Shown: one piece after another, positions 1 to 64,000 of the stretch
Layout of the letters: every line of letters starts with the position of its first letter
Numbering within the stretch: the first letter of the stretch is position 1
IMG/VR virus record: IMGVR_UViG_3300044729_003129
Coordinates: 1-64,000 of that record
DNA: 64,000 nucleotides
Source of the DNA: a virus
Reading direction: 5' to 3' (one strand)
Made by a program: the position numbers and the translations under genes
Notes under the pieces: model-generated
What the model was told of the DNA's origin: nothing
Database searches by the model: none
The model's input: only the letters and a program-made list of their open reading frames with translations

Positions 1-30
1 CCAAACTTTACCAACGTTTGCGTATGACAT
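1..30 (-). CDS. 5' end of a gene truncated by the window edge
   Basis: An ATG (complement of 28-30) opens a frame reading MSYANVGKVW that runs off the window. It lies 5 nt after the stop of the spanin gene, so it probably belongs to the same lysis/late operon. An endolysin or other cell-wall-acting protein is a guess from position only. Confidence 0.45.
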   Translation of the reverse strand, partial: MSYANVGKVW

Positions 31-35
31 AACTT

Positions 36-275
36 TTATTTATTAGAATTTCCTATAATTATTGCTCTGCGATAGCTATAGTTGCTATGAAATTTTTGAC
101 CACGCCCAATGAGTGTTCCTTCAGCAAAGGTGTATTGTTTTCCTTCGATGAGGGTAACTGTCACCGGATCATAGAGCGCCGAGACGTTCAAGCTTTCGTT
201 TTTTTCTCGTTGCGAGTCGTTCAATCCGCAACTTTGCAGCAGGATCACCAGTGGCAGCAAGTTTATCAATTTCAT
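36..275 (-). CDS. o-spanin-like lipoprotein (Rz1-type)
   Basis: 79 aa. The N-terminus is a lipoprotein signal: two charged or polar residues, a hydrophobic run, and lipobox LQSC with Cys at about residue 16. This predicts an outer-membrane lipoprotein facing the periplasm. Its 5' part overlaps the preceding small membrane/coiled-coil gene (169-369) by 107 nt in another frame, the arrangement of Rz/Rz1 spanin pairs that fuse inner and outer membranes at lysis. Start fixed by the signal peptide. No sequence homolog is recognised; the call rests on lipobox plus overlap. Confidence 0.6.
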   Translation of the reverse strand: MKLINLLPLVILLQSCGLNDSQREKNESLNVSALYDPVTVTLIEGKQYTFAEGTLIGRGQKFHSNYSYRRAIIIGNSNK

Positions 276-369
276 CTTCGATTTGATCTATTTCAGACTC
301 TCGTTGCCATGCCACCCATGATGCATAGGCATTGCATGCAGCGGCAATGGCAATGAGCAGTGTGTTCAT
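169..369 (-). CDS. i-spanin-like inner-membrane coiled-coil protein
   Basis: 66 aa. Residues 1-20 form one hydrophobic segment, followed by a charged heptad-like helix rich in Glu, Lys and Arg, as in Rz-type inner-membrane spanins. The last 107 nt encode the start of the lipoprotein 36-275 in another frame. It begins directly after the 370-558 gene. Function inferred from topology and nesting. Confidence 0.55.
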   Translation of the reverse strand: MNTLLIAIAAACNAYASWVAWQRESEIDQIEDEIDKLAATGDPAAKLRIERLATRKKRKLERLGAL

Positions 370-558
370 TTATTCACCTTTATCTTTAGCCTTGCCAAAG
401 TTTAATGCAAGAAAGTCAATGACTGCATAGAGCTTTGCAATGGCTGTTCCAGGAGCAGGCGTTGGAGTTGCTGCAGCGATTGCACTAGCAAGAGCAATAA
501 CTGCGGTTGCGATTCCAAACCAGCTTTGTGTCTGTACGAAGTTTATGAGTAGTTCCAT
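370..558 (-). CDS. small membrane protein, holin-like
   Basis: 62 aa. A hydrophobic Ala/Ile/Val-rich helix spans about residues 14-32, then a Thr-Pro motif (TPTPAPGT) and a second moderately hydrophobic helix ending in a charged tail (GKAKDKGE). Small proteins with this TPTP plus LALNxGxAK layout occur in phage lysis clusters. Followed immediately by the spanin pair, so a holin or antiholin role is plausible but not shown. Confidence 0.5.
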   Translation of the reverse strand: MELLINFVQTQSWFGIATAVIALASAIAAATPTPAPGTAIAKLYAVIDFLALNFGKAKDKGE

Positions 559-607
559 ATGCTTTAGTATTTGTTATTAGGCATAATATAGAGTCATTCA
601 CTAATTG

Positions 608-615
608 TATTTATA
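608..615 (-). promoter_or_regulatory. T4-type late promoter TATAAATA
   Basis: Exact TATAAATA on the minus strand, 50 nt before the holin-like gene and directly after a hairpin terminator. It would drive the lysis block as a late unit. Confidence 0.7.
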
Positions 616-645
616 CAAAAAGGCATATCAAAAAATGATATGCCT
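616..645 (-). terminator. intrinsic terminator
   Basis: Perfect 10-bp stem (AGGCATATCA / TGATATGCCT) followed by TTTTTG on the minus strand. It ends the small-gene operon upstream and insulates it from the late promoter at 608-615. Confidence 0.8.
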
Positions 646-675
646 CTCTGATTTTATGTATTCTTAAACAGGTGT

Positions 676-876
676 TTAAAGCCCGTTTAGTTTATCATAT
701 TCGCTTTTTAGATATTTTTTTACTGTATATTTTAGATGCAACCCTGAATTTTTCAGAGTCTTTTGTTTTATATATTCCTTTATTGCTGCGTTGTCACTTT
801 GAAAAAAGCATGCGCTTGACCCATCAGACCACTTCATAATCATTACGATAGTGTCTTCTGGAGTCCCCTCTTTCAT
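676..876 (-). CDS. hypothetical protein
   Basis: 66 aa, not recognised. Polar, with a Lys-rich C-terminal helix. Start overlaps the stop of the upstream gene by ATGA, indicating translational coupling. Confidence 0.6.
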   Translation of the reverse strand: MKEGTPEDTIVMIMKWSDGSSACFFQSDNAAIKEYIKQKTLKNSGLHLKYTVKKYLKSEYDKLNGL

Positions 877-1127
877 GCCCCATTGTATATTTTAGAGATG
901 ATGCCCTCAAAAGCTTTTACCTTGTCTAACCGATTTGGCCAGTAAATATAATCCTTTTCTGGGTTTTTCTTTAGATTTGAGACAAGAGGCAAGATAGATT
1001 TATAGAGTGAATCAAGACGAGTCTGAAGTTCAATCACTTCATCTTCCTTTGCATTTGCTGCACGAACTACCTCTAGTTCATCTTCTGCAACGGCAGTAAA
1101 CCCAAAATCAAATACTTCGTCTGACAT
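873..1127 (-). CDS. conserved T4-like phage protein
   Basis: 84 aa beginning MSDEVFDFGF; this ATG is chosen because the upstream gene stops at 1129. Central coiled-coil-like stretch, then NPEKDYIYWPNRLDKV, a motif I know from small conserved proteins of T4-like marine phages. Function unknown. Overlaps the downstream gene by 4 nt. Confidence 0.75.
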   Translation of the reverse strand: MSDEVFDFGFTAVAEDELEVVRAANAKEDEVIELQTRLDSLYKSILPLVSNLKKNPEKDYIYWPNRLDKVKAFEGIISKIYNGA

Positions 1128-1128
1128 A

Positions 1129-1458
1129 TCAAACCTTGGTTTGCGGTTTCTTACGAATTGCTGTCTTTTTATTTGCTCCCTTGACCGGTTGTTTTTTTGT
1201 CGCTGCTTTTTTAGCAGCATCTGCAGCAGCTTGCTTTATAGTTGGCTGTTTTTTTGCAGGATTTTTATATACAGCTTTCTTTTTTGGTGCAGTCTGTTTT
1301 TTTACAACGGGCACTTCTACTGGTGTTGGCATTTTAAGCGGCTTCAGTTTACGCATCGCAATATACTCAGAGAAGAGTCGGCATGCAACGTAAAACAGGC
1401 TGCAAATCGCGCCAAGACTAAGGGTATATGCTAATATTGTAGTTATTGTTGTCATCAT
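1129..1458 (-). CDS. membrane-anchored Lys/Ala-rich protein
   Basis: 109 aa. One transmembrane helix (about residues 5-27), then a cytoplasmic tail built of low-complexity Lys-Lys-Pro-Ala-Thr segments, similar in composition to histone H1 tails. The tail should bind nucleic acid or acidic surfaces. Coupled to 873-1127 (stop and start 1 nt apart). Confidence 0.65.
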   Translation of the reverse strand: MMTTITTILAYTLSLGAICSLFYVACRLFSEYIAMRKLKPLKMPTPVEVPVVKKQTAPKKKAVYKNPAKKQPTIKQAAADAAKKAATKKQPVKGANKKTAIRKKPQTKV

Positions 1459-1512
1459 ATATTTTGTATTTATCGTGGTTCTATAGTCATTTATAGATTT
1501 TTTATAGTAATT

Positions 1513-1749
1513 TTACGTTAGTTGTCCTCCAACCCATTCTTTGCTCCATACTGATATAGAGTCGGGTGTATAACAACCCTCTGGGATTGATGATGCCGCT
1601 TTGTTGTATTTTCCTGCTAACACATCACACAGGTGATTCCATTCTTCTGCATCAAAAACCATCTCTTTGCCTTCTTTATAGATACAAATTTTTTCTGGCT
1701 TATAAGAGCCGTCCCATTCTCTTAAAAGATTTGCTAGTACACTAATCAT
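1513..1749 (-). CDS. hypothetical protein
   Basis: 78 aa, not recognised. Trp/Glu-rich, no signal or membrane segment. Confidence 0.6.
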   Translation of the reverse strand: MISVLANLLREWDGSYKPEKICIYKEGKEMVFDAEEWNHLCDVLAGKYNKAASSIPEGCYTPDSISVWSKEWVGGQLT

Positions 1750-1760
1750 ATTTGAGTTTC

Positions 1761-1970
1761 TTATTTCTTAATCTCTAGGATTTCCACCTTCACAATCTTT
1801 CGTGAAACCTCGTTGTGGAATATATAATCAGATCCCACATAATAGCTATCTACAATCTCTTGGATTGATCTATCTATCAGCATTACTAAAAGAACATTAA
1901 AGCCAGTAGTGACGCGGTCACCGCCTTCAATTGTGATATTCAATGTAGTTGTGATGTATTCGTTGGTCAT
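1761..1970 (-). CDS. hypothetical protein
   Basis: 69 aa, beta-rich sequence without a recognised domain. The start follows the recurring linker GGAACTCTGATACAATAAGGT, which also carries the stop of the previous gene. Confidence 0.6.
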   Translation of the reverse strand: MTNEYITTTLNITIEGGDRVTTGFNVLLVMLIDRSIQEIVDSYYVGSDYIFHNEVSRKIVKVEILEIKK

Positions 1971-1981
1971 ACCTTATTGTA

Positions 1982-2116
1982 TCAGAGTTCCTTCCGTATT
2001 TCCTTCTTACCATCTTTACGTACACGCTTATTTTGCACACGGCTCCAGTACTTGCGTAGATGCTTCCACCATTGAACGGTCTTGACACCGCCTTTACTCT
2101 TTGCTGAACTGCTCAT
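1982..2116 (-). CDS. small basic protein
   Basis: 44 aa, MSSSAKSKGGVKTVQWWKHL then an Arg/Lys-rich helix ending RKEL. Below the usual ORF cut-off but tightly packed between neighbours (1 nt from the upstream stop) and ending in the shared GGAACTC linker. Possibly nucleic-acid binding; function unknown. Confidence 0.6.
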   Translation of the reverse strand: MSSSAKSKGGVKTVQWWKHLRKYWSRVQNKRVRKDGKKEIRKEL

Positions 2117-2117
2117 A

Positions 2118-2261
2118 CTATCGGAGTTCCTTACGAACCATTTTCATCTGCTCATCATAAGCACCTGCGCGTCTCTCTTCCAGGACCTTATCAACAATAT
2201 CACAACATTTTTCGAAGAGCTTGAAGCTCTCTTCAAACAGCTTTTGTTTGTCTTCTTTCAT
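2118..2261 (-). CDS. small charged helical protein
   Basis: 47 aa, MKEDKQKLFEESFKLFEKCC..., a single amphipathic helix ending RKELR. Supported by packing: its stop is 1 nt before the next start and it carries the same GGAACTC-type ending as its neighbours. Confidence 0.6.
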   Translation of the reverse strand: MKEDKQKLFEESFKLFEKCCDIVDKVLEERRAGAYDEQMKMVRKELR

Positions 2262-2287
2262 AGATTTATCGAGTGTAATGGTTAGAT

Positions 2288-2590
2288 TTATTTAAGAACT
2301 GCATCGATTTTAGACAACATGCTCGCCGGAACTTTCCATCGACCGCCACTAGTTTGAACCGTGACAAACTTAACGGCAATCTTGACAACATATCCAGTGG
2401 TCACACCTCCACTTCGTGGGCTTGTAAATTGAACATTGTCGCCTAGATGAAGAGAAGCTTTGGTCTTTTGAGCAAGGCGAGTGCGGGCAAAGGTGATGGC
2501 TTGGATTATGCTATTGAGATCATCATTTGCAAAGCCTCCAGAGATGATGGCTGTATTGATGTCTTGTATGCTGAGTGATGCTGTTTTCAT
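2288..2590 (-). CDS. KOW/SH3-like small protein
   Basis: 100 aa. N-terminal helical half, then a beta-rich half with GDNVQFTSPRSGGVTTGYVVKI, resembling a KOW/SH3-type barrel followed by VPASML. Related small proteins occur in T4-like phages. Function unknown. CA-rich leader without a Shine-Dalgarno sequence. Confidence 0.65.
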   Translation of the reverse strand: MKTASLSIQDINTAIISGGFANDDLNSIIQAITFARTRLAQKTKASLHLGDNVQFTSPRSGGVTTGYVVKIAVKFVTVQTSGGRWKVPASMLSKIDAVLK

Positions 2591-2622
2591 ATGTGGTGTT
2601 TGTTGCTTACGTGGTTAGTTTC

Positions 2623-2877
2623 TTAGGCGATCGAGTCGTTCAACTCTTTGATGAGTTGAGCACGAGTGGTGATTTCGTCTTCGCGAGGGTCAAGTCCGAA
2701 GCAGTTGCCAAATTTGTCTTCAGCGATGAGGCTGATTTTGTTGACTTTGGTGACTGTCATCGCCTTGCGCTTGCATTCAGAGGTACGTCCATCAAAGATA
2801 GAATATTGGAGGATGATTTCGTCTCCTACTTTGTAGGTTGCTTCTTGTTGTGGTGATGATGTTTTAATCAGTTTCAT
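2623..2877 (-). CDS. small beta-rich protein behind an early promoter
   Basis: 84 aa from MKLIKTSSPQ; the longer upstream frame only reads through the promoter module, so this internal ATG is preferred. YKVGDEIILQYS near the N-terminus suggests an SH3-like fold. Leader is CA-rich (CAACAAACCACACCACC) with no Shine-Dalgarno motif. Confidence 0.65.
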   Translation of the reverse strand: MKLIKTSSPQQEATYKVGDEIILQYSIFDGRTSECKRKAMTVTKVNKISLIAEDKFGNCFGLDPREDEITTRAQLIKELNDSIA

Positions 2878-2908
2878 TTGGTGGTGTGGTTTGTTGCTTA
2901 CATGGTTA

Positions 2909-2938
2909 TTATAGTATAAACCGCGGCAAAAGTACACA
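2909..2938 (-). promoter_or_regulatory. early promoter, repeated module copy 1
   Basis: Minus strand GTGTAC, 18-nt spacer, TATAAT. Upstream lies the repeated hairpin ACTTTTTT-CA-AAAAAAGT and CTCTATACGGGG block found at four other sites. Confidence 0.8.
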
Positions 2939-3092
2939 ACTTTTTTCAAAAAAGTGAAAAAAGCCCCCGGACGGTGTCCCCGTATAGAGAAACTGGCCTT
3001 GGGAGGGTCATCTAGGACCTCAAAAGGTCGTCCTGGAAGGGTCTCAAATGCTATTTTTTGAAACCACACACGCGAAATACGCAGTTTGAGTT

Positions 3093-3710
3093 TTACTCAT
3101 AGACATATTTTGCATATTTGTTTTGCCAATCAATCATTCTGTCAATCCCATTAATTTCATCAACTTCATCCATTGCGTACCATGCTTCGCGCAGCGCTTC
3201 TACTAGCACATCGCATTGCATCATCATAGCATTTGCCTCAAGTCGATAACGTTCAGCGGTTTCTTTTGCTTCATCACGTTCGCGCGCTGCTTCAGCTCTT
3301 TCTGCCTTGGCTTGTATCCATGCGCCTTGAGTAATTTTCAAATTTTCTTTTGTTTCGGCAAGTTCGTGTTGGAGACGTTTGTTGCATCCATCTAAACGTC
3401 GATTATTAGATCTCTTGACAAGAAGTCGTTGAAAAGCTTCGTTGCGTTCCTCTAAAAGCAATTTCATATTGGGATGAGACAGATCAAGAATAGATTGCTG
3501 TAATTTTTCAAGTTGTGATGACACTTCATCGTGACTTTTTATCGCCTCGGCAAGTGAACGAGTTTGCAACGCATATGCACTCGACAACAACATAAATTTG
3601 CGTTCTAACTCACTAGCATGGTCTGTCATTTCTTCCCATGCTTCATGATATGGAGTGTCTGAAATGACTTGAGCATCCCATAATTTATCTGTTTCTGGTG
3701 TATTATTCAT
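3093..3710 (-). CDS. long coiled-coil protein
   Basis: 205 aa. Begins MNNTPETDKLWDAQV, then about 150 residues of heptad-type helix with many Glu, Lys, Arg and Gln. The N-terminal TPETD/TPRTDA start recurs at 4581-4925 and the family is common in phage genomes of unknown role. No enzymatic motif. Confidence 0.7.
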   Translation of the reverse strand: MNNTPETDKLWDAQVISDTPYHEAWEEMTDHASELERKFMLLSSAYALQTRSLAEAIKSHDEVSSQLEKLQQSILDLSHPNMKLLLEERNEAFQRLLVKRSNNRRLDGCNKRLQHELAETKENLKITQGAWIQAKAERAEAARERDEAKETAERYRLEANAMMMQCDVLVEALREAWYAMDEVDEINGIDRMIDWQNKYAKYVYE

Positions 3711-3713
3711 AAT

Positions 3714-3983
3714 TTACGGATGGTATGAATCTAGGTCTGGCTTTGGCCAGACAACCTCTGGACCCTTTCTACGAATCTTTAGAATCTCTTCAATCTCTTG
3801 ATAAACTTCAAGAGCCGCTTCAAAGCTATCCCAACTTAATCCTCTGCCATAAAACACATAATCAATATCAACTGGATCTATATCTTGCCATCCAAACAAC
3901 CGTTTTCTCTGAATATAATAATATTCTTTGGCAAGACGAGTATTTCTATTGCGAGATTCTTTTATGATTCTAAATTTTGGCAT
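3714..3983 (-). CDS. small protein, paralog family A
   Basis: 89 aa. FRIIKESRNRNTRLAKEYYYIQRKRLFGWQDI resembles the N-terminal half of 4006-4230 and 5108-5308 (RII/RIV...YYxIQxKxLxxW). Function unknown. Confidence 0.6.
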   Translation of the reverse strand: MPKFRIIKESRNRNTRLAKEYYYIQRKRLFGWQDIDPVDIDYVFYGRGLSWDSFEAALEVYQEIEEILKIRRKGPEVVWPKPDLDSYHP

Positions 3984-4005
3984 ATATTTATTTTAAATGT
4001 GTCAC

Positions 4006-4230
4006 TTATTCCCATAGGATCTTTTCAGTAAACTCAAATGTCTTTACGACGCGTTTACTTCTTGGATGTAGTTTGTTAATTATCTTCTCTGCGTCTTCGA
4101 TACTCCAAAATACACCATATCCTCTGATTGTAAGCCAAACCCACAAAAACTTCGATTGAATCATGTAGTATTTGTCGCCTATGAGAGGGTTCTTCTCTTC
4201 TATGATTCTGTAGTGTGATGTAAATTTCAT
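4006..4230 (-). CDS. small protein, paralog family A
   Basis: 74 aa. Pattern YRIIEE...KYYMIQSKFLWVWLT...AEKIINKL...RVVKTFEF, closely matching 5108-5308. Likely tandem duplication within the early region; function unknown. Confidence 0.65.
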   Translation of the reverse strand: MKFTSHYRIIEEKNPLIGDKYYMIQSKFLWVWLTIRGYGVFWSIEDAEKIINKLHPRSKRVVKTFEFTEKILWE

Positions 4231-4232
4231 GT

Positions 4233-4412
4233 TTAGATTGCGTCAAGTTCGTATTGTTCAATATCAAAGCTATCGAATGTCAGCAGATCAGCTCGTGTTT
4301 TTGATGCTTCGATGTATTCAGCCTTTGCGTCTTCTGCTTTCTCTTTTGATGAGAAGCATCCAATGACATAGACATGAATGCCTAATTTACCTAGCAGTGT
4401 GTGAATGTCCAT
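4233..4412 (-). CDS. hypothetical protein
   Basis: 59 aa, MDIHTLLGKLGIHVYVIGCF then a charged helix and acidic end. Supported by tight packing: the gap to the next gene is 2 nt and the upstream linker carries the GGAACTCTGATAGAGTAAGGAG element, including a plausible ribosome site AAGGAG. Confidence 0.6.
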   Translation of the reverse strand: MDIHTLLGKLGIHVYVIGCFSSKEKAEDAKAEYIEASKTRADLLTFDSFDIEQYELDAI

Positions 4413-4426
4413 TGCTCCTTACTCTA

Positions 4427-4588
4427 TCAGAGTTCCTTCGATCCATAAAGATGTTCATCAAATCGCTCAATGAGCTCATCGATTTTTTCTTCTAGCTTTT
4501 GCAATCTAAACTCTACACTGTTATTTTCAAATGTGTTTATGTTAAACAAACATCCTTTAATGTGTTTAAGTTCTTCTTCCTCATTCAT
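4427..4588 (-). CDS. small acidic coiled-coil protein
   Basis: 53 aa, MNEEEELKHIKGCLFNINTF followed by LQKLEEKIDELIERFDEHLY. Ends in the GGAACTCTGA linker shared by several neighbours. Start overlaps the end of 4581-4925. Confidence 0.55.
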   Translation of the reverse strand: MNEEEELKHIKGCLFNINTFENNSVEFRLQKLEEKIDELIERFDEHLYGSKEL

Positions 4589-4925
4589 GTTGCTCTCCAG
4601 TCACTATATTTAATTGTTCTTTGGTATATCTTGGAATCGTGCGGCATGAACTATCCTTAAGCATCAGACTTATTGCGTCCTGAGCTTCTTTGAGTTCCTC
4701 TGCTAGTTTGTCGCGTTGCTCGATAGCTTTGGAAAGAATATCACCTTGTTCATTCAATGCCGATTGAAAAAACTCTCGCTCGTACTGGAGCTTGTCGCGT
4801 TGTTCGATGGCTGTGGTGAGCTCGCTTTCCATCTCTTCGTATTTGTGAGCAGGAACCCATCCGCCGGGCATGTGCGGCGAGCATTGAAATGTTCGGATCG
4901 CATCCGTTCTTGGTGTATCACTCAT
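4581..4925 (-). CDS. coiled-coil protein of the SDTPRTDA type
   Basis: 114 aa starting MSDTPRTDAIRTF, with HMPGGWVPAHKYEEMESEL and a duplicated IEQRDKL element inside a coiled coil. This N-terminal signature is widespread in phage and prophage proteins of unknown function. Confidence 0.65.
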   Translation of the reverse strand: MSDTPRTDAIRTFQCSPHMPGGWVPAHKYEEMESELTTAIEQRDKLQYEREFFQSALNEQGDILSKAIEQRDKLAEELKEAQDAISLMLKDSSCRTIPRYTKEQLNIVTGEQHE

Positions 4926-5115
4926 GATTTATTTTATTGACTGCACATTGCAGTATAGTTGTAACGGTTACATGTTGTTTAAGCTGTGGCTTTGTTCCCA
5001 TTTTTAGTTTTTCAACGTAAAAATCTAAAGCGATGTCCTGATCAAAAAAGATTGCATTTTTAAACACTTTATCTTTGTTTAGCCAAAGCACTTCGTATTT
5101 TATATCTTCACTCAT
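4918..5115 (-). CDS. hypothetical protein
   Basis: 65 aa, not recognised. Overlaps the downstream start by 8 nt and the upstream stop by 8 nt, so it is translationally coupled on both sides. Confidence 0.55.
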   Translation of the reverse strand: MSEDIKYEVLWLNKDKVFKNAIFFDQDIALDFYVEKLKMGTKPQLKQHVTVTTILQCAVNKINHE

Positions 5116-5308
5116 AAGAAAATGTTTTTACTACTCTGTTTGGATTTTTCATCAGTTTCATAACCATATCTTCTGCGGCTTCTGCTGTTGCCCAAATTCC
5201 ATAACTAAAATCTGTGATCCAAAACCAAAGAAACTTCTCTTGAATTGCATAGTATATTCTAGCAGTTGGAACGTCTATACGTTCTACGATTCTAAATAGT
5301 TCTTTCAT
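5108..5308 (-). CDS. small protein, paralog family A
   Basis: 66 aa, FRIVERIDVPTARIYYAIQE KFLWFWIT; same layout as 4006-4230, including the RVVKTFSYE ending. Function unknown. Confidence 0.65.
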   Translation of the reverse strand: MKELFRIVERIDVPTARIYYAIQEKFLWFWITDFSYGIWATAEAAEDMVMKLMKNPNRVVKTFSYE

Positions 5309-5312
5309 AAGT

Positions 5313-5561
5313 TTATTCTATTACGGTTCCTGCACGTGTTCGGTAATGCCGTTGCAGTCCTCGCTTCTTGTATTCTCTTTCGATGGTGTCATCAATATGC
5401 GCACCTCCCTCTGCACCGATTACTTCGGCACCGCATAAACAGCAACGAAACATCGGAATGTTTGCTATGACAGTCTGTCCAAGCAGATGTACGTCATAGG
5501 TTTCAGTGACGGTCACCCGCTGCAGAGTGCCATTGCATTCCCAACATTTTTCATCTTTCAT
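5313..5561 (-). CDS. YgiT-type zinc-finger protein
   Basis: 82 aa. Two CxxC pairs (CWEC at residues 6-9 and CCLC/CLC at about 41-44) frame a VTETYDVHL strand, as in YgiT/MqsA N-terminal zinc domains. There is no HTH domain, so it is a stand-alone zinc knuckle. Could be a regulator or an accessory to nucleic-acid binding. The GGAACCGTAATAGAATAA linker follows. Confidence 0.65.
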   Translation of the reverse strand: MKDEKCWECNGTLQRVTVTETYDVHLLGQTVIANIPMFRCCLCGAEVIGAEGGAHIDDTIEREYKKRGLQRHYRTRAGTVIE

Positions 5562-5583
5562 CTAATAAAGATCTCCTTCAAAT

Positions 5584-6537
5584 TTATGCCTCCCAACTTG
5601 TAACGAGCATTGCTTCTACACTCGGGATATCAAGTAAGTTTCTTCCGCCCGAGTAAGAAACCGCACTTTGAAGGTCCTGTTCTATCTCGAGCAGTTTTTC
5701 TGCATAGGTCATAGTGTCAAGATCTAGTGCACGCTTAACTCCTTCAACGTTTCGATATTCACCCTTGTTGTATTGAGAAGCACTTCCAAAATAAACTTTT
5801 TGACCGTCAATCATTTCAGCCGGTGAATCAATACATCGACTAAAGAGACCACCAACCATAACCATCTCTGCTCCGGCGTGAATTGCTTTTACAATGTCGG
5901 CATGCTCACGAACTCCACCATCTGCAATTATTGGTGGATCATCGAGTTCTCGCACACGATCAATGAGTGTGATACAACTATACATCGGAAAAGTAAAGCC
6001 AGTTTTGTTTTTTGTGCTGCACACACCACCACCCCCAATACCAACCTTTACAGCATCTGCTCCCCATTCAACAAGCCTGCGATAGCCTTCGGGAGTGCAA
6101 ACATTGCCGGCAATGATTTTTGTATCAAGAGATAGCGAAGAAATATGACTCAGCATCTCTTTCATAAGAATGCTATCACCATGAGCAATGTCGATTGTGA
6201 CATAGTCTAACTTTAAATCTTCTGCTGCAATCTGCTCAAGTAGATATTTGTCGACTTCTTGCACGCCTACACTGATGCTGATTGTTTTCCAACCTTGGGC
6301 AGCGCGAACAAATTCAAGGTTATCGACACCGAAACGATGCATGACATAGAAATAGCCATGCTCGCTCAACCATTTTGCGTGTGATTCGTTTATGACACAT
6401 ACCATATTCGAAGGCACAACTGGCAATTTAAATTGTGATCCTAAAAATACTGTAGAAACTTCAGCTCTTTGACGAGTCTTTAGGCTACTATAGCGAGGCA
6501 GCAAACATATGTCTTTATATTGATATGCAGTTTTCAT
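5584..6537 (-). CDS. guaC: GMP reductase / IMP dehydrogenase family
   Basis: 317 aa, a TIM-barrel enzyme of the IMPDH/GMPR family. Visible: substrate-binding start YKDICLLPRYSS, the IAHGD strand, GADAVKVGIGGGGVCSTKNKTG with the catalytic Cys loop, DGGVREHADIVKAI and the phosphate-binding GAEMVMVGGL. The CSTKxKTG loop and the absence of a CBS insert fit GMP reductase (GMP + NADPH to IMP + ammonia) better than IMPDH. The first Gly of the usual GPGSVC motif is GGGGVC here. Rare in phages; would redirect host guanine nucleotides. Start overlaps the upstream stop by ATGA. Confidence 0.85.
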   Translation of the reverse strand: MKTAYQYKDICLLPRYSSLKTRQRAEVSTVFLGSQFKLPVVPSNMVCVINESHAKWLSEHGYFYVMHRFGVDNLEFVRAAQGWKTISISVGVQEVDKYLLEQIAAEDLKLDYVTIDIAHGDSILMKEMLSHISSLSLDTKIIAGNVCTPEGYRRLVEWGADAVKVGIGGGGVCSTKNKTGFTFPMYSCITLIDRVRELDDPPIIADGGVREHADIVKAIHAGAEMVMVGGLFSRCIDSPAEMIDGQKVYFGSASQYNKGEYRNVEGVKRALDLDTMTYAEKLLEIEQDLQSAVSYSGGRNLLDIPSVEAMLVTSWEA

Positions 6538-6623
6538 TTGTAGTATTTTTCAAAAATTATAAGTGTGCCAATTGCAAGTGAAGTCATGAGAATACAATAG
6601 AGTACTATGGTCAAATTATTCAT
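6534..6623 (-). CDS. 29-residue membrane peptide
   Basis: MNNLTIVLYCILMTSLAIGT then IIFEKYYK: one transmembrane helix. Its start overlaps the end of 6616-6804 and its TGA overlaps the guaC ATG, so it is coupled at both ends, which supports it despite its size. Confidence 0.55.
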   Translation of the reverse strand: MNNLTIVLYCILMTSLAIGTLIIFEKYYK

Positions 6624-6804
6624 AGTCATATCCTATTTTATGAGTCTCGATCCAGCGATAATTTCTTTTATCACCTACACGCTCAATAGTCATATGACCA
6701 TTTTCATATGCTTCACGATGTGTTTTATTAACACCCATCCAAAAACCAGCAATCATACACAAAGCAGTATGAATGACCAATAAAATTACAACGATAATAT
6801 TCAT
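6616..6804 (-). CDS. small membrane protein
   Basis: 62 aa. One N-terminal transmembrane helix (residues 3-24), then a polar tail ending KIGYDYE. Unknown function; sits in a run of coupled small genes before guaC. Confidence 0.6.
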   Translation of the reverse strand: MNIIVVILLVIHTALCMIAGFWMGVNKTHREAYENGHMTIERVGDKRNYRWIETHKIGYDYE

Positions 6805-6807
6805 AAT

Positions 6808-7101
6808 TTAAGAATTCATCACCTTCAATAAATCTCTTCTGTTTTCAATATAAAATTGTTCATCGGCAATTTTTACTAGCATACCTTTTTCTCCCATATC
6901 ATTGTCATAGATATACCACATAATCCAACTATATGGATCAATAATATCTACTGTATCTTCAAATGCTTTCCAAACTGTATTGTAGATTGGACCATTTGGG
7001 TCTAAACACCCGACTTCGACTGCAGAGTCGATCACGCGCTTCAATGCAATATATGAATCTAAAATTTTATTTAGTTCTTCAATAGTCAGTTGTTTATTCA
7101 T
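6808..7101 (-). CDS. hypothetical protein
   Basis: 97 aa from MNKQLTIEELNKIL. This start is chosen because it overlaps the stop of the phosphoesterase gene by ATGA. Helical, acidic, not recognised. Confidence 0.65.
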   Translation of the reverse strand: MNKQLTIEELNKILDSYIALKRVIDSAVEVGCLDPNGPIYNTVWKAFEDTVDIIDPYSWIMWYIYDNDMGEKGMLVKIADEQFYIENRRDLLKVMNS

Positions 7102-7769
7102 CTTATTTCTCCGATTTCTAGTTCGTCTAATATTGTACTCACACATCCATCAAAGTCAACTGAAGAAGAGGTATGAAAATGACCAGCGTAATGGCGAGAC
7201 GCACCACAAAGTTTTAAAAGTATATCATGATCTTTGCGTTCTTGTACACACTCATCCCAAAGAGTAGAGTCACGATCACACCAGCCTAAGATTCCAGACT
7301 TATCACACGGTCCATTCCATGTTGGAGCACTGTGCGTAATGAGTACATCACATCGCTTTATCTTAGAAACATCCAAGACAAACTTTTCATCTGCCCAGTA
7401 TGAAATGCCCTGTGCTCTCATACGTCGATCGACACTGACAGCGCCACCAACAAACAAAAATTCTTTATCATCTAGAGCCATTGATGTATAATCTGGAAGC
7501 AACTTGAAATTACTCATGCTTATCTTTCCATCAAAATATGCTGGGTCATCATGATTGCCGCGAATGCCTAAAAAATCGATGTTTCGACTTTTGAAAAAGG
7601 TGTTGATATATTCAAACTGACGGGCCTGCTGCTTCTCAAGTTTAAACCCGACTCCAAGGTCACCAACGCCAATCAAGACAAAATCACGAATATCGCCAGC
7701 TTTTATCTTAAGAAAAAGCGCATCCCATTTACCATGAATGTCTCCTACTACAAAGATTGGCTTGTTCAT
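7098..7769 (-). CDS. metallophosphoesterase
   Basis: 223 aa calcineurin-like phosphoesterase. Motifs in order: GDIHG (residues 9-13), GVGDLG (about 35-40), RGNHD (about 71-75), and late metal-ligand motifs THSAP and YAGHFH. These give the two-metal centre. Substrate not predictable: it could be a protein phosphatase of lambda type, a nucleotide or an RNA-end phosphatase. First gene of a coupled run. Confidence 0.85.
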   Translation of the reverse strand: MNKPIFVVGDIHGKWDALFLKIKAGDIRDFVLIGVGDLGVGFKLEKQQARQFEYINTFFKSRNIDFLGIRGNHDDPAYFDGKISMSNFKLLPDYTSMALDDKEFLFVGGAVSVDRRMRAQGISYWADEKFVLDVSKIKRCDVLITHSAPTWNGPCDKSGILGWCDRDSTLWDECVQERKDHDILLKLCGASRHYAGHFHTSSSVDFDGCVSTILDELEIGEIR

Positions 7770-7778
7770 AATTATTAT

Positions 7779-7928
7779 TTACTCTACTCTATTAGCTATT
7801 GACGCACTCCAATCCAAAATGAACTGAGCATCTTCTTCACTCAATACCACCTCTCTGCCATCCGTGAGATTAGCAATTGGTGTATTACCATCATACCAAA
7901 ATCCTTGTACTGTAGTAATATCAATCAT
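7779..7928 (-). CDS. hypothetical protein behind early promoter
   Basis: 49 aa, MIDITTVQGFWYDGNTPIAN..., ending SIANRVE. It is the first gene after the early promoter at 7948-7977, with a short A-rich leader and no Shine-Dalgarno motif. Confidence 0.6.
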   Translation of the reverse strand: MIDITTVQGFWYDGNTPIANLTDGREVVLSEEDAQFILDWSASIANRVE

Positions 7929-7947
7929 ATTTTTTGCTTACATGGCT

Positions 7948-7977
7948 ATTATAGCATAAACCGCGGCAAAAGTACAC
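7948..7977 (-). promoter_or_regulatory. early promoter, repeated module copy 2
   Basis: GTGTAC-N18-TATAAT on the minus strand with the hairpin and CTCTATACGGGG upstream block (to about 8035), nearly identical to the copy at 2909. Confidence 0.8.
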
Positions 7978-8040
7978 AACTTTTTTCATAAAAGTGAAAA
8001 AAGGACCCAAAGTTAAGCCCCCGTATAGAGAAAATAACAT

Positions 8041-8958
8041 TTAGGAGGCAAAAAAGGTGCTCAGAATATGAGCGATCGCATTGTCTTTTGCCTTGAGTTC
8101 GACTTCCCAGGTGACGTCACGATTTGCAGAGACTACATGGGGGAGATGAGTCGCATAGTCAGTATGACTGCGAGTGCTGCCAATACCTTCGCTCCAATGA
8201 AACACTGGTGTGTACTTTCCCCAACTTTGACGAAATCGAGAGATGCTTTGAGACGAGTCACATGACGGGTTGCACGTGTCATGAAGATTGTCATAGACAA
8301 GTGGAAGATGACCAGCAAAATGTGTGTAGAGATTCTCGCAATTCCAGTATGCTTTGTCTTCGTTTTCTAACACAAGTCGATGACGAACGCCACGACTGCA
8401 ACGTGCGAGATTTGCACAAAAGCGAGACACATACTCGTCAATCGTTTCACGCTTAAAGTCAGGGCTCTTGTTGAGATGCAGACACATTGGAGAACTATAG
8501 TTTGCTTTACATCCCATCATATCAAGTACATATGACTGATGGTCAAGTTCGCGAATAGTCTTATCTACAACATCAGGGTTATAACTTGATAGGACATTAA
8601 ACTGATCGGGATGTGAGCTGCATGTGATGTCATGCCGCCGAGCAAATTCACCAGCCTTCGCGAGGTTGCTTGCGATATCATTAAATCCATGTAGGTCGTC
8701 GTAGCGCAACTCGAGCGTATGATCAGTAAGCAACGGAAAAATTGAACTCGACACGCGATAGTGTCGAGCACCTGAGTCGATGCATGCCTGGAGAGTATGC
8801 AAGATGTGCTGTGAATTATGAAGTATACGCTCGGATAGTACTTGCAACCCACGCTCTCGACCAAGAGTTACAAACTGCTTGCGAGTCATCGTCTTTGCTG
8901 AGATCTTTTGGTGTGTCAGTCTTTCGCTTATGCAAACTAGTCCCAGTCGTGGTGTCAT
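8041..8958 (-). CDS. uvdE: UV-damage endonuclease UvdE
   Basis: 305 aa, full-length UVDE-type TIM-barrel nuclease. Starts MTPRLGLVCISE, contains YRVSSSIFPLLTD, SSHPDQF, the MCLHLNKSP strand, LVLENEDK and VYDNLHDTCNP, which supply the metal-binding His, Glu and Asp residues of the family. It nicks 5' to UV photoproducts and starts alternative excision repair, an alternative to T4 DenV. The start sits at the predicted +1 of the promoter 8964-8993, so the mRNA should be leaderless. Confidence 0.9.
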   Translation of the reverse strand: MTPRLGLVCISERLTHQKISAKTMTRKQFVTLGRERGLQVLSERILHNSQHILHTLQACIDSGARHYRVSSSIFPLLTDHTLELRYDDLHGFNDIASNLAKAGEFARRHDITCSSHPDQFNVLSSYNPDVVDKTIRELDHQSYVLDMMGCKANYSSPMCLHLNKSPDFKRETIDEYVSRFCANLARCSRGVRHRLVLENEDKAYWNCENLYTHFAGHLPLVYDNLHDTCNPSCDSSQSISRFRQSWGKYTPVFHWSEGIGSTRSHTDYATHLPHVVSANRDVTWEVELKAKDNAIAHILSTFFAS

Positions 8959-8963
8959 GATGT

Positions 8964-8993
8964 ATTATACCCTAAGAGCGCTCACATGTAAAC
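8964..8993 (-). promoter_or_regulatory. early promoter of uvdE
   Basis: GTTTAC-N18-TATAAT. Only 5 nt separate TATAAT from the ATG of uvdE. Confidence 0.8.
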
Positions 8994-9000
8994 AAGAAAA

Positions 9001-9327
9001 TGGTGGATGTGTGGAGGATCGAACTCCAGTCCATGACTTCTCGACAATATATTTCTACAATTTATTGATTGATGTTAGGACAATCACAACCTAGATTGTT
9101 GTCGAGCAATCCCGCATAACATTTCGATGCTATGAGTCTATTATATTTTCGATATACAACTATCCGACCCTCCTCTATGCCAACACACTGCATCGGAGTC
9201 GATGCGTTGGTGCGGTTATGCCGCGAGAGCTAGTGTATCTTTTTCGTTTTTCTCTTGCACTTAGAGTCGTGCAGACTGTGCACTGCATATATTGTTTCAA
9301 CAGTCATGTCGAAACCATGTCACACCC
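9001..9327 (-). ncRNA. ssrA: tmRNA (transfer-messenger RNA)
   Basis: 327 nt. 5' end GGGTGTGACATGGTTTCGAC is the classical tmRNA start; 3' end GGACTGGAGTTCGATCCTCC ... CACATCC-A-CCA gives the tRNA-like T-arm, an acceptor stem pairing with GGGTGTG (one G-U) and an encoded CCA. The tag frame (9260 to 9216) reads ...QEKNEKDTLALAA-stop; the ALAA-type end is the proteolysis tag. It is a one-piece (not permuted) molecule. The resume codon is uncertain: the frame opens after an in-frame TAA with GTG. Role: rescue of ribosomes stalled on broken mRNA, likely abundant during infection. Phage tmRNAs are known but uncommon. Confidence 0.92.
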
Positions 9328-9329
9328 AT

Positions 9330-9425
9330 TTAAGTTATTATTTTATTTATCTCGTCATGTATATTATCTGTAAGTCCACCCCATGACCAATATTGTTTAC
9401 AAACAAGTCCTAATCTTGACGTCAT
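9330..9425 (-). pseudogene. chimeric remnant: uvdE start joined to glycosyltransferase end
   Basis: 31 codons. The first nine (MTSRLGLVC) and the bases before them copy the start of uvdE (MTPRLGLVC). The rest (KQYWSWGGLTDNIHDEI...) copies the C-terminus of the protein at 10085-10780 (CKQYWSWGGLQDDIIKDIET). It ends 3 nt before the tmRNA. Best read as a recombination scar; it could still be translated. Confidence 0.75.
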
Positions 9426-9434
9426 GATGTATTA

Positions 9435-10088
9435 CTATTGTGATCGTACTAAATTCAACAATTGTGTTTTATTATGCAACCCTACTGTAAAATTTGCATG
9501 AAATGCTAAGGCATCACTATCTAAAACAAAATGCGGAGAATCTGGACTCCAAAGGCCAAGTTCTAGATTGCCATATGTCGTAAATTTGAGACTAAGTGGA
9601 ATATATTTTAAACCTGAATGCGGTAACATCTCATTTATTACAGTTTGGTCACATTCCTTTGCTGCATAATATTCTTTATTACAAATGAGAGCTTCTTTTA
9701 CATTATTAAAAAAGTTAATAGTTTCAGGACATACCCGACATACAAAAAGTCCGGCACATAATGCGTTTTTGCTATCTTGTTGAAATGCAATATGAGAGTC
9801 TCCAAGTTCTTCTAACATTGTAGTTACTATGTTGCCTCTTACACATATATCACTATCTAGATATATGAGTGCATCACCATATTGCAAAGCCTCAAGTTCA
9901 GTGATAATATGGTGTGTTTTATTATAACATGCATTAAAAAATGCCTCACTTTGAAAGTCTCCTTCGCAACTATTATCAAGATATGCAATCTTACATTCAT
10001 GTTTGCAATGTAACAAAATTTCATTATAAAGCTTTTCAGTAAAGTTTTGATGACGAGCCGAACAAACTGTTAAAAGCAAAACTTTCAT
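9435..10088 (-). CDS. nucleotide-sugar glycosyltransferase (GT-A-like)
   Basis: 217 aa. Starts MKVLLLTVCSARHQNFTEKL; central YGDALIYLDSDICVRGN carries the DxD metal/nucleotide-sugar motif; QQDSKNALCAGLFVCRV follows, as in GT-A folds. Overlaps the end of 10085-10780 by ATGA. Acceptor unknown: host glycan, capsid, or modified DNA. Confidence 0.7.
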   Translation of the reverse strand: MKVLLLTVCSARHQNFTEKLYNEILLHCKHECKIAYLDNSCEGDFQSEAFFNACYNKTHHIITELEALQYGDALIYLDSDICVRGNIVTTMLEELGDSHIAFQQDSKNALCAGLFVCRVCPETINFFNNVKEALICNKEYYAAKECDQTVINEMLPHSGLKYIPLSLKFTTYGNLELGLWSPDSPHFVLDSDALAFHANFTVGLHNKTQLLNLVRSQ

Positions 10089-10780
10089 GCCAGTAATGTT
10101 TCAATGTCTTTGATTATATCATCTTGCAATCCTCCCCATGACCAATATTGCTTACAATATTCTGGAACTTCGCTTGGGTGACACCATGAAAATGCTTCAG
10201 GATAAACTTTATGCGCCCATTGACCAAGAGTATTAAACTCGCTAAATTCATTACGCTGTTGTTGGCATATCCATTGTTCAAGGCTGCAACTATGTTTTTT
10301 CATTATCCATGCTCTAAACTCGTTATATATCCATCGTGGATATATAATTGGATGTCTTCTCATATATTCATAACTATCATACCAACCAAGAGTCTTTTCA
10401 GAGATCGCATTCCATGGACTATTAGAACATTCTTCGCGAAGCATAATAGGTTTGTTATCTTTAAAAAAACAAGTTGGTGAAAAATCTTTATAAAAAATAC
10501 AGTCACTATCAACATGAAGAATATAGTCAGATAAACACCACGTGTCTGCATGTAATTTAGTAATCTGTTGCGCAAGATAGCCATCACATTGATCAACTGT
10601 GCCATGTACATTCTCTGCTGTAAGGTGAGCGAGCAGTTGAACATCAGATTCTGGGACTACAAGATGAAGAGTTTCAAACTCTTTACCATATTTATGTATA
10701 CTTTTTAAAGAATGCCACAACCATTTAAAGTCATTGCGATACGAACGTATGAGTATATCAGTTTTCATTGCGGTATGCAA
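10085..10780 (-). CDS. glycosyltransferase, DUF6492-like
   Basis: 231 aa. N-terminus MKTDILIRSYRNDFKWLWHSLKSI (the start could be M5 of the listed frame), DYILHVDSDCIFYKDF with a DSD motif, and a Trp/Tyr-rich C-terminal half. This matches small GT-A proteins next to FkbM methyltransferases. Overlaps the FkbM gene by 16 nt. Its C-terminus is duplicated in the scar at 9330-9425. Confidence 0.65.
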   Translation of the reverse strand: MHTAMKTDILIRSYRNDFKWLWHSLKSIHKYGKEFETLHLVVPESDVQLLAHLTAENVHGTVDQCDGYLAQQITKLHADTWCLSDYILHVDSDCIFYKDFSPTCFFKDNKPIMLREECSNSPWNAISEKTLGWYDSYEYMRRHPIIYPRWIYNEFRAWIMKKHSCSLEQWICQQQRNEFSEFNTLGQWAHKVYPEAFSWCHPSEVPEYCKQYWSWGGLQDDIIKDIETLLA

Positions 10781-11421
10781 AGTATGTCATATTGTTCACC
10801 AACTTCAGGGAATGGTATTATGTCATAACCAAATTGAGACAGAAAGTTTTCAATATCATGCGCAGTTTTACCATGTTGCGCAAGGGCACCGACATTAATT
10901 TCAATCCAAAAAACTGGACGATATTTTGAAATTGTTTCTTTTGCTCCTTCTAAAGCATTGAGTTCATAACCTTCTATGTCAAGCTTAAAAAAATCAAGAG
11001 CAGACAGGTTTAGTGAGTCTAATGTTATAGTTTTTATGCAAAATGAACCATCACCAGACTGTTGTGATATTCGGCCAGCTCCAGCATTATTATCTACTGA
11101 ATAGTTTACTTCTTCGTCACAGTTTGATAGTCCACAATTAAATAAATTTGCTGAACCGCAATTATATTGTAAACATTCAAAGGCTGCAGGATTTGGTTCA
11201 AATGCATAAACGTCTCCATTTTTACCAACTGCATCACAATATGCAAGTGTGTGGTCGCCTATAAATGCGCCAGCATCAACAACTGTATAACCAGGTTGTA
11301 TATATTCTAAAATGATTGGCAACGCGTAGCGATCATGATCGAGGCGGCCACTTTCTTCAACCCAACGTGATATATGAGTATCATTCTCTAAAATCGCAAT
11401 GTTTTCACGAGTTATTTTCAT
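10765..11421 (-). CDS. FkbM-family SAM-dependent methyltransferase
   Basis: 218 aa. YTVVDAGAFIGDHTLAYCD is motif I of the Rossmann fold, VYAFEPNPAAFECLQYNC is the FkbM signature, FFKLDIEGYELNALEGA is the catalytic-side strand. FkbM enzymes methylate hydroxyls of sugars or lipids; with three glycosyltransferases around it, glycan O-methylation is likely. Late promoter 6 nt upstream of ATG. Confidence 0.85.
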   Translation of the reverse strand: MKITRENIAILENDTHISRWVEESGRLDHDRYALPIILEYIQPGYTVVDAGAFIGDHTLAYCDAVGKNGDVYAFEPNPAAFECLQYNCGSANLFNCGLSNCDEEVNYSVDNNAGAGRISQQSGDGSFCIKTITLDSLNLSALDFFKLDIEGYELNALEGAKETISKYRPVFWIEINVGALAQHGKTAHDIENFLSQFGYDIIPFPEVGEQYDILCIPQ

Positions 11422-11427
11422 ATATTT

Positions 11428-11435
11428 TATTTATA
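11428..11435 (-). promoter_or_regulatory. late promoter before FkbM gene
   Basis: TATAAATA ending 6 nt before the ATG at 11421. The same AT-rich spacer starts the divergent plus-strand gene at 11448. Confidence 0.7.
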
Positions 11436-11447
11436 ATAAATAATAAC

Positions 11448-12260
11448 ATGCTCATACACACATACTTTGCAAAAGAAAGGGGAATGGGATTAGGTGATTT
11501 TATACGAGGGTCAATCGCGGCAAATCAACTATGTGTGGAATATAGTATACCATTTGAAATTGATTTTAGACAACACCCAATTGGTCAATATTTACAAAAT
11601 CAATGTTCAGTTACACCTCCAAACACAAATAAAATTTTAGATTTGCAAGACATTCAAAATGCCACTCTACGTGCACTACAAGCCAATCTTAAAAATCAAA
11701 TAAATCTAAAAAATTTACGGCGTGATAATTTACATATTTACACAAATGTATGGCCAATGTTTAAACTACCAAGACGAATAGTAGAGTCTGTTAGAAAATA
11801 TTTGCAACCAACTGAAGAGTGTGAACGCGCAATAGTTGCTGCATTAGATTCGTTGACAGATTATGAAGTTATTCATGTTCGCGTCGGTGACATACTTTCA
11901 TTTGGCACTCAAATAGGAGACACTGTTGACTATACAATGGAACAACTTATTGATAGGTTATCTGTTGTAAAAACTATACAAGATTCTACTACACGTCCAT
12001 GCATAATAATGTCAGACTCGGCTGAATGTAAGCGCATCTTAGCAGAAAAATATGGTTTGAGATGCACTTCTACGGTTCCAAGTCATATGGCACTTGAAAA
12101 TGATTCTGCGCTTGACACACTAGTAGATTTTTTTATCCTATCACGAGCACGACATATACATCAGTTTAGTGTGCATCATTGGGGCTCAGGATTTAGTGAC
12201 TCAGCGCACTGGCTCTATCGAGTGCCAATTACAAAACATAAGCTATCTCCCACAAACTAA
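11448..12260 (+). CDS. glycosyltransferase-like protein (fucosyltransferase-type)
   Basis: 270 aa from MLIHTYFAKERGMGLGDFIR; the frame is open further upstream but that part lies antisense to FkbM, and this ATG follows the divergent promoter region. YEVIHVRVGD resembles the HxRxGD motif of GT11/O-fucosyltransferase-like enzymes; IIMSDSAECKRILAEKYG and the C-terminal LVDFFILSRARHIHQFS match the second conserved region. Converges on and overlaps 12243-12497 by 18 nt. Probably acts with the neighbouring glycan genes. Confidence 0.65.
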   Translation: MLIHTYFAKERGMGLGDFIRGSIAANQLCVEYSIPFEIDFRQHPIGQYLQNQCSVTPPNTNKILDLQDIQNATLRALQANLKNQINLKNLRRDNLHIYTNVWPMFKLPRRIVESVRKYLQPTEECERAIVAALDSLTDYEVIHVRVGDILSFGTQIGDTVDYTMEQLIDRLSVVKTIQDSTTRPCIIMSDSAECKRILAEKYGLRCTSTVPSHMALENDSALDTLVDFFILSRARHIHQFSVHHWGSGFSDSAHWLYRVPITKHKLSPTN

Positions 12261-12497
12261 TTTAGCAAGCACTGCAGAAAAGCGATAATCATCAACTGTT
12301 GCATCACGCACTTCGCTTGTGGTGTCCCAACTATGAGTGGTGTGGTATGTTTCTGTCTTTAACACCTTGTTGCTAGCAGTGTCAATATAGTAATTTGACT
12401 GCCAGTCATATACTTCACGAAGTTTATTGAGAGTAATTTGAAGAACTGTGCAATCATCGAGTTCAAACTGAGCACCATTTTTATCCTTGATTTTCAT
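12243..12497 (-). CDS. hypothetical protein
   Basis: 84 aa, mixed alpha/beta, not recognised. The ATG coincides with the predicted +1 of its own early promoter, giving a leaderless message. Confidence 0.6.
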   Translation of the reverse strand: MKIKDKNGAQFELDDCTVLQITLNKLREVYDWQSNYYIDTASNKVLKTETYHTTHSWDTTSEVRDATVDDYRFSAVLAKLVCGR

Positions 12498-12503
12498 AGC
12501 AAC

Positions 12504-12533
12504 ATTATATATTATATTTTCAAACGTGTAAAC
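12504..12533 (-). promoter_or_regulatory. early promoter
   Basis: GTTTAC-N18-TATAAT; TATAAT is 6 nt from the ATG at 12497. Confidence 0.75.
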
Positions 12534-12566
12534 AAAAAAGAGAGGCCTATTTTGTAGACCTCTCTC
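12534..12566 (-). terminator. intrinsic terminator
   Basis: Minus strand GAGAGGTC / GGCCTCTC stem with one G-U-type imperfection, followed by TTTTTTG; ends the 12577-12795 gene just before the promoter at 12504. Confidence 0.75.
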
Positions 12567-12576
12567 ATTATTCTAC

Positions 12577-12795
12577 TCAGGATTTTTCTATAAACCTGTA
12601 GAGTTCTTCTGCTCTCTCAATAACCTTAGATACGTCTGGAAGTGTGACATCTACCTTAGATAGATCTGACGTTTCCTGTCCATCCTGATAAATCGTCTCT
12701 TTTTGACAATTTAATGCTTCATGATATTGCGTCATAATATCACCATGAGCGAGTTGCAATACCTCTAGTCTAATTTCGTATGCGTTTTTATTCAT
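12577..12795 (-). CDS. hypothetical protein
   Basis: 72 aa, helical and acidic, not recognised. Leader ACACACAAACACACACAATAAA is CA-repeat rich without a Shine-Dalgarno motif. Confidence 0.6.
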   Translation of the reverse strand: MNKNAYEIRLEVLQLAHGDIMTQYHEALNCQKETIYQDGQETSDLSKVDVTLPDVSKVIERAEELYRFIEKS

Positions 12796-12861
12796 TTTAT
12801 TGTGTGTGTTTGTGTGTTAGTCATAGACGACAATTGCATCGTCTATAGAGTTATATATACG

Positions 12862-12898
12862 AGAAAAGCCACTCAGAATGACCCCGAGTGGCTTTTTG
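12862..12898. terminator. bidirectional intrinsic terminator
   Basis: Stem AGCCACTC / GAGTGGCT with T runs on both strands (TTTTTG on plus, TTTTC on minus). On the minus strand it closes the polyprotein gene 12920-15376. Confidence 0.75.
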
Positions 12899-12919
12899 TG
12901 TATTATTTTTTAATTGTTA

Positions 12920-15376
12920 TTAGTGTACTAATGCGAGATGCGTGATTTTGTCATATAAATGAGGCACGACATACCATTGCTCTGCATCAGATATATCTTT
13001 TGGAGATTCGAGTGCACCAATCTCAAGAAGATCTGTTCCCCATGCAACTGATACTGCTTTCCACTCGCTGCCTAATTTCATGTGTGACATAAGTTTGCTG
13101 CTAGAGATTCGATCAAAATCAGTCTTTGCAAGCAGTTTATATGGGTCGAGTTGATAGAGTTCGCGGTCTTGAATAAAGAAGATATATTTTCCTTGCACTG
13201 GTTTGATGTTAGCAGCTTCTTCAAGAGTCTCACCTTGCACTTCTGTGTTTTCCAAACGAACTGGACGCTTTGCATAGGCATCAGCTGCTGTAGAAATATG
13301 ATCTGCTACAGTTTTCCACGCATTGGCATTTGACTTTCCATCTTTTCCTGCTTGTGACATATTAGCGATGCCTTGTGCATTGTCTGCGAGTGCCTGTAAG
13401 AAAACTAGATAGTCTTTAGGGCTTAGCATATCAATTGATGTTATAAGCTTTTGTATTGCTGGTGTTGGAACAGCTTCTTCGAGTGTCTCTTCCTCCTTAA
13501 CAAGATTTTTATAGAGACCTCCCGGACCAGACAATTTACTGCCAGCTGGACGATATTTACCAAGTTTATACTTTTTATTATAGTCATCGCGACTCATAAC
13601 GCCAGCATTCACTCGGGCCATGTCAACTTGTTTACGACGCTTGAGCGCAGCATCTGCTGCTTCATCCATCTTTTCATCAGAGCAACCAGCTTCTTCTTTA
13701 AGACCATGTTTCTTACGAATTGCCTTTCTTTTATTTTTTGATTCAGAAGTACCATCATACTCCTGATCTGACACATGTGCTTGAGATGCATCTTCCATGT
13801 CATCTGCTACTTTAGCACCAAATTTTGATTTAACAAATTTGAAGATTGCTTCTGCGGCAGCTTTTCCATTCTTAATCGAACCTTGTCCATGACCATAACC
13901 TTGATCAGCATAGTATGAATATTCTTCATGCTTATCCCAAAGTTGTTCGAGTGTCATGCTATCAAGCGAGCCTTCATCCATCTTTTCATCAGTCTCGCCC
14001 AACCAACCGAACAAGCCGTAGTCGTCGCTATCGCTGAAAGATGGACGATGATTCAAACCGAAAGTGCCATTGTGGTTTTTGTTTTTGTTTTCACGTTTAT
14101 ATGTACCAACAACCGGAACTTTAGGATCCCTGATGCCTTTTGCCTTTTGCTTGAGATAGTCTTCAGCATGATCCTTTGCCTCTTGTGGGGTATTATATGC
14201 AGCTGCAGATTGATACATAACTCTTTTAGTTTTCTTATCAAGTATAGTCGGACGATAGCCGCCAAACTGACTCTTTTCAGAAGTAGTAAGATAGTCACCA
14301 AGCCAGTTGATTGCTTCATCAATTGTTTCTTCTTCGATGCTCTCTTCTTCTTTATAGACTGGATTGAATCTTTGAGATTTGTTGAGGTCTGGATAATATT
14401 TGCGCACTGCTTCAATTGCTTTTTTAGCAATTTCTTTTGTCTTTTTAGCACCATTTGGTTGCATAATCTCAAACCACATGTCTTCAACATAGTCATAAAT
14501 CTTTGGAAAACGATCAAAGATGTCTTCATGACTTAAACGAATAGACACACTAGTAACGTCCCAAAGTTTTGAATCTGGGGCGTCGACTATGCTTTGTAAT
14601 TCGTCGATGAGGTCGGCTGGTTTGCGTAATGGCTTATATGCTTCATTAACACTCTTTAGACTTTGCTTGAGTTTGTTGAGTGTTGTTGTATCACCAGTAA
14701 TGACTCCAATAAGAGCCATAAATGTGCTTGCAATAAGATCTTTTTGTGATTGACTAATTTCTTTTCCAGACTCTACTGCTTTCATTGCAGCGATAATTTT
14801 AGGCAATTCACCAGAGTCAACAAGTCCAAGAGTTGCAAGTTGTTTGAAACGCATGTAGTCAGTCTCTTCTTTAAGTGACTCTTCAGTCTCTTCTGTAATT
14901 TTAGTAGCAGACTTGATTTTCAAATCTTTAGAATAGCCTTTCTTTTTAAGATCGCTTTCAGCATATCGCTTCGCTGTTGCAGCATCATTGGCACTAATAA
15001 TTATTGTGCTGTTAGCAATGCCATCACCCCATGGATCGACAAATGAAAAACCGACTTTCCATTTAGTATCAGATATTGGAGCTTCTGTCAATTCAGTCTC
15101 TTCCTTTAGTTTGATTGTTTTAAGAAGTAAAAATTCTGAGCTGCCCATCTTGCGTTGGTTAAACGCGATTGTTGTCTTTGGAAGATCTTTTGCTTTGAAT
15201 GTAATGCTGTTAGGCCCAATCTCTAACACCTTGCCAAAGTTTGTAGTGTCGCCAACCTTTAGGGTGTTGATGATTGACTTGACGTCTTCTACACCTTCGT
15301 TTAATGGTGTTGTGCCGCCGAGTATTGAAGATGCTGCGGCGTATAGCGGGTCTTGGTGATAGTGGAAGTTATTCAT
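12920..15376 (-). CDS. polyprotein-like internal/prohead protein
   Basis: 818 aa. N-terminus MNNFHYHQDPLYAAASSILG ... PLNE|G is shared with the next four genes. The chain alternates small folded blocks with acidic linkers holding LxE-type sites (ELTE|A, TIDE|A, TLEE|A twice, SLKE|E, GLKE|E), which resemble T4 gp21 prohead-protease sites ((L/I)xE then A/G/S). One block (about 175-245, MRFKQLATLGLV...) is paralogous to the C-terminus of 41999-43141. I infer a protein packaged in the prohead and cut into several internal proteins. A late promoter lies 9 nt before the ATG. No enzymatic motif seen. Confidence 0.7.
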   Translation of the reverse strand: MNNFHYHQDPLYAAASSILGGTTPLNEGVEDVKSIINTLKVGDTTNFGKVLEIGPNSITFKAKDLPKTTIAFNQRKMGSSEFLLLKTIKLKEETELTEAPISDTKWKVGFSFVDPWGDGIANSTIIISANDAATAKRYAESDLKKKGYSKDLKIKSATKITEETEESLKEETDYMRFKQLATLGLVDSGELPKIIAAMKAVESGKEISQSQKDLIASTFMALIGVITGDTTTLNKLKQSLKSVNEAYKPLRKPADLIDELQSIVDAPDSKLWDVTSVSIRLSHEDIFDRFPKIYDYVEDMWFEIMQPNGAKKTKEIAKKAIEAVRKYYPDLNKSQRFNPVYKEEESIEEETIDEAINWLGDYLTTSEKSQFGGYRPTILDKKTKRVMYQSAAAYNTPQEAKDHAEDYLKQKAKGIRDPKVPVVGTYKRENKNKNHNGTFGLNHRPSFSDSDDYGLFGWLGETDEKMDEGSLDSMTLEQLWDKHEEYSYYADQGYGHGQGSIKNGKAAAEAIFKFVKSKFGAKVADDMEDASQAHVSDQEYDGTSESKNKRKAIRKKHGLKEEAGCSDEKMDEAADAALKRRKQVDMARVNAGVMSRDDYNKKYKLGKYRPAGSKLSGPGGLYKNLVKEEETLEEAVPTPAIQKLITSIDMLSPKDYLVFLQALADNAQGIANMSQAGKDGKSNANAWKTVADHISTAADAYAKRPVRLENTEVQGETLEEAANIKPVQGKYIFFIQDRELYQLDPYKLLAKTDFDRISSSKLMSHMKLGSEWKAVSVAWGTDLLEIGALESPKDISDAEQWYVVPHLYDKITHLALVH

Positions 15377-15385
15377 GTGTTAATA

Positions 15386-15393
15386 TATTTATA
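15386..15393 (-). promoter_or_regulatory. late promoter of the polyprotein gene
   Basis: TATAAATA, 9 nt before ATG 15376. Confidence 0.65.
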
Positions 15394-15394
15394 T

Positions 15395-15838
15395 TTAGTT
15401 TAGTTCATCAATTTCTAATTTTTGATCGAAGGTTTTAAAATAGTATTTGTTGTCGCTGTGTTGCTTTGCAATCTCATAGACCTTTTCAGCAGACGTCTTT
15501 GGATTTGCGATGTGTGTTACGTCTTGACTATAGACATTAAAATAACTTTCACCATTCTCCTTTTCAATTGTGTAGAATGTAGTTTTGGTAATCCATCCTT
15601 TGTTCGACTGCTTGAAAATCATAATAGCAATTGTGTCAGCGTCTTCTTGAGCTGCAGAAAATCCACCATTTTTACCAAATACATGATTGTTTTTTGATTT
15701 TAACATCTCTGCACCCTTAGAAGCTTTAAGTTCTTTAAGGGCAGACGCATGCGATGCATCTTCTGTTAATGTTGTGCCGCTGAGTATATTTGCTGCAGCT
15801 GCATACAACGGATCTTGGTTGTAATGAAAATTATTCAT
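15395..15838 (-). CDS. putative internal protein with shared N-terminal helix
   Basis: 147 aa. N-terminus MNNFHYNQDPLYAAAANILS ... TLTE|D is nearly identical to that of the 818-residue protein, so the two arose by duplication of the leader. The rest is a basic alpha/beta domain without recognised homology. A late-promoter variant (AATAAATA) precedes it. Confidence 0.65.
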   Translation of the reverse strand: MNNFHYNQDPLYAAAANILSGTTLTEDASHASALKELKASKGAEMLKSKNNHVFGKNGGFSAAQEDADTIAIMIFKQSNKGWITKTTFYTIEKENGESYFNVYSQDVTHIANPKTSAEKVYEIAKQHSDNKYYFKTFDQKLEIDELN

Positions 15839-15847
15839 ATGTCTTAT

Positions 15848-16354
15848 TTATTCTGCTTCCTTTGTGCTTTCAATATAGTCGCGAGCACTGACAACATATT
15901 CTTCAGCTTTTACTAGATTTGCTTGAACGTGCTCTGGTAAATTTTCGTCGTCGCTTAGCATGTCATGCAATCCTTTTGCGTTGCGAATGATTGTGCGAAG
16001 TGCGGTCTTTGCCATGCTGCCCTCAGCATCATACTCGCCTGCGTCTTGTTCGGCAGCTTCCTTTACGTTTCCATACTGATATGAAACAGGAACACTTTCT
16101 CCATCTTTAAAAGTTTTTGCAGAAGCCTTTATAGAATTTAATGCAGTTATAAGTGAGTTGATCTTTTTTGGATCAAAGTCATCGCCGCGTTTTATTGAAT
16201 CAACAAATTGTTGAAATGATTTGCCTAGCGTGTATAATTCATTGTTGATGACGTGTCCAGGCAAACGCATAAAAGACTCTTGCAAGTCTTCAGATTTGCC
16301 TTGAAGGATTCGAGTTGCTGCTTCTACAAGTGTGTCTTTATGCATATCTTTCAT
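15848..16354 (-). CDS. putative internal protein with shared N-terminal helix
   Basis: 168 aa. N-terminus MKDMHKDTLVEAATRILQGK...DLQE|S has the same helix-then-LxE layout. The body is helical; a second possible site is NVKE|A. Overlaps 16338-16907 by 17 nt. Confidence 0.65.
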   Translation of the reverse strand: MKDMHKDTLVEAATRILQGKSEDLQESFMRLPGHVINNELYTLGKSFQQFVDSIKRGDDFDPKKINSLITALNSIKASAKTFKDGESVPVSYQYGNVKEAAEQDAGEYDAEGSMAKTALRTIIRNAKGLHDMLSDDENLPEHVQANLVKAEEYVVSARDYIESTKEAE

Positions 16355-16907
16355 TTCTATTTTTCCAAATTTGAGCTGCCTTATAGATTAGTGCAGAGAT
16401 GTTGCTTGATTCTTTATAACCAGAACTTTCGCCTTCTTCGAAAAAGCTATCAAGCGCAAATAAGAAATCTTCCATTTCATCTTCATCCAGATTGCGCACT
16501 GCTCCCATTGCCTTTTTAGCAAGTGGAAATTTAGCGGTGTAATATTCCTGTAGTGTCTCACCTTTATCTTCAACACTTTCATTATAACCATACTTTTCAC
16601 CAGTCTTTAATCCGCTTGCTGCTCTTGCTGCGTCATAGAGGTGATCACTTATTTTTTTAATGACGCCTCTTGGATTGCCTTTGTGATCACGTGATGATGC
16701 ATATTTTGTCATCTCGTCCATATGATCTGCAAATGCAAGTAAAAATTCTTGCATTTGACTTCTATTTAAATTGTCAATTTCTGCTAATAGGCGTTTTATA
16801 ATTGCGCTCTGTGCTTCTTGAAGACATTCGTCATGAGTCTTGCCCTCCAGAATCGTTGCTGCAGCACTCACGAGAGAGTCATTTTTATAGTTGTCAAAGG
16901 GTTGCAT
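16338..16907 (-). CDS. putative internal protein with shared N-terminal helix
   Basis: 189 aa. N-terminus MQPFDNYKNDSLVSAAATIL...CLQE|A; the body has two similar helical repeats (MQEFLLAFADHMDEM and MEDFLFALDSFFEE), so it may be an internal duplication. ETLQE|Y in the linker between them is a further candidate site. A late promoter sits 7 nt before ATG. Confidence 0.65.
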   Translation of the reverse strand: MQPFDNYKNDSLVSAAATILEGKTHDECLQEAQSAIIKRLLAEIDNLNRSQMQEFLLAFADHMDEMTKYASSRDHKGNPRGVIKKISDHLYDAARAASGLKTGEKYGYNESVEDKGETLQEYYTAKFPLAKKAMGAVRNLDEDEMEDFLFALDSFFEEGESSGYKESSNISALIYKAAQIWKNRNERYA

Positions 16908-16914
16908 ATAAGAC

Positions 16915-16952
16915 TATTTATACAATTTCATAATTCGAAAAAAGTATAAATA
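16915..16952. promoter_or_regulatory. divergent pair of late promoters
   Basis: TATAAATA on the minus strand at 16915-16922 (for 16907) and on the plus strand at 16945-16952 (for 16962), back to back. Confidence 0.75.
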
Positions 16953-16961
16953 AGATAGATT

Positions 16962-17420
16962 ATGAATAATTTCACATCATACAAAGAAGACCCATTGGTT
17001 TCTGCCGCTGCACATGTGTTGTCTCAAGAACAATTAAGCGAAGGCATCGTATCCTTTCCAAGCTATCGTGCCAAAGGTAAAGGCATCTATATTGGAAAAG
17101 ATTTAATCAGTAAAGATGATCTTGGATCATCTGTCGATACTATCAACAGACAAGTAGACAAGTTTCCACTCTTTGGAAAATATCTTGAAGTTCATTCAGG
17201 ATCTGACAGCATTCGTGGGGAGTGCGTTGGATATGCTCACATTCATGGCGCACCGATGCTTCTCATTCGTGACAGCAACTATAAAGAAGTATGGATCGAT
17301 GCAGACAAGGCTCAACGTGAGATCTATGCATTTACTCCAGCTAAAAAGGATGTCACCACAACTGGCACTGGATCAAGCGACAATCCAATGCTCTACAGCT
17401 TTGGCAAGACAAACTATTAA
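16962..17420 (+). CDS. putative internal protein with shared N-terminal helix
   Basis: 152 aa on the plus strand. N-terminus MNNFTSYKEDPLVSAAAHVL...QLSE|G matches the minus-strand group, so this copy was inverted or moved. The body is beta-rich (GKYLEVHSGSDSIRGECVGY). Own late promoter 9 nt upstream. Confidence 0.7.
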   Translation: MNNFTSYKEDPLVSAAAHVLSQEQLSEGIVSFPSYRAKGKGIYIGKDLISKDDLGSSVDTINRQVDKFPLFGKYLEVHSGSDSIRGECVGYAHIHGAPMLLIRDSNYKEVWIDADKAQREIYAFTPAKKDVTTTGTGSSDNPMLYSFGKTNY

Positions 17421-17423
17421 GGT

Positions 17424-17447
17424 TGGTGGGCAAGGAGGGACTCGACG
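17424..17447 (-). pseudogene. 3' remnant of a tRNA
   Basis: Minus strand TCGAGTCCCTC-CTTGCCC-A-CCA: the end of a T-arm, an acceptor strand and CCA. The acceptor CTTGCCC pairs perfectly with the orphan 5' half GGGCAAG at 18281-18316, so these are the two ends of one tRNA split by the endonuclease and tRNA-Leu. Confidence 0.65.
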
Positions 17448-17527
17448 TCGGGAGTCTGGGATTCGAACCCAGAAAAACCTACGGTCTAAACGTAGTAGCT
17501 GTACCAATTTGCATTTGTCAACTCCCG
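17448..17527 (-). tRNA. tRNA-Leu(TAG)
   Basis: Acceptor CGGGAGT/ACTCCCG, anticodon arm CTACG-TTTAGAC-CGTAG (anticodon TAG), T-arm CTGGG-TTCGAAT-CCCAG. The variable loop is short and the D-arm atypical for tRNA-Leu. No CCA encoded. Its first 10 nt are also the last codons of the upstream endonuclease. Confidence 0.8.
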
Positions 17528-18267
17528 ATAGCAATTTTTAGATCTTCACATTCAAACAAAGATATTTCACCTGAAATAAATCGAGTGTAATTATATAATT
17601 GTTTTTCGTTCCTAATCAAATAAATTTTAATGTTAGGATGATCAGCATACACTAATTTATATTTTTTAATATCATTATCTGATAACCATCCTTTTACTTC
17701 AACGAAAACATCTTTTTTAATACAAAAATCAGGAGTGTATCTTCTATGATTATCATATTTTAATTGTATTCTAGTTACACTATATCCCAACTCTAATAAT
17801 TTTTCTCCAACATTATATTCCCATTCTCCTTGAACTTTTATACCATTTGTTATTTTTTTCCATTCTATATGTGGCGAGTTTTCTAAAAATTTAATTCTGG
17901 CTTCTGATAATTTATTTTTTGTTTCTTGAGTATGTCCAGAAAGAGCTGAACCAAATTTTTTACCAATAAATTGCGGTCTAGCAACCCTATTATCAATTTC
18001 TTTAGTCAGTCCTTTACTCCATGCGCATTTATCTTTTGATTCATTAGACATATTTGCCCAAATTTTTTTCGCATTCCTTCCATTTTCATAGCATTTAAAC
18101 AATCCTTTGCTATTTTTTTCTTTTTGTATTGGACATGAATTGACAGATGCACTACATAATAAAACACCACCGGGGCTTTTAAATTTTGCAATATTACCAC
18201 AACCCACAGAACACAAACAATCAGTTTCTATTGGTAATGATTTCCGATATGGTCTTCGTTTTTTCAT
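17518..18267 (-). CDS. homing endonuclease, Vsr/PD-(D/E)XK-like with NUMOD3
   Basis: 249 aa from MKKRRPYRK; the ATG is 5 nt after a late promoter. Cys-rich N-terminal segment, NUMOD3-type DNA-binding repeat SGHTQETKNKLSEARIKFLE, then a nuclease domain with YTPDFCIKKDVFVEVKGW (PD...ExK). Vsr-like nucleases with NUMOD modules form a phage homing endonuclease family. The upstream side holds a cut tRNA 5' half; its TGA stop lies inside tRNA-Leu. Confidence 0.8.
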   Translation of the reverse strand: MKKRRPYRKSLPIETDCLCSVGCGNIAKFKSPGGVLLCSASVNSCPIQKEKNSKGLFKCYENGRNAKKIWANMSNESKDKCAWSKGLTKEIDNRVARPQFIGKKFGSALSGHTQETKNKLSEARIKFLENSPHIEWKKITNGIKVQGEWEYNVGEKLLELGYSVTRIQLKYDNHRRYTPDFCIKKDVFVEVKGWLSDNDIKKYKLVYADHPNIKIYLIRNEKQLYNYTRFISGEISLFECEDLKIAIGS

Positions 18268-18272
18268 AATTA

Positions 18273-18280
18273 TATTTATA
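18273..18280 (-). promoter_or_regulatory. late promoter of the endonuclease
   Basis: TATAAATA then TAATT then ATG: predicted +1 at the start codon. Confidence 0.75.
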
Positions 18281-18316
18281 TGAAAACCCGCGTGGCTACC
18301 ATTACACCACTTGCCC
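18281..18316 (-). pseudogene. 5' half of a tRNA (Gly/Glu-like)
   Basis: Minus strand GGGCAAG-TG-GTG...CAC-G-CGGGT-TTTC: acceptor, D-arm and 5' anticodon stem, cut in the anticodon loop where the late promoter starts. The D-arm TGGTGTAATGGTAGCCAC is typical of tRNA-Gly(TCC). Matching 3' end at 17424-17447. Confidence 0.7.
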
Positions 18317-18319
18317 AAA

Positions 18320-18357
18320 TAAAAAACGGAGCCAACATAGAGAAGGCTCCGTTTTTG
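18320..18357 (-). terminator. intrinsic terminator of the outer-membrane gene
   Basis: ACGGAGCC / GGCTCC GT stem followed by TTTTTTAT on the minus strand. Confidence 0.8.
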
Positions 18358-18375
18358 TTTTTATTCTATTATCTA

Positions 18376-19101
18376 TTAGAATGACTTCTTAAACTCAACC
18401 CCACCGAAGAAAAGATTCTTCATGTCTGAATGCACACCAACCGAGTCATCAAGACCAAGTGAGTATGAGACAAACGGAACAGCGGTCACACCTTGCACAA
18501 CTGGAATGTCAGTCGACACAGTGGTCTCAAAGTGAGTGCACTGTCCTTCTTGAGCGAGATAGCCAAGCTCAGCGCGAAAGTCAAGCATCAATGAAGATCC
18601 AAAGTCATCACTGTATGTTGCAGCAAGTTCGCTATAAGCATTGTTATCACCCACAATACTCATATACTGAGTAAGCGAAAGATCGATTGGACCAACTGCA
18701 CGTGATACAGTCAAACCAGCTTCTTGCGCTTGTCCTTCCTGTCCTGCATAGTCTTGCGAATACCAGGTATAGCTCAAAGATACGAGATAGTCAGCAATCT
18801 CTTTCGAGAAGATTGCAGACAGCTCAGTAGCTTCGTCCTTCCCAGTTGTTTCAGCGTTTGCATAGTCAGCGCTCAAAGCCAACGAAACGTCCGCAGGAAG
18901 TTCAGTTGTCGTTTTGACGATTGCATTTGCTTCATTTGCACCTAGATCAGCACCACGCCAGACCTTATCAGAAGAGTAGCCAGTTTCAAGCGTCACCGGC
19001 GTGAATGCTGAAGGAGCGTCTTCGATTGGGCCTGCATAGGCATAGTTAAGAGCAGCAAGTGCTACAATACCAATTTTAACGATTTGTGTTTGTTTTTTCA
19101 T
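18376..19101 (-). CDS. outer-membrane beta-barrel protein, exported
   Basis: 241 aa. Sec signal peptide (MKKQTQIVKIGIVALAALNY then AYA|GP). The mature part is alternating beta strands with polar turns and ends in Phe (EFKKSF), the C-terminal signature of BAM-assembled barrels. Composition and the early GYSSDKVWRGADLG segment fit the TIGR02001/TorF-like putative outer-membrane family of Gram-negative bacteria. Unusual for a lytic phage; may alter the host surface, for example superinfection exclusion, or aid uptake. A monocistronic unit with its own terminator inside the tRNA array. Confidence 0.75.
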   Translation of the reverse strand: MKKQTQIVKIGIVALAALNYAYAGPIEDAPSAFTPVTLETGYSSDKVWRGADLGANEANAIVKTTTELPADVSLALSADYANAETTGKDEATELSAIFSKEIADYLVSLSYTWYSQDYAGQEGQAQEAGLTVSRAVGPIDLSLTQYMSIVGDNNAYSELAATYSDDFGSSLMLDFRAELGYLAQEGQCTHFETTVSTDIPVVQGVTAVPFVSYSLGLDDSVGVHSDMKNLFFGGVEFKKSF

Positions 19102-19133
19102 ATTATATTATTTTTGTTTTTCAGGGGGAGAAG

Positions 19134-19214
19134 TGGTACCCGCTGTAGGATTTGAACCTACGATGATATCCTGAATGTAAATCAGGCGCCTTCGACCACT
19201 CGGCTCAAGCGGGC
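19134..19214 (-). tRNA. tRNA, anticodon reads TAC (Val?)
   Basis: Acceptor GCCCGCT/AGCGGGT, anticodon arm CCTGA-TTTACAT-TCAGG, T-arm GTAGG-TTCAAAT-CCTAC, CCA encoded. Loop gives TAC (Val), but the D-arm (GCC...GGC) and 8-nt variable loop look like a class II tRNA, so identity is uncertain. Its 5' end supplies the stop codon of the endonuclease. Confidence 0.7.
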
Positions 19215-19882
19215 AATTTTATCCATAACGGAAAATTTTTCGATTTAATTCTGTTTATTACTGCTGGATGTGTTAGATTATATTTTGCACATATATCTTT
19301 TAAACCTATAAAAATTTCGTTATTGATAGAATATCTATATGATACATTTATATAACTTTGCTCTTGTTTTAAAGTTTTACCAGATTTTAATCTTGGTTTT
19401 CTTCTAGAAGGCCTTTGTTTTGGCACCACCCATTTATTTTTTCCGAATATCCATCCTTCAAGAATACAATCATCTTTATTGATTTTTTTATTTTTCTGTA
19501 AAGCAATATTACATATCCAACGGGTTTTGTATTGAGAATTTCCACTGCCAACTTGATGTTTACTACTTATTTTAGAAACAAATTTTGCGCATTTATTACG
19601 AATAGTTTCATACATCCGCGAGTTTTTAATATATGGTATTCCTCGTTCTTCACATCTCATAGCCATCATATGGCATGCAAATGCAGTTTGTTGATTGTTA
19701 TGAATTTTATCTAAAAGCAAATGGGCAACCCAATGTTCTCTTCCAGTTAGAACTACCAAATTTGAAGGATCATTAGACCCTCCCATCGATCGCATAAGAA
19801 TGTGATGCCGCTCAGTATATCCTGGAGCAGGATTATTTTTACGAAAATTGATGAGATTACAATATATTTGTTGATAGTCCAC
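19205..19882 (-). CDS. HNH homing endonuclease
   Basis: 225 aa starting at GTG (MDYQQIYC...), chosen because it keeps the 5-nt spacing from TATAAATA seen in the other endonucleases; an ATG two codons earlier overlaps the promoter. HNH core HHILMRSMGGSNDPSNLVVL...HWVAH near the N-terminus; the C-terminal KDICAKYNLTHPAVINRI is a helix-turn-helix (NUMOD1-like). Last codons L-P-A-stop lie in the acceptor of the downstream tRNA. Confidence 0.8.
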   Translation of the reverse strand: MDYQQIYCNLINFRKNNPAPGYTERHHILMRSMGGSNDPSNLVVLTGREHWVAHLLLDKIHNNQQTAFACHMMAMRCEERGIPYIKNSRMYETIRNKCAKFVSKISSKHQVGSGNSQYKTRWICNIALQKNKKINKDDCILEGWIFGKNKWVVPKQRPSRRKPRLKSGKTLKQEQSYINVSYRYSINNEIFIGLKDICAKYNLTHPAVINRIKSKNFPLWIKLPA

Positions 19883-19887
19883 AAACA

Positions 19888-19895
19888 TATTTATA
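19888..19895 (-). promoter_or_regulatory. late promoter of the endonuclease
   Basis: TATAAATA, 5 nt before the GTG start. Confidence 0.7.
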
Positions 19896-19923
19896 AAATC
19901 TAACTTTTGAACTTATAATGTAT

Positions 19924-19963
19924 ACGGTGTAAAAGCACCGCTCTACCACTGAGCTAACTCCCC
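19924..19963 (-). pseudogene. 5' half of a tRNA (Val(TAC)-like)
   Basis: GGGGAGT-TA-GCTCAGTGGTAGAGC-G-GTGCT-TTTAC: acceptor, D-arm and start of an anticodon loop reading TAC, then the cloverleaf breaks. No matching 3' half with ACTCCCC was found downstream. Confidence 0.65.
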
Positions 19964-19983
19964 ATAAAAGTATCTATATGTGT

Positions 19984-20073
19984 TGGCGGAACGTGTAGGA
20001 TTCGAACCTACGGTAGAGTCACCCCTACGATTCTTTAGCAAAGAATTACTTTAGTCCTCTCAGTCAACGTTCC
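19984..20073 (-). tRNA. tRNA-Ser(GCT)
   Basis: Acceptor GGAACGT/ACGTTCC, anticodon arm ATTCT-TTGCTAA-AGAAT, long variable arm, T-arm GTAGG-TTCGAAT-CCTAC, discriminator G and CCA encoded. Confidence 0.9.
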
Positions 20074-20077
20074 AAAA

Positions 20078-20168
20078 TGGCGGGTAGAGTAGGATTCGAA
20101 CCCACGGAGGCGATTAAACCTCTCTCGATTTCAAGTCGAGCGCCTTAGACCAACTCAGCCATCTACCC
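20078..20168 (-). tRNA. tRNA-Ser(TGA)
   Basis: Acceptor GGGTAGA/TCTACCC, anticodon arm CTCGA-CTTGAAA-TCGAG, long variable arm, CCA encoded. Confidence 0.9.
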
Positions 20169-20174
20169 TAAAAT

Positions 20175-20972
20175 TTATAAGCCGTCAGACAGGTCATAGA
20201 TGCGATTCGAAACATCAACTGACTTGTCTTTCATAAGTGTTTTGGAAAGTGTGCTGTTGTATGACAGCAGCAGTGCAATCGCAAGTGGATCAAACACAGC
20301 AATGATTATGCATATAAAGGCCATTACGATTGTATCGAGCGGCAGATTAAACTGATCGGCAATAAACTTAAACGTTCCAATGTCTTTTGATGCCGACATC
20401 TTGAGTTTTAGCTCTTGTATTTGTGTGTCAAGCTCTCGCTTGCTGTCTTGCAGTTGAACTATTCTCTCGCGCTGTGCTTGCATTTCAGCCGCTGTTCTTT
20501 CAATGTCAGCATAGATTGGTCGTGCATTTGCCGCAGACATCTTTGGCAAGCGTTCTTCTTGTGAGCGCCGCGCAGCGTTTAGTGTCTCTATTCGTGAGTT
20601 GATTTGTGAGACTTCAGAGTCGATGCCGCTCTTGCGTTCTTGAAGAGACCCAACCTGGGAGTCGATGTTAGAAAATTGTATTGAGTTTACAGCATAGGCA
20701 GACGATAAATAACCAAAAATACCGAGTGAAGTTATACACATGAGTATGAGTGTAGCTGTGACGAGATAGCCTTTTAAGAGTGCTGATGTATGCGTCCAAT
20801 AGTGATGCAAATAGGTCGTCGCTACAAGTTTGCCAATCTCAAGTGCACTCGCCATGATGAGCACTGAAACATAGCTGCCACTAAAGAGTGTAGCAATGCC
20901 GAGTACTGAAAACCATGCGGCACATCCAGCTACAAGTAGGCTCGTAATGAATAGCAGTGCACGTAAAACCAT
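20175..20972 (-). CDS. polytopic membrane protein with coiled coil, conserved in T4-like phages
   Basis: 265 aa. Three transmembrane helices in residues 1-105, including SVLIMASALEIGKLVATTYL and LILMCITSLGIFGYLSSAYA, which I recognise from T4-like marine phages. A coiled coil spans about 110-200 and one more helix 215-240. Function unknown; possibly an envelope or superinfection protein. Late promoter 7 nt before ATG. Confidence 0.8.
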   Translation of the reverse strand: MVLRALLFITSLLVAGCAAWFSVLGIATLFSGSYVSVLIMASALEIGKLVATTYLHHYWTHTSALLKGYLVTATLILMCITSLGIFGYLSSAYAVNSIQFSNIDSQVGSLQERKSGIDSEVSQINSRIETLNAARRSQEERLPKMSAANARPIYADIERTAAEMQAQRERIVQLQDSKRELDTQIQELKLKMSASKDIGTFKFIADQFNLPLDTIVMAFICIIIAVFDPLAIALLLSYNSTLSKTLMKDKSVDVSNRIYDLSDGL

Positions 20973-20979
20973 GTCATAG

Positions 20980-20987
20980 TATTTATA
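20980..20987 (-). promoter_or_regulatory. late promoter
   Basis: TATAAATA, 7 nt before ATG 20972 and 1 nt after the CCA of tRNA-Met. Confidence 0.75.
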
Positions 20988-20988
20988 A

Positions 20989-21271
20989 TGGTGGGCCCGG
21001 CAGGATTCGAACCTGCGACCAATCGATTATGCTTACCACTATAGTTTTCACTACCTTTTCAGTTTGTGGTCTGGACTATCCCTTAATCTTCAGCATAACC
21101 TGTTAAGATTGAACTATTATAGTCTCTGCACGTCCCTCTTTCGAGGTTTCGCTCAGGATTGGCATCGGCATTACCCGTTAAGCGTTCCCTGAATTTAAGT
21201 TCTGCTAACTTACTATTTCTAATAAGAAGACCCTATCGAGTCGACTGCTCTTACCGCTGAGCTACAAGCCC
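20989..21271 (-). tRNA. tRNA-Met(CAT) interrupted by a group I intron
   Basis: 5' exon 21271-21239 (GGGCTTG, D-arm GCTC...GAGC, anticodon 5' stem GTCGA then CT), 3' exon 21031-20989 (CATAA-TCGAT, T-arm GCAGG-TTCGAAT-CCTGC, CGGGCCC-A-CCA). Joining gives anticodon loop CTCATAA and a complete elongator-type tRNA-Met with seven acceptor pairs. Confidence 0.9.
21032..21238 (-). other. group I intron in tRNA-Met anticodon loop
   Basis: 207 nt, no ORF. Minus strand shows P-like AATTCAGGGAACGC, Q-like AATCCTGAGC (P4 pairing TCAGG/CCTGA), R-like GTGCAGAGACTATA and S-like AAGGGATAGTCC (P7 pairing). The upstream exon ends in T and the intron ends in G, as group I splicing requires. Insertion after position 33. 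Size similar to small bacterial tRNA introns. Confidence 0.88.
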
Positions 21272-21277
21272 CTTTCA

Positions 21278-21463
21278 TTATAAAACTGGTCCGTTTTCTT
21301 TTTGTTCGTGATCTATGTATTGCCCAATATGTTGATGAACATTCAGCGATCGACGAAATGATTCATGCTCAAGTTTGGCTATTCGCTCTCTAAGTTCATT
21401 CATCTCAGAGAGTAGCGCTTCTACTTCGGCGTCAATCAAACTTTTAATATGTTCTGTATTCAT
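21278..21463 (-). CDS. small coiled-coil protein
   Basis: 61 aa. MNTEHIKSLIDAEVEALLSE then a heptad helix; polar tail DHEQKENGPVL. Lies between two tRNAs; unknown function. Confidence 0.5.
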   Translation of the reverse strand: MNTEHIKSLIDAEVEALLSEMNELRERIAKLEHESFRRSLNVHQHIGQYIDHEQKENGPVL

Positions 21464-21476
21464 AATCTTTTAAAGA

Positions 21477-21561
21477 TGGTAGCTATGGTCGGACTCGAAC
21501 CGACAAGCCATAAGGCAACGAATTTTAAGTTCGCAATGTTTACCAATTTCATCACACAGCC
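21477..21561 (-). tRNA. tRNA-Leu(TAA)
   Basis: Acceptor GGCTGTG/CATAGCT, anticodon arm GCGAA-CTTAAAA-TTCGT, variable arm TGCCTTATGGCT, T-arm GTCGG-TTCGAGT-CCGAC, CCA encoded. Confidence 0.88.
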
Positions 21562-21656
21562 ATTAGAAAATTTAGAGGTTGTCGACGAGATAATTGTTCG
21601 ACTTTAGGGACCTCATGCTCCTGTAAGCGATACCACCACAGTACCGAAATTTTATT
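21562..21656 (-). other. structured spacer, unassigned
   Basis: Nested hairpin on the minus strand: GAGGT...ACCTC enclosing GTCGA...TCGAC, preceded by TGTGGTGGTATCGC, which looks like a D-arm. No canonical T-loop. Could be a degenerate tRNA or another small RNA. Confidence 0.35.
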
Positions 21657-21733
21657 TGGTGAGAACGAAGGGATTCGAACCCCTGACCTAGGGAGTAGAA
21701 ATCCCTTGCTCTAATCCACTGAGCTACGTTCCC
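21657..21733 (-). tRNA. tRNA-Arg(TCT)
   Basis: Acceptor GGGAACG/CGTTCTC, anticodon arm AGGGA-TTTCTAC-TCCCT, T-arm AGGGG-TTCGAAT-CCCTT, CCA encoded. Confidence 0.9.
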
Positions 21734-21744
21734 GCTTTTCATAT

Positions 21745-21942
21745 TTAATTGAAATCATATGTGTCGACAATCATGTCATGTTGCTTAAGAAGACGAACCG
21801 CGTTGTCACGTTTGTGTTTGCTGTTCCAGAAAAGCTCAAGTTCTGCAGCATCAACATCATAATAGGTATGAATGTCGCTTAATGCCATTGCTTCCATATA
21901 GCAATCAGAAGTATGAAATACAATTGAATATCTAGTTTTCAT
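21745..21942 (-). CDS. hypothetical protein, paralog family B
   Basis: 65 aa. AELELFWNSKHKRDNAVRLLKQHDMIVDTYDF matches the C-terminal half of 22708-22926 (LEMLWNQEWYRNHAVHELSK...VDTYEL). Function unknown. Confidence 0.65.
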   Translation of the reverse strand: MKTRYSIVFHTSDCYMEAMALSDIHTYYDVDAAELELFWNSKHKRDNAVRLLKQHDMIVDTYDFN

Positions 21943-21948
21943 GTTGTC

Positions 21949-22224
21949 TTAGTCGATGAGTGAATACCATTGGTTTTCAGTGTCACAAAAGAAAATATAA
22001 CTGAAAATATAACTTGAACCTTCATGATGCTTCTCTTTATAAGAAAGTTCTTCATATCGCATAAAGTGTTCAAACTCAACTGGAGACATGGTCGAAAAGA
22101 CACCCGATTCAAACTCAATCTCTACCAAGTCCTTTAAAAAGGAGATTTGCTTGATTGTCTCCTCATTTTGATAGCCGTGAGAGCCATGCCTTACTTTCTT
22201 GCCAATTGATTCAGTGATAGTCAT
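21949..22224 (-). CDS. hypothetical protein
   Basis: 91 aa, beta-rich start MTITESIGKKVRHGSHGYQN; not recognised. CA-rich leader (AAACACCACCACATC). Confidence 0.6.
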   Translation of the reverse strand: MTITESIGKKVRHGSHGYQNEETIKQISFLKDLVEIEFESGVFSTMSPVEFEHFMRYEELSYKEKHHEGSSYIFSYIFFCDTENQWYSLID

Positions 22225-22264
22225 ATAAAGATGTGGTGGTGTTTATTAGTGCTCAACTAATGTG

Positions 22265-22453
22265 TTAAGCTTTGAGGCGCCGCGTAGAGGTAATCTTTTC
22301 AGTAATGTATAGAGCAGGGGATCTCTTTGCGACCTTCTTCTCTTCGTAGAATTCCTCTGCATCACTCTGCTTGCTGAACACAACTGTCTTCCGCTTTGCT
22401 TGCGTTGGAGAATTCCAAGTGACAGTAAACTTTTGATCGATGTCTTGTTTCAT
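22265..22453 (-). CDS. hypothetical protein
   Basis: 62 aa, basic, with KFTVTWNSPTQAKRKTVVFS; not recognised. CA-rich leader without Shine-Dalgarno motif. Confidence 0.6.
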   Translation of the reverse strand: MKQDIDQKFTVTWNSPTQAKRKTVVFSKQSDAEEFYEEKKVAKRSPALYITEKITSTRRLKA

Positions 22454-22477
22454 ATTGTGTTGGAGTTTCTCAAAAGA

Positions 22478-22690
22478 TCAGACTTCAGCATTGACCTCAC
22501 ATTCATTTATAACATAATCATCATACGCAGTATTTTCATAACGATTGTTGACACGATCAGCATCAACCTTAGCCTTATAGGCATCTAATGCGCAATTTGC
22601 TTTTTTAAGTGAGCTATAGGCTCCTAATACGACGTCGCCTTCATAGTCTATGCGTCCTAATAAGAGAAATATTGAAGATTTGTTTTTCAT
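22478..22690 (-). CDS. hypothetical protein
   Basis: 70 aa, LGRIDYEGDVVLGAYSSLKK; not recognised. Leader TAAGCAACACCAACCACAAT. Confidence 0.6.
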   Translation of the reverse strand: MKNKSSIFLLLGRIDYEGDVVLGAYSSLKKANCALDAYKAKVDADRVNNRYENTAYDDYVINECEVNAEV

Positions 22691-22707
22691 ATTGTGGTTG
22701 GTGTTGC

Positions 22708-22926
22708 TTAGTCTAGCTCGTAGGTATCAACCTCGATACCGATCTTACTTAGCTCGTGTACAGCGTGATTGCGATACCACTCTTGATTCCAAAGCATCTC
22801 AAGACCTCCTTTTTTTAAGTCGTCTGGAAGAAGAAGGGATGTCATCTCACTAGCTTTGATAAAGTCTTCTTCGCTGTTGAAGGTGATGAAGTATTCAATT
22901 TCGGTCATAGTCTTATTTTTATCCAA
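22708..22926 (-). CDS. hypothetical protein, paralog family B
   Basis: 72 aa. YFITFNSEEDFIKASEMTSL then the family B ending LWNQEWYRNHAVHELSKIG...DTYEL, as in 21745-21942. Overlaps the upstream stop by 8 nt. Confidence 0.65.
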   Translation of the reverse strand: MDKNKTMTEIEYFITFNSEEDFIKASEMTSLLLPDDLKKGGLEMLWNQEWYRNHAVHELSKIGIEVDTYELD

Positions 22927-23119
22927 TTACTACGGCAACTAATTTAGACTCGGTGTGCTGGTTTTCAGTACCAAAATCTACCCATTGTTGAACTGTATCG
23001 ACGGTGATGTGTTTGGCAATCCAATATCCGCCTTGATCCGTATCAGTAAACTCAAGATCAAGATTTCCGTGCTCCTGCAAAACCTTTTGCAACTGTTCAA
23101 TGGCTTCGGTTACTTTCAT
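22919..23119 (-). CDS. hypothetical protein, paralog family C
   Basis: 66 aa from MKVTEAIEQLQKVLQEHGNL; earlier in-frame ATGs only read the promoter module. Layout resembles 60925-61113, which sits behind the same promoter module (helix with LQxLPQ, then acidic strands, W, D-rich loop, final VVIG/VEIG). Confidence 0.65.
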   Translation of the reverse strand: MKVTEAIEQLQKVLQEHGNLDLEFTDTDQGGYWIAKHITVDTVQQWVDFGTENQHTESKLVAVVIG

Positions 23120-23152
23120 ATGCTTATTGTGGTTGGTGTTGCTTACATGGCT

Positions 23153-23182
23153 ATTATAGCATAAAACGCACAGAAAGTACAC
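23153..23182 (-). promoter_or_regulatory. early promoter, repeated module copy 3
   Basis: GTGTAC-N18-TATAAT with the upstream ACTTTTTT-CA-AAAAAAGT hairpin and CTCTATACGGGG block to about 23240. Confidence 0.8.
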
Positions 23183-23276
23183 AACTTTTTTCAAAAAAGT
23201 GAAAAAAGGTCCCGAAGTTAAGCCCCGTATAGAGAAAAACTGTCCTCCAGGACTCATTTTTTGTGAAAATTTGCCC

Positions 23277-23344
23277 ATGACAGATTGCTGCTACACTCAC
23301 CCAGGGCTGGGGCTAGCTAGGAACCACACCTAGCTGCGTCATGA
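23277..23344 (-). other. three-stem structured element
   Basis: Outer stem CATGAC/GTCATG encloses CTAGG-TGTGGTT-CCTAG and CCCAG-CC-CTGGG. About 68 nt, tRNA-sized, but without a recognisable anticodon or T-loop. Confidence 0.35.
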
Positions 23345-23372
23345 CATATTTAGATTCGCGCATGATACGAAT

Positions 23373-23441
23373 TGCGAGGGGGAGGAATTTAACCTCCACT
23401 CTAGACTATGGGCCTAGCGATCTCCGTATGATCCCTCTCGC
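23373..23441 (-). tRNA. degenerate tRNA-like gene (CAT-like loop)
   Basis: Acceptor GCGAGAG/CCCTCGC (one mismatch), D-arm GATC...GATC, arm CTAGG-CCCATAG-TCTAG, T-arm GGAGG-TTAAATT-CCTCC. 69 nt, C at position 33 instead of T, altered T-loop, no CCA. Possibly a non-canonical tRNA or a decayed one. Confidence 0.45.
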
Positions 23442-23802
23442 AAAGAGGGCACTCATGCCCCCAGTGGAATCCTACTGTCTAGTCTAGCCAGATTTCAGAT
23501 TCAATTGTTTTCCCCACTACCGAATAGTTGACCAGAGTCAACTTGAAGAAACGCAGTGACTATTTTATAATGGTAGCTACTTCCATTATTACTTTAATGT
23601 GCGTCGGATTACATTCGGCATCATCGGGTTGCCATCCCGCTCTTAGCCTCAATGCTCATTGTAGGATCATCGCCTACAATGGCAGGGAAAAAATGGTGGG
23701 GTATTCTCATATCATGTTTAAACCATGCGCTGTCTAGTGTGCACCCATCAAGCGTAGAGGGCATGAGGAGAATAAAGCCGCTAAGCTCTGCCCCATTGAA
23801 AT
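23442..23802 (-). other. unassigned spacer rich in hairpins
   Basis: No convincing gene. Hairpins on the minus strand include CATTGTAGG-CGATGAT-CCTACAATG, CGGG-ATGGCAA-CCCG and TGCCAT...ATGGCA, between tRNA genes. May hold one or two divergent tRNAs or a small RNA. Confidence 0.4.
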
Positions 23803-23876
23803 TGGTGCGTCATGTGAGGGTCGAACTCACGCCTTCAGAGTGGAAGTCTAATGTGCTGCCGTAACACTTATGACGC
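23803..23876 (-). tRNA. tRNA-Gly(TCC)
   Basis: Acceptor GCGTCAT/ATGACGC, anticodon arm TTAGA-CTTCCAC-TCTGA, T-arm GTGAG-TTCGACC-CTCAC, CCA encoded. Confidence 0.9.
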
Positions 23877-23885
23877 AAAAAATAG

Positions 23886-23985
23886 ACAATGTAGATGGAA
23901 TCGAACCATCGCCTCGGCGTTGTCGCCTATCCTATCGGATAAGAAACCCTTTGCTTGGGGCGTGCTACCACTACACTATACATTG
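23886..23985 (-). tRNA. tRNA with enlarged central region, anticodon unassigned
   Basis: Acceptor CAATGTA/TACATTG, D-arm GTG-TAGTGGTAG-CAC and T-arm GATGG-TTCGATT-CCATC are all present, but about 55 nt lie between D- and T-arm instead of about 26. That stretch contains hairpins TATCC-GATA-GGATA and GGCG-ACAA-CGCC. No CCA. Either a long variable arm or a small insertion. Confidence 0.6.
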
Positions 23986-23992
23986 AAAAAGA

Positions 23993-24078
23993 TGGTGGGC
24001 AGAGCTGGATTCGAACCAGCGTAGGCGTAAGCCAGCGATTTTACAGACCGCCCCCTTTAGCCACTCGGGCATCTACCC
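23993..24078 (-). tRNA. tRNA-Tyr(GTA)
   Basis: Acceptor GGGTAGA/TCTGCCC, anticodon arm GCGGT-CTGTAAA-ATCGC, class II variable arm, T-arm GCTGG-TTCGAAT-CCAGC, CCA encoded. Confidence 0.9.
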
Positions 24079-24081
24079 GTT

Positions 24082-24154
24082 TAGCAATGTATGGTTATTG
24101 ACCCACACAGAATCTCAAGCCTTATGCGCATTTAACTCACTGATTTCCATTGCT
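24082..24154 (-). other. tRNA-sized element with paired ends
   Basis: AGCAATG and CATTGCT pair over 7 bp exactly 73 nt apart, but the D-, anticodon and T-arms do not fit a standard cloverleaf (only TGTGG/CCATA with an 8-nt loop). Possible decayed tRNA. Confidence 0.35.
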
Positions 24155-24160
24155 AAAAAT

Positions 24161-24192
24161 TGGTTGTGAGCGTCGGAATCGAACCGACGCTC
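24161..24192 (-). pseudogene. orphan 3' end of a tRNA
   Basis: T-arm GTCGG-TTCGATT-CCGAC, acceptor strand GCTCACA, discriminator A and CCA, directly after the stop codon of 24193-24507. No 5' half TGTGAGC is visible. The long hairpin may now act as the gene's 3' end signal. Confidence 0.6.
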
Positions 24193-24507
24193 TTAATATA
24201 TCTCGATTGCTGCAACTTCTGGATTTTTGTCTTGAAGTTGATCGAGGATTCTGTTGAACTCTTGCTCTTGCTTTGCAGTCCATTTTACGGAAAATGCAGA
24301 ATGCTTTCCTCTATTTTGATTTGCTGACGAGTAATAATAATCAGATGGCTGCACTCCAACCTTGTTTAGTGCAAAGGCCACCAACTTGCGAGCTTTTTGT
24401 ATGCTATGAGTAATAGCAATTGAGTTTTGTTTTGTTTTCTCGTTTGATTCGCGAATCATTTCTCGATAGGCGTCAAAAACATTTAATTGTAGTTTTTCGT
24501 CAGCCAT
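24193..24507 (-). CDS. hypothetical protein inserted in a tRNA
   Basis: 104 aa, helical, with KARKLVAFALNKVG and a QN-rich middle; no nuclease motif recognised. Context copies the endonuclease loci: late promoter close to ATG and a tRNA fragment at the other end, so it may be a mobile gene or an unrecognised endonuclease relative. Confidence 0.6.
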   Translation of the reverse strand: MADEKLQLNVFDAYREMIRESNEKTKQNSIAITHSIQKARKLVAFALNKVGVQPSDYYYSSANQNRGKHSAFSVKWTAKQEQEFNRILDQLQDKNPEVAAIEIY

Positions 24508-24515
24508 ATTTTAGT

Positions 24516-24523
24516 TATTTATA
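24516..24523 (-). promoter_or_regulatory. late promoter
   Basis: TATAAATA, 8 nt before ATG 24507. Confidence 0.7.
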
Positions 24524-24534
24524 TGGTTTAAAAT

Positions 24535-24614
24535 TGGTTGCGGGGGTGGGAGTCGAACCCACACCGAAGCCTAGCTTATGAGACTAGTTCAGCACCACTA
24601 CTGACTGCCCCGCG
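24535..24614 (-). tRNA. initiator tRNA-fMet(CAT)
   Basis: Acceptor CGCGGGG/CCCCGCA leaves C1 opposite A72, the initiator hallmark. Anticodon arm CTAGT-CTCATAA-GCTAG, T-arm GTGGG-TTCGACT-CCCAC, CCA encoded. The anticodon stem lacks the usual three G-C pairs. Confidence 0.82.
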
Positions 24615-24743
24615 ATTGAAAATTGAGCCGACTAAAGAGGCGATATAGATACATTCCCGTACGCACCCGCATGCGCAGTCCTGCACGTCATCTGTGCCTA
24701 TGTACCGGGCATGGAGCCTCGTGTACCTCTCTAGCGGCAAAGT
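24615..24743. other. unassigned spacer
   Basis: 129 nt, GC-richer than its surroundings, with short inverted repeats (GCGCATGC, GTAC...GTAC). No tRNA or ORF recognised. Confidence 0.3.
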
Positions 24744-24818
24744 TGGTAGAGGTACAAGGATTCGAACCTCGACAAACAGAATCAAAATCTGTGGTGCTAA
24801 CCGTTACACAATACCTCT
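24744..24818 (-). tRNA. tRNA-Gln(TTG)
   Basis: Acceptor AGAGGTA/TACCTCT, anticodon arm ACAGA-TTTTGAT-TCTGT, T-arm CGAGG-TTCGAAT-CCTTG, CCA encoded. Confidence 0.9.
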
Positions 24819-24831
24819 ATGGCACGTCACC

Positions 24832-25461
24832 TTAAGATAATTTATATTTTTTACAATTTTCAAAATGCCATCTAAACATAGTGTTTTTTGATCCTACTTT
24901 AGTACAATACGGACATTTTATTGTATCTCTAATTTTTCCGAGATTTTTTTTACCGCTTTGTTTTTCAATAGCACTTTTTCGTAATTTTTCTTTATGCTCG
25001 TCACTTTTAGGAATATTTTTACTTCCAGATTTATTTCCTTTAGAATTTATTTTTTTGGCTTCTTCATAACCATATTTAGAAACCATTCTTTCCCATGGTG
25101 ACGCATTATTTTTTCCACTAATTCGTAATTTTTCTTTTGTTTCGTTGGAATGACATTTCCCAGAAAATGCCCCCATAATTCCAGGATTTCCTCCACTTCC
25201 ACCAATTTTTAAATTGTATGACATAGGATCTTTAACTAAAGATTCATTTACTATGTGTTGTTCCATATTAAACATTTCTTCTTTAGAATTTAAAATATGT
25301 AATATTTCAAATTTAAAATTTTCTTTTCCATATTTTTTAATGGCACGTTTTAAATGTTTTCCAGATCCTAAATAATTATCATTTATATCTAATGTTTGAT
25401 GACACCCGATATAATATTTTTTATTTATTAGATTGATAGTTTTGTATATTATATACAGCAT
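24832..25461 (-). CDS. GIY-YIG homing endonuclease
   Basis: 209 aa. N-terminal GIY-YIG domain (MLYIIYKTINLINKKYYIGC, then GSGKHLKRAIKKYGKENF and an EEMFNMEQHIVNE helix with the catalytic Glu region). Two NUMOD3-like repeats (NETKEKLRISGKNN; SDEHKEKLRKSAIEK) and a C-terminal CxxC...H...C zinc finger. Leaderless late promoter; upstream tRNA fragment. Confidence 0.85.
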   Translation of the reverse strand: MLYIIYKTINLINKKYYIGCHQTLDINDNYLGSGKHLKRAIKKYGKENFKFEILHILNSKEEMFNMEQHIVNESLVKDPMSYNLKIGGSGGNPGIMGAFSGKCHSNETKEKLRISGKNNASPWERMVSKYGYEEAKKINSKGNKSGSKNIPKSDEHKEKLRKSAIEKQSGKKNLGKIRDTIKCPYCTKVGSKNTMFRWHFENCKKYKLS

Positions 25462-25466
25462 AAGTT

Positions 25467-25474
25467 TATTTATA
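25467..25474 (-). promoter_or_regulatory. late promoter of the GIY-YIG gene
   Basis: TATAAATA then AACTT then ATG. Confidence 0.75.
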
Positions 25475-25502
25475 CAAAACTAACATGCTACTATTACATA
25501 AT
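25475..25502 (-). pseudogene. 5' tRNA fragment (Gln-like)
   Basis: Minus strand ATGTAATAGTAGCATGTTAG then TTTTG: D-arm and 5' anticodon arm reading TTG, cut right after the anticodon by the endonuclease promoter; an intact tRNA-Gln(TTG) lies downstream of the endonuclease. Confidence 0.55.
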
Positions 25503-25576
25503 TGGCACGTCGTGCAGGAATCGAACCCACGTTAGCAGATTTGGAATCTGCAGTCCTACCATTGAACGAACGACGT
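25503..25576 (-). tRNA. tRNA-Trp(CCA)
   Basis: Acceptor ACGTCGT/ACGACGT, anticodon arm GCAGA-TTCCAAA-TCTGC, discriminator G and CCA encoded. Confidence 0.9.
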
Positions 25577-25581
25577 AAAAA

Positions 25582-25657
25582 TGGGGTGATCGACGGGACT
25601 CGAACCCGCAACAACCAGAATCACAATCTGGGGCTCTACCATTGAACTACAACCACC
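25582..25657 (-). tRNA. tRNA-His(GTG)
   Basis: Extra 5' G opposite discriminator C (His-specific), acceptor GTGGTTG/CGATCAC, anticodon arm CCAGA-TTGTGAT-TCTGG, CCA encoded. Confidence 0.92.
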
Positions 25658-25665
25658 AATTAAAT

Positions 25666-25743
25666 TGGCGGAGCGGACGGGGCTCGAACCCGCGACCTCC
25701 AACGTGACAGGCTGGCGCTCTAACCAGACTGAGCTACCGCTCC
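25666..25743 (-). tRNA. tRNA-Asp(GTC)
   Basis: Acceptor GGAGCGG/CCGCTCC, anticodon arm CCAGC-CTGTCAC-GTTGG, discriminator G, CCA encoded. Confidence 0.92.
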
Positions 25744-25747
25744 TAAA

Positions 25748-25823
25748 TGGTGGAGGCAATAGGGCTCGAACCTATGACTCATTCCTTAAAAGGGAATTAC
25801 TCTACCGACTGAGTTATGCCTCC
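25748..25823 (-). tRNA. tRNA-Lys(TTT)
   Basis: Acceptor GGAGGCA/TGCCTCC, anticodon arm ATTCC-CTTTTAA-GGAAT, CCA encoded. Confidence 0.92.
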
Positions 25824-25831
25824 AATTAAAA

Positions 25832-25896
<65 letters not shown>

Positions 25897-25906
<10 letters not shown>

Positions 25907-26334
25907 TTTGTTGATTGTTTTAATTTTCTTCTAGCCCAAGCTTGTTTCATTGCATCGCTTTGTTTTTGTTTATATTCTTCGCTAGAATGATTTTTTGAAT
26001 TTTTATTACCAATGGCAGATTTAGCAATATTATTTTTTCTTTCCTCTGTATGAGTTGTTCCCGTTAATGTTATAGCAATTTTTGCTTTATGATCTTCGCT
26101 TTTTGGCACGTCTTTATTGGCATGACCGCCCATAGAACATTTATAAGCAATAACTTCTTCTCTGTTGATTTGTCCAGATAATCCTTTCCAAGCAACATAA
26201 TCTTCTAGTTTACCATGTTGCTCATATAATTTTTTATGAGCATCTGCGTGCTGCTCAATAGTTAATTCAATTATATTAGAGGGATCGTCTGTACCTCCCA
26301 TATGTCGTGGAATAATATGATGTTTATGAAGCAT
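25897..26334 (-). CDS. HNH homing endonuclease
   Basis: 145 aa from MLHKHHIIPRHMGG. HNH core HHIIPRHMGGTDDPSNIIEL...HADAH; NUMOD3-like SEDHKAKIAITLTG and TEERKNNIAKSAIG. Its ATG is 5 nt after TATAAATA; the longer upstream frame reads tRNA-Pro sequence. The stop lies in tRNA-Ala. Confidence 0.8.
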
Positions 26335-26339
26335 ATTAT

Positions 26340-26347
26340 TATTTATA
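26340..26347 (-). promoter_or_regulatory. late promoter of the HNH gene
   Basis: TATAAATA then ATAAT then ATG. Confidence 0.75.
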
Positions 26348-26369
26348 AAAATTACCAACTGAGCTATAA
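26348..26369 (-). pseudogene. 5' tRNA fragment (D-arm only)
   Basis: TTTATAGCTCAGTTGGTA followed by the promoter; a tRNA cut in its D-loop, resembling the D-arm of tRNA-Ala downstream. Confidence 0.5.
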
Positions 26370-26370
26370 A

Positions 26371-26447
26371 TGGTCGGGATGACACGATTCGAACATGCGA
26401 CATCTGCGTCCCAAACGCAGCGCTCTACCAGGCTGAGCTACATCCCG
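26371..26447 (-). tRNA. tRNA-Pro(TGG)
   Basis: Acceptor CGGGATG/CATCCCG, anticodon arm CTGCG-TTTGGGA-CGCAG, CCA encoded. Confidence 0.92.
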
Positions 26448-26454
26448 TAAAATA

Positions 26455-26532
26455 TGGTACACCCAGTTAGACTCGAACTAACGACCCCACAATTATCAAT
26501 CGTGTGCTCTAACCAAACTGAGCTATGGATGC
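26455..26532 (-). tRNA. tRNA-Ile(GAT)
   Basis: Acceptor GCATCCA/TGGGTGT, anticodon arm CACGA-TTGATAA-TTGTG, T-arm GTTAG-TTCGAGT-CTAAC, CCA encoded. Confidence 0.9.
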
Positions 26533-26541
26533 ACTTTAAAC

Positions 26542-26616
26542 TGGAGCCTCCTGTCCGATTCGAACGGACGACCTGCTCATTACAAATGAGCTGCACTACC
26601 ACTGTGCTAAGGAGGC
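26542..26616 (-). tRNA. tRNA-Thr(TGT)
   Basis: Acceptor GCCTCCT/AGGAGGC, anticodon arm GCTCA-TTTGTAA-TGAGC, CCA encoded. Confidence 0.92.
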
Positions 26617-26624
26617 GTAAAAAT

Positions 26625-26897
26625 TGGCTCCGACTCATGGGATCGAACCATGGACCTAGTGATTACCTACTACTATAGCTTTCGCTACCCTTTTAGTTTG
26701 TAGTCTGGACTTTCTCATTATCTTCAACATTACTTGTAAGATACCAACCGTCAAGTCTCTACACGTTCCTCTTTCGAGGCTTCGCTCGGGATTGGCATTT
26801 TAAAGCGTTCCCCGAATTTGATTGGTTTTTCATAAAGTATTTCTACTTTAAGCTGCCATTATGACAGTCACCCGCTCTGCCGCTGAGCTAAGTCGGA
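26625..26897 (-). tRNA. tRNA-Asn(GTT) interrupted by a group I intron
   Basis: 5' exon 26897-26864 ends GGTGA-CTGT; 3' exon 26665-26625 begins TAA-TCACT. Joined loop CTGTTAA gives anticodon GTT; acceptor TCCGACT/AGTCGGA, T-arm CATGG-TTCGATC-CCATG, discriminator G and CCA encoded. A textbook tRNA-Asn after removal of the insert. Confidence 0.9.
26666..26863 (-). other. group I intron in tRNA-Asn anticodon
   Basis: 198 nt, no ORF. Same core as the tRNA-Met intron: AAATTCGGGGAACGC (P), AATCCCGAGC (Q), GTGTAGAGACTTGA (R), GAGAAAGTCCAGAC (S); the P4 and P7 pairs covary between the two introns (TCAGG/CCTGA versus TCGGG/CCCGA). Inserts between anticodon bases 2 and 3; exon ends T, intron ends G. 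Confidence 0.88.
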
Positions 26898-26905
26898 TTG
26901 TAAAG

Positions 26906-27277
26906 TTATTTATAGTGAGGAATTTTAGAGACAAACTCCTTACGATTTTCTGTATCAACGTCTATATAGTCTTCATTGAGAGTAATACGACCCCTGCGCC
27001 AGACGCCCCATTCTAGATTGTCTTGCAGCGTCTCTGATGTATGAATCTTTACTAGACCGCCTTCACCAGAAATGTCGCATGCAGACAAGGCGCCTTCGTA
27101 CTGTTCATGCCAATCAAGCTCGCCGCATTCAGAATCTTCGCTCACGTGTTCAACGAGTTCTTCGTCAGAGAGATGTGCATATTCATCATAGAGTTCTCTC
27201 AACTTTTCGGTGTCTATGCTAAACAGCTTTCCAGTGTGGACAGTTTCAGTCATCCATCGTTCAATGTATATTTTCAT
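26906..27277 (-). CDS. hypothetical acidic protein
   Basis: 123 aa, many Glu and Asp, no recognised domain. Located inside the tRNA array. Confidence 0.65.
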   Translation of the reverse strand: MKIYIERWMTETVHTGKLFSIDTEKLRELYDEYAHLSDEELVEHVSEDSECGELDWHEQYEGALSACDISGEGGLVKIHTSETLQDNLEWGVWRRGRITLNEDYIDVDTENRKEFVSKIPHYK

Positions 27278-27281
27278 AGTG

Positions 27282-27509
27282 TTATTCTTCGAGTGAATTT
27301 AACCAACGCTTCTCACTCGCACGTTGGGCATGAGTAGACCACATGCGACCGCATGTAAATCCTAGAGCATGCATTTCAAAATAGTTTTGAAAGCGTGAAT
27401 GATCGCGAGTGACTCTAAACTTGTGTTCACCGCTCTTAAGCGGTAGTTTTACTGAAAGGTAAAATTGACCGACCTTGATGTATGTTGAGGTGCGAATGAC
27501 TATTTTCAT
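27282..27509 (-). CDS. hypothetical protein
   Basis: 75 aa, basic, beta-rich N-terminal half; not recognised. Confidence 0.6.
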   Translation of the reverse strand: MKIVIRTSTYIKVGQFYLSVKLPLKSGEHKFRVTRDHSRFQNYFEMHALGFTCGRMWSTHAQRASEKRWLNSLEE

Positions 27510-27523
27510 TGTATATTATTTAT

Positions 27524-27598
27524 TGGTACTCACACGGGGAATCGAACCCCGATTGTACGGATGAAAACCGTAAGTCCTAACCGTTAGACGATATGAGC
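27524..27598 (-). tRNA. tRNA-Glu(TTC)
   Basis: Acceptor GCTCATA/TGTGAGT, anticodon arm TACGG-TTTTCAT-CCGTA, T-arm CGGGG-TTCGATT-CCCCG, CCA encoded. Confidence 0.9.
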
Positions 27599-27610
27599 AG
27601 GTGTTGTAGA

Positions 27611-27684
27611 TGGACGCACGTTCCAGTAACGCTCTGGACTAGGCGGTTTTGCAGACCACTGCATGACTTCTCTGCCAACGTGCG
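27611..27684 (-). tRNA. tRNA-Cys(GCA) with unusual T-loop
   Basis: Acceptor CGCACGT/ACGTGCG, anticodon arm GTGGT-CTGCAAA-ACCGC, T-stem TCCAG/CTGGA with loop AGCGTTA instead of TTCRANY, CCA encoded. Standard models keyed on the T-loop may miss it. Confidence 0.75.
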
Positions 27685-27688
27685 AAAG

Positions 27689-27784
27689 TGGTACTAGAGG
27701 TGGGACTCGAACCCACATACGGCTCGATGACCGATTCTACCCCCTTATAAAGAAGGACCTTTAACCAATTCAGGACACTCTAGC
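27689..27784 (-). tRNA. tRNA with long variable arm, anticodon TAT?
   Basis: Acceptor GCTAGAG/CTCTAGT, T-arm GTGGG-TTCGAGT-CCCAC, CCA encoded. The best anticodon arm is CCTTC-TTTATAA-GGGGG, giving TAT (Ile, AUA), but the long variable arm and Leu/Ser-like D-arm argue for a class II tRNA; identity uncertain. Confidence 0.7.
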
Positions 27785-28010
27785 ATTAGAAAAAAATTTA
27801 TCGGTTAATCATATTGGCATGTCGATGAGGAGCGCAATGCGCTGCAACTACAATCGACTATGACTTTTTATAGGGACCGAAAACTCCTATATACAAACCT
27901 TTGACATCGCATCACACTGTGATCCAAGCCGTACAACCACGGACGTTCTCAACTTTCATTAGCAGTTGATGGTGCGTTCAGTTATGAAACCTTTGTTTCT
28001 CTTTGCTTAC
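27785..28010 (-). ncRNA. candidate structured RNA after an early promoter
   Basis: No ORF of note. Hairpins on the minus strand: TCTCT...AGAGA at the predicted 5' end, ATCACA-G-TGTGAT, TATAGG-AGTTTTCGGTC-CCTATA, AGCGCA-T-TGCGCT. It is the first 220 nt of the tRNA-array transcript from the promoter 28017-28046; could be a leader or an independent RNA. Confidence 0.4.
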
Positions 28011-28016
28011 AGAGAC

Positions 28017-28046
28017 ATTATACACTAAACTCTCTCATATGTAAAC
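28017..28046 (-). promoter_or_regulatory. early promoter of the tRNA array
   Basis: GTTTAC-N18-TATAAT with transcription expected from about 28010 toward the tRNA-Cys/Glu genes. Confidence 0.75.
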
Positions 28047-28068
28047 ATCTTTTTTATCTATAAGTGAT

Positions 28069-28665
28069 TTATTTATATTGTAAAAAGTCTTTCCACTCTT
28101 CACGAATCGTAACTTTTTCACTAAGCGCACTAAACTCAATGTCTTTTAGCATCTTAGGCTTTACTTCAGAGCCGTGAATGTTGAAATATGGAAACTTGTT
28201 TGATTTTTTAGTATTACACTTTTTGCAAGACAGCACAATATTGTCGTCGTTGTTGCCGCCTCCACGACTGCGAGGAATGAGATGATCACGAGTCGCAGAA
28301 GTGTATGGAATCTTACGCAGACAATATTGACATTCTCCTCCATAGATATAATACAGCTGACGAAGGTTGATTGCGCGCGGCTGCTTTTTGCCTTGCTTGT
28401 AGTGACCAAAATAGCCTGGCACCACTACAATTGTAGGAATTGCCCACAGTGTGTCGACGCTTCTCAGCGCAGGATTGTTTGGACTGAGATGATCATCGTT
28501 TGCTATCCAGCTGCTCCAGTCACGTATGTTTCCATACTGGTCATAGGCTTTTACGCCTCCAACCATCATGTTTCGAATTGCAGACCGAGCAGAAAAAAAT
28601 CCACACGGCTGAAAGCCTGCAGTCAATACGAGTGTAGTCTTATGAGAGGGAAAAACTGGAATCAT
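28069..28665 (-). CDS. HNH nuclease
   Basis: 198 aa. C-terminal half holds an McrA-type HNH domain: CQYCLRKIPYTSATRDHLIP, SRGGGNNDDNIVL, CKKCNTKKSN (two CxxC zinc pairs, DH and N). The N-terminal half (about 90 aa) is conserved in similar phage proteins. Not flanked by tRNA fragments, so it may be a resident phage nuclease rather than a recent homing gene. ATGA overlap with the upstream gene. Confidence 0.8.
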   Translation of the reverse strand: MIPVFPSHKTTLVLTAGFQPCGFFSARSAIRNMMVGGVKAYDQYGNIRDWSSWIANDDHLSPNNPALRSVDTLWAIPTIVVVPGYFGHYKQGKKQPRAINLRQLYYIYGGECQYCLRKIPYTSATRDHLIPRSRGGGNNDDNIVLSCKKCNTKKSNKFPYFNIHGSEVKPKMLKDIEFSALSEKVTIREEWKDFLQYK

Positions 28666-28994
28666 GAACAGACGAGAGTATAGCCACCAAACTTAGAGCG
28701 CACGACGTTGTTTACATAGACTGCAATGTGTGATGCATCTTCTAAACGAATTCTAGTGTGGCTGCGAAAGATTGAGCGACGATTAGAAATAGAATATTTG
28801 TGACGATTTGGATTATTTTTTCCAAGGCGGCCATAGAGGTCAACTCGTTTAAATTTTCCAACATAATCGAAAGACTCCATCTCTTTCAAACGCTCTCTCA
28901 AATTATGAGTTTTTACCTCACGCCTCAGATGAAAGATTATTGTTTTTCCAACCTCGTTATTTTCAACCTTTAGTATTGTTCGTTGTGTGTTCAT
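28662..28994 (-). CDS. hypothetical basic protein
   Basis: 110 aa from MNTQRTILKVENNEVGKTII; basic middle (RRSIFRSHTRIRLED). Start preferred because the preceding small gene stops just before it. Not recognised. Confidence 0.6.
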   Translation of the reverse strand: MNTQRTILKVENNEVGKTIIFHLRREVKTHNLRERLKEMESFDYVGKFKRVDLYGRLGKNNPNRHKYSISNRRSIFRSHTRIRLEDASHIAVYVNNVVRSKFGGYTLVCS

Positions 28995-28995
28995 A

Positions 28996-29109
28996 TTAGT
29001 TAAAGAAAAGATAGACTGCTTTGAACAGAGCGCTGATGAATCCAATCATACAGACTCCAAAAAATAGTGATATCAAGATGGCTAGTGGATAAAAATGCGA
29101 TAGTTTCAT
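28996..29109 (-). CDS. 37-residue membrane peptide
   Basis: MKLSHFYPLAILISLFFGVC then MIGFISALFKAVYLFFN; one or two hydrophobic helices. Preceded by a CAACAAACAACAAACACCAAACC leader typical of the early genes here. Confidence 0.55.
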   Translation of the reverse strand: MKLSHFYPLAILISLFFGVCMIGFISALFKAVYLFFN

Positions 29110-29668
29110 GGTTTGGTGTTTGTTGTTTGTTGTTTAAAAGTATCCTCAGTGCTTTACAGCTTCAATTGGGGCTGAGGAGCCTCCCAGGTTTCTATCACCT
29201 CCGAATTGAACGGACTTTTGAATAATATTCTTATAGGCCACTGCCAGGTCATGACTACTGGCTTTGCGATAGAGAAGGTTTTAAAATCTTATGTCGTTAT
29301 TCTATTTGTATTTGTTGTTGTTTTTTTTGGAAATGGCACCGCAGACTATGGAATTGCACCATGAAACTTTTTAACGCTCTCCCTGCGGACAAGAGGCTCG
29401 TTCCTTTTATCTCTGATTTCGTTTGCAACCTCCATCAGTAAATTTGTTTTTGAAAATGGTGTCCCCTGCGAGGAGTCGAACCTCGTCTCCCAGGCTATTG
29501 ATCGAGCTATTTGCACTTCGCTCAACCTTAGTGTCTGGCGGGCCAGTACTTCAGGGAAAAATTGTTTTTTGAAAGTGGTGAGCAGTTTTTAGAGATGCTC
29601 AACTCTCTAGAGCGGTTTAACGAGTGCCCGAAGCTCAAAGCTTTTTAAGAGATGCTCAGCTCTTGTGA
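29110..29668 (-). other. non-coding stretch with tRNA-like pieces
   Basis: No convincing ORF. Around 29470-29570 the minus strand has T-arm CGAGG-TTCGACT-CCTCG and a partly pairing acceptor (TCCC.../GGGGA) but no clear anticodon; around 29335-29390 TCCGCAG...CTGCGG-A type ends flank ATGG-TGCAATT-CCAT only about 55 nt apart. These look like damaged or highly divergent tRNAs. Confidence 0.4.
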
Positions 29669-29755
29669 TTACCAACTACCGTTCATGGTTTGGATAAAGA
29701 TGACGAACCAAACCGCGATATTGATTCCGATGAAAATTCCTAATGTTTCTTTCAT
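29669..29755 (-). CDS. 28-residue membrane peptide
   Basis: MKETLGIFIGINIAVWFVIF then IQTMNGSW; one transmembrane helix directly behind an early promoter module with leader AAGCAACACAACACAAT. Confidence 0.5.
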   Translation of the reverse strand: MKETLGIFIGINIAVWFVIFIQTMNGSW

Positions 29756-29780
29756 ATTGTGTTGTGTTGCTTACATGGTC

Positions 29781-29810
29781 ATTATACACTAAAATGCAGA
29801 GAAAGTACAC
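29781..29810 (-). promoter_or_regulatory. early promoter, repeated module copy 4
   Basis: GTGTAC-N18-TATAAT plus the hairpin/CTCTATACGGGG block to about 29865. Confidence 0.8.
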
Positions 29811-29995
29811 AACTTTTTTCAAAAAAGTGAAAAAAGGTCCCGAAGTTAGGCCCCGTATAGAGAAATCTAATGCTCCCAAGGTCTAAAAATGTCAAATTTA
29901 TGACTTTTTATGCAAAAAATACCCACCAAAGTGTGCATCGTTGAGTTGATATGCGTAAGCGTATTGCATATTACCAGCGAAGTTGCATGTTTGCG

Positions 29996-30082
29996 TTAGG
30001 CATTTCCTCGGTTATTGTAATTACGCAACACTACTTTGTCAAGATCCAGCCTAGGATTGAGTTGTGAGATTTTCTTGGACAT
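29996..30082 (-). CDS. 28-residue peptide downstream of the tail spike
   Basis: MSKKISQLNPRLDLDKVVLR then NYNNRGNA. The first residues echo the tail-spike N-terminus (MSKTSQLTEL), so it may be a remnant of an alternative spike gene. Weakly supported. Confidence 0.35.
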   Translation of the reverse strand: MSKKISQLNPRLDLDKVVLRNYNNRGNA

Positions 30083-30091
30083 GAGTGTTGA

Positions 30092-32263
30092 TTAGGAAAT
30101 AACCGCTAGTTTTCTTGTAACCCCAGATGAATCTTTTATTTCTATGTATCCAGTAATTGCTACATCTGATGATGCAGCGTGAGTCCCATACTGAACCAAC
30201 CCTGTTCCTTTAGGGGATAACCTTAAATCTATGTTTGTATCAGATCCATCACACTGAATCCTTGGGGGTGCTTCGGTTGCTCTACTTACAGCCGTTAAAA
30301 AATTAACTGATGATGAGTCTTGGGCGACCGCTTGAAACGCCACACCATTAGACACATTACCCAATGATACACGATTTGTGGAAGACCCAAGCAATGATAG
30401 ATTTTGTCCAGACTGCGATGAAATTGGAGATCCAATTACATTCCTAGTTGATGTGGATTGAGCATTTCCAAATATAACGGAAGCTGTGTTATTTGATTCA
30501 TCCAAGTAATCACCAGTAACATTTCCTTGGAATATGTTTCCAGTAACAGTATACCTATCTTGATTTGCTCTAATTATCAATCCATAGGACGAAAGTTCCG
30601 AAGCATACCCAATCCATTGACCGCATGTGCAGCCAATTAGTGAGTTTCCGGTTGAATATGCAGTGCTACCAAATTCTACATTTGGATACAATGCGCTTCC
30701 AGCTATGCTATTTGTTGCAATTTGGCATCCAATAATTTTTGTATATCTTCCATTAACAATAATACCTTGTTTAAAGTTACCTGATATTTGTCCGCTTTTT
30801 ATTGAAACATATGAAGCAGATTCAGAAATTTTTATTCCGCATTCTGAAAGGGAACCTTGGATATAGCAATCGGTGAATTGATGAGTTCTAGTTACACCAG
30901 TTCCCCCATCAATGAGTATTCCTTCAGCATATGTAAAATCAGTTTGAAGATCATAAGCTGTAACGAATGATGGAGATGACGCTATCCCGTCTGTATTTAC
31001 AATTGAAAGTCCTCTATATCCCTTTACGATGCCAACATGCCGAATATCAACAGTGTCAATGTTGCTATCAATTACAATTCCATTTGGAGAGCTTGCGGTG
31101 TTTGTACCAAACCCAATTTGGACATCATCAATATCAAGAACATCTGCCCTTGTTGATGCGCTTCCATAATTCTTAATGGCATATTGCCCAATTAGACCGC
31201 TTATCCAAGTATTTTGAATACTGGCGACATTTTGCCCCTCGATGTATATGCCATTATATCCACCAATAATGCTGATATTTCTAACATTAAACCTTGCGAC
31301 TTTAACTGCCTTTATGCAATTGCCACCAGCTTTTGCTGTCCCGTTAATGGATAGATTAAAGATACCTGCTCCAGTAAGAAACCCAGATGATTGCCACACG
31401 AAAACATCCGATGTGCCAGATGCAATAATGGTAGTTGAAGACCTTCCACTTCCGATTATATTTGTTGCAGTCTGGCATAGAATTTGACTGGTAATTTTAT
31501 AACTGCCAGTTGGAATAAAAATATGAAGGGATGCGTTTGCCGCTGTCTGAAAAGCCGCAGTATCATCCGTAACCCCATCCCCAACTGCCCCGAAGTCCTT
31601 GACATTCACCACATCAGCGAAGCGGTTCGCCAATGAACGGGCGGCAGTGCTACCAGTCGCTGTGATCGAATTATTTGCCTTGCCATCTAATTGAGTTTGA
31701 ATAGCACTTGTGACTCCATCAAGATAATCTAATTCAGTAGAAGTTACATTTGTTGATGTTGCAACTTTACCAGACGAGTCAGAGACTAATGCTCGTGATG
31801 CTGTCAAGTTTCCAGTAACAATAGTAGTTGCGGCTCCAGAGATTGTAGCTTGTTTGCCGTTTAATTGAGTTTGTATAGAACTCGTGACGCCATCAAGATA
31901 GCCTAATTCAACATCACTAATTGAACCGATAGAAGTAGTATTAGGCAATGTTACTGTCCCAGTAAATGTGGGATTTGTAAACATTGTGACTTTGCTTTCA
32001 TTATCGACATTGCTCAATCCAATAGTTGTTTTATTTAACGCTTGCCATGTTTTGTCACCGCGCCAATATTGACCTGTCGTGCCTGCTGGTATTGTTGCTT
32101 GTAAAGTACCACTATTACCCAAACCAGTTGCTAGGTCGCCTATAGTGATCTTTTTATTTGTGCCACTTGTGGCCATATTAAGATCACTAACATCAACAAC
32201 TTGCAAAATATCATTTTGTGCAAGTCCTGTTGTTAATTCTGTTAGCTGCGAAGTCTTTGACAT
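30092..32263 (-). CDS. tail spike/fibre with pectate-lyase-like beta-helix
   Basis: 723 aa. N-terminus MSKTSQLTELTTGLAQNDIL, then two related repeats (ELGYLDGVTSSIQTQLNGKQ / ELDYLDGVTSAIQTQLDGKA), then VVNVKDFGAVGDGVTDDTAA, the entry signature of Pectate_lyase_3 right-handed beta-helices used for polysaccharide binding or cleavage. The rest is Gly/Ser/Thr/Asn-rich beta-helix. Virion receptor-binding protein. Late promoter 6 nt before ATG. Confidence 0.85.
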   Translation of the reverse strand: MSKTSQLTELTTGLAQNDILQVVDVSDLNMATSGTNKKITIGDLATGLGNSGTLQATIPAGTTGQYWRGDKTWQALNKTTIGLSNVDNESKVTMFTNPTFTGTVTLPNTTSIGSISDVELGYLDGVTSSIQTQLNGKQATISGAATTIVTGNLTASRALVSDSSGKVATSTNVTSTELDYLDGVTSAIQTQLDGKANNSITATGSTAARSLANRFADVVNVKDFGAVGDGVTDDTAAFQTAANASLHIFIPTGSYKITSQILCQTATNIIGSGRSSTTIIASGTSDVFVWQSSGFLTGAGIFNLSINGTAKAGGNCIKAVKVARFNVRNISIIGGYNGIYIEGQNVASIQNTWISGLIGQYAIKNYGSASTRADVLDIDDVQIGFGTNTASSPNGIVIDSNIDTVDIRHVGIVKGYRGLSIVNTDGIASSPSFVTAYDLQTDFTYAEGILIDGGTGVTRTHQFTDCYIQGSLSECGIKISESASYVSIKSGQISGNFKQGIIVNGRYTKIIGCQIATNSIAGSALYPNVEFGSTAYSTGNSLIGCTCGQWIGYASELSSYGLIIRANQDRYTVTGNIFQGNVTGDYLDESNNTASVIFGNAQSTSTRNVIGSPISSQSGQNLSLLGSSTNRVSLGNVSNGVAFQAVAQDSSSVNFLTAVSRATEAPPRIQCDGSDTNIDLRLSPKGTGLVQYGTHAASSDVAITGYIEIKDSSGVTRKLAVIS

Positions 32264-32269
32264 ATAGTG

Positions 32270-32277
32270 TATTTATA
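32270..32277 (-). promoter_or_regulatory. late promoter of the tail spike
   Basis: TATAAATA, 6 nt before ATG 32263. Confidence 0.75.
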
Positions 32278-32914
32278 CTTTTTTCTTCTTCTCTTCAGCC
32301 TTGATTCGTTTTTGAATGGACTTGCCGCGCTTCTCTAAACGATCAAGTACCTGTTGCGCGTTCATCCAGATGTCTTTGTCTTCAAGCATCTCTTTAATCT
32401 CGCCTTCAGTAAGAAAGTCTGAATACATGTCTTTGAAAAGATTTGCGCTCCAGTTGCGTTCATGAACCATGCCATGATACATCTCACCACCTTTGCCAGC
32501 AGTTCCTGCGCTATAGTTATGAAACAAGAACATGCTATGATCTGTAATCATATACTCATCGGCCATTAAAAAGATCAAAGTTGCAGCACTCATACATGCC
32601 CCTTCAACACTTACCATAATATGGGCTTCAGTTTCAGAGAGTGCCTGCATAAATTGAATGGTAGTAAACAGGTTACCTCCAGGACAATTGATATGAATCT
32701 TAACCACATCGGTTGGACGACTATTTCGAATATCATGAAACCATTGTATATAGTCACTTGCATCACCAATCTCTTCAGAGAGATAATACTCTTTGACTGC
32801 ACCATAGTCGCTCGTAAAGCAATCATTTGCGCCACCCTTTAGTAGATCCAGTAAGCCCTTATTTTGTATGTTGTGTTTATGCATGTCCAAATAGTTTTTT
32901 GGTATTATATTCAT
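32273..32914 (-). CDS. clpP: ClpP-like serine protease
   Basis: 213 aa. Crotonase-type ClpP fold: INCPGGNLFTTIQFMQAL, GACMSAATLIFLMAD with the nucleophile Ser, and HSMFLFHNYSAGTAGKG with the catalytic His. T4-like marine phages carry such a ClpP. Role could be host takeover or virion protein processing. The gene starts inside the end of the nuclease gene; ATG at 32884 is an alternative start. Confidence 0.85.
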   Translation of the reverse strand: MNIIPKNYLDMHKHNIQNKGLLDLLKGGANDCFTSDYGAVKEYYLSEEIGDASDYIQWFHDIRNSRPTDVVKIHINCPGGNLFTTIQFMQALSETEAHIMVSVEGACMSAATLIFLMADEYMITDHSMFLFHNYSAGTAGKGGEMYHGMVHERNWSANLFKDMYSDFLTEGEIKEMLEDKDIWMNAQQVLDRLEKRGKSIQKRIKAEEKKKKV

Positions 32915-33572
32915 TTATAGTCTTAAAAAGTTCATCCGTCCAACAATCTCGTTTTTGCACAAAAACTAGCGGTTGTGAACTGTTTTCTACAGCCATAACG
33001 ATTACTCCTTGACTTACTGGTGTGCCTGTACGCTCTTCACACATAATAGCATATGCTGCCATTTGTATAAAATAACTGTCAATCTCATCTTCAGTTTTAG
33101 CTCGAGAACTTGTCTTAAAATCGATTATGCTCAGCCGACCATCAAATTCTGCGATGAGGTCAACTCGACCAGCGAGTCCAAGATGATCTGAGTAGAGTGG
33201 AGCCTCTTGAAGACACACGTTATCGATTCGGTCATCCAAGACAGGCTTGATAGAGTTAAACATATCTTTTATATGAGGCATCTCTCCTTCAGCAAAATAT
33301 GAATCAATGTTATCAATATATCGCTCAACCGCTGCATGTAAAGCTGTGCCTCGCGTGCTTGCATGCCGGGCTACACGTGCTGCTTCAACTTCGCCAACTC
33401 GTGCTCTCCATTCTTGAAGTGCACCTTTGTTACGAATGCCTAATACAGTAGTAATACTAGGATAGGCTTTACCATTAGGCGTCATATAAAAGCGACCAGA
33501 AGTGGTAGTGTTTGCTTCTAGATCACTATAGCCAAGATCTATAGGTGAGTGCGTAAACCTTTTTCGATTCAT
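32877..33572 (-). CDS. PD-(D/E)XK exonuclease (RecB/Cas4-like)
   Basis: 231 aa. Motif I RGTALHAAVERYI, then LGLAGRVDLIAEF with the Asp, LSIIDFKTSSR (DxK catalytic strand) and YFIQMAAYAIMCEE (QxxxY motif). T4-like phages encode this single-domain nuclease, probably in recombination or DNA-end processing. Start shares TAATG with the upstream stop. Confidence 0.85.
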   Translation of the reverse strand: MNRKRFTHSPIDLGYSDLEANTTTSGRFYMTPNGKAYPSITTVLGIRNKGALQEWRARVGEVEAARVARHASTRGTALHAAVERYIDNIDSYFAEGEMPHIKDMFNSIKPVLDDRIDNVCLQEAPLYSDHLGLAGRVDLIAEFDGRLSIIDFKTSSRAKTEDEIDSYFIQMAAYAIMCEERTGTPVSQGVIVMAVENSSQPLVFVQKRDCWTDELFKTINEYNTKKLFGHA

Positions 33573-33739
33573 TAGAGTTTATCCCAATCAACAAATAGTT
33601 TTTGTTGTATTTCTTTATCTCTTCGATTGTCATCAAAGCGATTTTTCTTAAATTTTTTATTGCGAGAATAATCATCATGACCATCATCGTAATAGCCATG
33701 TCCCTTTTTCTTGTCTCTATTTTTTCTGCTGCGTCCCAT
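33572..33739 (-). CDS. small basic protein
   Basis: 55 aa, MGRSRKNRDKKKGHGYYDDG then more Lys/Arg/Asp and a C-terminal FVDWDKL. Low complexity. TAATG overlap with the nuclease gene and 3 nt from the upstream stop support it. Confidence 0.65.
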   Translation of the reverse strand: MGRSRKNRDKKKGHGYYDDGHDDYSRNKKFKKNRFDDNRRDKEIQQKLFVDWDKL

Positions 33740-33742
33740 ATC

Positions 33743-34000
33743 TCAACGGGTTTCTATTTTTGCTTGTCTTCCACTTGCTTTTTTTACTTTGTTTAGTACG
33801 TCATTCCATCCACTACCAGCACGTTGAAGTATTGTCTTGCCTCCTTCATATGATATACCAGGAGCGGAGATGACGCGTTTTACGTTTCCAGCCAAAGTGC
33901 AGTGCGGGCATGGTTCGCTTAGCGGCAGGTCACGCGAATCCATAGGCAAACTTGCGTCCCAATAATAGTTACAAGATGTGCAATTATATGTGTATGTCAT
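33743..34000 (-). CDS. FmdB-type zinc-ribbon protein
   Basis: 85 aa. MTYTYNCTSCNYYWDASLPM and EPCPHCTLAGNVKRVISAPG: two CxxC pairs in the FmdB zinc-ribbon spacing with the following Val-rich strand. Basic C-terminus. Small regulators of this family are common in phages. Confidence 0.75.
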   Translation of the reverse strand: MTYTYNCTSCNYYWDASLPMDSRDLPLSEPCPHCTLAGNVKRVISAPGISYEGGKTILQRAGSGWNDVLNKVKKASGRQAKIETR

Positions 34001-34001
34001 A

Positions 34002-34454
34002 TTATTCTATGCCAAGATTTGGAAAGGCCTTTTTAATGAGTGAAGATGTAAGTAGACTATATTTTTTATGTAGTTTTTTATCTTTCATTGCAATTAAAAT
34101 TTCTGCATCAGATGCATGAACATTTTCTAACAGTTTGATAAAGGCCATCTCCTTTTTAATCTTGTCATATGTAGTATTACCAACTAAAAGGCGAGGCAAC
34201 ACATCAATCTGTTTTCTTAGCGGAGAAAAATTTACTCCTGCTGGGTTTGGGCTAGGCGTATATGGAGGAGCACCTACCGGTAAATCAAATTTTATATCAG
34301 GACGAAATGCTGCCTGAAGTATAGTCTTTAATTCATAAGATTCATTTTCTTGAAGTATGCGCACTCGATCAGCGACTTTGTCTGTCGCCTGTATGCTTTC
34401 AAAAATTTCAAACGGATGTTTTGTTCTGTTGTTTGATGCAGTTTGTGGTCTCAT
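34002..34454 (-). CDS. DUF6433-like T4-type conserved protein
   Basis: 150 aa. VRILQENESYELKTILQAAF, PPYTPSPNPAG, LRKQIDVLPRLL, FIKLLENVHASDAEILIAMKDKKL and a final KKAFPNL match a family conserved in T4-like marine phages next to RNase H/RecB genes. Function unknown. Confidence 0.75.
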   Translation of the reverse strand: MRPQTASNNRTKHPFEIFESIQATDKVADRVRILQENESYELKTILQAAFRPDIKFDLPVGAPPYTPSPNPAGVNFSPLRKQIDVLPRLLVGNTTYDKIKKEMAFIKLLENVHASDAEILIAMKDKKLHKKYSLLTSSLIKKAFPNLGIE

Positions 34455-34465
34455 AATGTATGGTT

Positions 34466-35335
34466 TTATTTATGTGTAAAAAATTCTTCAGCACATGATA
34501 CTAACATGTTGCAACGCTTAGAGATAAGATAGTTAAGTATCTTAGAGTTTCCGACCGAAGCACACTCGGAATATGCAGATAGAATTGAAGCTTTTACATT
34601 TTCTGGTGTTTTGCTAAGATCAATTATTGTGCTATTACGAATATAGTTGCGATAGACTGTTTCTGGAAGAACACTTTCTAGTTTACCTTCATGCGCAGCA
34701 GCGATCCATGCTGTTATTTTAGTTGAACTGAGTGGTGTTTGACGACCGCCATCAACAAATACAGTATCAGATGACAAGACATTTGGAATGCCATCACCAC
34801 TGTCACCACGAAAGATATGCTCATAGAGATAATTAGCTGGGTTTTTATCACTCAACATCTTCTTAGTCATAGGGCTGTACTGAGAGACATTATCATACTT
34901 TTGAAGTTGAATAAAATCTTTGTCTGCGCTGATAATCATTACGGGTTCGTGCTGGCCAAACTCTTGAGTAGATTCAACGAGTGTGCCAATAACATCGTCT
35001 GCTTCTGCGCCTTGTACAACTACTACTGGATATGGCATGTGCTCAACTATTTCATCACGTATCTTGTTTATAATACCAAAAATTTCTTTCCAGTCAAGAT
35101 CAGACGCCTCACGACTCTTCTTGCGTCCAGCTTTGTATTGCGGATAATACTCTTTACGCCAACTGCCGCCATCACATGCGATAATCATACGTCCATACTT
35201 TTCTCTATACTTGAGATTATACATTCTCAGCGAATTTAAGATAATATGTCGCATAAAGTCCTCTGTAATTTTCCCAGGACGTGATTGAGAAAATATAGCA
35301 GAGATTGCAATTCCAGAATAGTCGATTAGTAACAT
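34466..35335 (-). CDS. rnh: T4-type RNase H (5'-3' FEN nuclease)
   Basis: 289 aa from MLLIDYSG; this ATG sits at the predicted +1 of the upstream promoter. FEN/5'-exonuclease fold: LLIDYSG (first metal Asp), MIIACDGGSWRKEYYPQYKA with arch residues, VQGAEADDVIG (metal cluster), IISADKDFIQLQ, and FRGDSGDGIPN (helix-hairpin-helix and second metal site). Removes RNA primers during lagging-strand synthesis. Confidence 0.88.
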   Translation of the reverse strand: MLLIDYSGIAISAIFSQSRPGKITEDFMRHIILNSLRMYNLKYREKYGRMIIACDGGSWRKEYYPQYKAGRKKSREASDLDWKEIFGIINKIRDEIVEHMPYPVVVVQGAEADDVIGTLVESTQEFGQHEPVMIISADKDFIQLQKYDNVSQYSPMTKKMLSDKNPANYLYEHIFRGDSGDGIPNVLSSDTVFVDGGRQTPLSSTKITAWIAAAHEGKLESVLPETVYRNYIRNSTIIDLSKTPENVKASILSAYSECASVGNSKILNYLISKRCNMLVSCAEEFFTHK

Positions 35336-35341
35336 GATATA

Positions 35342-35371
35342 ATTATACACTAGTGTGACTCAAATGTACAC
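35342..35371 (-). promoter_or_regulatory. early promoter of RNase H
   Basis: GTGTAC-N18-TATAAT; 6 nt between TATAAT and ATG. Confidence 0.75.
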
Positions 35372-35802
35372 TACTTTTTCCATAAACTTTTCACATGAGA
35401 TGAATTTATTTTTACTCCAATAAATTCGTTGTAAAAATCATCTGTAAGCAGCACCTCTTTGTCAAACTGTTCCTTTGCTTCCATATAAGACAATTCACCT
35501 TTAGATTTGCAGAGATATATGATTCGACGAATAAAATCTGATTGTCGTGATTCGACCAGAGCCTTTACAGTTTCGCTGCTGCCATAGTATTTCTCCCAAT
35601 CAGACTGTACACACTTTTTTCTTTTGCGGGTTTTGCCTTTTAGTGGAGCAAGTTTTTTTACACTAGACAACAGTTTTTTGCCAATATATTTTTTGCCATT
35701 TAGACTATCAGTTATTTCATAGACAAACCCAATATAACCTTCATCAATCTTCTCTTGAGCAAGTTCGCGAGTAAAAGGAAGTTCATTATATAGCCATGTC
35801 AT
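35371..35802 (-). CDS. GIY-YIG-domain protein conserved in T4-like phages
   Basis: 143 aa. YIGFVYEITDSLNGKKYIGK is the GIY-YIG core, then SDWEKYYGSSETVKALVESR and ELSYMEAKEQFDKEVLLTDD with the catalytic Glu. Similar proteins sit next to rnh/nrd in T4-like marine phages, so this is a resident nuclease and not an obvious homing insertion. Confidence 0.75.
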   Translation of the reverse strand: MTWLYNELPFTRELAQEKIDEGYIGFVYEITDSLNGKKYIGKKLLSSVKKLAPLKGKTRKRKKCVQSDWEKYYGSSETVKALVESRQSDFIRRIIYLCKSKGELSYMEAKEQFDKEVLLTDDFYNEFIGVKINSSHVKSLWKK

Positions 35803-35812
35803 AAATTATATA

Positions 35813-36013
35813 TTAAATTTCGTCATCGCGAGAATCGTCTTCTGTTCCATAGATACGATAGGTTCCACAAAAAGGGCAATATTCTGGGTAGAGTTCTTCG
35901 CGTTCTAGATCTTCAAAATCTTCTTCGTCATCGCAATAGTATTTATCGTCCTCATCATCCCAAGAGACTTCGTAGACGTATTTGCATTTTGGACATCTGT
36001 TGTTTTCTATCAT
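35813..36013 (-). CDS. acidic zinc-ribbon protein
   Basis: 66 aa. CPKC (residues 7-10) and CPFC (about 47-50) flank a very acidic loop (DDEDDKYYCDDEEDFEDLER). Possibly a protein-interaction zinc knuckle; function unknown. Confidence 0.65.
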   Translation of the reverse strand: MIENNRCPKCKYVYEVSWDDEDDKYYCDDEEDFEDLEREELYPEYCPFCGTYRIYGTEDDSRDDEI

Positions 36014-36032
36014 TATATTTAATATATTTAAA

Positions 36033-36227
36033 TTATTTTCTGTTATTTATATCATCAACAACGGGGTCGTTCTTTCTTTCAAAATATGCGACAAATGGAA
36101 CCAATGGCCAAAATGCCAGCATTAAAAGAGCAGACACTATCATAAGTATTGCTGCAAATGGTACTACTACAAACATACTAAGTGCATACCAAAATGGAGA
36201 CAGTTTTATATAGTCTTTACCCTTCAC
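36033..36227 (-). CDS. small membrane protein
   Basis: 64 aa with two hydrophobic segments (about 10-30 and 30-48) and a charged tail. Overlaps the nrdA stop by 11 nt, so coupled to nrdA. Confidence 0.6.
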   Translation of the reverse strand: MKGKDYIKLSPFWYALSMFVVVPFAAILMIVSALLMLAFWPLVPFVAYFERKNDPVVDDINNRK

Positions 36228-37875
36228 ATGTGCTACAGGTTAAGATTGAACGTGCAAGTTCCTGTGCTGGATTTGCGCTACGTTGATAATACAACGACTT
36301 GACTCCTTGTTCCCAAGCAAAGATAAGAAGCTCGTTGACTTCTTTTGGCTTTGCAGTAGGTGCAATCATCAAGTTGAGTGATTGACCTTGATCAATATAC
36401 TTTTGACGTTGTGCTGCCTGAATGACAATTTCTTTTTGAGAAATTTCACCAAAGGTTTTAAATACATCTTTTTCTTCTGCAGAAAGAAAGTCTAGATGCT
36501 GTACAGAACCACCATGAGTAAGAACATCCTTCCATGTTTCTTGATCATTTTTGCCTTTTTCTTTGAGCAACTTTTCAAGATATGGATTGCGATAGGTAAA
36601 CTTGCCCTTAGCAAGATCCTTAACAAAATAATTGCTGTTTAGTGGTTCTATACTTGGAGATACTTGTCCAAGAATAAACGAACTACTTGTAGTAGGAGCA
36701 ATTGCAAGCGTAGTAGAGTTGCGTCGACCATAACCTTCCAACATAAATGGCTCGCCAAAAAGTTTTGCAAGTTGGGAGGTAGCAGAGTCTGCCTTGGCAC
36801 GGATAGTACTCCAAATTTGATTGTTCATCATCTTTGCTTCCATCGACTCGAATGGCACCATCTTTGACTGCAACAATGAATGCCAACCAAGCACACCTAC
36901 ACCGAGTGCACGCTGATTGATAGCAAACTTACGAGGCGCTCTCATAAATTCATTGCCAGGATTTCCAGTCTTCAAAATAAATTCAGACATGACTGCATCC
37001 AAGAAATATACAAGCGTCTCTACTGCATCTGTCTCTGCAATCTCGTCCCACTTTTCAAGATTAAGTGAAGAGAGGTCACATACAAAACTTTCATCTTCTG
37101 ATGTAGACAAAAAGATTTCTGTACAAAGGTTACTTGCATGTATCTTAAGACCCTTGTCTTTATACATCTGGGGTGCGCCGTTGTTTACATTATCAGAGAA
37201 AAAGATATAAGGATAGCCAGACTCAAATCGTTTTTTAATGACTGTACTCCAAACTTTACGTTTGTCTTTGTCGCCGCCAATCATACTCTTCATCCACTCA
37301 TCTGATACACACACGCCTATGGACAAGTCTTGAATAGCATTGCCTTCAGACCGAATCTTAAGAAACTCTTCAATATCAGGGTGATCAATAGGCAAATAGG
37401 CCGCAAAAGAACCACGTCGTACATTGCCCTGCGAGACATAGTTGATAAGCGAATCAAAAACTGTAAGCTGATGATGCACACCTGTAGCAGCACCACCAGA
37501 AGATATTGGGGCTCCTCGACCGCGCACATCTCCAAAATATGCGGAAGTTCCTCCACCGACTTTTGACATTGTACCAATCTCTCCGACCTTTGAGAGGATT
37601 CCATTCATGTCATCAGGTATATAACTACCAAAGCATGAGATTGGCAACCCGCGTTTACGGCCAAAGTTTGACCAGATTGGAGAAGCAAGAGAATAAAAAC
37701 CTCTTGACATATAGTCTACAAACTTGTCTGAAAAACCAGGCATATCATCTAATAACGCCTGCGCTCTATCTCCAATGTCCTGTATTCTCTGTTCTGGAGT
37801 TTCTCCCTCTAAGAGATATCCTCTCTCTAAAAATTTTCTACTATCTTTATTTAACCAATATATTTTATCACTCAT
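36217..37875 (-). CDS. nrdA: ribonucleotide reductase large subunit
   Basis: 552 aa, shorter than T4 NrdA (754) because the N-terminal ATP-cone is missing. Conserved: LPISCFGSYI with the first active-site Cys, SKVGGGTSAYFGDVRGRG, HASNLCTEIFLSTSEDES with NxCxE catalytic residues, ALGVGVLGWH, IAPTTSSSFILGQVSPSIEP, LYYQRSANPAQ and the C-terminal CSTCEG redox pair. No intein or intron. Makes dNDPs or dNTPs for replication; lack of the cone suggests no dATP inhibition. Confidence 0.92.
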   Translation of the reverse strand: MSDKIYWLNKDSRKFLERGYLLEGETPEQRIQDIGDRAQALLDDMPGFSDKFVDYMSRGFYSLASPIWSNFGRKRGLPISCFGSYIPDDMNGILSKVGEIGTMSKVGGGTSAYFGDVRGRGAPISSGGAATGVHHQLTVFDSLINYVSQGNVRRGSFAAYLPIDHPDIEEFLKIRSEGNAIQDLSIGVCVSDEWMKSMIGGDKDKRKVWSTVIKKRFESGYPYIFFSDNVNNGAPQMYKDKGLKIHASNLCTEIFLSTSEDESFVCDLSSLNLEKWDEIAETDAVETLVYFLDAVMSEFILKTGNPGNEFMRAPRKFAINQRALGVGVLGWHSLLQSKMVPFESMEAKMMNNQIWSTIRAKADSATSQLAKLFGEPFMLEGYGRRNSTTLAIAPTTSSSFILGQVSPSIEPLNSNYFVKDLAKGKFTYRNPYLEKLLKEKGKNDQETWKDVLTHGGSVQHLDFLSAEEKDVFKTFGEISQKEIVIQAAQRQKYIDQGQSLNLMIAPTAKPKEVNELLIFAWEQGVKSLYYQRSANPAQELARSILTCSTCEG

Positions 37876-37896
37876 AATATAGATCTATATATCACA

Positions 37897-38889
37897 TCAA
37901 AACAGGTCGTCTTCGCTAAAGCTTTGATTTTTCTTTGAATATTCAACCGGGCGGCTATGAAAAAAATCCGCCATATTGTTGCCAAGTAGTTCTTCTTCAA
38001 ACCACATAGTGGACTCAAGCAACTCTCTATCCACTTCAAATACTGGTTTAAAACTGATTTGAACAAGGGATTCATTGATACGATTTTTAATAAACTCTTT
38101 AAGAATTGGTGCTGATAGCCCAGGTTCATTTATGCCATTGATCATCCAGTCAACAATCTTAGCTTCAGACTTGTATGCCTCTTCAGCTTCATGCGCGATG
38201 CGTGCCTCAAGCTCATTGTCAAATAGTTCAGGATGCTCTTCACGAATTGTGTTGATAATCTTTATACCAACAAGAGCATGAATGTTTTCTTCATTGCGAG
38301 TATACTTTACTTGCTGATCTGTGTCTTTAAGTACATTTTTAAAACGAGCGAACCAGTTAATAATATAAAACTGAGAAAATAACGAAACATTTTCAACAAA
38401 AAGAGTGAAAAGAATCAAAGCATAGAGATATTGTTTTTTAGAATCTTTATAAAACTTGTGAGTATACTTACGAAGATATTTAACACGACCTTGTATCCAT
38501 TCAAGTTTAAGATTCTCTTCAAAAATATCTTCTAGTTCAAGCACACTAAGTAGACGCTCATAGGCACTATTATGAATAACTTCAATGTTTGCCATAACAT
38601 AGCCTAGATCTTGAAGACTAGGATGCGGCAGGTTTTCTCCCAGCTTGGCCCAAAAAGTTTTTACTGCAACTTCAATTTGTCCAACTGCTGAAAGTGTACG
38701 CACAATAATCTCGCGTTCTTGATCATTTAAATCAACCTTAAATTGCTGCACATCAGATTTAAAACTAAACTCTTTGTCTGTCCAAAATCCATTGTGCATG
38801 GCTTCAATAAACTGCTCTGTCCATGGATAGTGGTTTGGTTTGCGGCTAATTTGTTCTTCGAAGATGCTGTGTGTATTATTGTCGTTCAT
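37897..38889 (-). CDS. nrdB: ribonucleotide reductase small subunit
   Basis: 330 aa ferritin-like subunit. Metal-ligand motifs IEVIHNSAYERLL, RNEENIHALVG and EAEEAYKSEAKIVDWM; C-terminal EDDLF tail for docking into NrdA. Precedes nrdA (21-nt gap) under the promoter at 38923-38952, with a leader of about 25 nt. Confidence 0.92.
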   Translation of the reverse strand: MNDNNTHSIFEEQISRKPNHYPWTEQFIEAMHNGFWTDKEFSFKSDVQQFKVDLNDQEREIIVRTLSAVGQIEVAVKTFWAKLGENLPHPSLQDLGYVMANIEVIHNSAYERLLSVLELEDIFEENLKLEWIQGRVKYLRKYTHKFYKDSKKQYLYALILFTLFVENVSLFSQFYIINWFARFKNVLKDTDQQVKYTRNEENIHALVGIKIINTIREEHPELFDNELEARIAHEAEEAYKSEAKIVDWMINGINEPGLSAPILKEFIKNRINESLVQISFKPVFEVDRELLESTMWFEEELLGNNMADFFHSRPVEYSKKNQSFSEDDLF

Positions 38890-38922
38890 GTTGGAAAATG
38901 TTACGCTGTGTAGCAGATGTTT

Positions 38923-38952
38923 ATTATAAACAGAAAAAGGCGAGTTGTAAAT
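38923..38952 (-). promoter_or_regulatory. early promoter of nrdB-nrdA
   Basis: ATTTAC-N18-TATAAT. Confidence 0.7.
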
Positions 38953-38967
38953 AATTTTTTACACGTC

Positions 38968-39255
38968 TCATGATTCATTCATGGCACGTCTGCGTATGCT
39001 ACGAAGAGCGCCACTAACAGAATCACGTAGTACAATTGTATGCTTGCTATTTTTCTTAGCATAATTGTATAAAGCTTGCTGCTCCTCATCTGCCATATCT
39101 AGATATTTACACCAGCGTTCAAACTTATTTCGCCCGGTTTCAAACCGTCTAAAGATGTCAGTTGGTACATTAAAAAGTCTCCATGTTGCTCCACTTTTAG
39201 GATAGTCAGAAGGTGGCATTGCAACGTCTCCAGTAACTACTTCTTCGTTTTTCAT
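38968..39255 (-). CDS. conserved T4-like phage protein
   Basis: 95 aa. FNVPTDIFRRFETGRNKFERW and HTIVLRDSVSGALRSIRRRA are conserved in T4-like marine phages; function unknown. Basic C-terminus. ATGA overlap with the upstream gene. Confidence 0.7.
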   Translation of the reverse strand: MKNEEVVTGDVAMPPSDYPKSGATWRLFNVPTDIFRRFETGRNKFERWCKYLDMADEEQQALYNYAKKNSKHTIVLRDSVSGALRSIRRRAMNES

Positions 39256-39836
39256 TGCTTAATATCGTGTTGAGTTATTAATACTTTTTGTCCAGTCTTA
39301 CAATGCATGGCGTCATATACATTTACGCCAAAAATATTTCCAACCGGGCATGAATTTTCTGCTATTGATATTGTTGTATTCTTGAGAGCCAATATGTCTC
39401 CAGTTAGTTGTAATGGTAGGTTACGCGTTAATCTGTATGTTCCATGACGAAGAGTGTTGTCTTCATTGAGATACCAAAAAGACTCTTCAAGATGAAGCGC
39501 ACGTGGATCGCACCCAGTGACCTCTTTGATAACCTTAGCAAGTGCTCGATCAGAAACTCCAGTTTTTTCTTTTATGAGATAGAGCGCCGCAAGATACGAA
39601 GCAATTGTAGTCTTGCCAAATGGAATTACATTAAGCATACGTTTAACGTTAAAGACCAATTTATGAAAAATATTATACTTACTTTTTTCTTCACTTGTTT
39701 CTGGTTTGCGAATTACGTTGCCATTTGCATCTATAAGTCCCATCTTATAGGCTCCAGTTTTTGTCCATGGAGTAGTGAGTAAGCGTAAAAATCTAAATGC
39801 GTAAACAGTGTCTGTAGTGCGTGTTAGGAGTCCCAT
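39252..39836 (-). CDS. conserved T4-like phage protein
   Basis: 194 aa. MGLLTRTTDTVYAFRFLRLL, TPWTKTGAYKMGLIDANGNV and PFGKTTIASYLAALYLIKE match a family found in T4-like marine phages of unknown function; it carries a hydrophobic helix around 85-100. Confidence 0.75.
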   Translation of the reverse strand: MGLLTRTTDTVYAFRFLRLLTTPWTKTGAYKMGLIDANGNVIRKPETSEEKSKYNIFHKLVFNVKRMLNVIPFGKTTIASYLAALYLIKEKTGVSDRALAKVIKEVTGCDPRALHLEESFWYLNEDNTLRHGTYRLTRNLPLQLTGDILALKNTTISIAENSCPVGNIFGVNVYDAMHCKTGQKVLITQHDIKQ

Positions 39837-39840
39837 AGTT

Positions 39841-40209
39841 TTAAATTCTTTGAAGTGTTCGAGCTACGTATAGATCAATAGGTATATTTATATATTCGCC
39901 TTCTGGAATATAGTTTAGATAAAGCAAAAATGTCTTAAGTGCTGGCCAACTATGTTCGTTTACTCGATTAAAACACATGCGTGTTGCTGCCTCAGGGTAA
40001 AACATATTGTGAAGTATAATGAGATGGTTTAAGATTAGCCTCTCTTGAAGTATACTTTTATCTTGATATTTTTTAAAGAGTTTTTTGATATACTTCAGAT
40101 GAGCAAGATCTGCATGAAATTCTTTTATGTCTAAACAGCGTGGATTATTATAATGCTTAGCCGCGTAGACTAAAAAATTTTTATCGTTTAACTCATTTAC
40201 CAACTGCAT
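39841..40209 (-). CDS. conserved T4-like phage protein
   Basis: 122 aa. FLVYAAKHYNNPRCLDIKEF, KYIKKLFKKY, LQERLILNHLIILHNMF, PALKTFLLYLNYIPE: a helical family conserved beside 39252-39836 in T4-like phages. Function unknown. Confidence 0.75.
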   Translation of the reverse strand: MQLVNELNDKNFLVYAAKHYNNPRCLDIKEFHADLAHLKYIKKLFKKYQDKSILQERLILNHLIILHNMFYPEAATRMCFNRVNEHSWPALKTFLLYLNYIPEGEYINIPIDLYVARTLQRI

Positions 40210-40229
40210 ATTATAATTTATATCGTCGT

Positions 40230-40544
40230 TTATTTCGACAATAAATCAGTTACAGTCTTCCCTTTTTCCCAAAACTTACAACTCCAATAACGAGCCTTCC
40301 ACTTTGGGCCTGGATCTGTATCACACTGATGGCGAGCTCTAAAACTTTTTAGACGCTCTGGATCATCTCGTTTAATCTCTGCCTTTGGATCACCAAATCC
40401 AAGTTTTATAACGTTGCCCTTTTCATTACGCACATAGACATAAAACTTATGTTTTTCATCGTCGCTACGCCACGGTTCATTGAGAGTCACCTTACGACCA
40501 TCATATTCTGCCTGCTCAGAGATATATTCTTTAAAACGCATCAT
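40230..40544 (-). CDS. conserved virion-type protein with capsid-targeting-like leader
   Basis: 104 aa. N-terminus MMRFKEYISE|Q has the leader pattern of T4 internal proteins. The body (GRKVTLNEPWRSDD, FYVYVRNEKGNVIKLGFGDP, FRARHQCDTDPGPKWKARYW) is strongly conserved in T4-like marine phages. Role unknown. Confidence 0.75.
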   Translation of the reverse strand: MMRFKEYISEQAEYDGRKVTLNEPWRSDDEKHKFYVYVRNEKGNVIKLGFGDPKAEIKRDDPERLKSFRARHQCDTDPGPKWKARYWSCKFWEKGKTVTDLLSK

Positions 40545-40550
40545 AATATA

Positions 40551-41852
40551 TTAGCGTGAGATTTCTTCCCAATCTAGAGATGCGTGAATTTGTGCTGGAT
40601 TACCACCTGAGGCAGTGCTCGCGGAAATTACCAGTGTCAATTCATTTGGAACTCCACTTAAACCATTGCGTTCAAGTTGAAATTTAAATAGCGCTTCTTT
40701 TAAAATATCAAGGGAAGGTTTGCTCTGAGTTGTAGAGCTCATATAACCAGATGCCAATATTCTTCCACCGGTAATTGCACTAGCATCCATCTTATATTCT
40801 ACAGCTGAATCTGCCGATGCTGGCTGCCAAGATCCACTTCCACCAGTAGTTGCACCTCCCGAAACTACTTTCCATTTATAGTTAGTTGTTGATACAGGTA
40901 ATATTGAAAGAGCTGTAAGAATTACAACTGCATCCAGTTTTGTAGATTTTAATCTTATCGTAATCACTGGATAATCAGTGCCCGCAGCAGTTATTAAATT
41001 ATATGGAGCATTAATTGCAGTGCCTATGCTTTGTTGCGCTCCATATAGTTGATATCCACCTTCTGAAATTACTGTAGAGCATATTTGCTTAAGAGTACTT
41101 GTACTGCCAGTGTTAGAGGTATTTTCAATTTCGTATCGCAATGGCAGTGAAGCAGTAGTTATGTATGTAGAAGCAACTATATTAGCATGATGAAATGTAT
41201 GGCATACAACAAATTTTCCATTAATTACAAAACCAACTCGAACGCTGCCAACTCCCAACCATTCAAAATCCATCCATAAAATTTGTGCTTTAGAAATATC
41301 AAGAGTAAGTCCAGACGAACCAGTCTCATTTAATAGTTTATCGCCATTCCACTGTGATTGTGGTATTTTGATATTTTGCAAAGATCCATTTACAATTGTG
41401 CGTTTTACTATATTTAAAGTCGTGCCATCAAGTTCAAAATAGATGCCGTTATCGGCACCATAATATCCTACACGTTGCACTAATCCTGCTTTTGCAGATG
41501 ACATTACAAATGTATTGAGAACTAGCAATGATTTTCCAGGTTGATATGAAAAAACCTTCGTCGTTTCTCGCTTTACAGATGAGCCAGACAGTGCAGTAAC
41601 ACTACAATCAATTAGACCTTGGTTTGCATTAAATGTTGCTGTACCGCTACCAGCTACTTCAGTGTTCCAAAGACCATTGTCAGCAAATCTATGACTAGAA
41701 TCAAATAGAGTAAGCGGTGAAGAAGTGCGCAGTCGTCCAAATGCATCAGTGATTGTTCCGCTTGGAGTAATCTGATCTGCAAGCATGCCAACCTCATAAC
41801 GAGCATGTTTACGAGTTAGCGAACTATCAGAAGTTAAAAATTGGGTTGGCAT
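40551..41852 (-). CDS. virion structural protein, fibre-associated
   Basis: 433 aa. ITDAFGRLRTSSPLTLFDSS, VFSYQPGKSLLVLNTFVM, GYYGADNGIYFELDG, VIVNGSL, FEWLGVGSVRVGFVINGKFV: a beta-sandwich family seen in virions of T4-like marine phages, probably baseplate or tail associated. No leader peptide. Confidence 0.7.
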   Translation of the reverse strand: MPTQFLTSDSSLTRKHARYEVGMLADQITPSGTITDAFGRLRTSSPLTLFDSSHRFADNGLWNTEVAGSGTATFNANQGLIDCSVTALSGSSVKRETTKVFSYQPGKSLLVLNTFVMSSAKAGLVQRVGYYGADNGIYFELDGTTLNIVKRTIVNGSLQNIKIPQSQWNGDKLLNETGSSGLTLDISKAQILWMDFEWLGVGSVRVGFVINGKFVVCHTFHHANIVASTYITTASLPLRYEIENTSNTGSTSTLKQICSTVISEGGYQLYGAQQSIGTAINAPYNLITAAGTDYPVITIRLKSTKLDAVVILTALSILPVSTTNYKWKVVSGGATTGGSGSWQPASADSAVEYKMDASAITGGRILASGYMSSTTQSKPSLDILKEALFKFQLERNGLSGVPNELTLVISASTASGGNPAQIHASLDWEEISR

Positions 41853-41998
41853 ATTTTCTTATTTACAATTTTAGAAACTTTGGTATAATAATTAATATTA
41901 GCTTTTGATGCTAGTATTAAGGTATAAATCTAGATTTTTTATTAGAATCCTGAAAGTTCCGGGACGGATGGCTAATGGGGTTTTAAGGCGAGATAGAA

Positions 41999-43141
41999 TT
42001 AGTTGTTAGCGATGCTACTTTTTACCTTTGAGAGTACGCTTGTATCACCAGTTACAATTGCAATAAGTGATTGAAATGTTGAATTTATAAGATCTTTTTG
42101 TGGCATTGACAGCGGTTTGTCTGCGTCAAGTGCACGCATAGCAAGTACGAGTTTAGGAAGTTCTTCTCTTGATACAAGTCCAGTAGAAGCAAGTTGCTTA
42201 AAGCGGGTCATATCAACCTCTTCGTTTACTTCTTCATACTCATCTGCATCAACTGTGACTTCATATTTTTTATCTACGGTTTCATAGAGATCATCAAGTG
42301 CTAAATAGATTGCTGTAATACTTTCGCGCGTTTCAGAATCGATTTCATCGAGGTTAGAGAGAGTCTCATATAATTCATCTGCCATTTCACAAATGTCTTC
42401 TAGTTCTGATAGTGCTTCTCCGGTTGGATCAACTTCTTCATCTTCAGTACTTTCGCTGTAAAAATCTTCTCGATCAAATTCTGCTTTCGTTTTATCGAGC
42501 GCCTTAAGAGCAGCATTATAGTCAGAGAATATTTGCGAATCTGCACCGCGATAGACTATTGCATATGGGTGAGTCTCATCGTCCAAGACCATAAAAAATA
42601 GATTTATCCAAACCCGGGGACGAGTTGACACACCATAGATATGCTGAATCTTTCCCTTTGTTATGTTTTTAATGCCAAAAAAATGACCAGCAAATTTATT
42701 AACTGGAGCCTCAACAAATCCGCGCTTTTTAAGTGCTTTAACCAAAGTGGCATCAACTTTGACCTGCTCATATATAGCATCTGTTTCGTCATCGGACTGC
42801 TCTTCTTTGATGGTACGCATACGCTTCATGAGTGCCTTAGTGACATCATTTAACTTGGCATAGCTTTCAGTGCCGTCACGATCAATGATACGCCATGGAA
42901 GACGATCGTCATACATAACTGCAAAAAAGATGTCTGCCCATTTTCCAGCACGCATTGGAATGCCCCAAAGTTCTTCTACTTTTCCACGATTAGGTCCTGG
43001 TTTGTATGTAGAAGGCCCGATTGGAGCCTTTTCAAAACCCAAAGATTTTAGTGTAGAAATAAATACCTTATATTCTGCCATCATGCGACCGAGCAGCTCG
43101 TCACCAGATGATTCGTTTAAAATTTCGTTTAATGATTTCAT
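41999..43141 (-). CDS. putative internal/prohead protein
   Basis: 380 aa. Leader MKSLNEILNE|SSG. Two similar domains of about 90 aa (STLKSLGFEKAPI...WADIFFAVMYDD and KALKKRGFVEAPV...WINLFFMVLDDE). An acidic region carries YEEVNE|E sites. The C-terminal MTRFKQLASTGLVSREELPK block is paralogous to one in the 818-residue polyprotein. ATGA overlap with the upstream gene. Confidence 0.7.
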   Translation of the reverse strand: MKSLNEILNESSGDELLGRMMAEYKVFISTLKSLGFEKAPIGPSTYKPGPNRGKVEELWGIPMRAGKWADIFFAVMYDDRLPWRIIDRDGTESYAKLNDVTKALMKRMRTIKEEQSDDETDAIYEQVKVDATLVKALKKRGFVEAPVNKFAGHFFGIKNITKGKIQHIYGVSTRPRVWINLFFMVLDDETHPYAIVYRGADSQIFSDYNAALKALDKTKAEFDREDFYSESTEDEEVDPTGEALSELEDICEMADELYETLSNLDEIDSETRESITAIYLALDDLYETVDKKYEVTVDADEYEEVNEEVDMTRFKQLASTGLVSREELPKLVLAMRALDADKPLSMPQKDLINSTFQSLIAIVTGDTSVLSKVKSSIANN

Positions 43142-43992
43142 GCTTGTTGAATATACTTATTAAAGGCTTCTTTTAGTTCTACAATTGAAGAATAGCTTGG
43201 TGATGTGGATGCATACTCATAGAGTGCATCCATGTCTTTGCTGCCAGTAGCAAGTGAAACTATCTTCATTAGACGAAGAGTGTCTAAACCTATTTCAGTC
43301 TCTTCCTTGATTGGATAGCCAACTTGTGCAGTCTTTTTGGTCTTTACAATCTTTAGCTTTGAAGGATGCTCACTTGAAATTGGTGGAAGGTGAGCGCTGC
43401 GTATGCTACGCTTTGCGCCGTCTTCGCTTGATGAGGTTGCAACTACTGTGCCGTCTGTAGTGTCTACTACAGCATAGAGTTCGCGCATTTCATCAATTTG
43501 TGTAGACTCTTTACGAGTTTTCTTACGAGATTTCATCATCAACTCATAGGTACGTCCATCATAACCGTTCTTTGCCCATAATTCATGTTCATCATTGGTT
43601 AGACCTTTCATAAGGTCAGCAATTGCTTTCCAATTTTCTGTATCGATATATCGATTGATTTGACTTGCTGATACTGTGCTTTCTTCAAGTCCAACCTCTT
43701 CTTTTTTAATATGAAAACTTTTATATTTTTCCCAAGCAGCCTTTATTTGTGCATCGTTATGATTTGGATACATCTTCTTATGTTGCTTTTCAAAGTCAAC
43801 ATAGTTTGTAATTACTGCTTCTTCTATACTCTCATTGCGTTGAGCAGCATAGTATGCTCCGAGTGCCATATTGATGCGTTCTTTTTTTGACTTTCCGGAG
43901 AAGCGGGAGTTGTCGCTGTTAATAAAATCACGAATCCAATCTCCGACTGGATCACTCTTTTTTAGTATTTCAGATAAACTTTTAGTTTTCAT
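43138..43992 (-). CDS. putative internal/prohead protein
   Basis: 284 aa from MKTKSLSEILKKSDPVGDWI. An upstream in-frame ATG at 44097 exists, but a late promoter at 44030-44037 lies between the two and the leader matches that of the next gene. WIRDFINSDNSRFSGKSKKE and RINMALGAYYAAQR are a motif common in capsid-assembly-region proteins of T4-like phages. Acidic linkers carry SIEE|A, GLEE|S and IKEE|T sites. Confidence 0.65.
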   Translation of the reverse strand: MKTKSLSEILKKSDPVGDWIRDFINSDNSRFSGKSKKERINMALGAYYAAQRNESIEEAVITNYVDFEKQHKKMYPNHNDAQIKAAWEKYKSFHIKKEEVGLEESTVSASQINRYIDTENWKAIADLMKGLTNDEHELWAKNGYDGRTYELMMKSRKKTRKESTQIDEMRELYAVVDTTDGTVVATSSSEDGAKRSIRSAHLPPISSEHPSKLKIVKTKKTAQVGYPIKEETEIGLDTLRLMKIVSLATGSKDMDALYEYASTSPSYSSIVELKEAFNKYIQQA

Positions 43993-44029
43993 ATATTGTT
44001 GTATGCTTTGCCCAGGTGTGTCTTTTATA

Positions 44030-44037
44030 TATTTATA
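44030..44037 (-). promoter_or_regulatory. late promoter
   Basis: TATAAATA, 37 nt before ATG 43992. Confidence 0.55.
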
Positions 44038-44077
44038 CAATAGGCCTTTTGTGCCCTCAAAGCCGGCACCATATTCT

Positions 44078-45133
44078 TCATCGAGTTCCAAATTCATGAC
44101 CTGCTACTCTTTGCATTTGTGCTTTAAATTCTTCGAAATCTGGTTTGTCTTTGTAATATTTAATTGTACGTGAAGAGTCATCTTTGCCCTTTATTCTCCA
44201 TTTATAACCAGCTTCTAAACGATCTGGTTTGGTAACCTTTACAACTCGACGCTCATAACCAGCCTCCCATGTTTCTTCGTCGAGCATCAACTTTTCTCGT
44301 ATGTCATGTATAAAAAATTTAACTTGTTTGTCTTCAGTTTCATTTACACATGTCACATAATTAGGACCACGACTGGCAATCTTATATTCTGTGTTGTCTT
44401 TTATTGCCACTACAGAGTCTCCAATGTTGTATATTTCTCCAGAGATATAACGTTCACGAGTTTCGCTTAATGTATCAAACTGAACGTGTTTTCTAAAACT
44501 ATGACTTTCTTTTAGTCCCATGCCTTTGCGCACTGCATTAAAAAGATCCTTTACGTCGCCGTATGTCTTTGGCACGCCCTTTGCAAAAGTTTCAAGATCA
44601 TTGTCTGCTGCTGCGCTTCTCATCTTGCTAGCACTAACGGCAAAGGTACTTGCACCAGTACGGCTGTCAATATCAGGATCACGTTGACCAGTTGATACAA
44701 TGTTTATGCCATCAGGAAATTTATAATAGCCATGCGTGCCCTTTACGCCGTCATATTTACGAAGCAATGCCTTAAACTCTTCAACACGATCGCTACCAAC
44801 AGCAACTGTAAAGCGAGTATAACCTTCATCATATGCACTTGTTGCTATGTCAAATACATTTTTAACAGACCGATCTAATATAATATTGCGACCATATTGT
44901 GGAAACATTTTACGCATAAATTTAATCTTTTCCTCATAACCCAAAGGATTTTTCTTTGGATCTTCACTTTGAGATGCGTATATTCTAAATGGTTTACCTT
45001 TTGCAAGTTTTGCTATGGCTTCAATATTTTCTTCATGGCCGCGTGTAGGCGGATTAAAACGGCCAAAAGAAACTATAATTTCAGAAGTCTTTTCTTCAGT
45101 GTATGTCTTAAATGATTTTAAGTGAACTCCCAT
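44078..45133 (-). CDS. nucleotidyltransferase with capsid-targeting-like leader
   Basis: 351 aa from MGVHLKSFKTYTEE|K; this ATG is 5 nt past the upstream stop. Cytidylyltransferase-like fold: IIVSFGRFNPPTRGHEENIE has the HxGH-type motif (here RGH), VAVGSDRVEEF, and ISxSKMR-type VSASKMRSAA. NadM/FAD-synthetase-like adenylyl or cytidylyl transfer is possible; the substrate is unknown. The last 130 aa are a separate basic domain. Probably packaged in the virion if the leader is real. Confidence 0.75.
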   Translation of the reverse strand: MGVHLKSFKTYTEEKTSEIIVSFGRFNPPTRGHEENIEAIAKLAKGKPFRIYASQSEDPKKNPLGYEEKIKFMRKMFPQYGRNIILDRSVKNVFDIATSAYDEGYTRFTVAVGSDRVEEFKALLRKYDGVKGTHGYYKFPDGINIVSTGQRDPDIDSRTGASTFAVSASKMRSAAADNDLETFAKGVPKTYGDVKDLFNAVRKGMGLKESHSFRKHVQFDTLSETRERYISGEIYNIGDSVVAIKDNTEYKIASRGPNYVTCVNETEDKQVKFFIHDIREKLMLDEETWEAGYERRVVKVTKPDRLEAGYKWRIKGKDDSSRTIKYYKDKPDFEEFKAQMQRVAGHEFGTR

Positions 45134-45137
45134 AATT

Positions 45138-45824
45138 TTATTTTTTTCTAAATCGTGCAACTTCCTTTGCCCGTACTTGTGTTAATAACTTTGCTGCTAA
45201 AGAATTTATAAGATTTTTTTGTTTTGACAGCGCCTTTTCAACTCGTGAACGTGCAGCATATGATACTTCACTTTTGCTCTTGCCTCCAAGTAAACGTTTA
45301 GCTAGTTGGTTACGAGCTGCACGACGTGCACGAGCTTTTAATACTTCATTTGATGCGCGACGGCGTTTTGCCCGCTCGCGACCAACCTTTATGCGACTCT
45401 TGAGTCGACGCATAGCTGCACGGCGTGCCATACGCTGCTGAATAGTTAATACTTCAACAATTGTTTCTTCCTTTAGCATTTGCAACACACTATCACGAGC
45501 ATTAGTCAATATTCCTATTTTGTTGAGTGTGTCTTTTGTTTTTTCAGCAGACTTTAATTTTTTAAGTTCGTCATTAATTCTACGAAGTTCTGCATTCAAC
45601 TCATGTTTTGACATAGTATCATAGACAGACTCTTCTATGTCATGACAGTCACAGTCACAGTCACAGTCTGCTGGACACTCACATTCTGGGTCCTCTTCAC
45701 TGATCATCCAATCTCGTTTGCGTTTTTTGTATGCAGTGATCATAATGTCAAGCGGATCATAGTTATATGAGCCATCTGTAGGGTCAACTGTTAGTAGATC
45801 TTTGAGTCTTACTTCTTTTTTCAT
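45138..45824 (-). CDS. basic protein with Cys-Asp repeat linker
   Basis: 228 aa. Residues about 45-62 read DPECECPADCDCDCDCHD, encoded by a GACTGT tandem repeat. MISEE|D and DIEE|S and LKEE|T are candidate prohead-protease sites. The C-terminal 110 aa are an Arg/Ala/Lys-rich helix (LTIQQRMARRAAMRRLKSRI ...) known from T4-like marine phages, likely nucleic-acid binding. Suits a core/internal protein role. Confidence 0.7.
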   Translation of the reverse strand: MKKEVRLKDLLTVDPTDGSYNYDPLDIMITAYKKRKRDWMISEEDPECECPADCDCDCDCHDIEESVYDTMSKHELNAELRRINDELKKLKSAEKTKDTLNKIGILTNARDSVLQMLKEETIVEVLTIQQRMARRAAMRRLKSRIKVGRERAKRRRASNEVLKARARRAARNQLAKRLLGGKSKSEVSYAARSRVEKALSKQKNLINSLAAKLLTQVRAKEVARFRKK

Positions 45825-45836
45825 ATGCAGATTATA

Positions 45837-45844
45837 TATTTATA
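45837..45844 (-). promoter_or_regulatory. late promoter
   Basis: TATAAATA, 12 nt before ATG 45824. Confidence 0.65.
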
Positions 45845-45845
45845 C

Positions 45846-46292
45846 TTATTTACCCTTATGCTGCGCCCACAGGTCAGCATCTGTAGTCTTTTGAGTAGGT
45901 CCACCCATAATAAAGCTGTTGACGCGAGCATATGCCCACTGGTGCTGTGAGGCTCCTGGCCGATGACCAGTTTTCCATGCAGCCATGCCGCGATCAAATA
46001 CTTTTTTAAGAATGTTGTATGCTATGCCAGTCTTTTCTGCTTTCTTTTGAAGTGCACTTGTTTCTGATTCTTCAAGCTCTTCTCCGTATTTGTCGGCATA
46101 TGCCTGCGTCCATTTAGATGTTTTTGTATCGGCGCGTGCATCTCCAGGCGCAGGTTTGTATGCGTCTGCGTCATCATCACTCATACGGGTCTGACGATTA
46201 AAATGAGCGCTTCGTTTATCAGACGTACTCTTTGACAAGCCTCTATAATAGGCATTATTCTCCAATAAAAATTCTTTAAATGATTGCATCAT
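45846..46292 (-). CDS. DUF5824-like protein with capsid-targeting-like leader
   Basis: 148 aa. Leader MMQSFKEFLLE|N; second site ELEE|S. C-terminal half KAEKTGIAYNILKKVFDRGM, AAWKTGHRPGASQHQWAYAR, VNSFIMGG is the DUF5824 signature of T4-like phages. Function unknown. ATGA overlap upstream. Confidence 0.78.
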   Translation of the reverse strand: MMQSFKEFLLENNAYYRGLSKSTSDKRSAHFNRQTRMSDDDADAYKPAPGDARADTKTSKWTQAYADKYGEELEESETSALQKKAEKTGIAYNILKKVFDRGMAAWKTGHRPGASQHQWAYARVNSFIMGGPTQKTTDADLWAQHKGK

Positions 46293-46918
46293 GATGGTGT
46301 TGCTGTAAAGTTTGTCATATATTGATCATCAGTATAGCTAACTTTTGTGTTTTCTACACTGTATATATTGCTATCAATCTTATATCCTGGATTGCATGTT
46401 ATAGGCTCATCACTCCATGCTTTGTCATGCCACAAGATTCGATTGTTTGGATATGCATAAAAATGACCACTGTCCGCTTTAAAAAGATGAGCGCACTTGT
46501 GTTCGCTTGTCTCTGAAAAGTTTGTGTCTAATACCCCTTTATTTTCCCAAGCCCAATCAAGAGTAAAGAGATATTCACCCCAGACTTTAGCAGTCGATGG
46601 AGTTATAAGTTCTGCTCTCAAACCCCTAAAGCGAGAGCGAATAGAAACATCAATATACGGACTAAAGCAGTCCCAGTAGACGAGTTCTTCGAGTGGAAGC
46701 GGATCGCACTCTTTCCAACAAAATGCTGAGAGTGGGCGACGAGTCCAGTTTACACCATTTGACAAGAATGCTTCAAAGAGTGGAACACGATTTTCAATAG
46801 AAGCTACTGAGTGTATATTGACAGGAGTATATTCGCCATGACCCTTTTCATGATTAAAAAGATATTCGTTTCTTATGAAACATGTGATATTCGGAGTGTT
46901 ATGATTTAAGTATGGCAT
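46289..46918 (-). CDS. conserved T4-like phage protein
   Basis: 209 aa. MPYLNHNTPNITCFIRNEYL, EKGHGEYTPVNIHSVASIEN and PLSAFCWKE match a protein conserved in T4-like marine phages. Trp-rich; no leader. Function unknown. Confidence 0.75.
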   Translation of the reverse strand: MPYLNHNTPNITCFIRNEYLFNHEKGHGEYTPVNIHSVASIENRVPLFEAFLSNGVNWTRRPLSAFCWKECDPLPLEELVYWDCFSPYIDVSIRSRFRGLRAELITPSTAKVWGEYLFTLDWAWENKGVLDTNFSETSEHKCAHLFKADSGHFYAYPNNRILWHDKAWSDEPITCNPGYKIDSNIYSVENTKVSYTDDQYMTNFTATPS

Positions 46919-46921
46919 CGC

Positions 46922-48160
46922 TTATCTCTCCCAACCCTTTATTATATTTGGATCAAAGTTATTCTTAGAGAAGGTCATTCGGTCGACAAGCTTGACCACA
47001 TTTTGTTTTATATGATCATTGATAGCAAAGCCTTCCTGCCCTGTTACTCTAAAACCGTCAGTAGTACGCACAAACGTTGACATCTTTTTAAGTGTTTCAA
47101 GTTTGCGTATTATAATAAGTTTTGCTTCAACAATAGCGTTTTGTAATGCATAGACAAGTTCTAGATTTTTCTTGTTTTCGTCAGAGAAAAACTTTAAAAA
47201 CTCATCACGTTTAGCAGTCGCACTTGCTTTGCCAGCTTCACTCTTTTTAGATTCAATGTCTTTTGCATATTTGTCATTTATCCATGCAAGAAGATTGCGA
47301 ACATGAGCAGAGGTATCGATTATAGTTTCACCGCGTCGCACGAGTGTGTTGTTGAATGTTTCAAGAGTCTGTGCAAGTGATTGATCTGACTCGATCTCAC
47401 GAAGAGTTGAACCACTAATCTTTTGAAAGAGCGACCCTGCTTTTGATAGAGTCGTTGTTAACTCTTCAGTCTCCTTTGCGGTTAGAGTAGCTTTGCCTGA
47501 AAGATCACGTATGTATGTGTCTGAAAACCATACACTAGACGTCTTTTTAAGAGTGCCTGAATCAAAACCATATGATGCCTTCATGGTCTCAAATGAATTT
47601 CCAGAGTATTGTGTATGAAACATTACACCAATCTTTGATGCCTTTATAGTTTTTGCAAGAGTGCTGTCAGCCGGAATTGCATAGACAATTGTGTTTGGTT
47701 GAAATGTAAGATATTCAACACCGTCAAAACGTTCTGTCTTTAAATCTTTTTGTGTATAGGCAAGATCTCCTTGCAATACTCCTTTAATGCCTAGTTTTTT
47801 AAATTCATTAAATGCTACAGTTAATTTTTCTGCAAGATCACCGCTCGTATCAGCCTTAATATCACGCTCGCTCTTATAGACTTTTGGATTTTTGTTAAAG
47901 ATACCTTTCTTGGCGACAAAAAATGCTCCATCACTTGGATCAGTTCCAACAAATATTGCTGGAGCGCCGTCAAACTTTGCAGCAACATCATATGACTGTG
48001 GACTGTTTCCAGCTAACATGTCTCTCATACTGCGTAATGCAATGATTGCTTCACGAGCGCCCTTTACACCGCCATAGAGCACTTGATCCTCAATATGAAC
48101 CATATGAAGATTTTTACCTTCCGTACTTGCTTCTGTTATGTATTGTTTAAATGTTTTCAT
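46922..48160 (-). CDS. ligase/nucleotidyltransferase-like protein with capsid-targeting-like leader (DUF6267-like)
   Basis: 412 aa. Leader MKTFKQYITE|A is almost the consensus of T4 internal proteins. VAAKFDGAPAIFVGTDPSDG contains KxDG, the motif I of ATP-dependent ligases, followed by FFVAKKGIF and a downstream EGVLQGD-like strand (GIKGVLQGDLAYT); a late EGFAIND motif. Could be a polynucleotide ligase or a related transferase; the remaining ligase motifs are weak. Conserved in T4-like marine phages. Confidence 0.7.
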   Translation of the reverse strand: MKTFKQYITEASTEGKNLHMVHIEDQVLYGGVKGAREAIIALRSMRDMLAGNSPQSYDVAAKFDGAPAIFVGTDPSDGAFFVAKKGIFNKNPKVYKSERDIKADTSGDLAEKLTVAFNEFKKLGIKGVLQGDLAYTQKDLKTERFDGVEYLTFQPNTIVYAIPADSTLAKTIKASKIGVMFHTQYSGNSFETMKASYGFDSGTLKKTSSVWFSDTYIRDLSGKATLTAKETEELTTTLSKAGSLFQKISGSTLREIESDQSLAQTLETFNNTLVRRGETIIDTSAHVRNLLAWINDKYAKDIESKKSEAGKASATAKRDEFLKFFSDENKKNLELVYALQNAIVEAKLIIIRKLETLKKMSTFVRTTDGFRVTGQEGFAINDHIKQNVVKLVDRMTFSKNNFDPNIIKGWER

Positions 48161-48161
48161 A

Positions 48162-48908
48162 TTAGAATGTTATGATGTCACGATTGCTCGCTGGTTTGTC
48201 TGTGACGACTATTCGGCCAGCACTATCACCTCGTGATGGTGATTTGCTGTAGATTTTTGGTGTGCCGTTTGGATATTTCGCGGTTGGATCAAACGTCTGA
48301 TCTTCGCGGCGACCCCGCAGTCTAAAATACAGGTCATGACTGTCTGCATACTTTTCGGCTGAAGTAAGTTTTCCATTTACTGTCAAGACTCCGTCATTGA
48401 ATTTTGACTGTACATTCATAGGACCAATATACATATAATCAATTGGGCCTCCCATGGCTAAATTTCCAACTACAAGCAGTTTTTTATCGGCGTCGTTTAG
48501 AACGCCATAAGTATCTGGAACTTTTTGATCAGCTTTTAATTTATTTTTAAGGTGTTTTTTATACGCAGAAGCATAGAATCTATAGCCGATTCCAGGTATA
48601 ATCTCTTCAATACCTCGTAATCCTCCGCCAGCAAGTGAAGGAGCGCTCTCGCCCTTCATAGAAATGTTTACAAATGTTCCATTCTTTAAAAATAACTGAA
48701 CGTCAGTATACGGTTCTGATCCACTTGATTGGCGACCAGAATATTTTTCTGCATTGACCACGTTTTTTATATAAGAGTCGTCACTTTTAACAGTTATCGA
48801 TTGCCCACCATTCTTTTTAACTGCAGATTTTACTGCCTTAACAAAGGATGATTCTTGACGCTCAGCTGATATACCAGCTTCTGTAATATATTCTTTAAAG
48901 CTTTTCAT
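48162..48908 (-). CDS. restriction-fold-like protein with capsid-targeting-like leader
   Basis: 248 aa. Leader MKSFKEYITE|A. The body contains YTDVQLFLKNGTFVNISMKG with an acidic residue, strand and SMKGE, compatible with a PD-(D/E)XK fold (D...xxK), and APSLAGGGLRGIEEIIPGIG. A packaged DNA-processing enzyme is possible; not proven. Confidence 0.65.
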   Translation of the reverse strand: MKSFKEYITEAGISAERQESSFVKAVKSAVKKNGGQSITVKSDDSYIKNVVNAEKYSGRQSSGSEPYTDVQLFLKNGTFVNISMKGESAPSLAGGGLRGIEEIIPGIGYRFYASAYKKHLKNKLKADQKVPDTYGVLNDADKKLLVVGNLAMGGPIDYMYIGPMNVQSKFNDGVLTVNGKLTSAEKYADSHDLYFRLRGRREDQTFDPTAKYPNGTPKIYSKSPSRGDSAGRIVVTDKPASNRDIITF

Positions 48909-48917
48909 ATCAATAAT

Positions 48918-49667
48918 TCATTGGAAACACGATAAATTTAAATTTTTTGTAATTATTCTAACACTTTTTCCATCAACTGGTGCAATATTAAACGGCGATT
49001 TATGTGAAGCTGGAATTGAAAATTGCATTTCAAACGTAAATTGATAATTATTTGATCCCTTATATTGTACTCTAGCTCTGTACGTTGATTTAGCTGCACT
49101 TCCAAATCTTGGCAATCCCTTTAACTTTAATGGGTTTTTTGACCCAAGTAAATAAAAACCGTGTGTGCCTACATTTACATAATATGTTTTCTTTGTATTA
49201 TAATAATTTTCAATTTCAGATGCTTGTATTTCACCTTTAATGTCTGGAAATGTTGCTAAATCGCGTTCATATCTTTCTCTAGGAGTCAATTTTCCAGCTG
49301 TCGCTAACCAAATATCATCTTTATCGCGTTTAAATGGAATTTCTTTCCAAGTTTTTTTAATCATAGAAAACAAACCTACTTGTTTTGCTAAATTAGATAT
49401 AAATATTTTTTCACCATCGTCATCTGAAATTTTTCCAAATTTCCATGGATTGGTTTTATCTAAAATATCATATTTGAGGACAAGAGAACCTGCAGACGCA
49501 GCAGTTATCTTTAATTCACAGCCTGTTGTTATTCCCTTATGAACTAAAGCCAAATCCGGTTGATCGCTTCCAGCACCAGCTGGTGTAAATCCTTTAGGAA
49601 CAATTCCATATTTTTTTAATAGAGTTGCCGTATTTTTTTCATATTCAAACCCCTGTTGTGCTGCCAT
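48918..49667 (-). CDS. PD-(D/E)XK nuclease-like protein
   Basis: 249 aa. FEYEKNTATLLKKYG, AGAGSDQPDLALVHKGITTG, CELKITAASAGSL: a nuclease core E...D...ExK. No leader. Sits upstream of the related 48162-48908 gene. The late promoter is 7 nt before ATG. Confidence 0.65.
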   Translation of the reverse strand: MAAQQGFEYEKNTATLLKKYGIVPKGFTPAGAGSDQPDLALVHKGITTGCELKITAASAGSLVLKYDILDKTNPWKFGKISDDDGEKIFISNLAKQVGLFSMIKKTWKEIPFKRDKDDIWLATAGKLTPRERYERDLATFPDIKGEIQASEIENYYNTKKTYYVNVGTHGFYLLGSKNPLKLKGLPRFGSAAKSTYRARVQYKGSNNYQFTFEMQFSIPASHKSPFNIAPVDGKSVRIITKNLNLSCFQ

Positions 49668-49673
49668 ATCTAT

Positions 49674-50189
49674 CTATTTATACTCTTTCAACAATGAACA
49701 GTTTTCAAAAAATGCCATATAGAGTTCAAGTTCGTATTCATCCGCTTCCTTTTCCCACGGAGCAGAGTCATAGTCATATTCTGAACAGTAGACTCCTTTC
49801 CATCGGGCACCTTCGTTGTCGCCGCTATAAAGGACAAGCTCTCTTCGAACATACTGCTTAAGATGAACCATTTCATGTGCTAGTATCGTTAACATGAGAT
49901 GATATGAATCACTTTTATTGAGTCTTACAATATAGTCAATGTCTGGTTCATCGACTCCACATTGACAACAGTCACCATGCACACGTTCAGATTCTGACAA
50001 ATTATCAATAAGTTGAATTACTATGCGTATCTTTCGAATGCGTGGACACAGTGTTTTTAGATAAAAATATGCAGCATTTTTTATAAGATTGTAAAGGCGG
50101 CGGTCACGTCTGGCGCCATGTACCTTGATACTTATCATTCTAAAGCTACTTATAAAAAAACTGGGATCCCTAAAATAGAGGTCTAGCAT
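49674..50189 (-). CDS. SprT-like zinc metallopeptidase
   Basis: 171 aa. LAHEMVHLKQYVRREL is the HExxH zinc site; a downstream Glu-rich segment (WEKEADEYELELY) supplies the third ligand as in SprT/wss1-type proteins. ATG at 50138 is an alternative start. Substrate unknown. Confidence 0.75.
   Translation of the reverse strand: MLDLYFRDPSFFISSFRMISIKVHGARRDRRLYNLIKNAAYFYLKTLCPRIRKIRIVIQLIDNLSESERVHGDCCQCGVDEPDIDYIVRLNKSDSYHLMLTILAHEMVHLKQYVRRELVLYSGDNEGARWKGVYCSEYDYDSAPWEKEADEYELELYMAFFENCSLLKEYK
49675..49682 (-). promoter_or_regulatory. late promoter
   Basis: TATAAATA, 7 nt before ATG 49667; it overlaps the end of the metallopeptidase gene. Confidence 0.75.
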
Positions 50190-50209
50190 GATTGAGACTT
50201 ACGCGGTTT

Positions 50210-50217
50210 TATAAATA
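50210..50217 (+). promoter_or_regulatory. late promoter of the GIY-YIG gene, plus strand
   Basis: TATAAATA then TAATT then ATG 50223; identical over 16 nt to the promoter-start of the Vsr-like gene at 18267. Confidence 0.75.
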
Positions 50218-50222
50218 TAATT

Positions 50223-50924
50223 ATGTATTATTATCTATATAAAATCACAAATATGACCAATAATAATATCTATATTGGTGTTCATAGCACAGCAGATTTA
50301 AATGATGGTTACTTTGGGTCTGGTAAACGTTTAATATATGCTATTAAAAAATACGGAAAGAATATATTTAAAAAAGAAATCCTTGAATTTTTTAATTCTT
50401 CAGAAGAAATGTTTGATGCTGAACGCAGAACAGTAAATGAAGAATTTGTCAAAAGATCTGACACATATAATATTAAAGAAGGGGGAAGAGGAAATACTAG
50501 TAACGGAAGTAAAGTTTTATGGGAAAATGAGGAATATAGACAAAAAGTTTTAGAAAGATCATTTTCAAAGTTTTGGGATAATCCAGAACATAAAGAAAAA
50601 TTACGAGAAGTACAAAAAACTGAAAAATACAAGGAAAAATTAAGTGCTGCAACTAAAATTAGTGCAAATAGACCAGATAAAATATTACGTACATCAGAAA
50701 CATCTAAAGAAAGATGGAAAGACGAATCATATCGTAAAAATATGTCGATCAAGACAGCTAATTTTATGAAAGGAACTAGGTATATTCACAATTTATCTTT
50801 AGAACAAAATAAAAAGGTATCAAGCAATGAACTTGATACCTTTTTAAATAAAGGTTGGGTTTTAGGATTAAATCTAAAGTTTAGCAAAAAACTGAAGAAG
50901 CAACGTGAAGAGCAGCAAGACTAA
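50223..50924 (+). CDS. GIY-YIG homing endonuclease
   Basis: 233 aa. GIY-YIG domain MYYYLYKITNMTNNNIYIGV, then GSGKRLIYAIKKYGKNIF and EEMFDAERRTVNEEF with the catalytic Glu. NUMOD3-like repeats follow (NPEHKEKLREVQK, TSETSKERWKDESYRKN). Inserted between two minus-strand genes; its 3' end overlaps the ATPase gene by 44 nt antisense. Confidence 0.85.
   Translation: MYYYLYKITNMTNNNIYIGVHSTADLNDGYFGSGKRLIYAIKKYGKNIFKKEILEFFNSSEEMFDAERRTVNEEFVKRSDTYNIKEGGRGNTSNGSKVLWENEEYRQKVLERSFSKFWDNPEHKEKLREVQKTEKYKEKLSAATKISANRPDKILRTSETSKERWKDESYRKNMSIKTANFMKGTRYIHNLSLEQNKKVSSNELDTFLNKGWVLGLNLKFSKKLKKQREEQQD
50812..50849. terminator. bidirectional terminator inside a coding region
   Basis: AAAAAGGTATCAAG-CAATGAA-CTTGATACCTTTTTA: 9-bp stem with A/T flanks on both strands, within the endonuclease codons KKVSSNELDTF. 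It would stop the minus-strand ATPase message just after its gene and trim the endonuclease message. Confidence 0.75.
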
Positions 50925-52479
50925 TTGCAAAAAATCCAAGTAATGGAGTAGCGTAGGACTCGATCATACGAGCAAGGTCACCATCAGATACTTCAACGCC
51001 GGCAGCAAGTGCGCCTGCTGCCATATTTAAGCCGCGTGATAGTTTACGAAGGTTAGCACTCTGTTTGCTTTTGCCTTTACGAAGCAAATCAACAACATGC
51101 AAACGAGCTTTTTGATCAAGTGAAAGACCGTCTTCAAGCTTCATATCTCCTACAATCTTTTCCATAAAGTCATAGATTTCAACTTCAGTAGGATCGATGT
51201 TGATGATAAAAGCACGTGTACGTAGTGCACCATCTGGATCAAGTTTGTCAAGGTTAAGGTTTGAGATAAAGATAATTTTGCCAGTAAATTCAAAGTAACG
51301 TGGAATTAATCCTTGATCGATAATTTCGTCATCGCTCATGTCGTCTTCTGGATCAACAACATTTTTACCCATCTTGTTCCAAACGAGCTTGCGAATCTTT
51401 TTGGTATCAGTAGCAGCCTTTAACAGGTTACGAGCTTCTTGATCACCGAGTGCGTCGTCACTGTCATCAAAGAAAACAATATCATTTTTGTAACGGAACA
51501 ACAATGAATAGAGACCAGCAGCACTTGCGGAACCGGTATTTTTAAAATAACCATTGCCATCGCGCAGTCCCATATCAGCAAGTATCTTTTCAGTTGTATG
51601 AGTTTTACCAACTCCACCCTTACCAGAAACAAAGAGTGCATTTGATGCGCCGCTAACAGTAAGTTTAACTAGGTTTTCAAGATCTTTTAGCTGAGCTTCA
51701 AATGATAGGCGCTCACGATCTGCTTCAATTTGTTCTACTTCCGGAGAATAACTGTATTTTTCTTTGGCTGCACCTTTAGAAACGACACCGGCTACGACTC
51801 CAATACGAGCCATAATCTTTCCCTTTTCAGCTTTGATCTGCTTTAGGTCTTTTGCCTTGCCAACCCAGACATACTTGATGCCTTGCTTTTCAATATAGTT
51901 TGGATATGCTGCCGAAAGAGCGTCAAAAATCTTGACTCCAGGAATGCCGTACATGCTGTAAATCTTACTTTTTACAAAGTTTGGGTCAACAAGATAGTCA
52001 GCAATCTCATCAAAAATAGCTTCAAAGTCATGACTGCTACGTGCTTCATTTAGCACTCCTTCATAGAGTGGCACCTCGTCAGGCATAGACATAATCTTGC
52101 CAAGTTCAACAGTGCCTGCAATTATAATATCAGCAACAATTGGCAATGTCTTTACAAGAGAGACACTCTGATCAAATTCAATATGAAATGGAGTTGGGCT
52201 CTTACCATTCCAGTAATCAATAGATGTTAAGTTATTTAGACCAGCGAGCGAGCTTTGCACCCAATTGAAACGAATACTTTGGTTGCGCTTTGTAGTATAG
52301 AGACGTAGTCCAAAACCAGTGCCATTAGAATTCTTGTATTTTTCTAATCCAGGATATTTAAAAAATGTAGTACCAGTCTTTTTCTTAAGGTAGCGTTGAA
52401 TGATGAATGCTGCTTTTTCTACAGATGATGTAGAGAGCGCCTCTGTTAGGTAACGTTTAAATTCGGTTAGTTTTGACAT
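50881..52479 (-). CDS. AAA-type ATPase with capsid-targeting-like leader
   Basis: 532 aa. Leader MSKLTEFKRYLTE|A. N-terminal half unknown (two repeats on DYLVDPNFVKSKIYSMYG). ATPase core at about 275-420: Walker A LFVSGKGGVGKT, Walker B DIVFFDDSD, sensor IIFISNLN, arginine LRTRAF. The last 20 residues are hydrophobic (LLGFFAISLAALHVASSVFC) and partly antisense to the inserted endonuclease, so the C-terminus may have been altered by that insertion. Role unknown; late promoter. Confidence 0.75.
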   Translation of the reverse strand: MSKLTEFKRYLTEALSTSSVEKAAFIIQRYLKKKTGTTFFKYPGLEKYKNSNGTGFGLRLYTTKRNQSIRFNWVQSSLAGLNNLTSIDYWNGKSPTPFHIEFDQSVSLVKTLPIVADIIIAGTVELGKIMSMPDEVPLYEGVLNEARSSHDFEAIFDEIADYLVDPNFVKSKIYSMYGIPGVKIFDALSAAYPNYIEKQGIKYVWVGKAKDLKQIKAEKGKIMARIGVVAGVVSKGAAKEKYSYSPEVEQIEADRERLSFEAQLKDLENLVKLTVSGASNALFVSGKGGVGKTHTTEKILADMGLRDGNGYFKNTGSASAAGLYSLLFRYKNDIVFFDDSDDALGDQEARNLLKAATDTKKIRKLVWNKMGKNVVDPEDDMSDDEIIDQGLIPRYFEFTGKIIFISNLNLDKLDPDGALRTRAFIINIDPTEVEIYDFMEKIVGDMKLEDGLSLDQKARLHVVDLLRKGKSKQSANLRKLSRGLNMAAGALAAGVEVSDGDLARMIESYATPLLGFFAISLAALHVASSVFC

Positions 52480-52485
52480 ATAAGC

Positions 52486-52493
52486 TATTTATA
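52486..52493 (-). promoter_or_regulatory. late promoter of the ATPase
   Basis: TATAAATA, 6 nt before ATG 52479. Confidence 0.75.
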
Positions 52494-52517
52494 ATAATAT
52501 TTGTATTATTTATAAAA

Positions 52518-53687
52518 TTACACCTTTATGTCACTATAATCTCTATTTTTTCGTTGACTATTAAATGGAGTGCTTACTACTGGAGAACTATCACCATCAT
52601 TGGTAATATTTGCCATAGGATCTGAAATATCATATAGTCTCATCTTGGAAAGATCAATTCCAATAGTAAATCGTTTATTGCTTGTTGGATCATTATAACG
52701 ATTCTTGAGTTGCTTAACCATAATCTGATTCATTTTGTCAAGTTGTTCAGTTCGAATAAATGCAAGCATCAAATCGGCCGTTGCGGGAAGTCCAAACGAT
52801 TCTGAGGTGTCAGTAATTTCTACATCTGAATTATTAAATCCTCCGCGAGTGACCTGAGTGGCACTCCAGATTGGAACATTAAACTCTACAGCAAGACCGC
52901 GAAGCTCCTCAGCAATACTCTTGATAAAACTATAGGTGTTGATGCTACCACTTAATCCTTTAACACGTGAAGATGCACAAATATTAAGATAATCTACATA
53001 TATGATATCGGGTTCAAACTTCTTTTTAAGTTTTAATTCGAGCAGCAGTGCTCTAAAGTGACCAACATGTGCCGCTGCAGTTGGATATTCCTTCACAATA
53101 AGTTTTCCATGAGTGCGTTTAGAGATGTCCTCTACACGAGAATGAAATTCGCGTTGAGACAGGTCTTTGATTTTATCAATTCGTATATCAAGCAAATTAG
53201 CATCAATACGTTCTGCAATACGCTCTTCTGCCATTTCAAGAGTAATATACAAGACATTTCGCCCTTGGGCAAGAGCAGCAGCAGCCATGTGACACATGCC
53301 TAAACTCTTGCCACAACCAGTGTTATGAGAAGAAACTCCATCGGTATAATAACGATGATTTTCATGATCAACAGTAATATCTACAATCGGTATTTGATTT
53401 CCTGTTTTTGTAACTATACCAATTTGATAACCGTCCTCAGTTAAATATTTTTGTTTTTTATGAACTAAATCTTTAGCATATTTCCAACCATCAATGGTTT
53501 CAAATAAATGATTTTCATTAACTCTAATAATTTTGCCGCTATTAAGCAATAAAACATATTCATCCCACATTCCTTTATCAATAAATGCTGACACAGGAAC
53601 ATATCCATCTGGAGAATGCACTTCTATTGAATAACCTTCGTTTAAAAGTGTTTCGATTTCTTTAATTGCAATAACTTTTTCTGTCAT
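52518..53687 (-). CDS. split intein C part fused to C-terminal gp41/DnaB helicase
   Basis: 389 aa. Residues 1-122 are an intein C fragment: block B-like VNENHLFET, block F VDITVDHENHRYYTDG, block G VSSHN ending in His-Asn. Residue 123 on is helicase: T-GCGKS (rest of the P-loop), NVLYITLEMAEERIAERI, IIYVDYLNIC (Walker B), WSATQVTRGG, ESFGLPATADL, VKQLKNRY. Trans-splicing with the product of 54484-55125 would rebuild A-G-T-G-C-G-K-S, an intact Walker A. Replicative 5'-3' helicase of T4 gp41 type. Confidence 0.92.
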   Translation of the reverse strand: MTEKVIAIKEIETLLNEGYSIEVHSPDGYVPVSAFIDKGMWDEYVLLLNSGKIIRVNENHLFETIDGWKYAKDLVHKKQKYLTEDGYQIGIVTKTGNQIPIVDITVDHENHRYYTDGVSSHNTGCGKSLGMCHMAAAALAQGRNVLYITLEMAEERIAERIDANLLDIRIDKIKDLSQREFHSRVEDISKRTHGKLIVKEYPTAAAHVGHFRALLLELKLKKKFEPDIIYVDYLNICASSRVKGLSGSINTYSFIKSIAEELRGLAVEFNVPIWSATQVTRGGFNNSDVEITDTSESFGLPATADLMLAFIRTEQLDKMNQIMVKQLKNRYNDPTSNKRFTIGIDLSKMRLYDISDPMANITNDGDSSPVVSTPFNSQRKNRDYSDIKV

Positions 53688-53701
53688 AAAATGTAAGTTT
53701 T

Positions 53702-53709
53702 TATAAATA
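53702..53709 (+). promoter_or_regulatory. late promoter, plus strand
   Basis: TATAAATA, 29 nt before ATG 53739. Confidence 0.65.
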
Positions 53710-53738
53710 TAATATTAGCCGGAACAGTATATAGTCTT

Positions 53739-54554
53739 ATGAAATTTTACTCTCAAATTTATTATAAACTTTGTAATGAAAATGTAAATAATAAAATTCA
53801 TTATTGTAAAGGATCAAATATACATAAACATCATATTATTCCGCGTCATGCTGGTGGAGGAGAAGACGAAAGCAATTTTACTTATCTTAGCATTAGACAA
53901 CATATAATTGCTCATTTTTTGTTGTGGAAAATGCATAGAATGGTTAATGATTTGCGATCAATGCAGATGTTAGGAGCAAAGTTAACGTATGAACAAAGGA
54001 GTATTGTTGGTAAATGGTGCTATGAAAATAAAATAGGAATGTTTTCATTTAGTAAAGAGAAAAAGGCAGAAATTTCACGCCGAAATGGTAAAATGTCAAA
54101 AGAAAAAGAAACTGGTATTCATAATCCGGAAAATTTTTCAAAATTTGCTTCACTTGGAGGAAAGGCTTCGATAATTTCGCCTAATAACCCATGGACATAT
54201 TGGGCTACTCCTGAAGGTAGATCAACACGAGCAAAGTTGGGTGGAAAATCACATCTCGGAAAATTATGGATCCACAAAGATGATGTCATAACACGTTGTC
54301 TGTATAACGAAATTAACGAAAAGATGGATAATGGATGGAAATATGGAATGAAAGATGGCGGAAGGGAATATGTAAACAACGGAGAAAAAACATTTCGAGT
54401 TGAGTCCGATAAAATATTTGACTTATTATTGCGAGGTTGGAAATTGGGAAAAGCGTCTAATTATAAACCAGATCGTAAACGTTCTAAGCATGAACTTTCT
54501 TATGCAGCTTTACTCGAACTTGAGTGTCAGGATGAACACAGCCGGCGAGAATAA
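53739..54554 (+). CDS. HNH homing endonuclease between split-intein halves
   Basis: 271 aa. HNH core HKHHIIPRHAGGGEDESNFT, YLSIRQHIIAHFLLWKMH; the C-terminal region has repeats (WIHKDDVITRCLYNEINEKM, VESDKIFDLLLRGWKLGK) typical of phage HNH homing enzymes. On the opposite strand to the helicase genes; its last 71 nt overlap, antisense, the 3' end of the helicase N part including all intein N codons. Presumably targets intein-free helicase genes. Confidence 0.85.
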   Translation: MKFYSQIYYKLCNENVNNKIHYCKGSNIHKHHIIPRHAGGGEDESNFTYLSIRQHIIAHFLLWKMHRMVNDLRSMQMLGAKLTYEQRSIVGKWCYENKIGMFSFSKEKKAEISRRNGKMSKEKETGIHNPENFSKFASLGGKASIISPNNPWTYWATPEGRSTRAKLGGKSHLGKLWIHKDDVITRCLYNEINEKMDNGWKYGMKDGGREYVNNGEKTFRVESDKIFDLLLRGWKLGKASNYKPDRKRSKHELSYAALLELECQDEHSRRE

Positions 54555-55125
54555 TGTTTAGCGTCTTACGTGGAATGCCTCCGCCAGTAATTGTATTAAA
54601 CATATCCAAGTCAAAGGGAATTTTATCTTCTGTCTTGTGATAAAACTCATAGCGACCATCTACGTTTTCAAGATAATCATGCCCAACGTTTGTATCAAAT
54701 GTTACGCTTAGCGCCTTACTAAGTATACTTGGAATTGCTCCTTCTGCTTTGTCAGGAGACTTGCCATCAATAATAGAAACTGCTTCAATAATAGCAAGAT
54801 GAACTGCTCGATCTTTACACCACTTTTCAGTTTGAACAAGTAACCATTCATGCTCAACTGAAAAATTTTCATTTAACGTTGAGATTGATTGTGCAATTGC
54901 GCCTGCGTCTGTACGACGAGTATGTTCGGACTGTTGAAATTCAATTGCTAACGATGATGAATTTGGGAGTTTATTATACTTTGTTATAAACTGCAATATA
55001 AGACCATATATCGCCTTATGATGTCCTTCAAAATATTCTGGTTTTAGGTGTGGTAGGGTTTTACGACAAAATGCTTCGTTATTGACTAGATTTTTAATTA
55101 TGATGTCTTGAAGATTATTCTCCAT
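54484..55125 (-). CDS. N-terminal gp41/DnaB helicase fused to split intein N part
   Basis: 213 aa. Residues 1-195 are the DnaB-type N-terminal domain and linker (LKPEYFEGHHKAIYGLILQF; FDLDMFNTITGGGIPRKTLN, then IILAG). At residue 196 the helicase is interrupted just inside the P-loop by C-VHPDTQVRVKLHKKVHA-stop, an 18-residue intein N fragment starting with catalytic Cys. Partner: 52518-53687. Confidence 0.92.
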   Translation of the reverse strand: MENNLQDIIIKNLVNNEAFCRKTLPHLKPEYFEGHHKAIYGLILQFITKYNKLPNSSSLAIEFQQSEHTRRTDAGAIAQSISTLNENFSVEHEWLLVQTEKWCKDRAVHLAIIEAVSIIDGKSPDKAEGAIPSILSKALSVTFDTNVGHDYLENVDGRYEFYHKTEDKIPFDLDMFNTITGGGIPRKTLNIILAGCVHPDTQVRVKLHKKVHA

Positions 55126-55432
55126 GGTTTCCTATTTTATATTCTTGGTTTGAAAGTATATCAGATAATACGTCTCCGATATAGTTTTTAAAATCTGCAT
55201 CAGAATGCAATGTTTCTTTATCGCATCCAGTTGGAGTAGACATTATATTATATGCATACGATAATGTACACATTTCTTTTTCTTTGTCTTCATTTATTTT
55301 TATATTTGCATACTTATAGATGGTATCTACATACGGCCCACTAACAAGTCGTATTGCATACACTTTGTTATTTGTAGGGTCATCTACAAATATATAGTCA
55401 GATATTTCGCTCGGCATAAATTTTAATCGCAA
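55115..55432 (-). CDS. hypothetical protein conserved in replication region
   Basis: 105 aa. ISDYIFVDDPTNNKVYAIRL and a Thr/Cys-rich centre; not recognised. Overlaps genes on both sides (11 and 10 nt), so translated with them. ATG at 55417 is an alternative start. Confidence 0.6.
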   Translation of the reverse strand: MRLKFMPSEISDYIFVDDPTNNKVYAIRLVSGPYVDTIYKYANIKINEDKEKEMCTLSYAYNIMSTPTGCDKETLHSDADFKNYIGDVLSDILSNQEYKIGNHGE

Positions 55433-56022
55433 GAATTTCCATACTTTTGTGGAAGCCAGACATATGATGAAATTACATACTTTGGGTTAGAGATTGGAGT
55501 TGCACCCTTATGTGGATACATATAATAGGGTGGAAAACAGAGCACATTACCAGCTTCAGGTTTTATTGCAATTTCTGTGCCAATATCAAATAACGTTTCA
55601 CCCCCTTCTGCAACGTCGTTAAGATACCAAAACATTACAACTGCACGTTTACTTGATGGAACATCACAATGATCAGTGTGCCAATCAAAGAGCCCAGTTC
55701 CAGGCTCATAACGTTTTATTCGTGGCGCCTCAAAATCTTGTAGAGGTTCATAACACGGTAAACGATCCTTTAAAATATTACACGTTTTTTCAAGATAGTG
55801 TTTATTGACTGCTCTCATCAACGTCATCATTGGAACCCTAAACTCTTCAAATCCAGGATGATCAAGCATGTTAATCTCTTCAAAATCAAGGATTTTATTT
55901 TTACGATGTACCTTTAAAGGATCATTTTTTGATATTGAATCATATCTCGCAATCAATGCCGCGCACATATCAAGTGGCATCGCGCCTTTTAATAGAAGTA
56001 TATAGTCCGCCAAAGTCTTCAT
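55423..56022 (-). CDS. 2OG-Fe(II) oxygenase, prolyl-4-hydroxylase-like
   Basis: 199 aa. Iron ligands HTDHCD (HxD) and YPHKGA (distal His), with the strand VMFWYLNDVAEGGETLF and a Lys/Arg for 2-oxoglutarate near the C-terminus. P4H-type oxygenases are frequent in T4-like marine phages; the substrate (protein or nucleobase) is unknown. Starts directly after uvsX. Confidence 0.82.
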   Translation of the reverse strand: MKTLADYILLLKGAMPLDMCAALIARYDSISKNDPLKVHRKNKILDFEEINMLDHPGFEEFRVPMMTLMRAVNKHYLEKTCNILKDRLPCYEPLQDFEAPRIKRYEPGTGLFDWHTDHCDVPSSKRAVVMFWYLNDVAEGGETLFDIGTEIAIKPEAGNVLCFPPYYMYPHKGATPISNPKYVISSYVWLPQKYGNSCD

Positions 56023-56023
56023 A

Positions 56024-57088
56024 TCAGACTTCTTCGTCTTCTACAATTGGGTCTGAATCGCCATCAATCATGTCTCGCAGACCAATTGTATACTTTTGTT
56101 TGATATGTGAGGCAAATGTTGTCTTTGTAAAGATAGTCTCCCAAAATTCTTTTGTCAGCGTTTGTGCTGCGCGAAGGTTTCCTGTAAGTTCAGTTTTTGT
56201 CGCTGGATCGTATGCAGTATACCAGCCATTTTTAGGCTTGACTACGAAACCGCCTTCAAGCGCAATATCAAGCAACCCACTCCATTTTTGAACTCCACCT
56301 TCCCAACTAACGCTGATTGGAATCTTGCTCTTTTCTTTTACAAATCGAGACTTTTCAACATTGATGATAAAGTGATAACCTTGGATTTCAGTGCCATCTT
56401 TATCTTGCTGACGACCAATAATCCAAACATTGTCAGCGCTATACATAATTCCTGTTCCACCGCTCACCACAGCCTTGCTAAACATTTCTTGAGTCTGATA
56501 GGTATGATTGATTGCAAGAAGTGGAATGTTTTTCATTGTCAGGTAGGGGGTTATCATACGAAACAATCCTTTAAGAGCTTTAGCGCGAGTCATATCGGCA
56601 ACACTCTTTTCATTCATCGCATCTTCCAATTCCTTCTTACTTGCAAGATTACCAACACTGTCAATAACAATAATTACTTTATCTTTGCGATCCATCTGCT
56701 CAAGTTGATTAACAATATCAAACTTAAGTTCTTCAATGTTTTTAATTGGAATATGCAGCACTCGCGAAGTGTCAATTCCAAAGCTTTCAAAGTATTGCTG
56801 AGGAGAACCAAATTCGCTGTCATAAAACATAAGGCACGCGTCGGTATGTTTTTTAAGGTATGCACCTGCCATAAGCAATGCAAAGCTCGTCTTAAAGTGC
56901 TTTGATGGGCCGGCAAGTACAGTAAGACCACTCGTCAGACCACCATCAATACTGCCACTTAGAGCAACGTTGACCATTGGCACAGATGTAGATGTAACGT
57001 CTTTTTCAGAATAAAAGTCGCTGTCAGCAAGGACATCAGCTTCTTTAATTCTGCAATTCTTTTTTAATTTTTCAAGTACAGATGACAT
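56024..57088 (-). CDS. uvsX: UvsX/RecA-like recombinase
   Basis: 354 aa. Walker A AGPSKHFKTS, CLMFYDSEFGSPQQYFESFG, Walker B VIIVIDSVGNLASKKELEDA, LLAINHTYQTQEMFSKAVVS, GGTGIMYSADNVWIIGRQQD, and a C-terminal acidic tail VEDEEV. T4 UvsX-type strand-exchange protein. Not interrupted by an intein. Leader carries AAGGAAA, a plausible Shine-Dalgarno. Confidence 0.92.
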   Translation of the reverse strand: MSSVLEKLKKNCRIKEADVLADSDFYSEKDVTSTSVPMVNVALSGSIDGGLTSGLTVLAGPSKHFKTSFALLMAGAYLKKHTDACLMFYDSEFGSPQQYFESFGIDTSRVLHIPIKNIEELKFDIVNQLEQMDRKDKVIIVIDSVGNLASKKELEDAMNEKSVADMTRAKALKGLFRMITPYLTMKNIPLLAINHTYQTQEMFSKAVVSGGTGIMYSADNVWIIGRQQDKDGTEIQGYHFIINVEKSRFVKEKSKIPISVSWEGGVQKWSGLLDIALEGGFVVKPKNGWYTAYDPATKTELTGNLRAAQTLTKEFWETIFTKTTFASHIKQKYTIGLRDMIDGDSDPIVEDEEV

Positions 57089-57109
57089 AGTTTATTTTTC
57101 CTTTGATAT

Positions 57110-57138
57110 ATTATATATTGTTTTTGTGTAAAGTAAAC
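57110..57138 (-). promoter_or_regulatory. early promoter of uvsX
   Basis: GTTTAC-N17-TATAAT. Confidence 0.75.
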
Positions 57139-57144
57139 AAGAAA

Positions 57145-58173
57145 TTATGCATTTAGTACTGCATTTAATTCTTGACGTGTGACTTCTTTATTGAGCGGAT
57201 GATTGCGATAAATCGCTTCTCGTTGCGCGATAGCAATTTCAGTCAATTTAGAGTCTGATAGAGTCGCGATGTCAGATGCTCGAATGTTTGCAAGGCTCTC
57301 GTCACGATAATACAACATCATTTCTTTAGGTTCACCAATAAGAATTGACTCTACGTCAGCAATTTGTAGAGGTCGTGCTCTCCACCATCCAGATCCGGCG
57401 TGGAAATATCCAGGCATAAGTATGCCCCATTGTGATGCATAGACATTCATCATTTCGCTTTCAACAACTCTGTCTTGGCCATCTTTACGAGAGCCATATT
57501 GCTTTAGAGGCCAATCTGTTGATTCTACTCCCTGTTTTGCCAACCATTTTTTAGTCTTGTCTTGGACTAGTCCAGCAAAATTAAACACTCGCTGTTTTGG
57601 CTCAGGAAAGAGAGCTGGTGTTGCTTGGCGATTTAAGTGATATGGATTTGGGTTGTATCCAAATAGCAATTCTTTTGGCCAGTCTAATAATAGACTTAGG
57701 TCACCACCAGCAAAGGCGGGCATACACATTCTGTTTGTTTTGCTCTTTATCTTTTCAATTGCTTGAAGAAATACATCTGCATGCGTTTTAATATCACTTG
57801 GAATATTAGTATGACTGTCTACAACAAATTTTCTAAATAACTTAGTTGGATCGCTCAGCGAAGTGATTCCAGAGAAAATACTATCGGTTTGCCAATCATC
57901 AAAAGCAAAAATACAATTTGGATGACGTGATATTGCCCAAAGTGCGTTATAGACAAACCCGGCAAACCCGGCAGGGTTGTGTAAAAACACAAACACCTCA
58001 TCATATTCATCTAAACTTTCACCAATAATAGTAGGACGCATATCAACTGTATGACCCATATCACGAAGCACTCGTGGCAAACTATATTGACACATCGCAA
58101 CCTGCAATTGTTGTTGCAGATAAAAGTCATATGTACATTGTGCTTTATTACAACCAGTAATTAGTATTCTCAT
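57145..58173 (-). CDS. GT-B-like glycosyltransferase, candidate DNA glycosyltransferase
   Basis: 342 aa. Rossmann-like start MRILITGCNKAQ, LPRVLRDMGHTVDMRP, EYDEVFVFLHNPAGF; second half RVFNFAGLVQDKTKKWLAK and ASQWGILMPGYFHAGSGWWR before ADVESILIGEP, which resembles the nucleotide-sugar site of GT-B enzymes. It lies in the same operon as the dCMP-hydroxymethylase-like gene, so sugar transfer to modified cytosine is a reasonable guess. No close homolog recognised. Confidence 0.5.
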   Translation of the reverse strand: MRILITGCNKAQCTYDFYLQQQLQVAMCQYSLPRVLRDMGHTVDMRPTIIGESLDEYDEVFVFLHNPAGFAGFVYNALWAISRHPNCIFAFDDWQTDSIFSGITSLSDPTKLFRKFVVDSHTNIPSDIKTHADVFLQAIEKIKSKTNRMCMPAFAGGDLSLLLDWPKELLFGYNPNPYHLNRQATPALFPEPKQRVFNFAGLVQDKTKKWLAKQGVESTDWPLKQYGSRKDGQDRVVESEMMNVYASQWGILMPGYFHAGSGWWRARPLQIADVESILIGEPKEMMLYYRDESLANIRASDIATLSDSKLTEIAIAQREAIYRNHPLNKEVTRQELNAVLNA

Positions 58174-58517
58174 GCTTGTGTTTCTTGCTTACGTCTATTT
58201 AAAAAGTCACGATCCGGATCCTGACCATCAATTCCACCACGACACCATGCAACGAGAAAGCTGCCATAGTTAATTAGATCCTTGCCGCTGTCTTCAATAC
58301 TTTCAAAGTTTGGAGTGTAATTTGGATCATTTTCCATGGCTTCAAGAACGCTTGACATACGTAGCACCTTTGCGTGTATAACGTCAAGTATACTCGCTGC
58401 GCCACGTGGATAATAGTCTGCTTGACGAATCCTGCTATGAGGATTTTGATAATCATTCGATTTTTTGAGTTGTAGTTCTGCGCACTCTTCAAGAACTTTT
58501 ATTGATGCTTTTTTCAT
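58170..58517 (-). CDS. DUF1599/Nmad1-like protein
   Basis: 115 aa. LEECAELQLKKSNDYQNPHS, then a helix IHAKVLRMSSVLEAM and DSGKDLINYGSFLVAW: the pattern of the nucleotide-modification-associated/DUF1599 helical family. ATGA overlap with 57145-58173. Consistent with a modified-nucleotide pathway. Confidence 0.65.
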   Translation of the reverse strand: MKKASIKVLEECAELQLKKSNDYQNPHSRIRQADYYPRGAASILDVIHAKVLRMSSVLEAMENDPNYTPNFESIEDSGKDLINYGSFLVAWCRGGIDGQDPDRDFLNRRKQETQA

Positions 58518-58522
58518 GTTTA

Positions 58523-58648
58523 TTAACCTTGGCCGCGAGAAAGTTTCTTATAGTTTTTACTTTGTTTGAGATGTGAAGTCTTGCTTTTAGCATGAATGCC
58601 TTTACGCTTAATTTTCCTTTGTTGTACTTTAATTCCAGTTTGTTTCAT
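58523..58648 (-). CDS. small basic conserved phage protein
   Basis: 41 aa, MKQTGIKVQQRKIKRKGIHA then KSKTSHLKQSKNYKKLSRGQG. Short Lys/Arg-rich proteins ending KNYKKxxRGQG are conserved in T4-like marine phages. Leaderless from the promoter at 58656. Confidence 0.75.
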   Translation of the reverse strand: MKQTGIKVQQRKIKRKGIHAKSKTSHLKQSKNYKKLSRGQG

Positions 58649-58655
58649 ATGTGTT

Positions 58656-58684
58656 ATTATATATGGTTTTCAAATTTTGTAAAT
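58656..58684 (-). promoter_or_regulatory. early promoter
   Basis: ATTTAC-N17-TATAAT, 7 nt before ATG 58648. Confidence 0.7.
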
Positions 58685-58692
58685 ATCAAAGA

Positions 58693-59436
58693 TTAAGATT
58701 TATTATACAAAATATTATAATCTTTTTTAGAAATGTAGAATTCTCCAGTTTTAGAATAATGATCAATCAAATAATATTGATTTTCGTACGCATGTAGACT
58801 GCCGACTTGCCAAATGATATTTCCTGGGACAATCTTATCGGCTTTTTTGGTACCACAATTATAATCATAGACGAGTTTGTCTTGAACATACTTTTGCCAC
58901 GCATAGTCATTACGATAACCTGCCCAAATATCATTGCTGCGCATCTGTACAACAACTTCAAGCATGTCATCGCGAATAAGATACTGAACTGCATTTGTGC
59001 AAATAAAGTCACTCATTCCGTTTACACACCAATTGCTGTGCATAGACGGTCGTGTATAGATCGCAACTGCTCGACGACTGTTTGGTGAGCGAGTCAACTC
59101 CATCAATACATTTTCATATTGACAATAATTTTCTGAACTAAACATCAAATATCCATAGTTGGAATTGATTTTGCCGTCTCGGCTTGAAACGTCTTGCCAA
59201 ATTTTAGGAACAACACCGGGAATGTCTTTTACATAGAGACTTTGCGAAAGATACCATTCCAACTCGCGTTGAATATAGTCATCGTTAATTTCACCAAAGA
59301 TACTTGGTTCATTGGCACAAAAGCTTGCACCAACAAGCTCGAGTGTAGTGACACCACTCTTATCAACTACAAAATTTTTGCTTTTGTATTGACCTACAAA
59401 ATATTGTCGTATTTGCTCTATTGTCATATTAACCAA
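58693..59436 (-). CDS. thymidylate-synthase-fold enzyme, dCMP hydroxymethylase-like
   Basis: 247 aa. FGEINDDYIQRELEWYLSQS, VSSRDGKINSNYGYLMFS, RRAVAIYTRP (phosphate Arg), SDFICTNAVQYLI with the catalytic Cys and nearby Gln, and RSNDIWAGYRNDYAWQKYV. Where thymidylate synthase has N177 (GLPFN), this protein has D (GYRND), as T4 gp42 does (GLPYD), favouring dCMP over dUMP. Predicted product: 5-hydroxymethyl-dCMP, hence modified DNA. May start at the second Met (MTIEQIRQYF). Confidence 0.75.
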   Translation of the reverse strand: MVNMTIEQIRQYFVGQYKSKNFVVDKSGVTTLELVGASFCANEPSIFGEINDDYIQRELEWYLSQSLYVKDIPGVVPKIWQDVSSRDGKINSNYGYLMFSSENYCQYENVLMELTRSPNSRRAVAIYTRPSMHSNWCVNGMSDFICTNAVQYLIRDDMLEVVVQMRSNDIWAGYRNDYAWQKYVQDKLVYDYNCGTKKADKIVPGNIIWQVGSLHAYENQYYLIDHYSKTGEFYISKKDYNILYNKS

Positions 59437-59791
59437 AAATAATTTTGCGAAACGCGACGATTAAACTCAAATGATAGTTGTCTTGCTCTTCAAGAGCTGC
59501 TGTGCGCTCAGAGAGCGCGTCATAATTTTCAGACAACTCGCACTCTATAATTTTATTGACTTGAAGTGGTCGATCATTAGTGATGTATAGATAAACGTCT
59601 GAAACAGCATCTTTGATTGAATGACCATTTTCGATTGAAGACCATGAAATGCTATTAAAACAATCTTGATGTTCAACAAAATCGAGCACCTTTGAAAATA
59701 GTTGATTTTGTAAAACGTCAGTGGTGTGTACATCTGCCTTTGCACAAAACATTGAATAGAGGCGATCTAGAATAGGATGAGTGTCTGTCAT
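59429..59791 (-). CDS. hypothetical protein
   Basis: 120 aa, helical, acidic; not recognised. Overlaps 58693-59436 by 8 nt. A TATAAATC sequence 6 nt before ATG is a late-promoter variant. Confidence 0.65.
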   Translation of the reverse strand: MTDTHPILDRLYSMFCAKADVHTTDVLQNQLFSKVLDFVEHQDCFNSISWSSIENGHSIKDAVSDVYLYITNDRPLQVNKIIECELSENYDALSERTAALEEQDNYHLSLIVAFRKIIFG

Positions 59792-59812
59792 ATAGTGATT
59801 TATAAGAGAAAG

Positions 59813-59852
59813 ATCCCAGACAGCAATTTAAAATTACCATCTGGGATTTTTA
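59813..59852. terminator. intrinsic terminator
   Basis: ATCCCAGA / TCTGGGAT stem with T run on plus (TTTTTT) and TCTTTCTC on minus; closes the 59870 gene. Confidence 0.65.
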
Positions 59853-59869
59853 AGAAGCGTCAAATTATA

Positions 59870-60304
59870 TCAGAGACGCTTTACTTTACGTGGTTTTTTG
59901 GCTTTAACTGGCGCTGGAGACTCAAACTCTTCAGCAATCTCTTGAGGAGATGCGATCCAACAAAAGACTTCTCCACCTTCGCTTGAAGAAGGAATCTCAT
60001 CATTTGCCTTTTCAACAACCTCTGGCACGACTTCAGCAGCAACTTTTTTTGCAGCACCTGGTTTACGACCACGCTTCTTTGGACCAGCCTTCATTGCTGC
60101 TGCAATAACCTCAGCGGGAGGCATTTGCGGCAAATAGCGACTATAACCAATCGACTTGTCTTTGCCAAGGAAGGTTTGGCCAATTTCACGACAAGTAAGA
60201 CCAAAGGTCTTACCGACTTCATAAACTTCCTTGGCAGTAAAGCCAGCGGAAGCATTGGGACGAGAATTAAACTCGTCAATCATTTCTTTTACACGCGTTA
60301 GCAT
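59870..60304 (-). CDS. AT-hook-containing DNA-binding protein
   Basis: 144 aa. N-terminal helical domain (FTAKEVYEVGKTFGLTCREI, possible HTH) followed by KKRGRKPGAAKK, an AT-hook-like motif, then an acidic linker and a basic C-terminus (KAKKPRKVKRL). Early promoter upstream. Could be a nucleoid or transcription factor. Confidence 0.65.
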   Translation of the reverse strand: MLTRVKEMIDEFNSRPNASAGFTAKEVYEVGKTFGLTCREIGQTFLGKDKSIGYSRYLPQMPPAEVIAAAMKAGPKKRGRKPGAAKKVAAEVVPEVVEKANDEIPSSSEGGEVFCWIASPQEIAEEFESPAPVKAKKPRKVKRL

Positions 60305-60334
60305 ATGTTTGTTTTGTTTTGTTGTTAGGAGACT

Positions 60335-60364
60335 ATTATAACTTAAAATTTAGAAGATGTACAC
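60335..60364 (-). promoter_or_regulatory. early promoter
   Basis: GTGTAC-N18-TATAAT, without the upstream hairpin module. Confidence 0.75.
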
Positions 60365-60412
60365 AACTTTTTACATTAAATTGCATTGAGAGCATATTGT
60401 CCAAGACTTCTT

Positions 60413-60589
60413 CTAGTATTGTTCGTTGTGTCGCTTGGTGATGTTAAGAAGATTATCACGAAGGTGCATACGATCAGCGCTATGCTTGTCGTAATCGATG
60501 AAGTTGATTGCGGCATGACCGAGCGTCATGAGCTCGTCAACAGTCTTCATCAGCTTCTCAATAGTTTGTTCGACGGTGTCTGTTTGCAT
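60413..60589 (-). CDS. small helical protein
   Basis: 58 aa, MQTDTVEQTIEKLMKTVDEL then INFIDYDKHSADRMHLRDNL. Preceded by the GGAAATCTAATACAATAAG linker shared by other small genes. Unknown function. Confidence 0.6.
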   Translation of the reverse strand: MQTDTVEQTIEKLMKTVDELMTLGHAAINFIDYDKHSADRMHLRDNLLNITKRHNEQY

Positions 60590-60623
60590 ATCTTATTGTA
60601 TTAGATTTCCATATGTTTATTGA

Positions 60624-60881
60624 TTAAGCTTCATCTTCGTCTTCTTCACCTTCAAAGGTAGGATCATTGTAGCGCATATCGTTGAGGACATTGATAATGT
60701 CTTCGCACATCTCTTTGAGGCTGTCGTATGCTTCTGCCTCTTGACGAGAGCTCAGAGCCTTGCGATAATCATCAGGCGATATTCCATCATCTTGAGCTTC
60801 TTGTAGATCGCGATAGACTTGATTCATAGCATGAACTGTATTTTCGAACATGCAATAACTCATATTAGGGTAGTTTGACAT
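60624..60881 (-). CDS. conserved small acidic phage protein
   Basis: 85 aa, MSNYPNMSYCMFENTVHAMN then EDIINVLNDMRYNDPTF and an acidic tail. The YPNMSYCMFENT start is conserved in T4-like marine phages. Function unknown. Confidence 0.7.
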   Translation of the reverse strand: MSNYPNMSYCMFENTVHAMNQVYRDLQEAQDDGISPDDYRKALSSRQEAEAYDSLKEMCEDIINVLNDMRYNDPTFEGEEDEDEA

Positions 60882-60924
60882 AGTGGTTTAGTTATTGGTT
60901 GATGTCTTATTGTATTGGTGTTCC

Positions 60925-61113
60925 TTACTTAGAGCCAATCTCGACAAACACCTTACCTTTAAGAGCAGGTACAACATTGATGTCGTCATCGATGTGCAGA
61001 TCGATCCATTCTGCACTAGTTTCCCAAAGACCTTCACTTACGCTAAGGCATTTAACGATAGCTTCTTGAGGAAGAGTTTGAAGATGGGTGATGAGTTGTG
61101 CTACGGTGGTCAT
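60925..61113 (-). CDS. hypothetical protein, paralog family C
   Basis: 62 aa from MTTVAQLITHLQTLPQEAIV; the longer frame only reads the promoter module. Similar layout to 22919-23119, which also follows a module copy. Leader AAGCACAACCAACCACAAC. Confidence 0.65.
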   Translation of the reverse strand: MTTVAQLITHLQTLPQEAIVKCLSVSEGLWETSAEWIDLHIDDDINVVPALKGKVFVEIGSK

Positions 61114-61140
61114 GTTGTGGTTGGTTGTGCTTACATGGTT

Positions 61141-61170
61141 ATTATAGCATAAAACCCACGGAAAGTACAC
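61141..61170 (-). promoter_or_regulatory. early promoter, repeated module copy 5
   Basis: GTGTAC-N18-TATAAT; the upstream hairpin is slightly diverged (CTTTTTTCATAAAAATG). Confidence 0.75.
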
Positions 61171-61317
61171 AACTTTTTTCATAAAAATGCACTTTTTTTC
61201 ACTTTTTTAGGCCCTGGAACAGATTTTTGCCTAATTTTAGCCCTTGGGAGGCCTGGGACAGGGATAGTGTAGTACAAATGACCACACTATCCCCAAACCT
61301 GTTTGCTGAGTGTATTT

Positions 61318-61731
61318 TTACTTCAGAATATAAACATCCATCCAGGCAGGAGTGGACTTTACAAGCTGAGTGTATGATGATCTTGGAACGTAGATATCAA
61401 AGACATATCCACGACCACGAGCAGCACTTTTGCGAGTAACGGCCGAACCACGGTCTTGGACGACGAAACTCCCATTTCCTACTTTTCCTTTCAAACCGGG
61501 AATGAATATTCTCGTTCCCATCTTGAAATCGGGGTGAGCAGCAACTGTCACACCGCTTTTTGCAGTTTTGGTTTTAGGACACGCGACCCTACTCCACCAC
61601 GGAGATTCGGGATAGTAGTATGTAATGCGTGCCTTTATTTTTGTAGCATTCTTAGGCGTTGCATATGTTGAATGCGCGTGACTAAGAAGCAATAATGAGG
61701 TTATAATTGTATAAACAAGTTTTTTCATCAT
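61318..61731 (-). CDS. exported 3D-domain protein
   Basis: 137 aa. Sec signal peptide (MMKKLVYTIITSLLLLSHAH...TYA). Mature part KIKARITYYYPESPWWSRVA, VTVAAHPDFKMGTRIFIPGL, SFVVQDRGSAV, FDIYVP has the DRG/D...D pattern of 3D (MltA-like double-psi barrel) domains. Possibly a lytic transglycosylase-type cell-wall enzyme acting from the periplasm. Confidence 0.75.
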   Translation of the reverse strand: MMKKLVYTIITSLLLLSHAHSTYATPKNATKIKARITYYYPESPWWSRVACPKTKTAKSGVTVAAHPDFKMGTRIFIPGLKGKVGNGSFVVQDRGSAVTRKSAARGRGYVFDIYVPRSSYTQLVKSTPAWMDVYILK

Positions 61732-61825
61732 TATTTTGTTTCCTTTCTATCTTTAGTATTATTTGTCCTCAGCAAACAAGGAGAAGTAATACTCTCCTCA
61801 GTTTCATAATGTGCTTATGAAAGTT

Positions 61826-62425
61826 TTAACTACAAATTTTTTCGTGCCTTTTGCGAAGCTTGTCACTATAGTTATTTGGGTCTAAGTAAAAATCTAAAGA
61901 GTCTAGTTTTGTCGACGCTAACTCTCTCGATGACTTAGAATATGGTGATCGACTATTTTTAGTCCATGATCTTAATTTTTCAACAGTGTGATAAAAGAAT
62001 AGATAGCAGTTTGCACCGCGGGTGTAGGCATCAACATCAATATCAAGTTTATATTTTTTGATAGTTTGAAGTGCAATACACTCGCAATGCCATTCCAATT
62101 CTATTGCATCCTTTACTGCTTGTGAAACAACTTTCTTAGAATAGCGTTTACCGTCAAGCCAACTAAATAAGATATCGCATCCTTTTACCTTTGAGCTGAA
62201 AAATTTACGGTGATGCTTCCATTGTAAGTAATGAGAATATTCATGCACAAATATTTCAAATGCACAGTCGCGTTTCATTGCGACTACAAATTCTTTTTGA
62301 TTTTTACTATCATCAAACCACCCGCCATACTTTCCGTCTATGGCTTTTGTCATAATAAGCTTTAGTGAAAAGCCGTCATCAAGCAATTCATTTACTGCTT
62401 TTGCTATAAAGGTATTTTTTTCCAT
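61826..62425 (-). CDS. HExxH zinc metallopeptidase-like protein
   Basis: 199 aa. FEIFVHEYSHYLQWKHHRKF has the HExxH site; AIELEWHCECIALQTI may give the third ligand. No signal peptide. Substrate unknown. Confidence 0.65.
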   Translation of the reverse strand: MEKNTFIAKAVNELLDDGFSLKLIMTKAIDGKYGGWFDDSKNQKEFVVAMKRDCAFEIFVHEYSHYLQWKHHRKFFSSKVKGCDILFSWLDGKRYSKKVVSQAVKDAIELEWHCECIALQTIKKYKLDIDVDAYTRGANCYLFFYHTVEKLRSWTKNSRSPYSKSSRELASTKLDSLDFYLDPNNYSDKLRKRHEKICS

Positions 62426-62429
62426 GGCG

Positions 62430-63158
62430 TTAAATTTCTTCGTCTACTGGTTTATAACCTTCTTTCTGCGCTTCTTCATCACACAATGTAGCATACCACG
62501 ATCCACGCTTGCATAGTTGTCCACGCTTTCCTGTATCTTGACAAGTGAGTGAAGAAAGATGTTCGGCATAACGAACCATACCTTTTACAACATCATTGCC
62601 ACCATCATAATAAACACGTAGAGTGCCAAACTTTTCTTTGTATTGAGCTATCGTTACAGAAGGTGGAGAGACTCCAATATAAAGATCTAGACGATTAAAA
62701 AGAATTTTATCAATCGTACTTACAATATTACGAATACGTGCAGCAAAAGTTTTGTTAATTTTCTCTCTCTCTTCATTGCTTGGAGAAGCAAACTTTGCAC
62801 CTTTAGGCAGTCGCTTTTCAAAATCTCTATATGGATTGAACTTTCTATAAATTGGATCTCTTACATATTTCCAATATAGTTGACGAAACTTTAGACGAAG
62901 CCTTTGCTTAGGGTTAATTTCAGTATGCTTATGATTAGACACATAGTCATCAATACAACCAAACAATGAATCTACAATATCTCTCCAACCATCTGGACAG
63001 TCATTCCAGCAACGTTGACTTTGTGGAAGTAGATGACCATCTTCATCTCGTGGAAAAAGCTTTGGATATTTGCCAAACAAATATGCTTCAAAATTGTCGT
63101 CTTCTTCTATAGCTTCCATAATTTTATCGTTTAATTCTTCTACTGATTTATATTTCAT
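62430..63158 (-). CDS. conserved phage protein
   Basis: 242 aa. CWNDCPDGWRDIVDSLFGCI and, near the C-terminus, QYKEKFGTLRVYYDGGNDVV, MVRYAEHLSSLTCQDTGKRG, GSWYATLCDE form a known phage family that ends in a Cys pair reminiscent of a zinc site. Function unknown. ATGA overlap with the upstream gene. Confidence 0.7.
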   Translation of the reverse strand: MKYKSVEELNDKIMEAIEEDDNFEAYLFGKYPKLFPRDEDGHLLPQSQRCWNDCPDGWRDIVDSLFGCIDDYVSNHKHTEINPKQRLRLKFRQLYWKYVRDPIYRKFNPYRDFEKRLPKGAKFASPSNEEREKINKTFAARIRNIVSTIDKILFNRLDLYIGVSPPSVTIAQYKEKFGTLRVYYDGGNDVVKGMVRYAEHLSSLTCQDTGKRGQLCKRGSWYATLCDEEAQKEGYKPVDEEI

Positions 63159-63694
63159 AACTTATGAGTTTCACACGGTCCATCATTACTTCCGTGACTT
63201 GCCAAAGCGTCACACTCTGGACAACTTTGACTGTCTGTCGTTTGTTTTTCTTTTACGGCGGAGAGGGCTTCGCTGGCTAACATGTCAGCTTCGGCACTCA
63301 CACGACCATCTAACCTATAATCTGCCATTACAATCCGCAAAGCCTCCGCCAGCCTGTCGCGTTGCCCTAAAACAGTGTGATAAAGATCAGTGTTTTTTCT
63401 CCATCGTTCAGCTTCAGCAATCCAAAGGTCGCGCTCGCGTTTAACTCGCGCAAAAACTTCCCACGGCGGTTCTAATTTACCATCCGCACGATCCTTTGCT
63501 GGAATTGGATCGCATTCTAAAGCTACAGAAACTACCTTTGCATACATACTCTCTAGTGTTTCTGTTTTTAATTCTTCAAGAGACGATTCATAAACAGGAG
63601 TCGCTCCAAAAACCTTTAAGCATAGTTGCTCAATCGCTTCTGTTTTGGATTTAAAACGAATGCCATAGTTGTTGTCTGCAAAGTAGTTTTTCAT
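63155..63694 (-). CDS. hypothetical protein
   Basis: 179 aa from MKNYFADNNYG; this start overlaps the stop of the next upstream gene by ATGA. Contains a coiled-coil RDLWIAEAERWRKN and C-terminal CPECDALASHGSNDGPCE (CxxC...C). Related in layout to the coiled-coil proteins at 3093 and 4581. Confidence 0.65.
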   Translation of the reverse strand: MKNYFADNNYGIRFKSKTEAIEQLCLKVFGATPVYESSLEELKTETLESMYAKVVSVALECDPIPAKDRADGKLEPPWEVFARVKRERDLWIAEAERWRKNTDLYHTVLGQRDRLAEALRIVMADYRLDGRVSAEADMLASEALSAVKEKQTTDSQSCPECDALASHGSNDGPCETHKL

Positions 63695-64000
63695 GTCCAC
63701 ATTTTTTGATAGTGTTTGACGATAGTCTTCATAGCCCACATATCTTTTTCTTCAATTAGCGCTTCAAGACGATGAACCTCAGCATATGCTTCTTTATATG
63801 ACATACCGTAAAGCTCTTCACAGCTTCTCATTGTACAATTGCCATCTTCCTCTTTAATGAAAAGATCATTGATTGCTTTTGAACTTGGTGTTGGATAAGA
63901 ATTCTCATGTTGTTTTTCAAGTTCGGGACGTTCAGTTTTAATATAATTATAAACTTCACGAAGTTCATTATCAGTGTTTTTAACACTATCAACATACTCT
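63691..64000 (-). CDS. 3' part of a gene entering the window
   Basis: At least 102 codons open to the window edge, reading ...EYVDSVKNTDNELREVYNYI... to ...KTIVKHYQKMWT-stop. Helical, charged, not recognised; the start lies beyond 64000. Confidence 0.6.
   Translation of the reverse strand, partial: EYVDSVKNTDNELREVYNYIKTERPELEKQHENSYPTPSSKAINDLFIKEEDGNCTMRSCEELYGMSYKEAYAEVHRLEALIEEKDMWAMKTIVKHYQKMWT

What the first reader, a model, noticed from the sequence alone, without database searches (positions are those of the whole stretch)
52518..55125. Replicative helicase split inside the P-loop by an atypically short/long split intein, with an antisense HNH endonuclease between the halves
Seen: 54484-55125 ends IILAG-C-VHPDTQ... 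and stops after 18 intein residues; 52518-53687 begins with 122 intein-like residues ending SSHN then TGCGKS. Splicing rebuilds the Walker A AGTGCGKS. Known: most split inteins (gp41-1 type) break near residue 90, whereas a few environmental ones (AceL-TerL, VidaL T4-like helicase) have very short N parts; this belongs to that rare class. The +1 residue is Thr. The endonuclease runs on the opposite strand and its last 71 nt cover all N-part intein codons, so one DNA stretch codes for both on opposite strands. Inference: a fractured-gene state of a once contiguous intein plus homing gene.
Basis: partly seen in the sequence, partly recalled or inferred. Interest (0 to 1): 0.93.

Follow-up and report, generated by a model that had tools for sequence, protein, structure and literature searches.

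The report
Self-spreading split intein in phage helicase
A T4-like virus carries its DNA-unwinding enzyme as two genes whose products must be stitched together by a split intein, with a DNA-cutting gene lying backwards between them whose start region carries a look-alike of the place the element inserts, so natural relatives with, without and with a re-joined version make the origin and control of such 'fractured genes' directly testable.

Summary
A gp41/DnaB-like helicase is cut inside Walker A (AG|TGCGKS): the N gene ends in an 18-residue intein-N, the C gene starts with a 122-residue intein-C, and an 816-nt HNH gene lies antisense between them, overlapping the N gene by 71 nt. The intein is of the VidaL (S1) type; VidaL is also its best structural match. 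It is not rare: 76 distinct elements at this exact site came from viral contigs. Ten contigs have the empty site, with 99% DNA identity in the nearest 1.2-1.9 kb on the left and 95-99% on the right, and lack exactly the 1219-nt element, so it is mobile. New here: the HNH late-promoter leader (TATAAATA) carries an imperfect copy of the empty insertion site (codons for NIILAGT). It matches at codon positions 1 and 2 but not at wobble positions, and scores above all control leaders. I infer I-TevI-like autorepression by a homing-site mimic. Splicing, cleavage and repression are untested.

The parts
53322..54540 (-). Whole mobile element: intein-N codons + antisense HNH gene + intein-C codons; exactly 1219 nt
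   Evidence: Absent from L082-L091, whose flanks are otherwise 95-99% identical
54484..55125 (-). N-terminal helicase gene (213 aa): N-extein 195 aa ending IILAG + 18-aa intein-N + stop
   Evidence: phrog_19, E 1.1e-38
54484..54540 (-). Intein-N CVHPDTQVRVKLHKKVHA + stop (Cys1 nucleophile; S1-type split)
   Evidence: length 14-21 aa in 69 split relatives
52518..53687 (-). C-terminal helicase gene (389 aa): intein-C 122 aa + C-extein TGCGKS... 267 aa
   Evidence: DnaB_C, E 4.9e-16; phrog_19, E 4.2e-75
53322..53687 (-). Intein-C (blocks B, F, G: VNENHLFET, VDITVDHENHRYYTDGVSSHN)
   Evidence: invariant columns; VidaL 6vgv, E 3.5e-10
53319..53321 (-). +1 Thr codon of the C-extein (insertion point AG|TGCGKS in Walker A)
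53739..54554 (+). HNH homing-endonuclease gene, 271 aa, antisense to the helicase
   Evidence: phrog_655, E 1.3e-15; invariant HNH residues; all 22 close homologues lie at this site
53702..53709 (+). T4-type late promoter TATAAATA of the HNH gene
   Evidence: 24 in window vs 5.4 expected; exact in 43 of 48 antisense-HNH relatives
53703..53727 (+). Homing-site mimic ATAAATATAATATTAGCCGGAACAG (reads INIILAGT), overlapping the promoter; candidate autorepression operator
54484..54554 (.). 71-nt antisense overlap of the HNH 3' end with all intein-N codons

Best explanation
This is a mobile composite element in the replicative helicase gene of a T4-like phage. (1) The helicase is made as two proteins, each with part of a VidaL-type HINT domain. 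They associate and trans-splice via Cys1, the terminal Asn and Thr+1, rebuilding Walker A (inferred from conserved residues and fold; not assayed). (2) The antisense HNH protein is the homing endonuclease of the element. It recognises the uninterrupted P-loop site, cuts intein-less genomes in mixed infections, and repair copies all 1219 nt (mobility shown by comparison; cutting inferred). (3) The HNH gene is driven by its own late promoter. A mimic of the homing site overlaps that promoter, and the endonuclease probably binds it without efficient cutting and represses itself, as I-TevI does (inferred from sequence). (4) Because trans-splicing tolerates separation, the linker is a landing site: endonucleases of several kinds and cargo genes enter, decay and leave, sometimes leaving a split intein without endonuclease and sometimes, as in L016, a re-joined contiguous intein.
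For: Seamless halves on phrog_19. Intein motif residues invariant in 20 diverse members. The contiguous relative L016 (same intein, 86% aa identity to the window) folds with pLDDT 90; its best PDB match is VidaL, E 2.8e-12, TM 0.84, and sequence agrees. Mobility: empty alleles whose N-extein is 100% identical in aa; flanks 99.0-99.4% identical in DNA over the nearest 1.2-1.9 kb on the left (one contig, L091, 98.4% over 3.9 kb) and 95-99% on the right, with an exact 1219-nt difference. Window vs L007: element 94-95% identical while exteins fall to 62-76% on both sides with graded flanks, as co-conversion would give. HNH found only here: 22 of 22. Mimic: matches at codon positions 1/2/3 are 85, 111 and 21 of 126; the window clade and L264 score above all 7680 control windows; leaders vs other TATAAATA contexts p=4e-13 and 4e-10; three sense-oriented HNH genes carry the mimic inverted; endonuclease leaders at four other split loci do not mimic their own sites. 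I-TevI precedent: PMC2988022. Wobble tolerance of homing endonucleases: PMC3943268.
Against: No activity is demonstrated for any part. About a third of the antisense-HNH leaders (L027, L037, L042, L052 and kin) lack the mimic and carry a hairpin instead, so autorepression cannot be universal. The mimic is imperfect (16/22 nt in the window; its last codon is GTA, not GGN). Leaders are phylogenetically related, so rank-test p-values overstate independence. The HNH model matched no solved structure significantly. The fold was predicted for the contiguous relative, not for the window's two chains together.
Confidence: 0.78

Rival explanations
1. The HNH is an independent 'intronless' homing gene that merely uses the intein linker as a safe insertion point. 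It cuts elsewhere (for example contiguous inteins or a neighbouring gene), and the intein moves only by passive recombination.
For: At least three other endonuclease types have entered the same linker in sense (L225, L293, L208/L268/L283). T4 freestanding endonucleases often cut far from their gene (PMC2988022).
Against: All 22 close homologues sit at this site. Its leader mimics the P-loop insertion site, not the intein linker. Element vs flank identity gradients centre on the insertion.
Confidence: 0.2
2. The leader look-alike is not an operator but a relic or by-product: a captured piece of helicase gene, or chance from late promoter plus purine-rich ribosome-binding site.
For: In L008, L015, L018 and kin it is in frame with the HNH (INIILAGTG...M), and AGGA-like parts could serve ribosome binding. 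It is degraded in L065, L275 and L280.
Against: 175 and 138 other TATAAATA contexts in the same phages do not resemble the site; the only two high scorers (L289, L293) belong to elements of this family. A relic should decay evenly, not keep position 2 (111/126) and lose position 3 (21/126). It is inverted relative to the gene in sense-oriented HNH elements. L264 keeps the canonical INVILAGTG although its own helicase has changed.
Confidence: 0.3
3. The helicase is simply broken, or works as two subunits without splicing (decaying gene).
For: Two-piece phage enzymes without splicing exist (a split ribonucleotide reductase is cited in PMC10448857).
Against: Walker A itself is divided and is restored only by splicing; intein catalytic residues are invariant; exteins are 99-100% identical to intact alleles.
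Confidence: 0.05
4. Assembly or chimera artefact.
For: Only metagenomic contigs are available.
Against: 76 distinct versions from many metagenomes, with consistent exact boundaries.
Confidence: 0.01

Closest known systems
VidaL split intein (PDB 6vgv/6vgw; 16-aa intein-N, S1 split)
   Same: Cys-dependent, intein-N 16-18 aa, split right after beta-strand 2 (S1; PMC13014065), collinear over the whole intein, best structural hit
   Different: About 28% identical.
Fractured genes with split inteins and a freestanding endonuclease (Dassa et al. 2009, NAR 37:2560; text not held, known from citations and memory)
   Same: T4-like gene broken by a split intein with an endonuclease gene between the halves
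   Different: From memory those are canonical splits (intein-N about 90 aa) with mostly sense-oriented endonucleases of another family; here S1 split, antisense HNH, P-loop site, promoter-overlapping homing-site mimic
I-TevI autorepressor of the T4 td intron (PMC2988022, PMC3943268)
   Same: Endonuclease gene inside a splicing element; T4 late promoter overlapped by a look-alike of the homing site (15/20 nt there, 16/22 here); gene 3' end runs into essential splicing sequence
   Different: GIY-YIG and group I intron there; HNH and split intein here; autorepression proven there, only predicted here
AceL-TerL and GOS-TerL atypical split inteins
   Same: Short intein-N, environmental phage genes
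   Different: Split at S2 after the first helix (PMC13014065) and in terminase, not S1 in helicase

Membership tests
Intein (HINT domain, class 1) | Cys/Ser 1, block B His, penultimate His + terminal Asn, Cys/Ser/Thr +1 | tested here: met
   C1; NENHLF; SSHN|T; invariant in alignments
Intein (HINT domain, class 1) | HINT fold | tested here: met
   AlphaFold model of contiguous homologue L016: pLDDT 89.8; 60 PDB matches at E<=0.001, top one an intein
VidaL-type (S1) atypical split intein | Intein-N of about 15-20 aa ending after beta-strand 2 | tested here: met
   18 aa; the break falls in the turn between strands 13-18 and 23-27 of the L016 model
VidaL-type (S1) atypical split intein | Trans-splicing activity | not testable with these tools
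   Needs co-expression
Fractured gene (split intein + intervening endonuclease) | Two exon-like ORFs of one protein with an endonuclease ORF between | tested here: met
Fractured gene (split intein + intervening endonuclease) | Mobility of the insert | tested here: met
   Exact presence/absence and element-vs-flank identity
HNH homing endonuclease | HNH catalytic motif | tested here: met
   phrog_655 1.3e-15; Pfam HNH only 18 bits, below the 21.4 cut-off; invariant H/N residues
HNH homing endonuclease | Site-specific cleavage of the empty allele | not testable with these tools
   Needs purified protein
I-TevI-like autorepressor | Homing-site look-alike overlapping the endonuclease's own late promoter | tested here: met
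I-TevI-like autorepressor | Binding to the look-alike and repression | not testable with these tools
   Needs binding and reporter assays
I-TevI (GIY-YIG, group I intron) | GIY-YIG domain | tested here: not met
   The protein is HNH; works like, is not a member

The most novel reading that the evidence does not exclude
A split-intein element whose antisense HNH homing endonuclease reads codon positions 1-2 of the helicase P-loop site and represses its own late promoter through a copied, wobble-scrambled version of that site. This would be an I-TevI-like control circuit evolved independently in an intein, together with repeated natural interconversion of contiguous, split+endonuclease, split-only and re-joined inteins at one site.
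Probability: 0.55. Interest if true: 0.82.

Novelty: new variant of a known kind. Interest (0 to 1): 0.7.

Why it matters
How split inteins arise, and whether they can rejoin, is usually argued from single snapshots. Here one insertion site offers empty alleles 95-99% identical to the window, contiguous, split+endonuclease, decaying and re-joined versions, so direction and mechanism become testable. The homing-site mimic points to the endonuclease's target without an experiment and suggests that intein endonucleases evolved self-control in parallel with intron endonucleases. Many natural S1-type split inteins with 14-21-residue N parts are also useful for protein semisynthesis.

Tried and rejected
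Literature: Dassa 2009 and a guessed DOI for the VidaL paper were not held. The HNH model matched no PDB structure significantly, so its DNA-binding part was not assigned. Rfam had no family for the hairpin leader; my own model finds it in 17 places. I tested whether other split loci in these phages (gp41-1-type with GIY-YIG, Vsr-like, UvsX HNH) also mimic their own sites: they do not, which serves as a negative control. I considered that the L016 linker is a retained ancestral linker: its residues resemble L028 (RHSNCKVE vs RISNFEEK), but the tree nests L016 within split forms (AU p=0.0057), so re-joining or gene conversion is preferred, not proven. An earlier count said 43/44 leaders with TATAAATA; the correct count is 43/48.

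Full report
What is there. The window is part of a 173.8-kb virus record with T4-like replication genes (UvsX at 56024-57088, gp41-like helicase). The helicase is encoded by two ORFs on the minus strand, 54484-55125 (213 aa) and 52518-53687 (389 aa), separated by an HNH ORF on the plus strand, 53739-54554. The N protein matches phrog_19 positions 160-361 and the C protein 362-588, so the break falls between adjacent residues, inside Walker A...NIILAG | TGCGKSLG.... The residues in between, CVHPDTQVRVKLHKKVHA-stop and MTEKV...HRYYTDGVSSHN, are intein-N (18 aa) and intein-C (122 aa).

What kind of intein. In 20 diverse members the block B, F and G residues are invariant. phmmer finds VidaL (6vgv) over the full intein-C (E 3.5e-10); a profile of contiguous homologues finds it at 1.2e-15, collinear through the N part. 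An AlphaFold model of the contiguous relative L016 (pLDDT 89.8) has VidaL as best PDB match (E 2.8e-12, TM 0.84). The break lies in the turn after strand 2, the S1 position shared by VidaL and PolB16, unlike AceL- and GOS-TerL, which break at S2 (PMC13014065). So the class is right, but VidaL is the relevant member.

How common. Three protein scans of viral contigs and one DNA-pattern scan gave 76 distinct elements at exactly this helicase site: 7 contiguous inteins (136-147 aa) and 69 split, intein-N 14-21 aa. Of the split ones, 48 have an antisense HNH related to the window's. Four have a related HNH in sense (L208, L210, L268, L283). Two have unrelated sense ORFs (L225, L293). Most of the rest have short gaps, several with relics of the HNH gene or its promoter (L044, L049, L282, L289). 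A decay series exists in one clade with identical intein protein: L052 (HNH, gap 704 nt), L057 (387), L049/L053 (169), L044 (34). In the cultured-phage collection the closest relatives of this intein-C are 37% identical and sit in UvsX/RecA or terminase; no listed hit was a helicase.

Mobility. Ten contigs (L082-L091) have the uninterrupted site. Their N-extein is 100% identical in protein, and DNA identity is 99.0-99.4% over the nearest 1.2-1.9 kb on the left (L091: 98.4% over 3.9 kb) and 95.5-98.8% on the right, with exactly the 1219-nt element missing. Conversely, window and L007 share the element at 94-95% DNA identity while their exteins fall through 80-85% next to it to 62% (left) and 75% (right) farther out. 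This is what homing with co-conversion of flanks leaves behind. All 22 close relatives of the HNH found by a scan with the HNH itself lie between these two helicase halves.

Direction of change. On an intein tree the contiguous state is scattered and needs 6 changes (4 forced by well-supported branches). L016/L017 (contiguous, no HNH) share 96-97% of intein DNA with the split L015. Forcing the nine split members of the window clade together without L016 is rejected (AU p=0.0057). The simplest reading is that L016 lost the HNH and was re-joined in frame; gene conversion from a contiguous relative is not excluded. The L219/L225 pair shows contiguous and split forms of one intein, the latter divided by a different, sense-oriented endonuclease at the same point, so the linker has been split independently more than once.

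Control of the HNH gene. TATAAATA, the T4 late promoter box, occurs 24 times in the window against 5.4 expected. It ends 29 nt before the HNH start codon and is present in 43 of 48 antisense-HNH leaders. Overlapping it, the leader reads, in the HNH direction, ATA AAT ATA ATA TTA GCC GGA ACA G = I N I I L A G T, while the empty helicase site reads CTA AAC ATT ATT CTC GCC GGC | ACT GGT = L N I I L A G | T G. Over 14 clade representatives the agreement is 85/126 at codon position 1, 111/126 at position 2 and 21/126 at position 3. With a site profile, leaders of the window clade (except its two lowest, L022 and L023) and L264 exceed all 7680 control windows. Against other TATAAATA contexts in the same contigs the difference is p=3.8e-13 and 4.2e-10; the two high-scoring 'controls' (L289, L293) belong to elements of this same family. 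In three sense-oriented HNH genes (L268, L283, L208) the mimic is present but inverted relative to the gene, which suits a DNA-binding site better than a leftover reading frame. Endonuclease leaders at four other split loci of the same phages do not resemble their own sites. I-TevI of T4 has precisely such an operator, 15/20 nt like its homing site and overlapping its late promoter, and represses itself (PMC2988022); homing endonucleases tolerate wobble changes in their targets (PMC3943268). I therefore infer autorepression and, as a by-product, that the P-loop site is the HNH target. A second set of leaders has instead a conserved hairpin with 7 of 10 pairs showing compensatory changes, possibly a different control device.

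What is shown and what is inferred. Shown by sequence: split, intein type, exact mobility, exclusive HNH association, promoter, mimic, scattered states. Inferred: trans-splicing, cleavage of the empty site, autorepression, re-joining in L016. Caveats: related leaders are not independent data points; the mimic is missing from about a third of the HNH leaders; the VidaL and Dassa papers themselves could not be read.

Noticed in passing
window 50170-50950 (GIY-YIG ORF 50223-50924, +): Antisense GIY-YIG gene overlapping the 3' end of the 532-aa ORF 50881-52479(-); the 781-bp segment is replaced by 46 bp in L083, L086 and L088, where that ORF ends normally at 510 aa. A second mobile endonuclease.
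   Followed up: partly
L083:763-3102, L016:2136-4467; empty at window about 56455: In relatives, UvsX is itself split by a canonical split intein with a sense HNH gene; the HNH start codon sits in a hairpin with the late promoter in its loop, as for I-TevI. The window's UvsX is uninterrupted.
   Followed up: partly
L018:4513-8768 (also L019-L021); L066:607-4320: Helicase in three pieces: P-loop split intein with antisense HNH plus a second split intein (TSE|SFGLPA with Vsr-like endonuclease in L018; gp41-1 type with GIY-YIG in L066). L119-L121 appear to have the second interruption only.
   Followed up: partly
L027, L037, L042, L043, L035, L052, L054, L202, L286, L287 HNH leaders; also L045:2225-2294, L294:2667-2741: Covarying hairpin leader (UCGCG...CCAC...CUCUAA) with no Rfam match, also before an endonuclease-like ORF elsewhere (L045) and an HNH in another element (L294).
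   Followed up: partly
L051, L060, L062-L064, L068, L074, L075, L078, L079 between N half and HNH: Extra sense ORFs (106-278 aa; four of the seven tested match phrog_3708, unknown function) sit between the helicase halves: the split lets the locus take up cargo genes.
   Followed up: partly
L264:3969 region: The leader mimic keeps canonical INVILAGTG although the resident helicase has diverged to LNLVMAG|TA.
   Followed up: no
window 9001-9327: ARAGORN calls a tmRNA with an odd 27-residue tag; probably a false positive.
   Followed up: no
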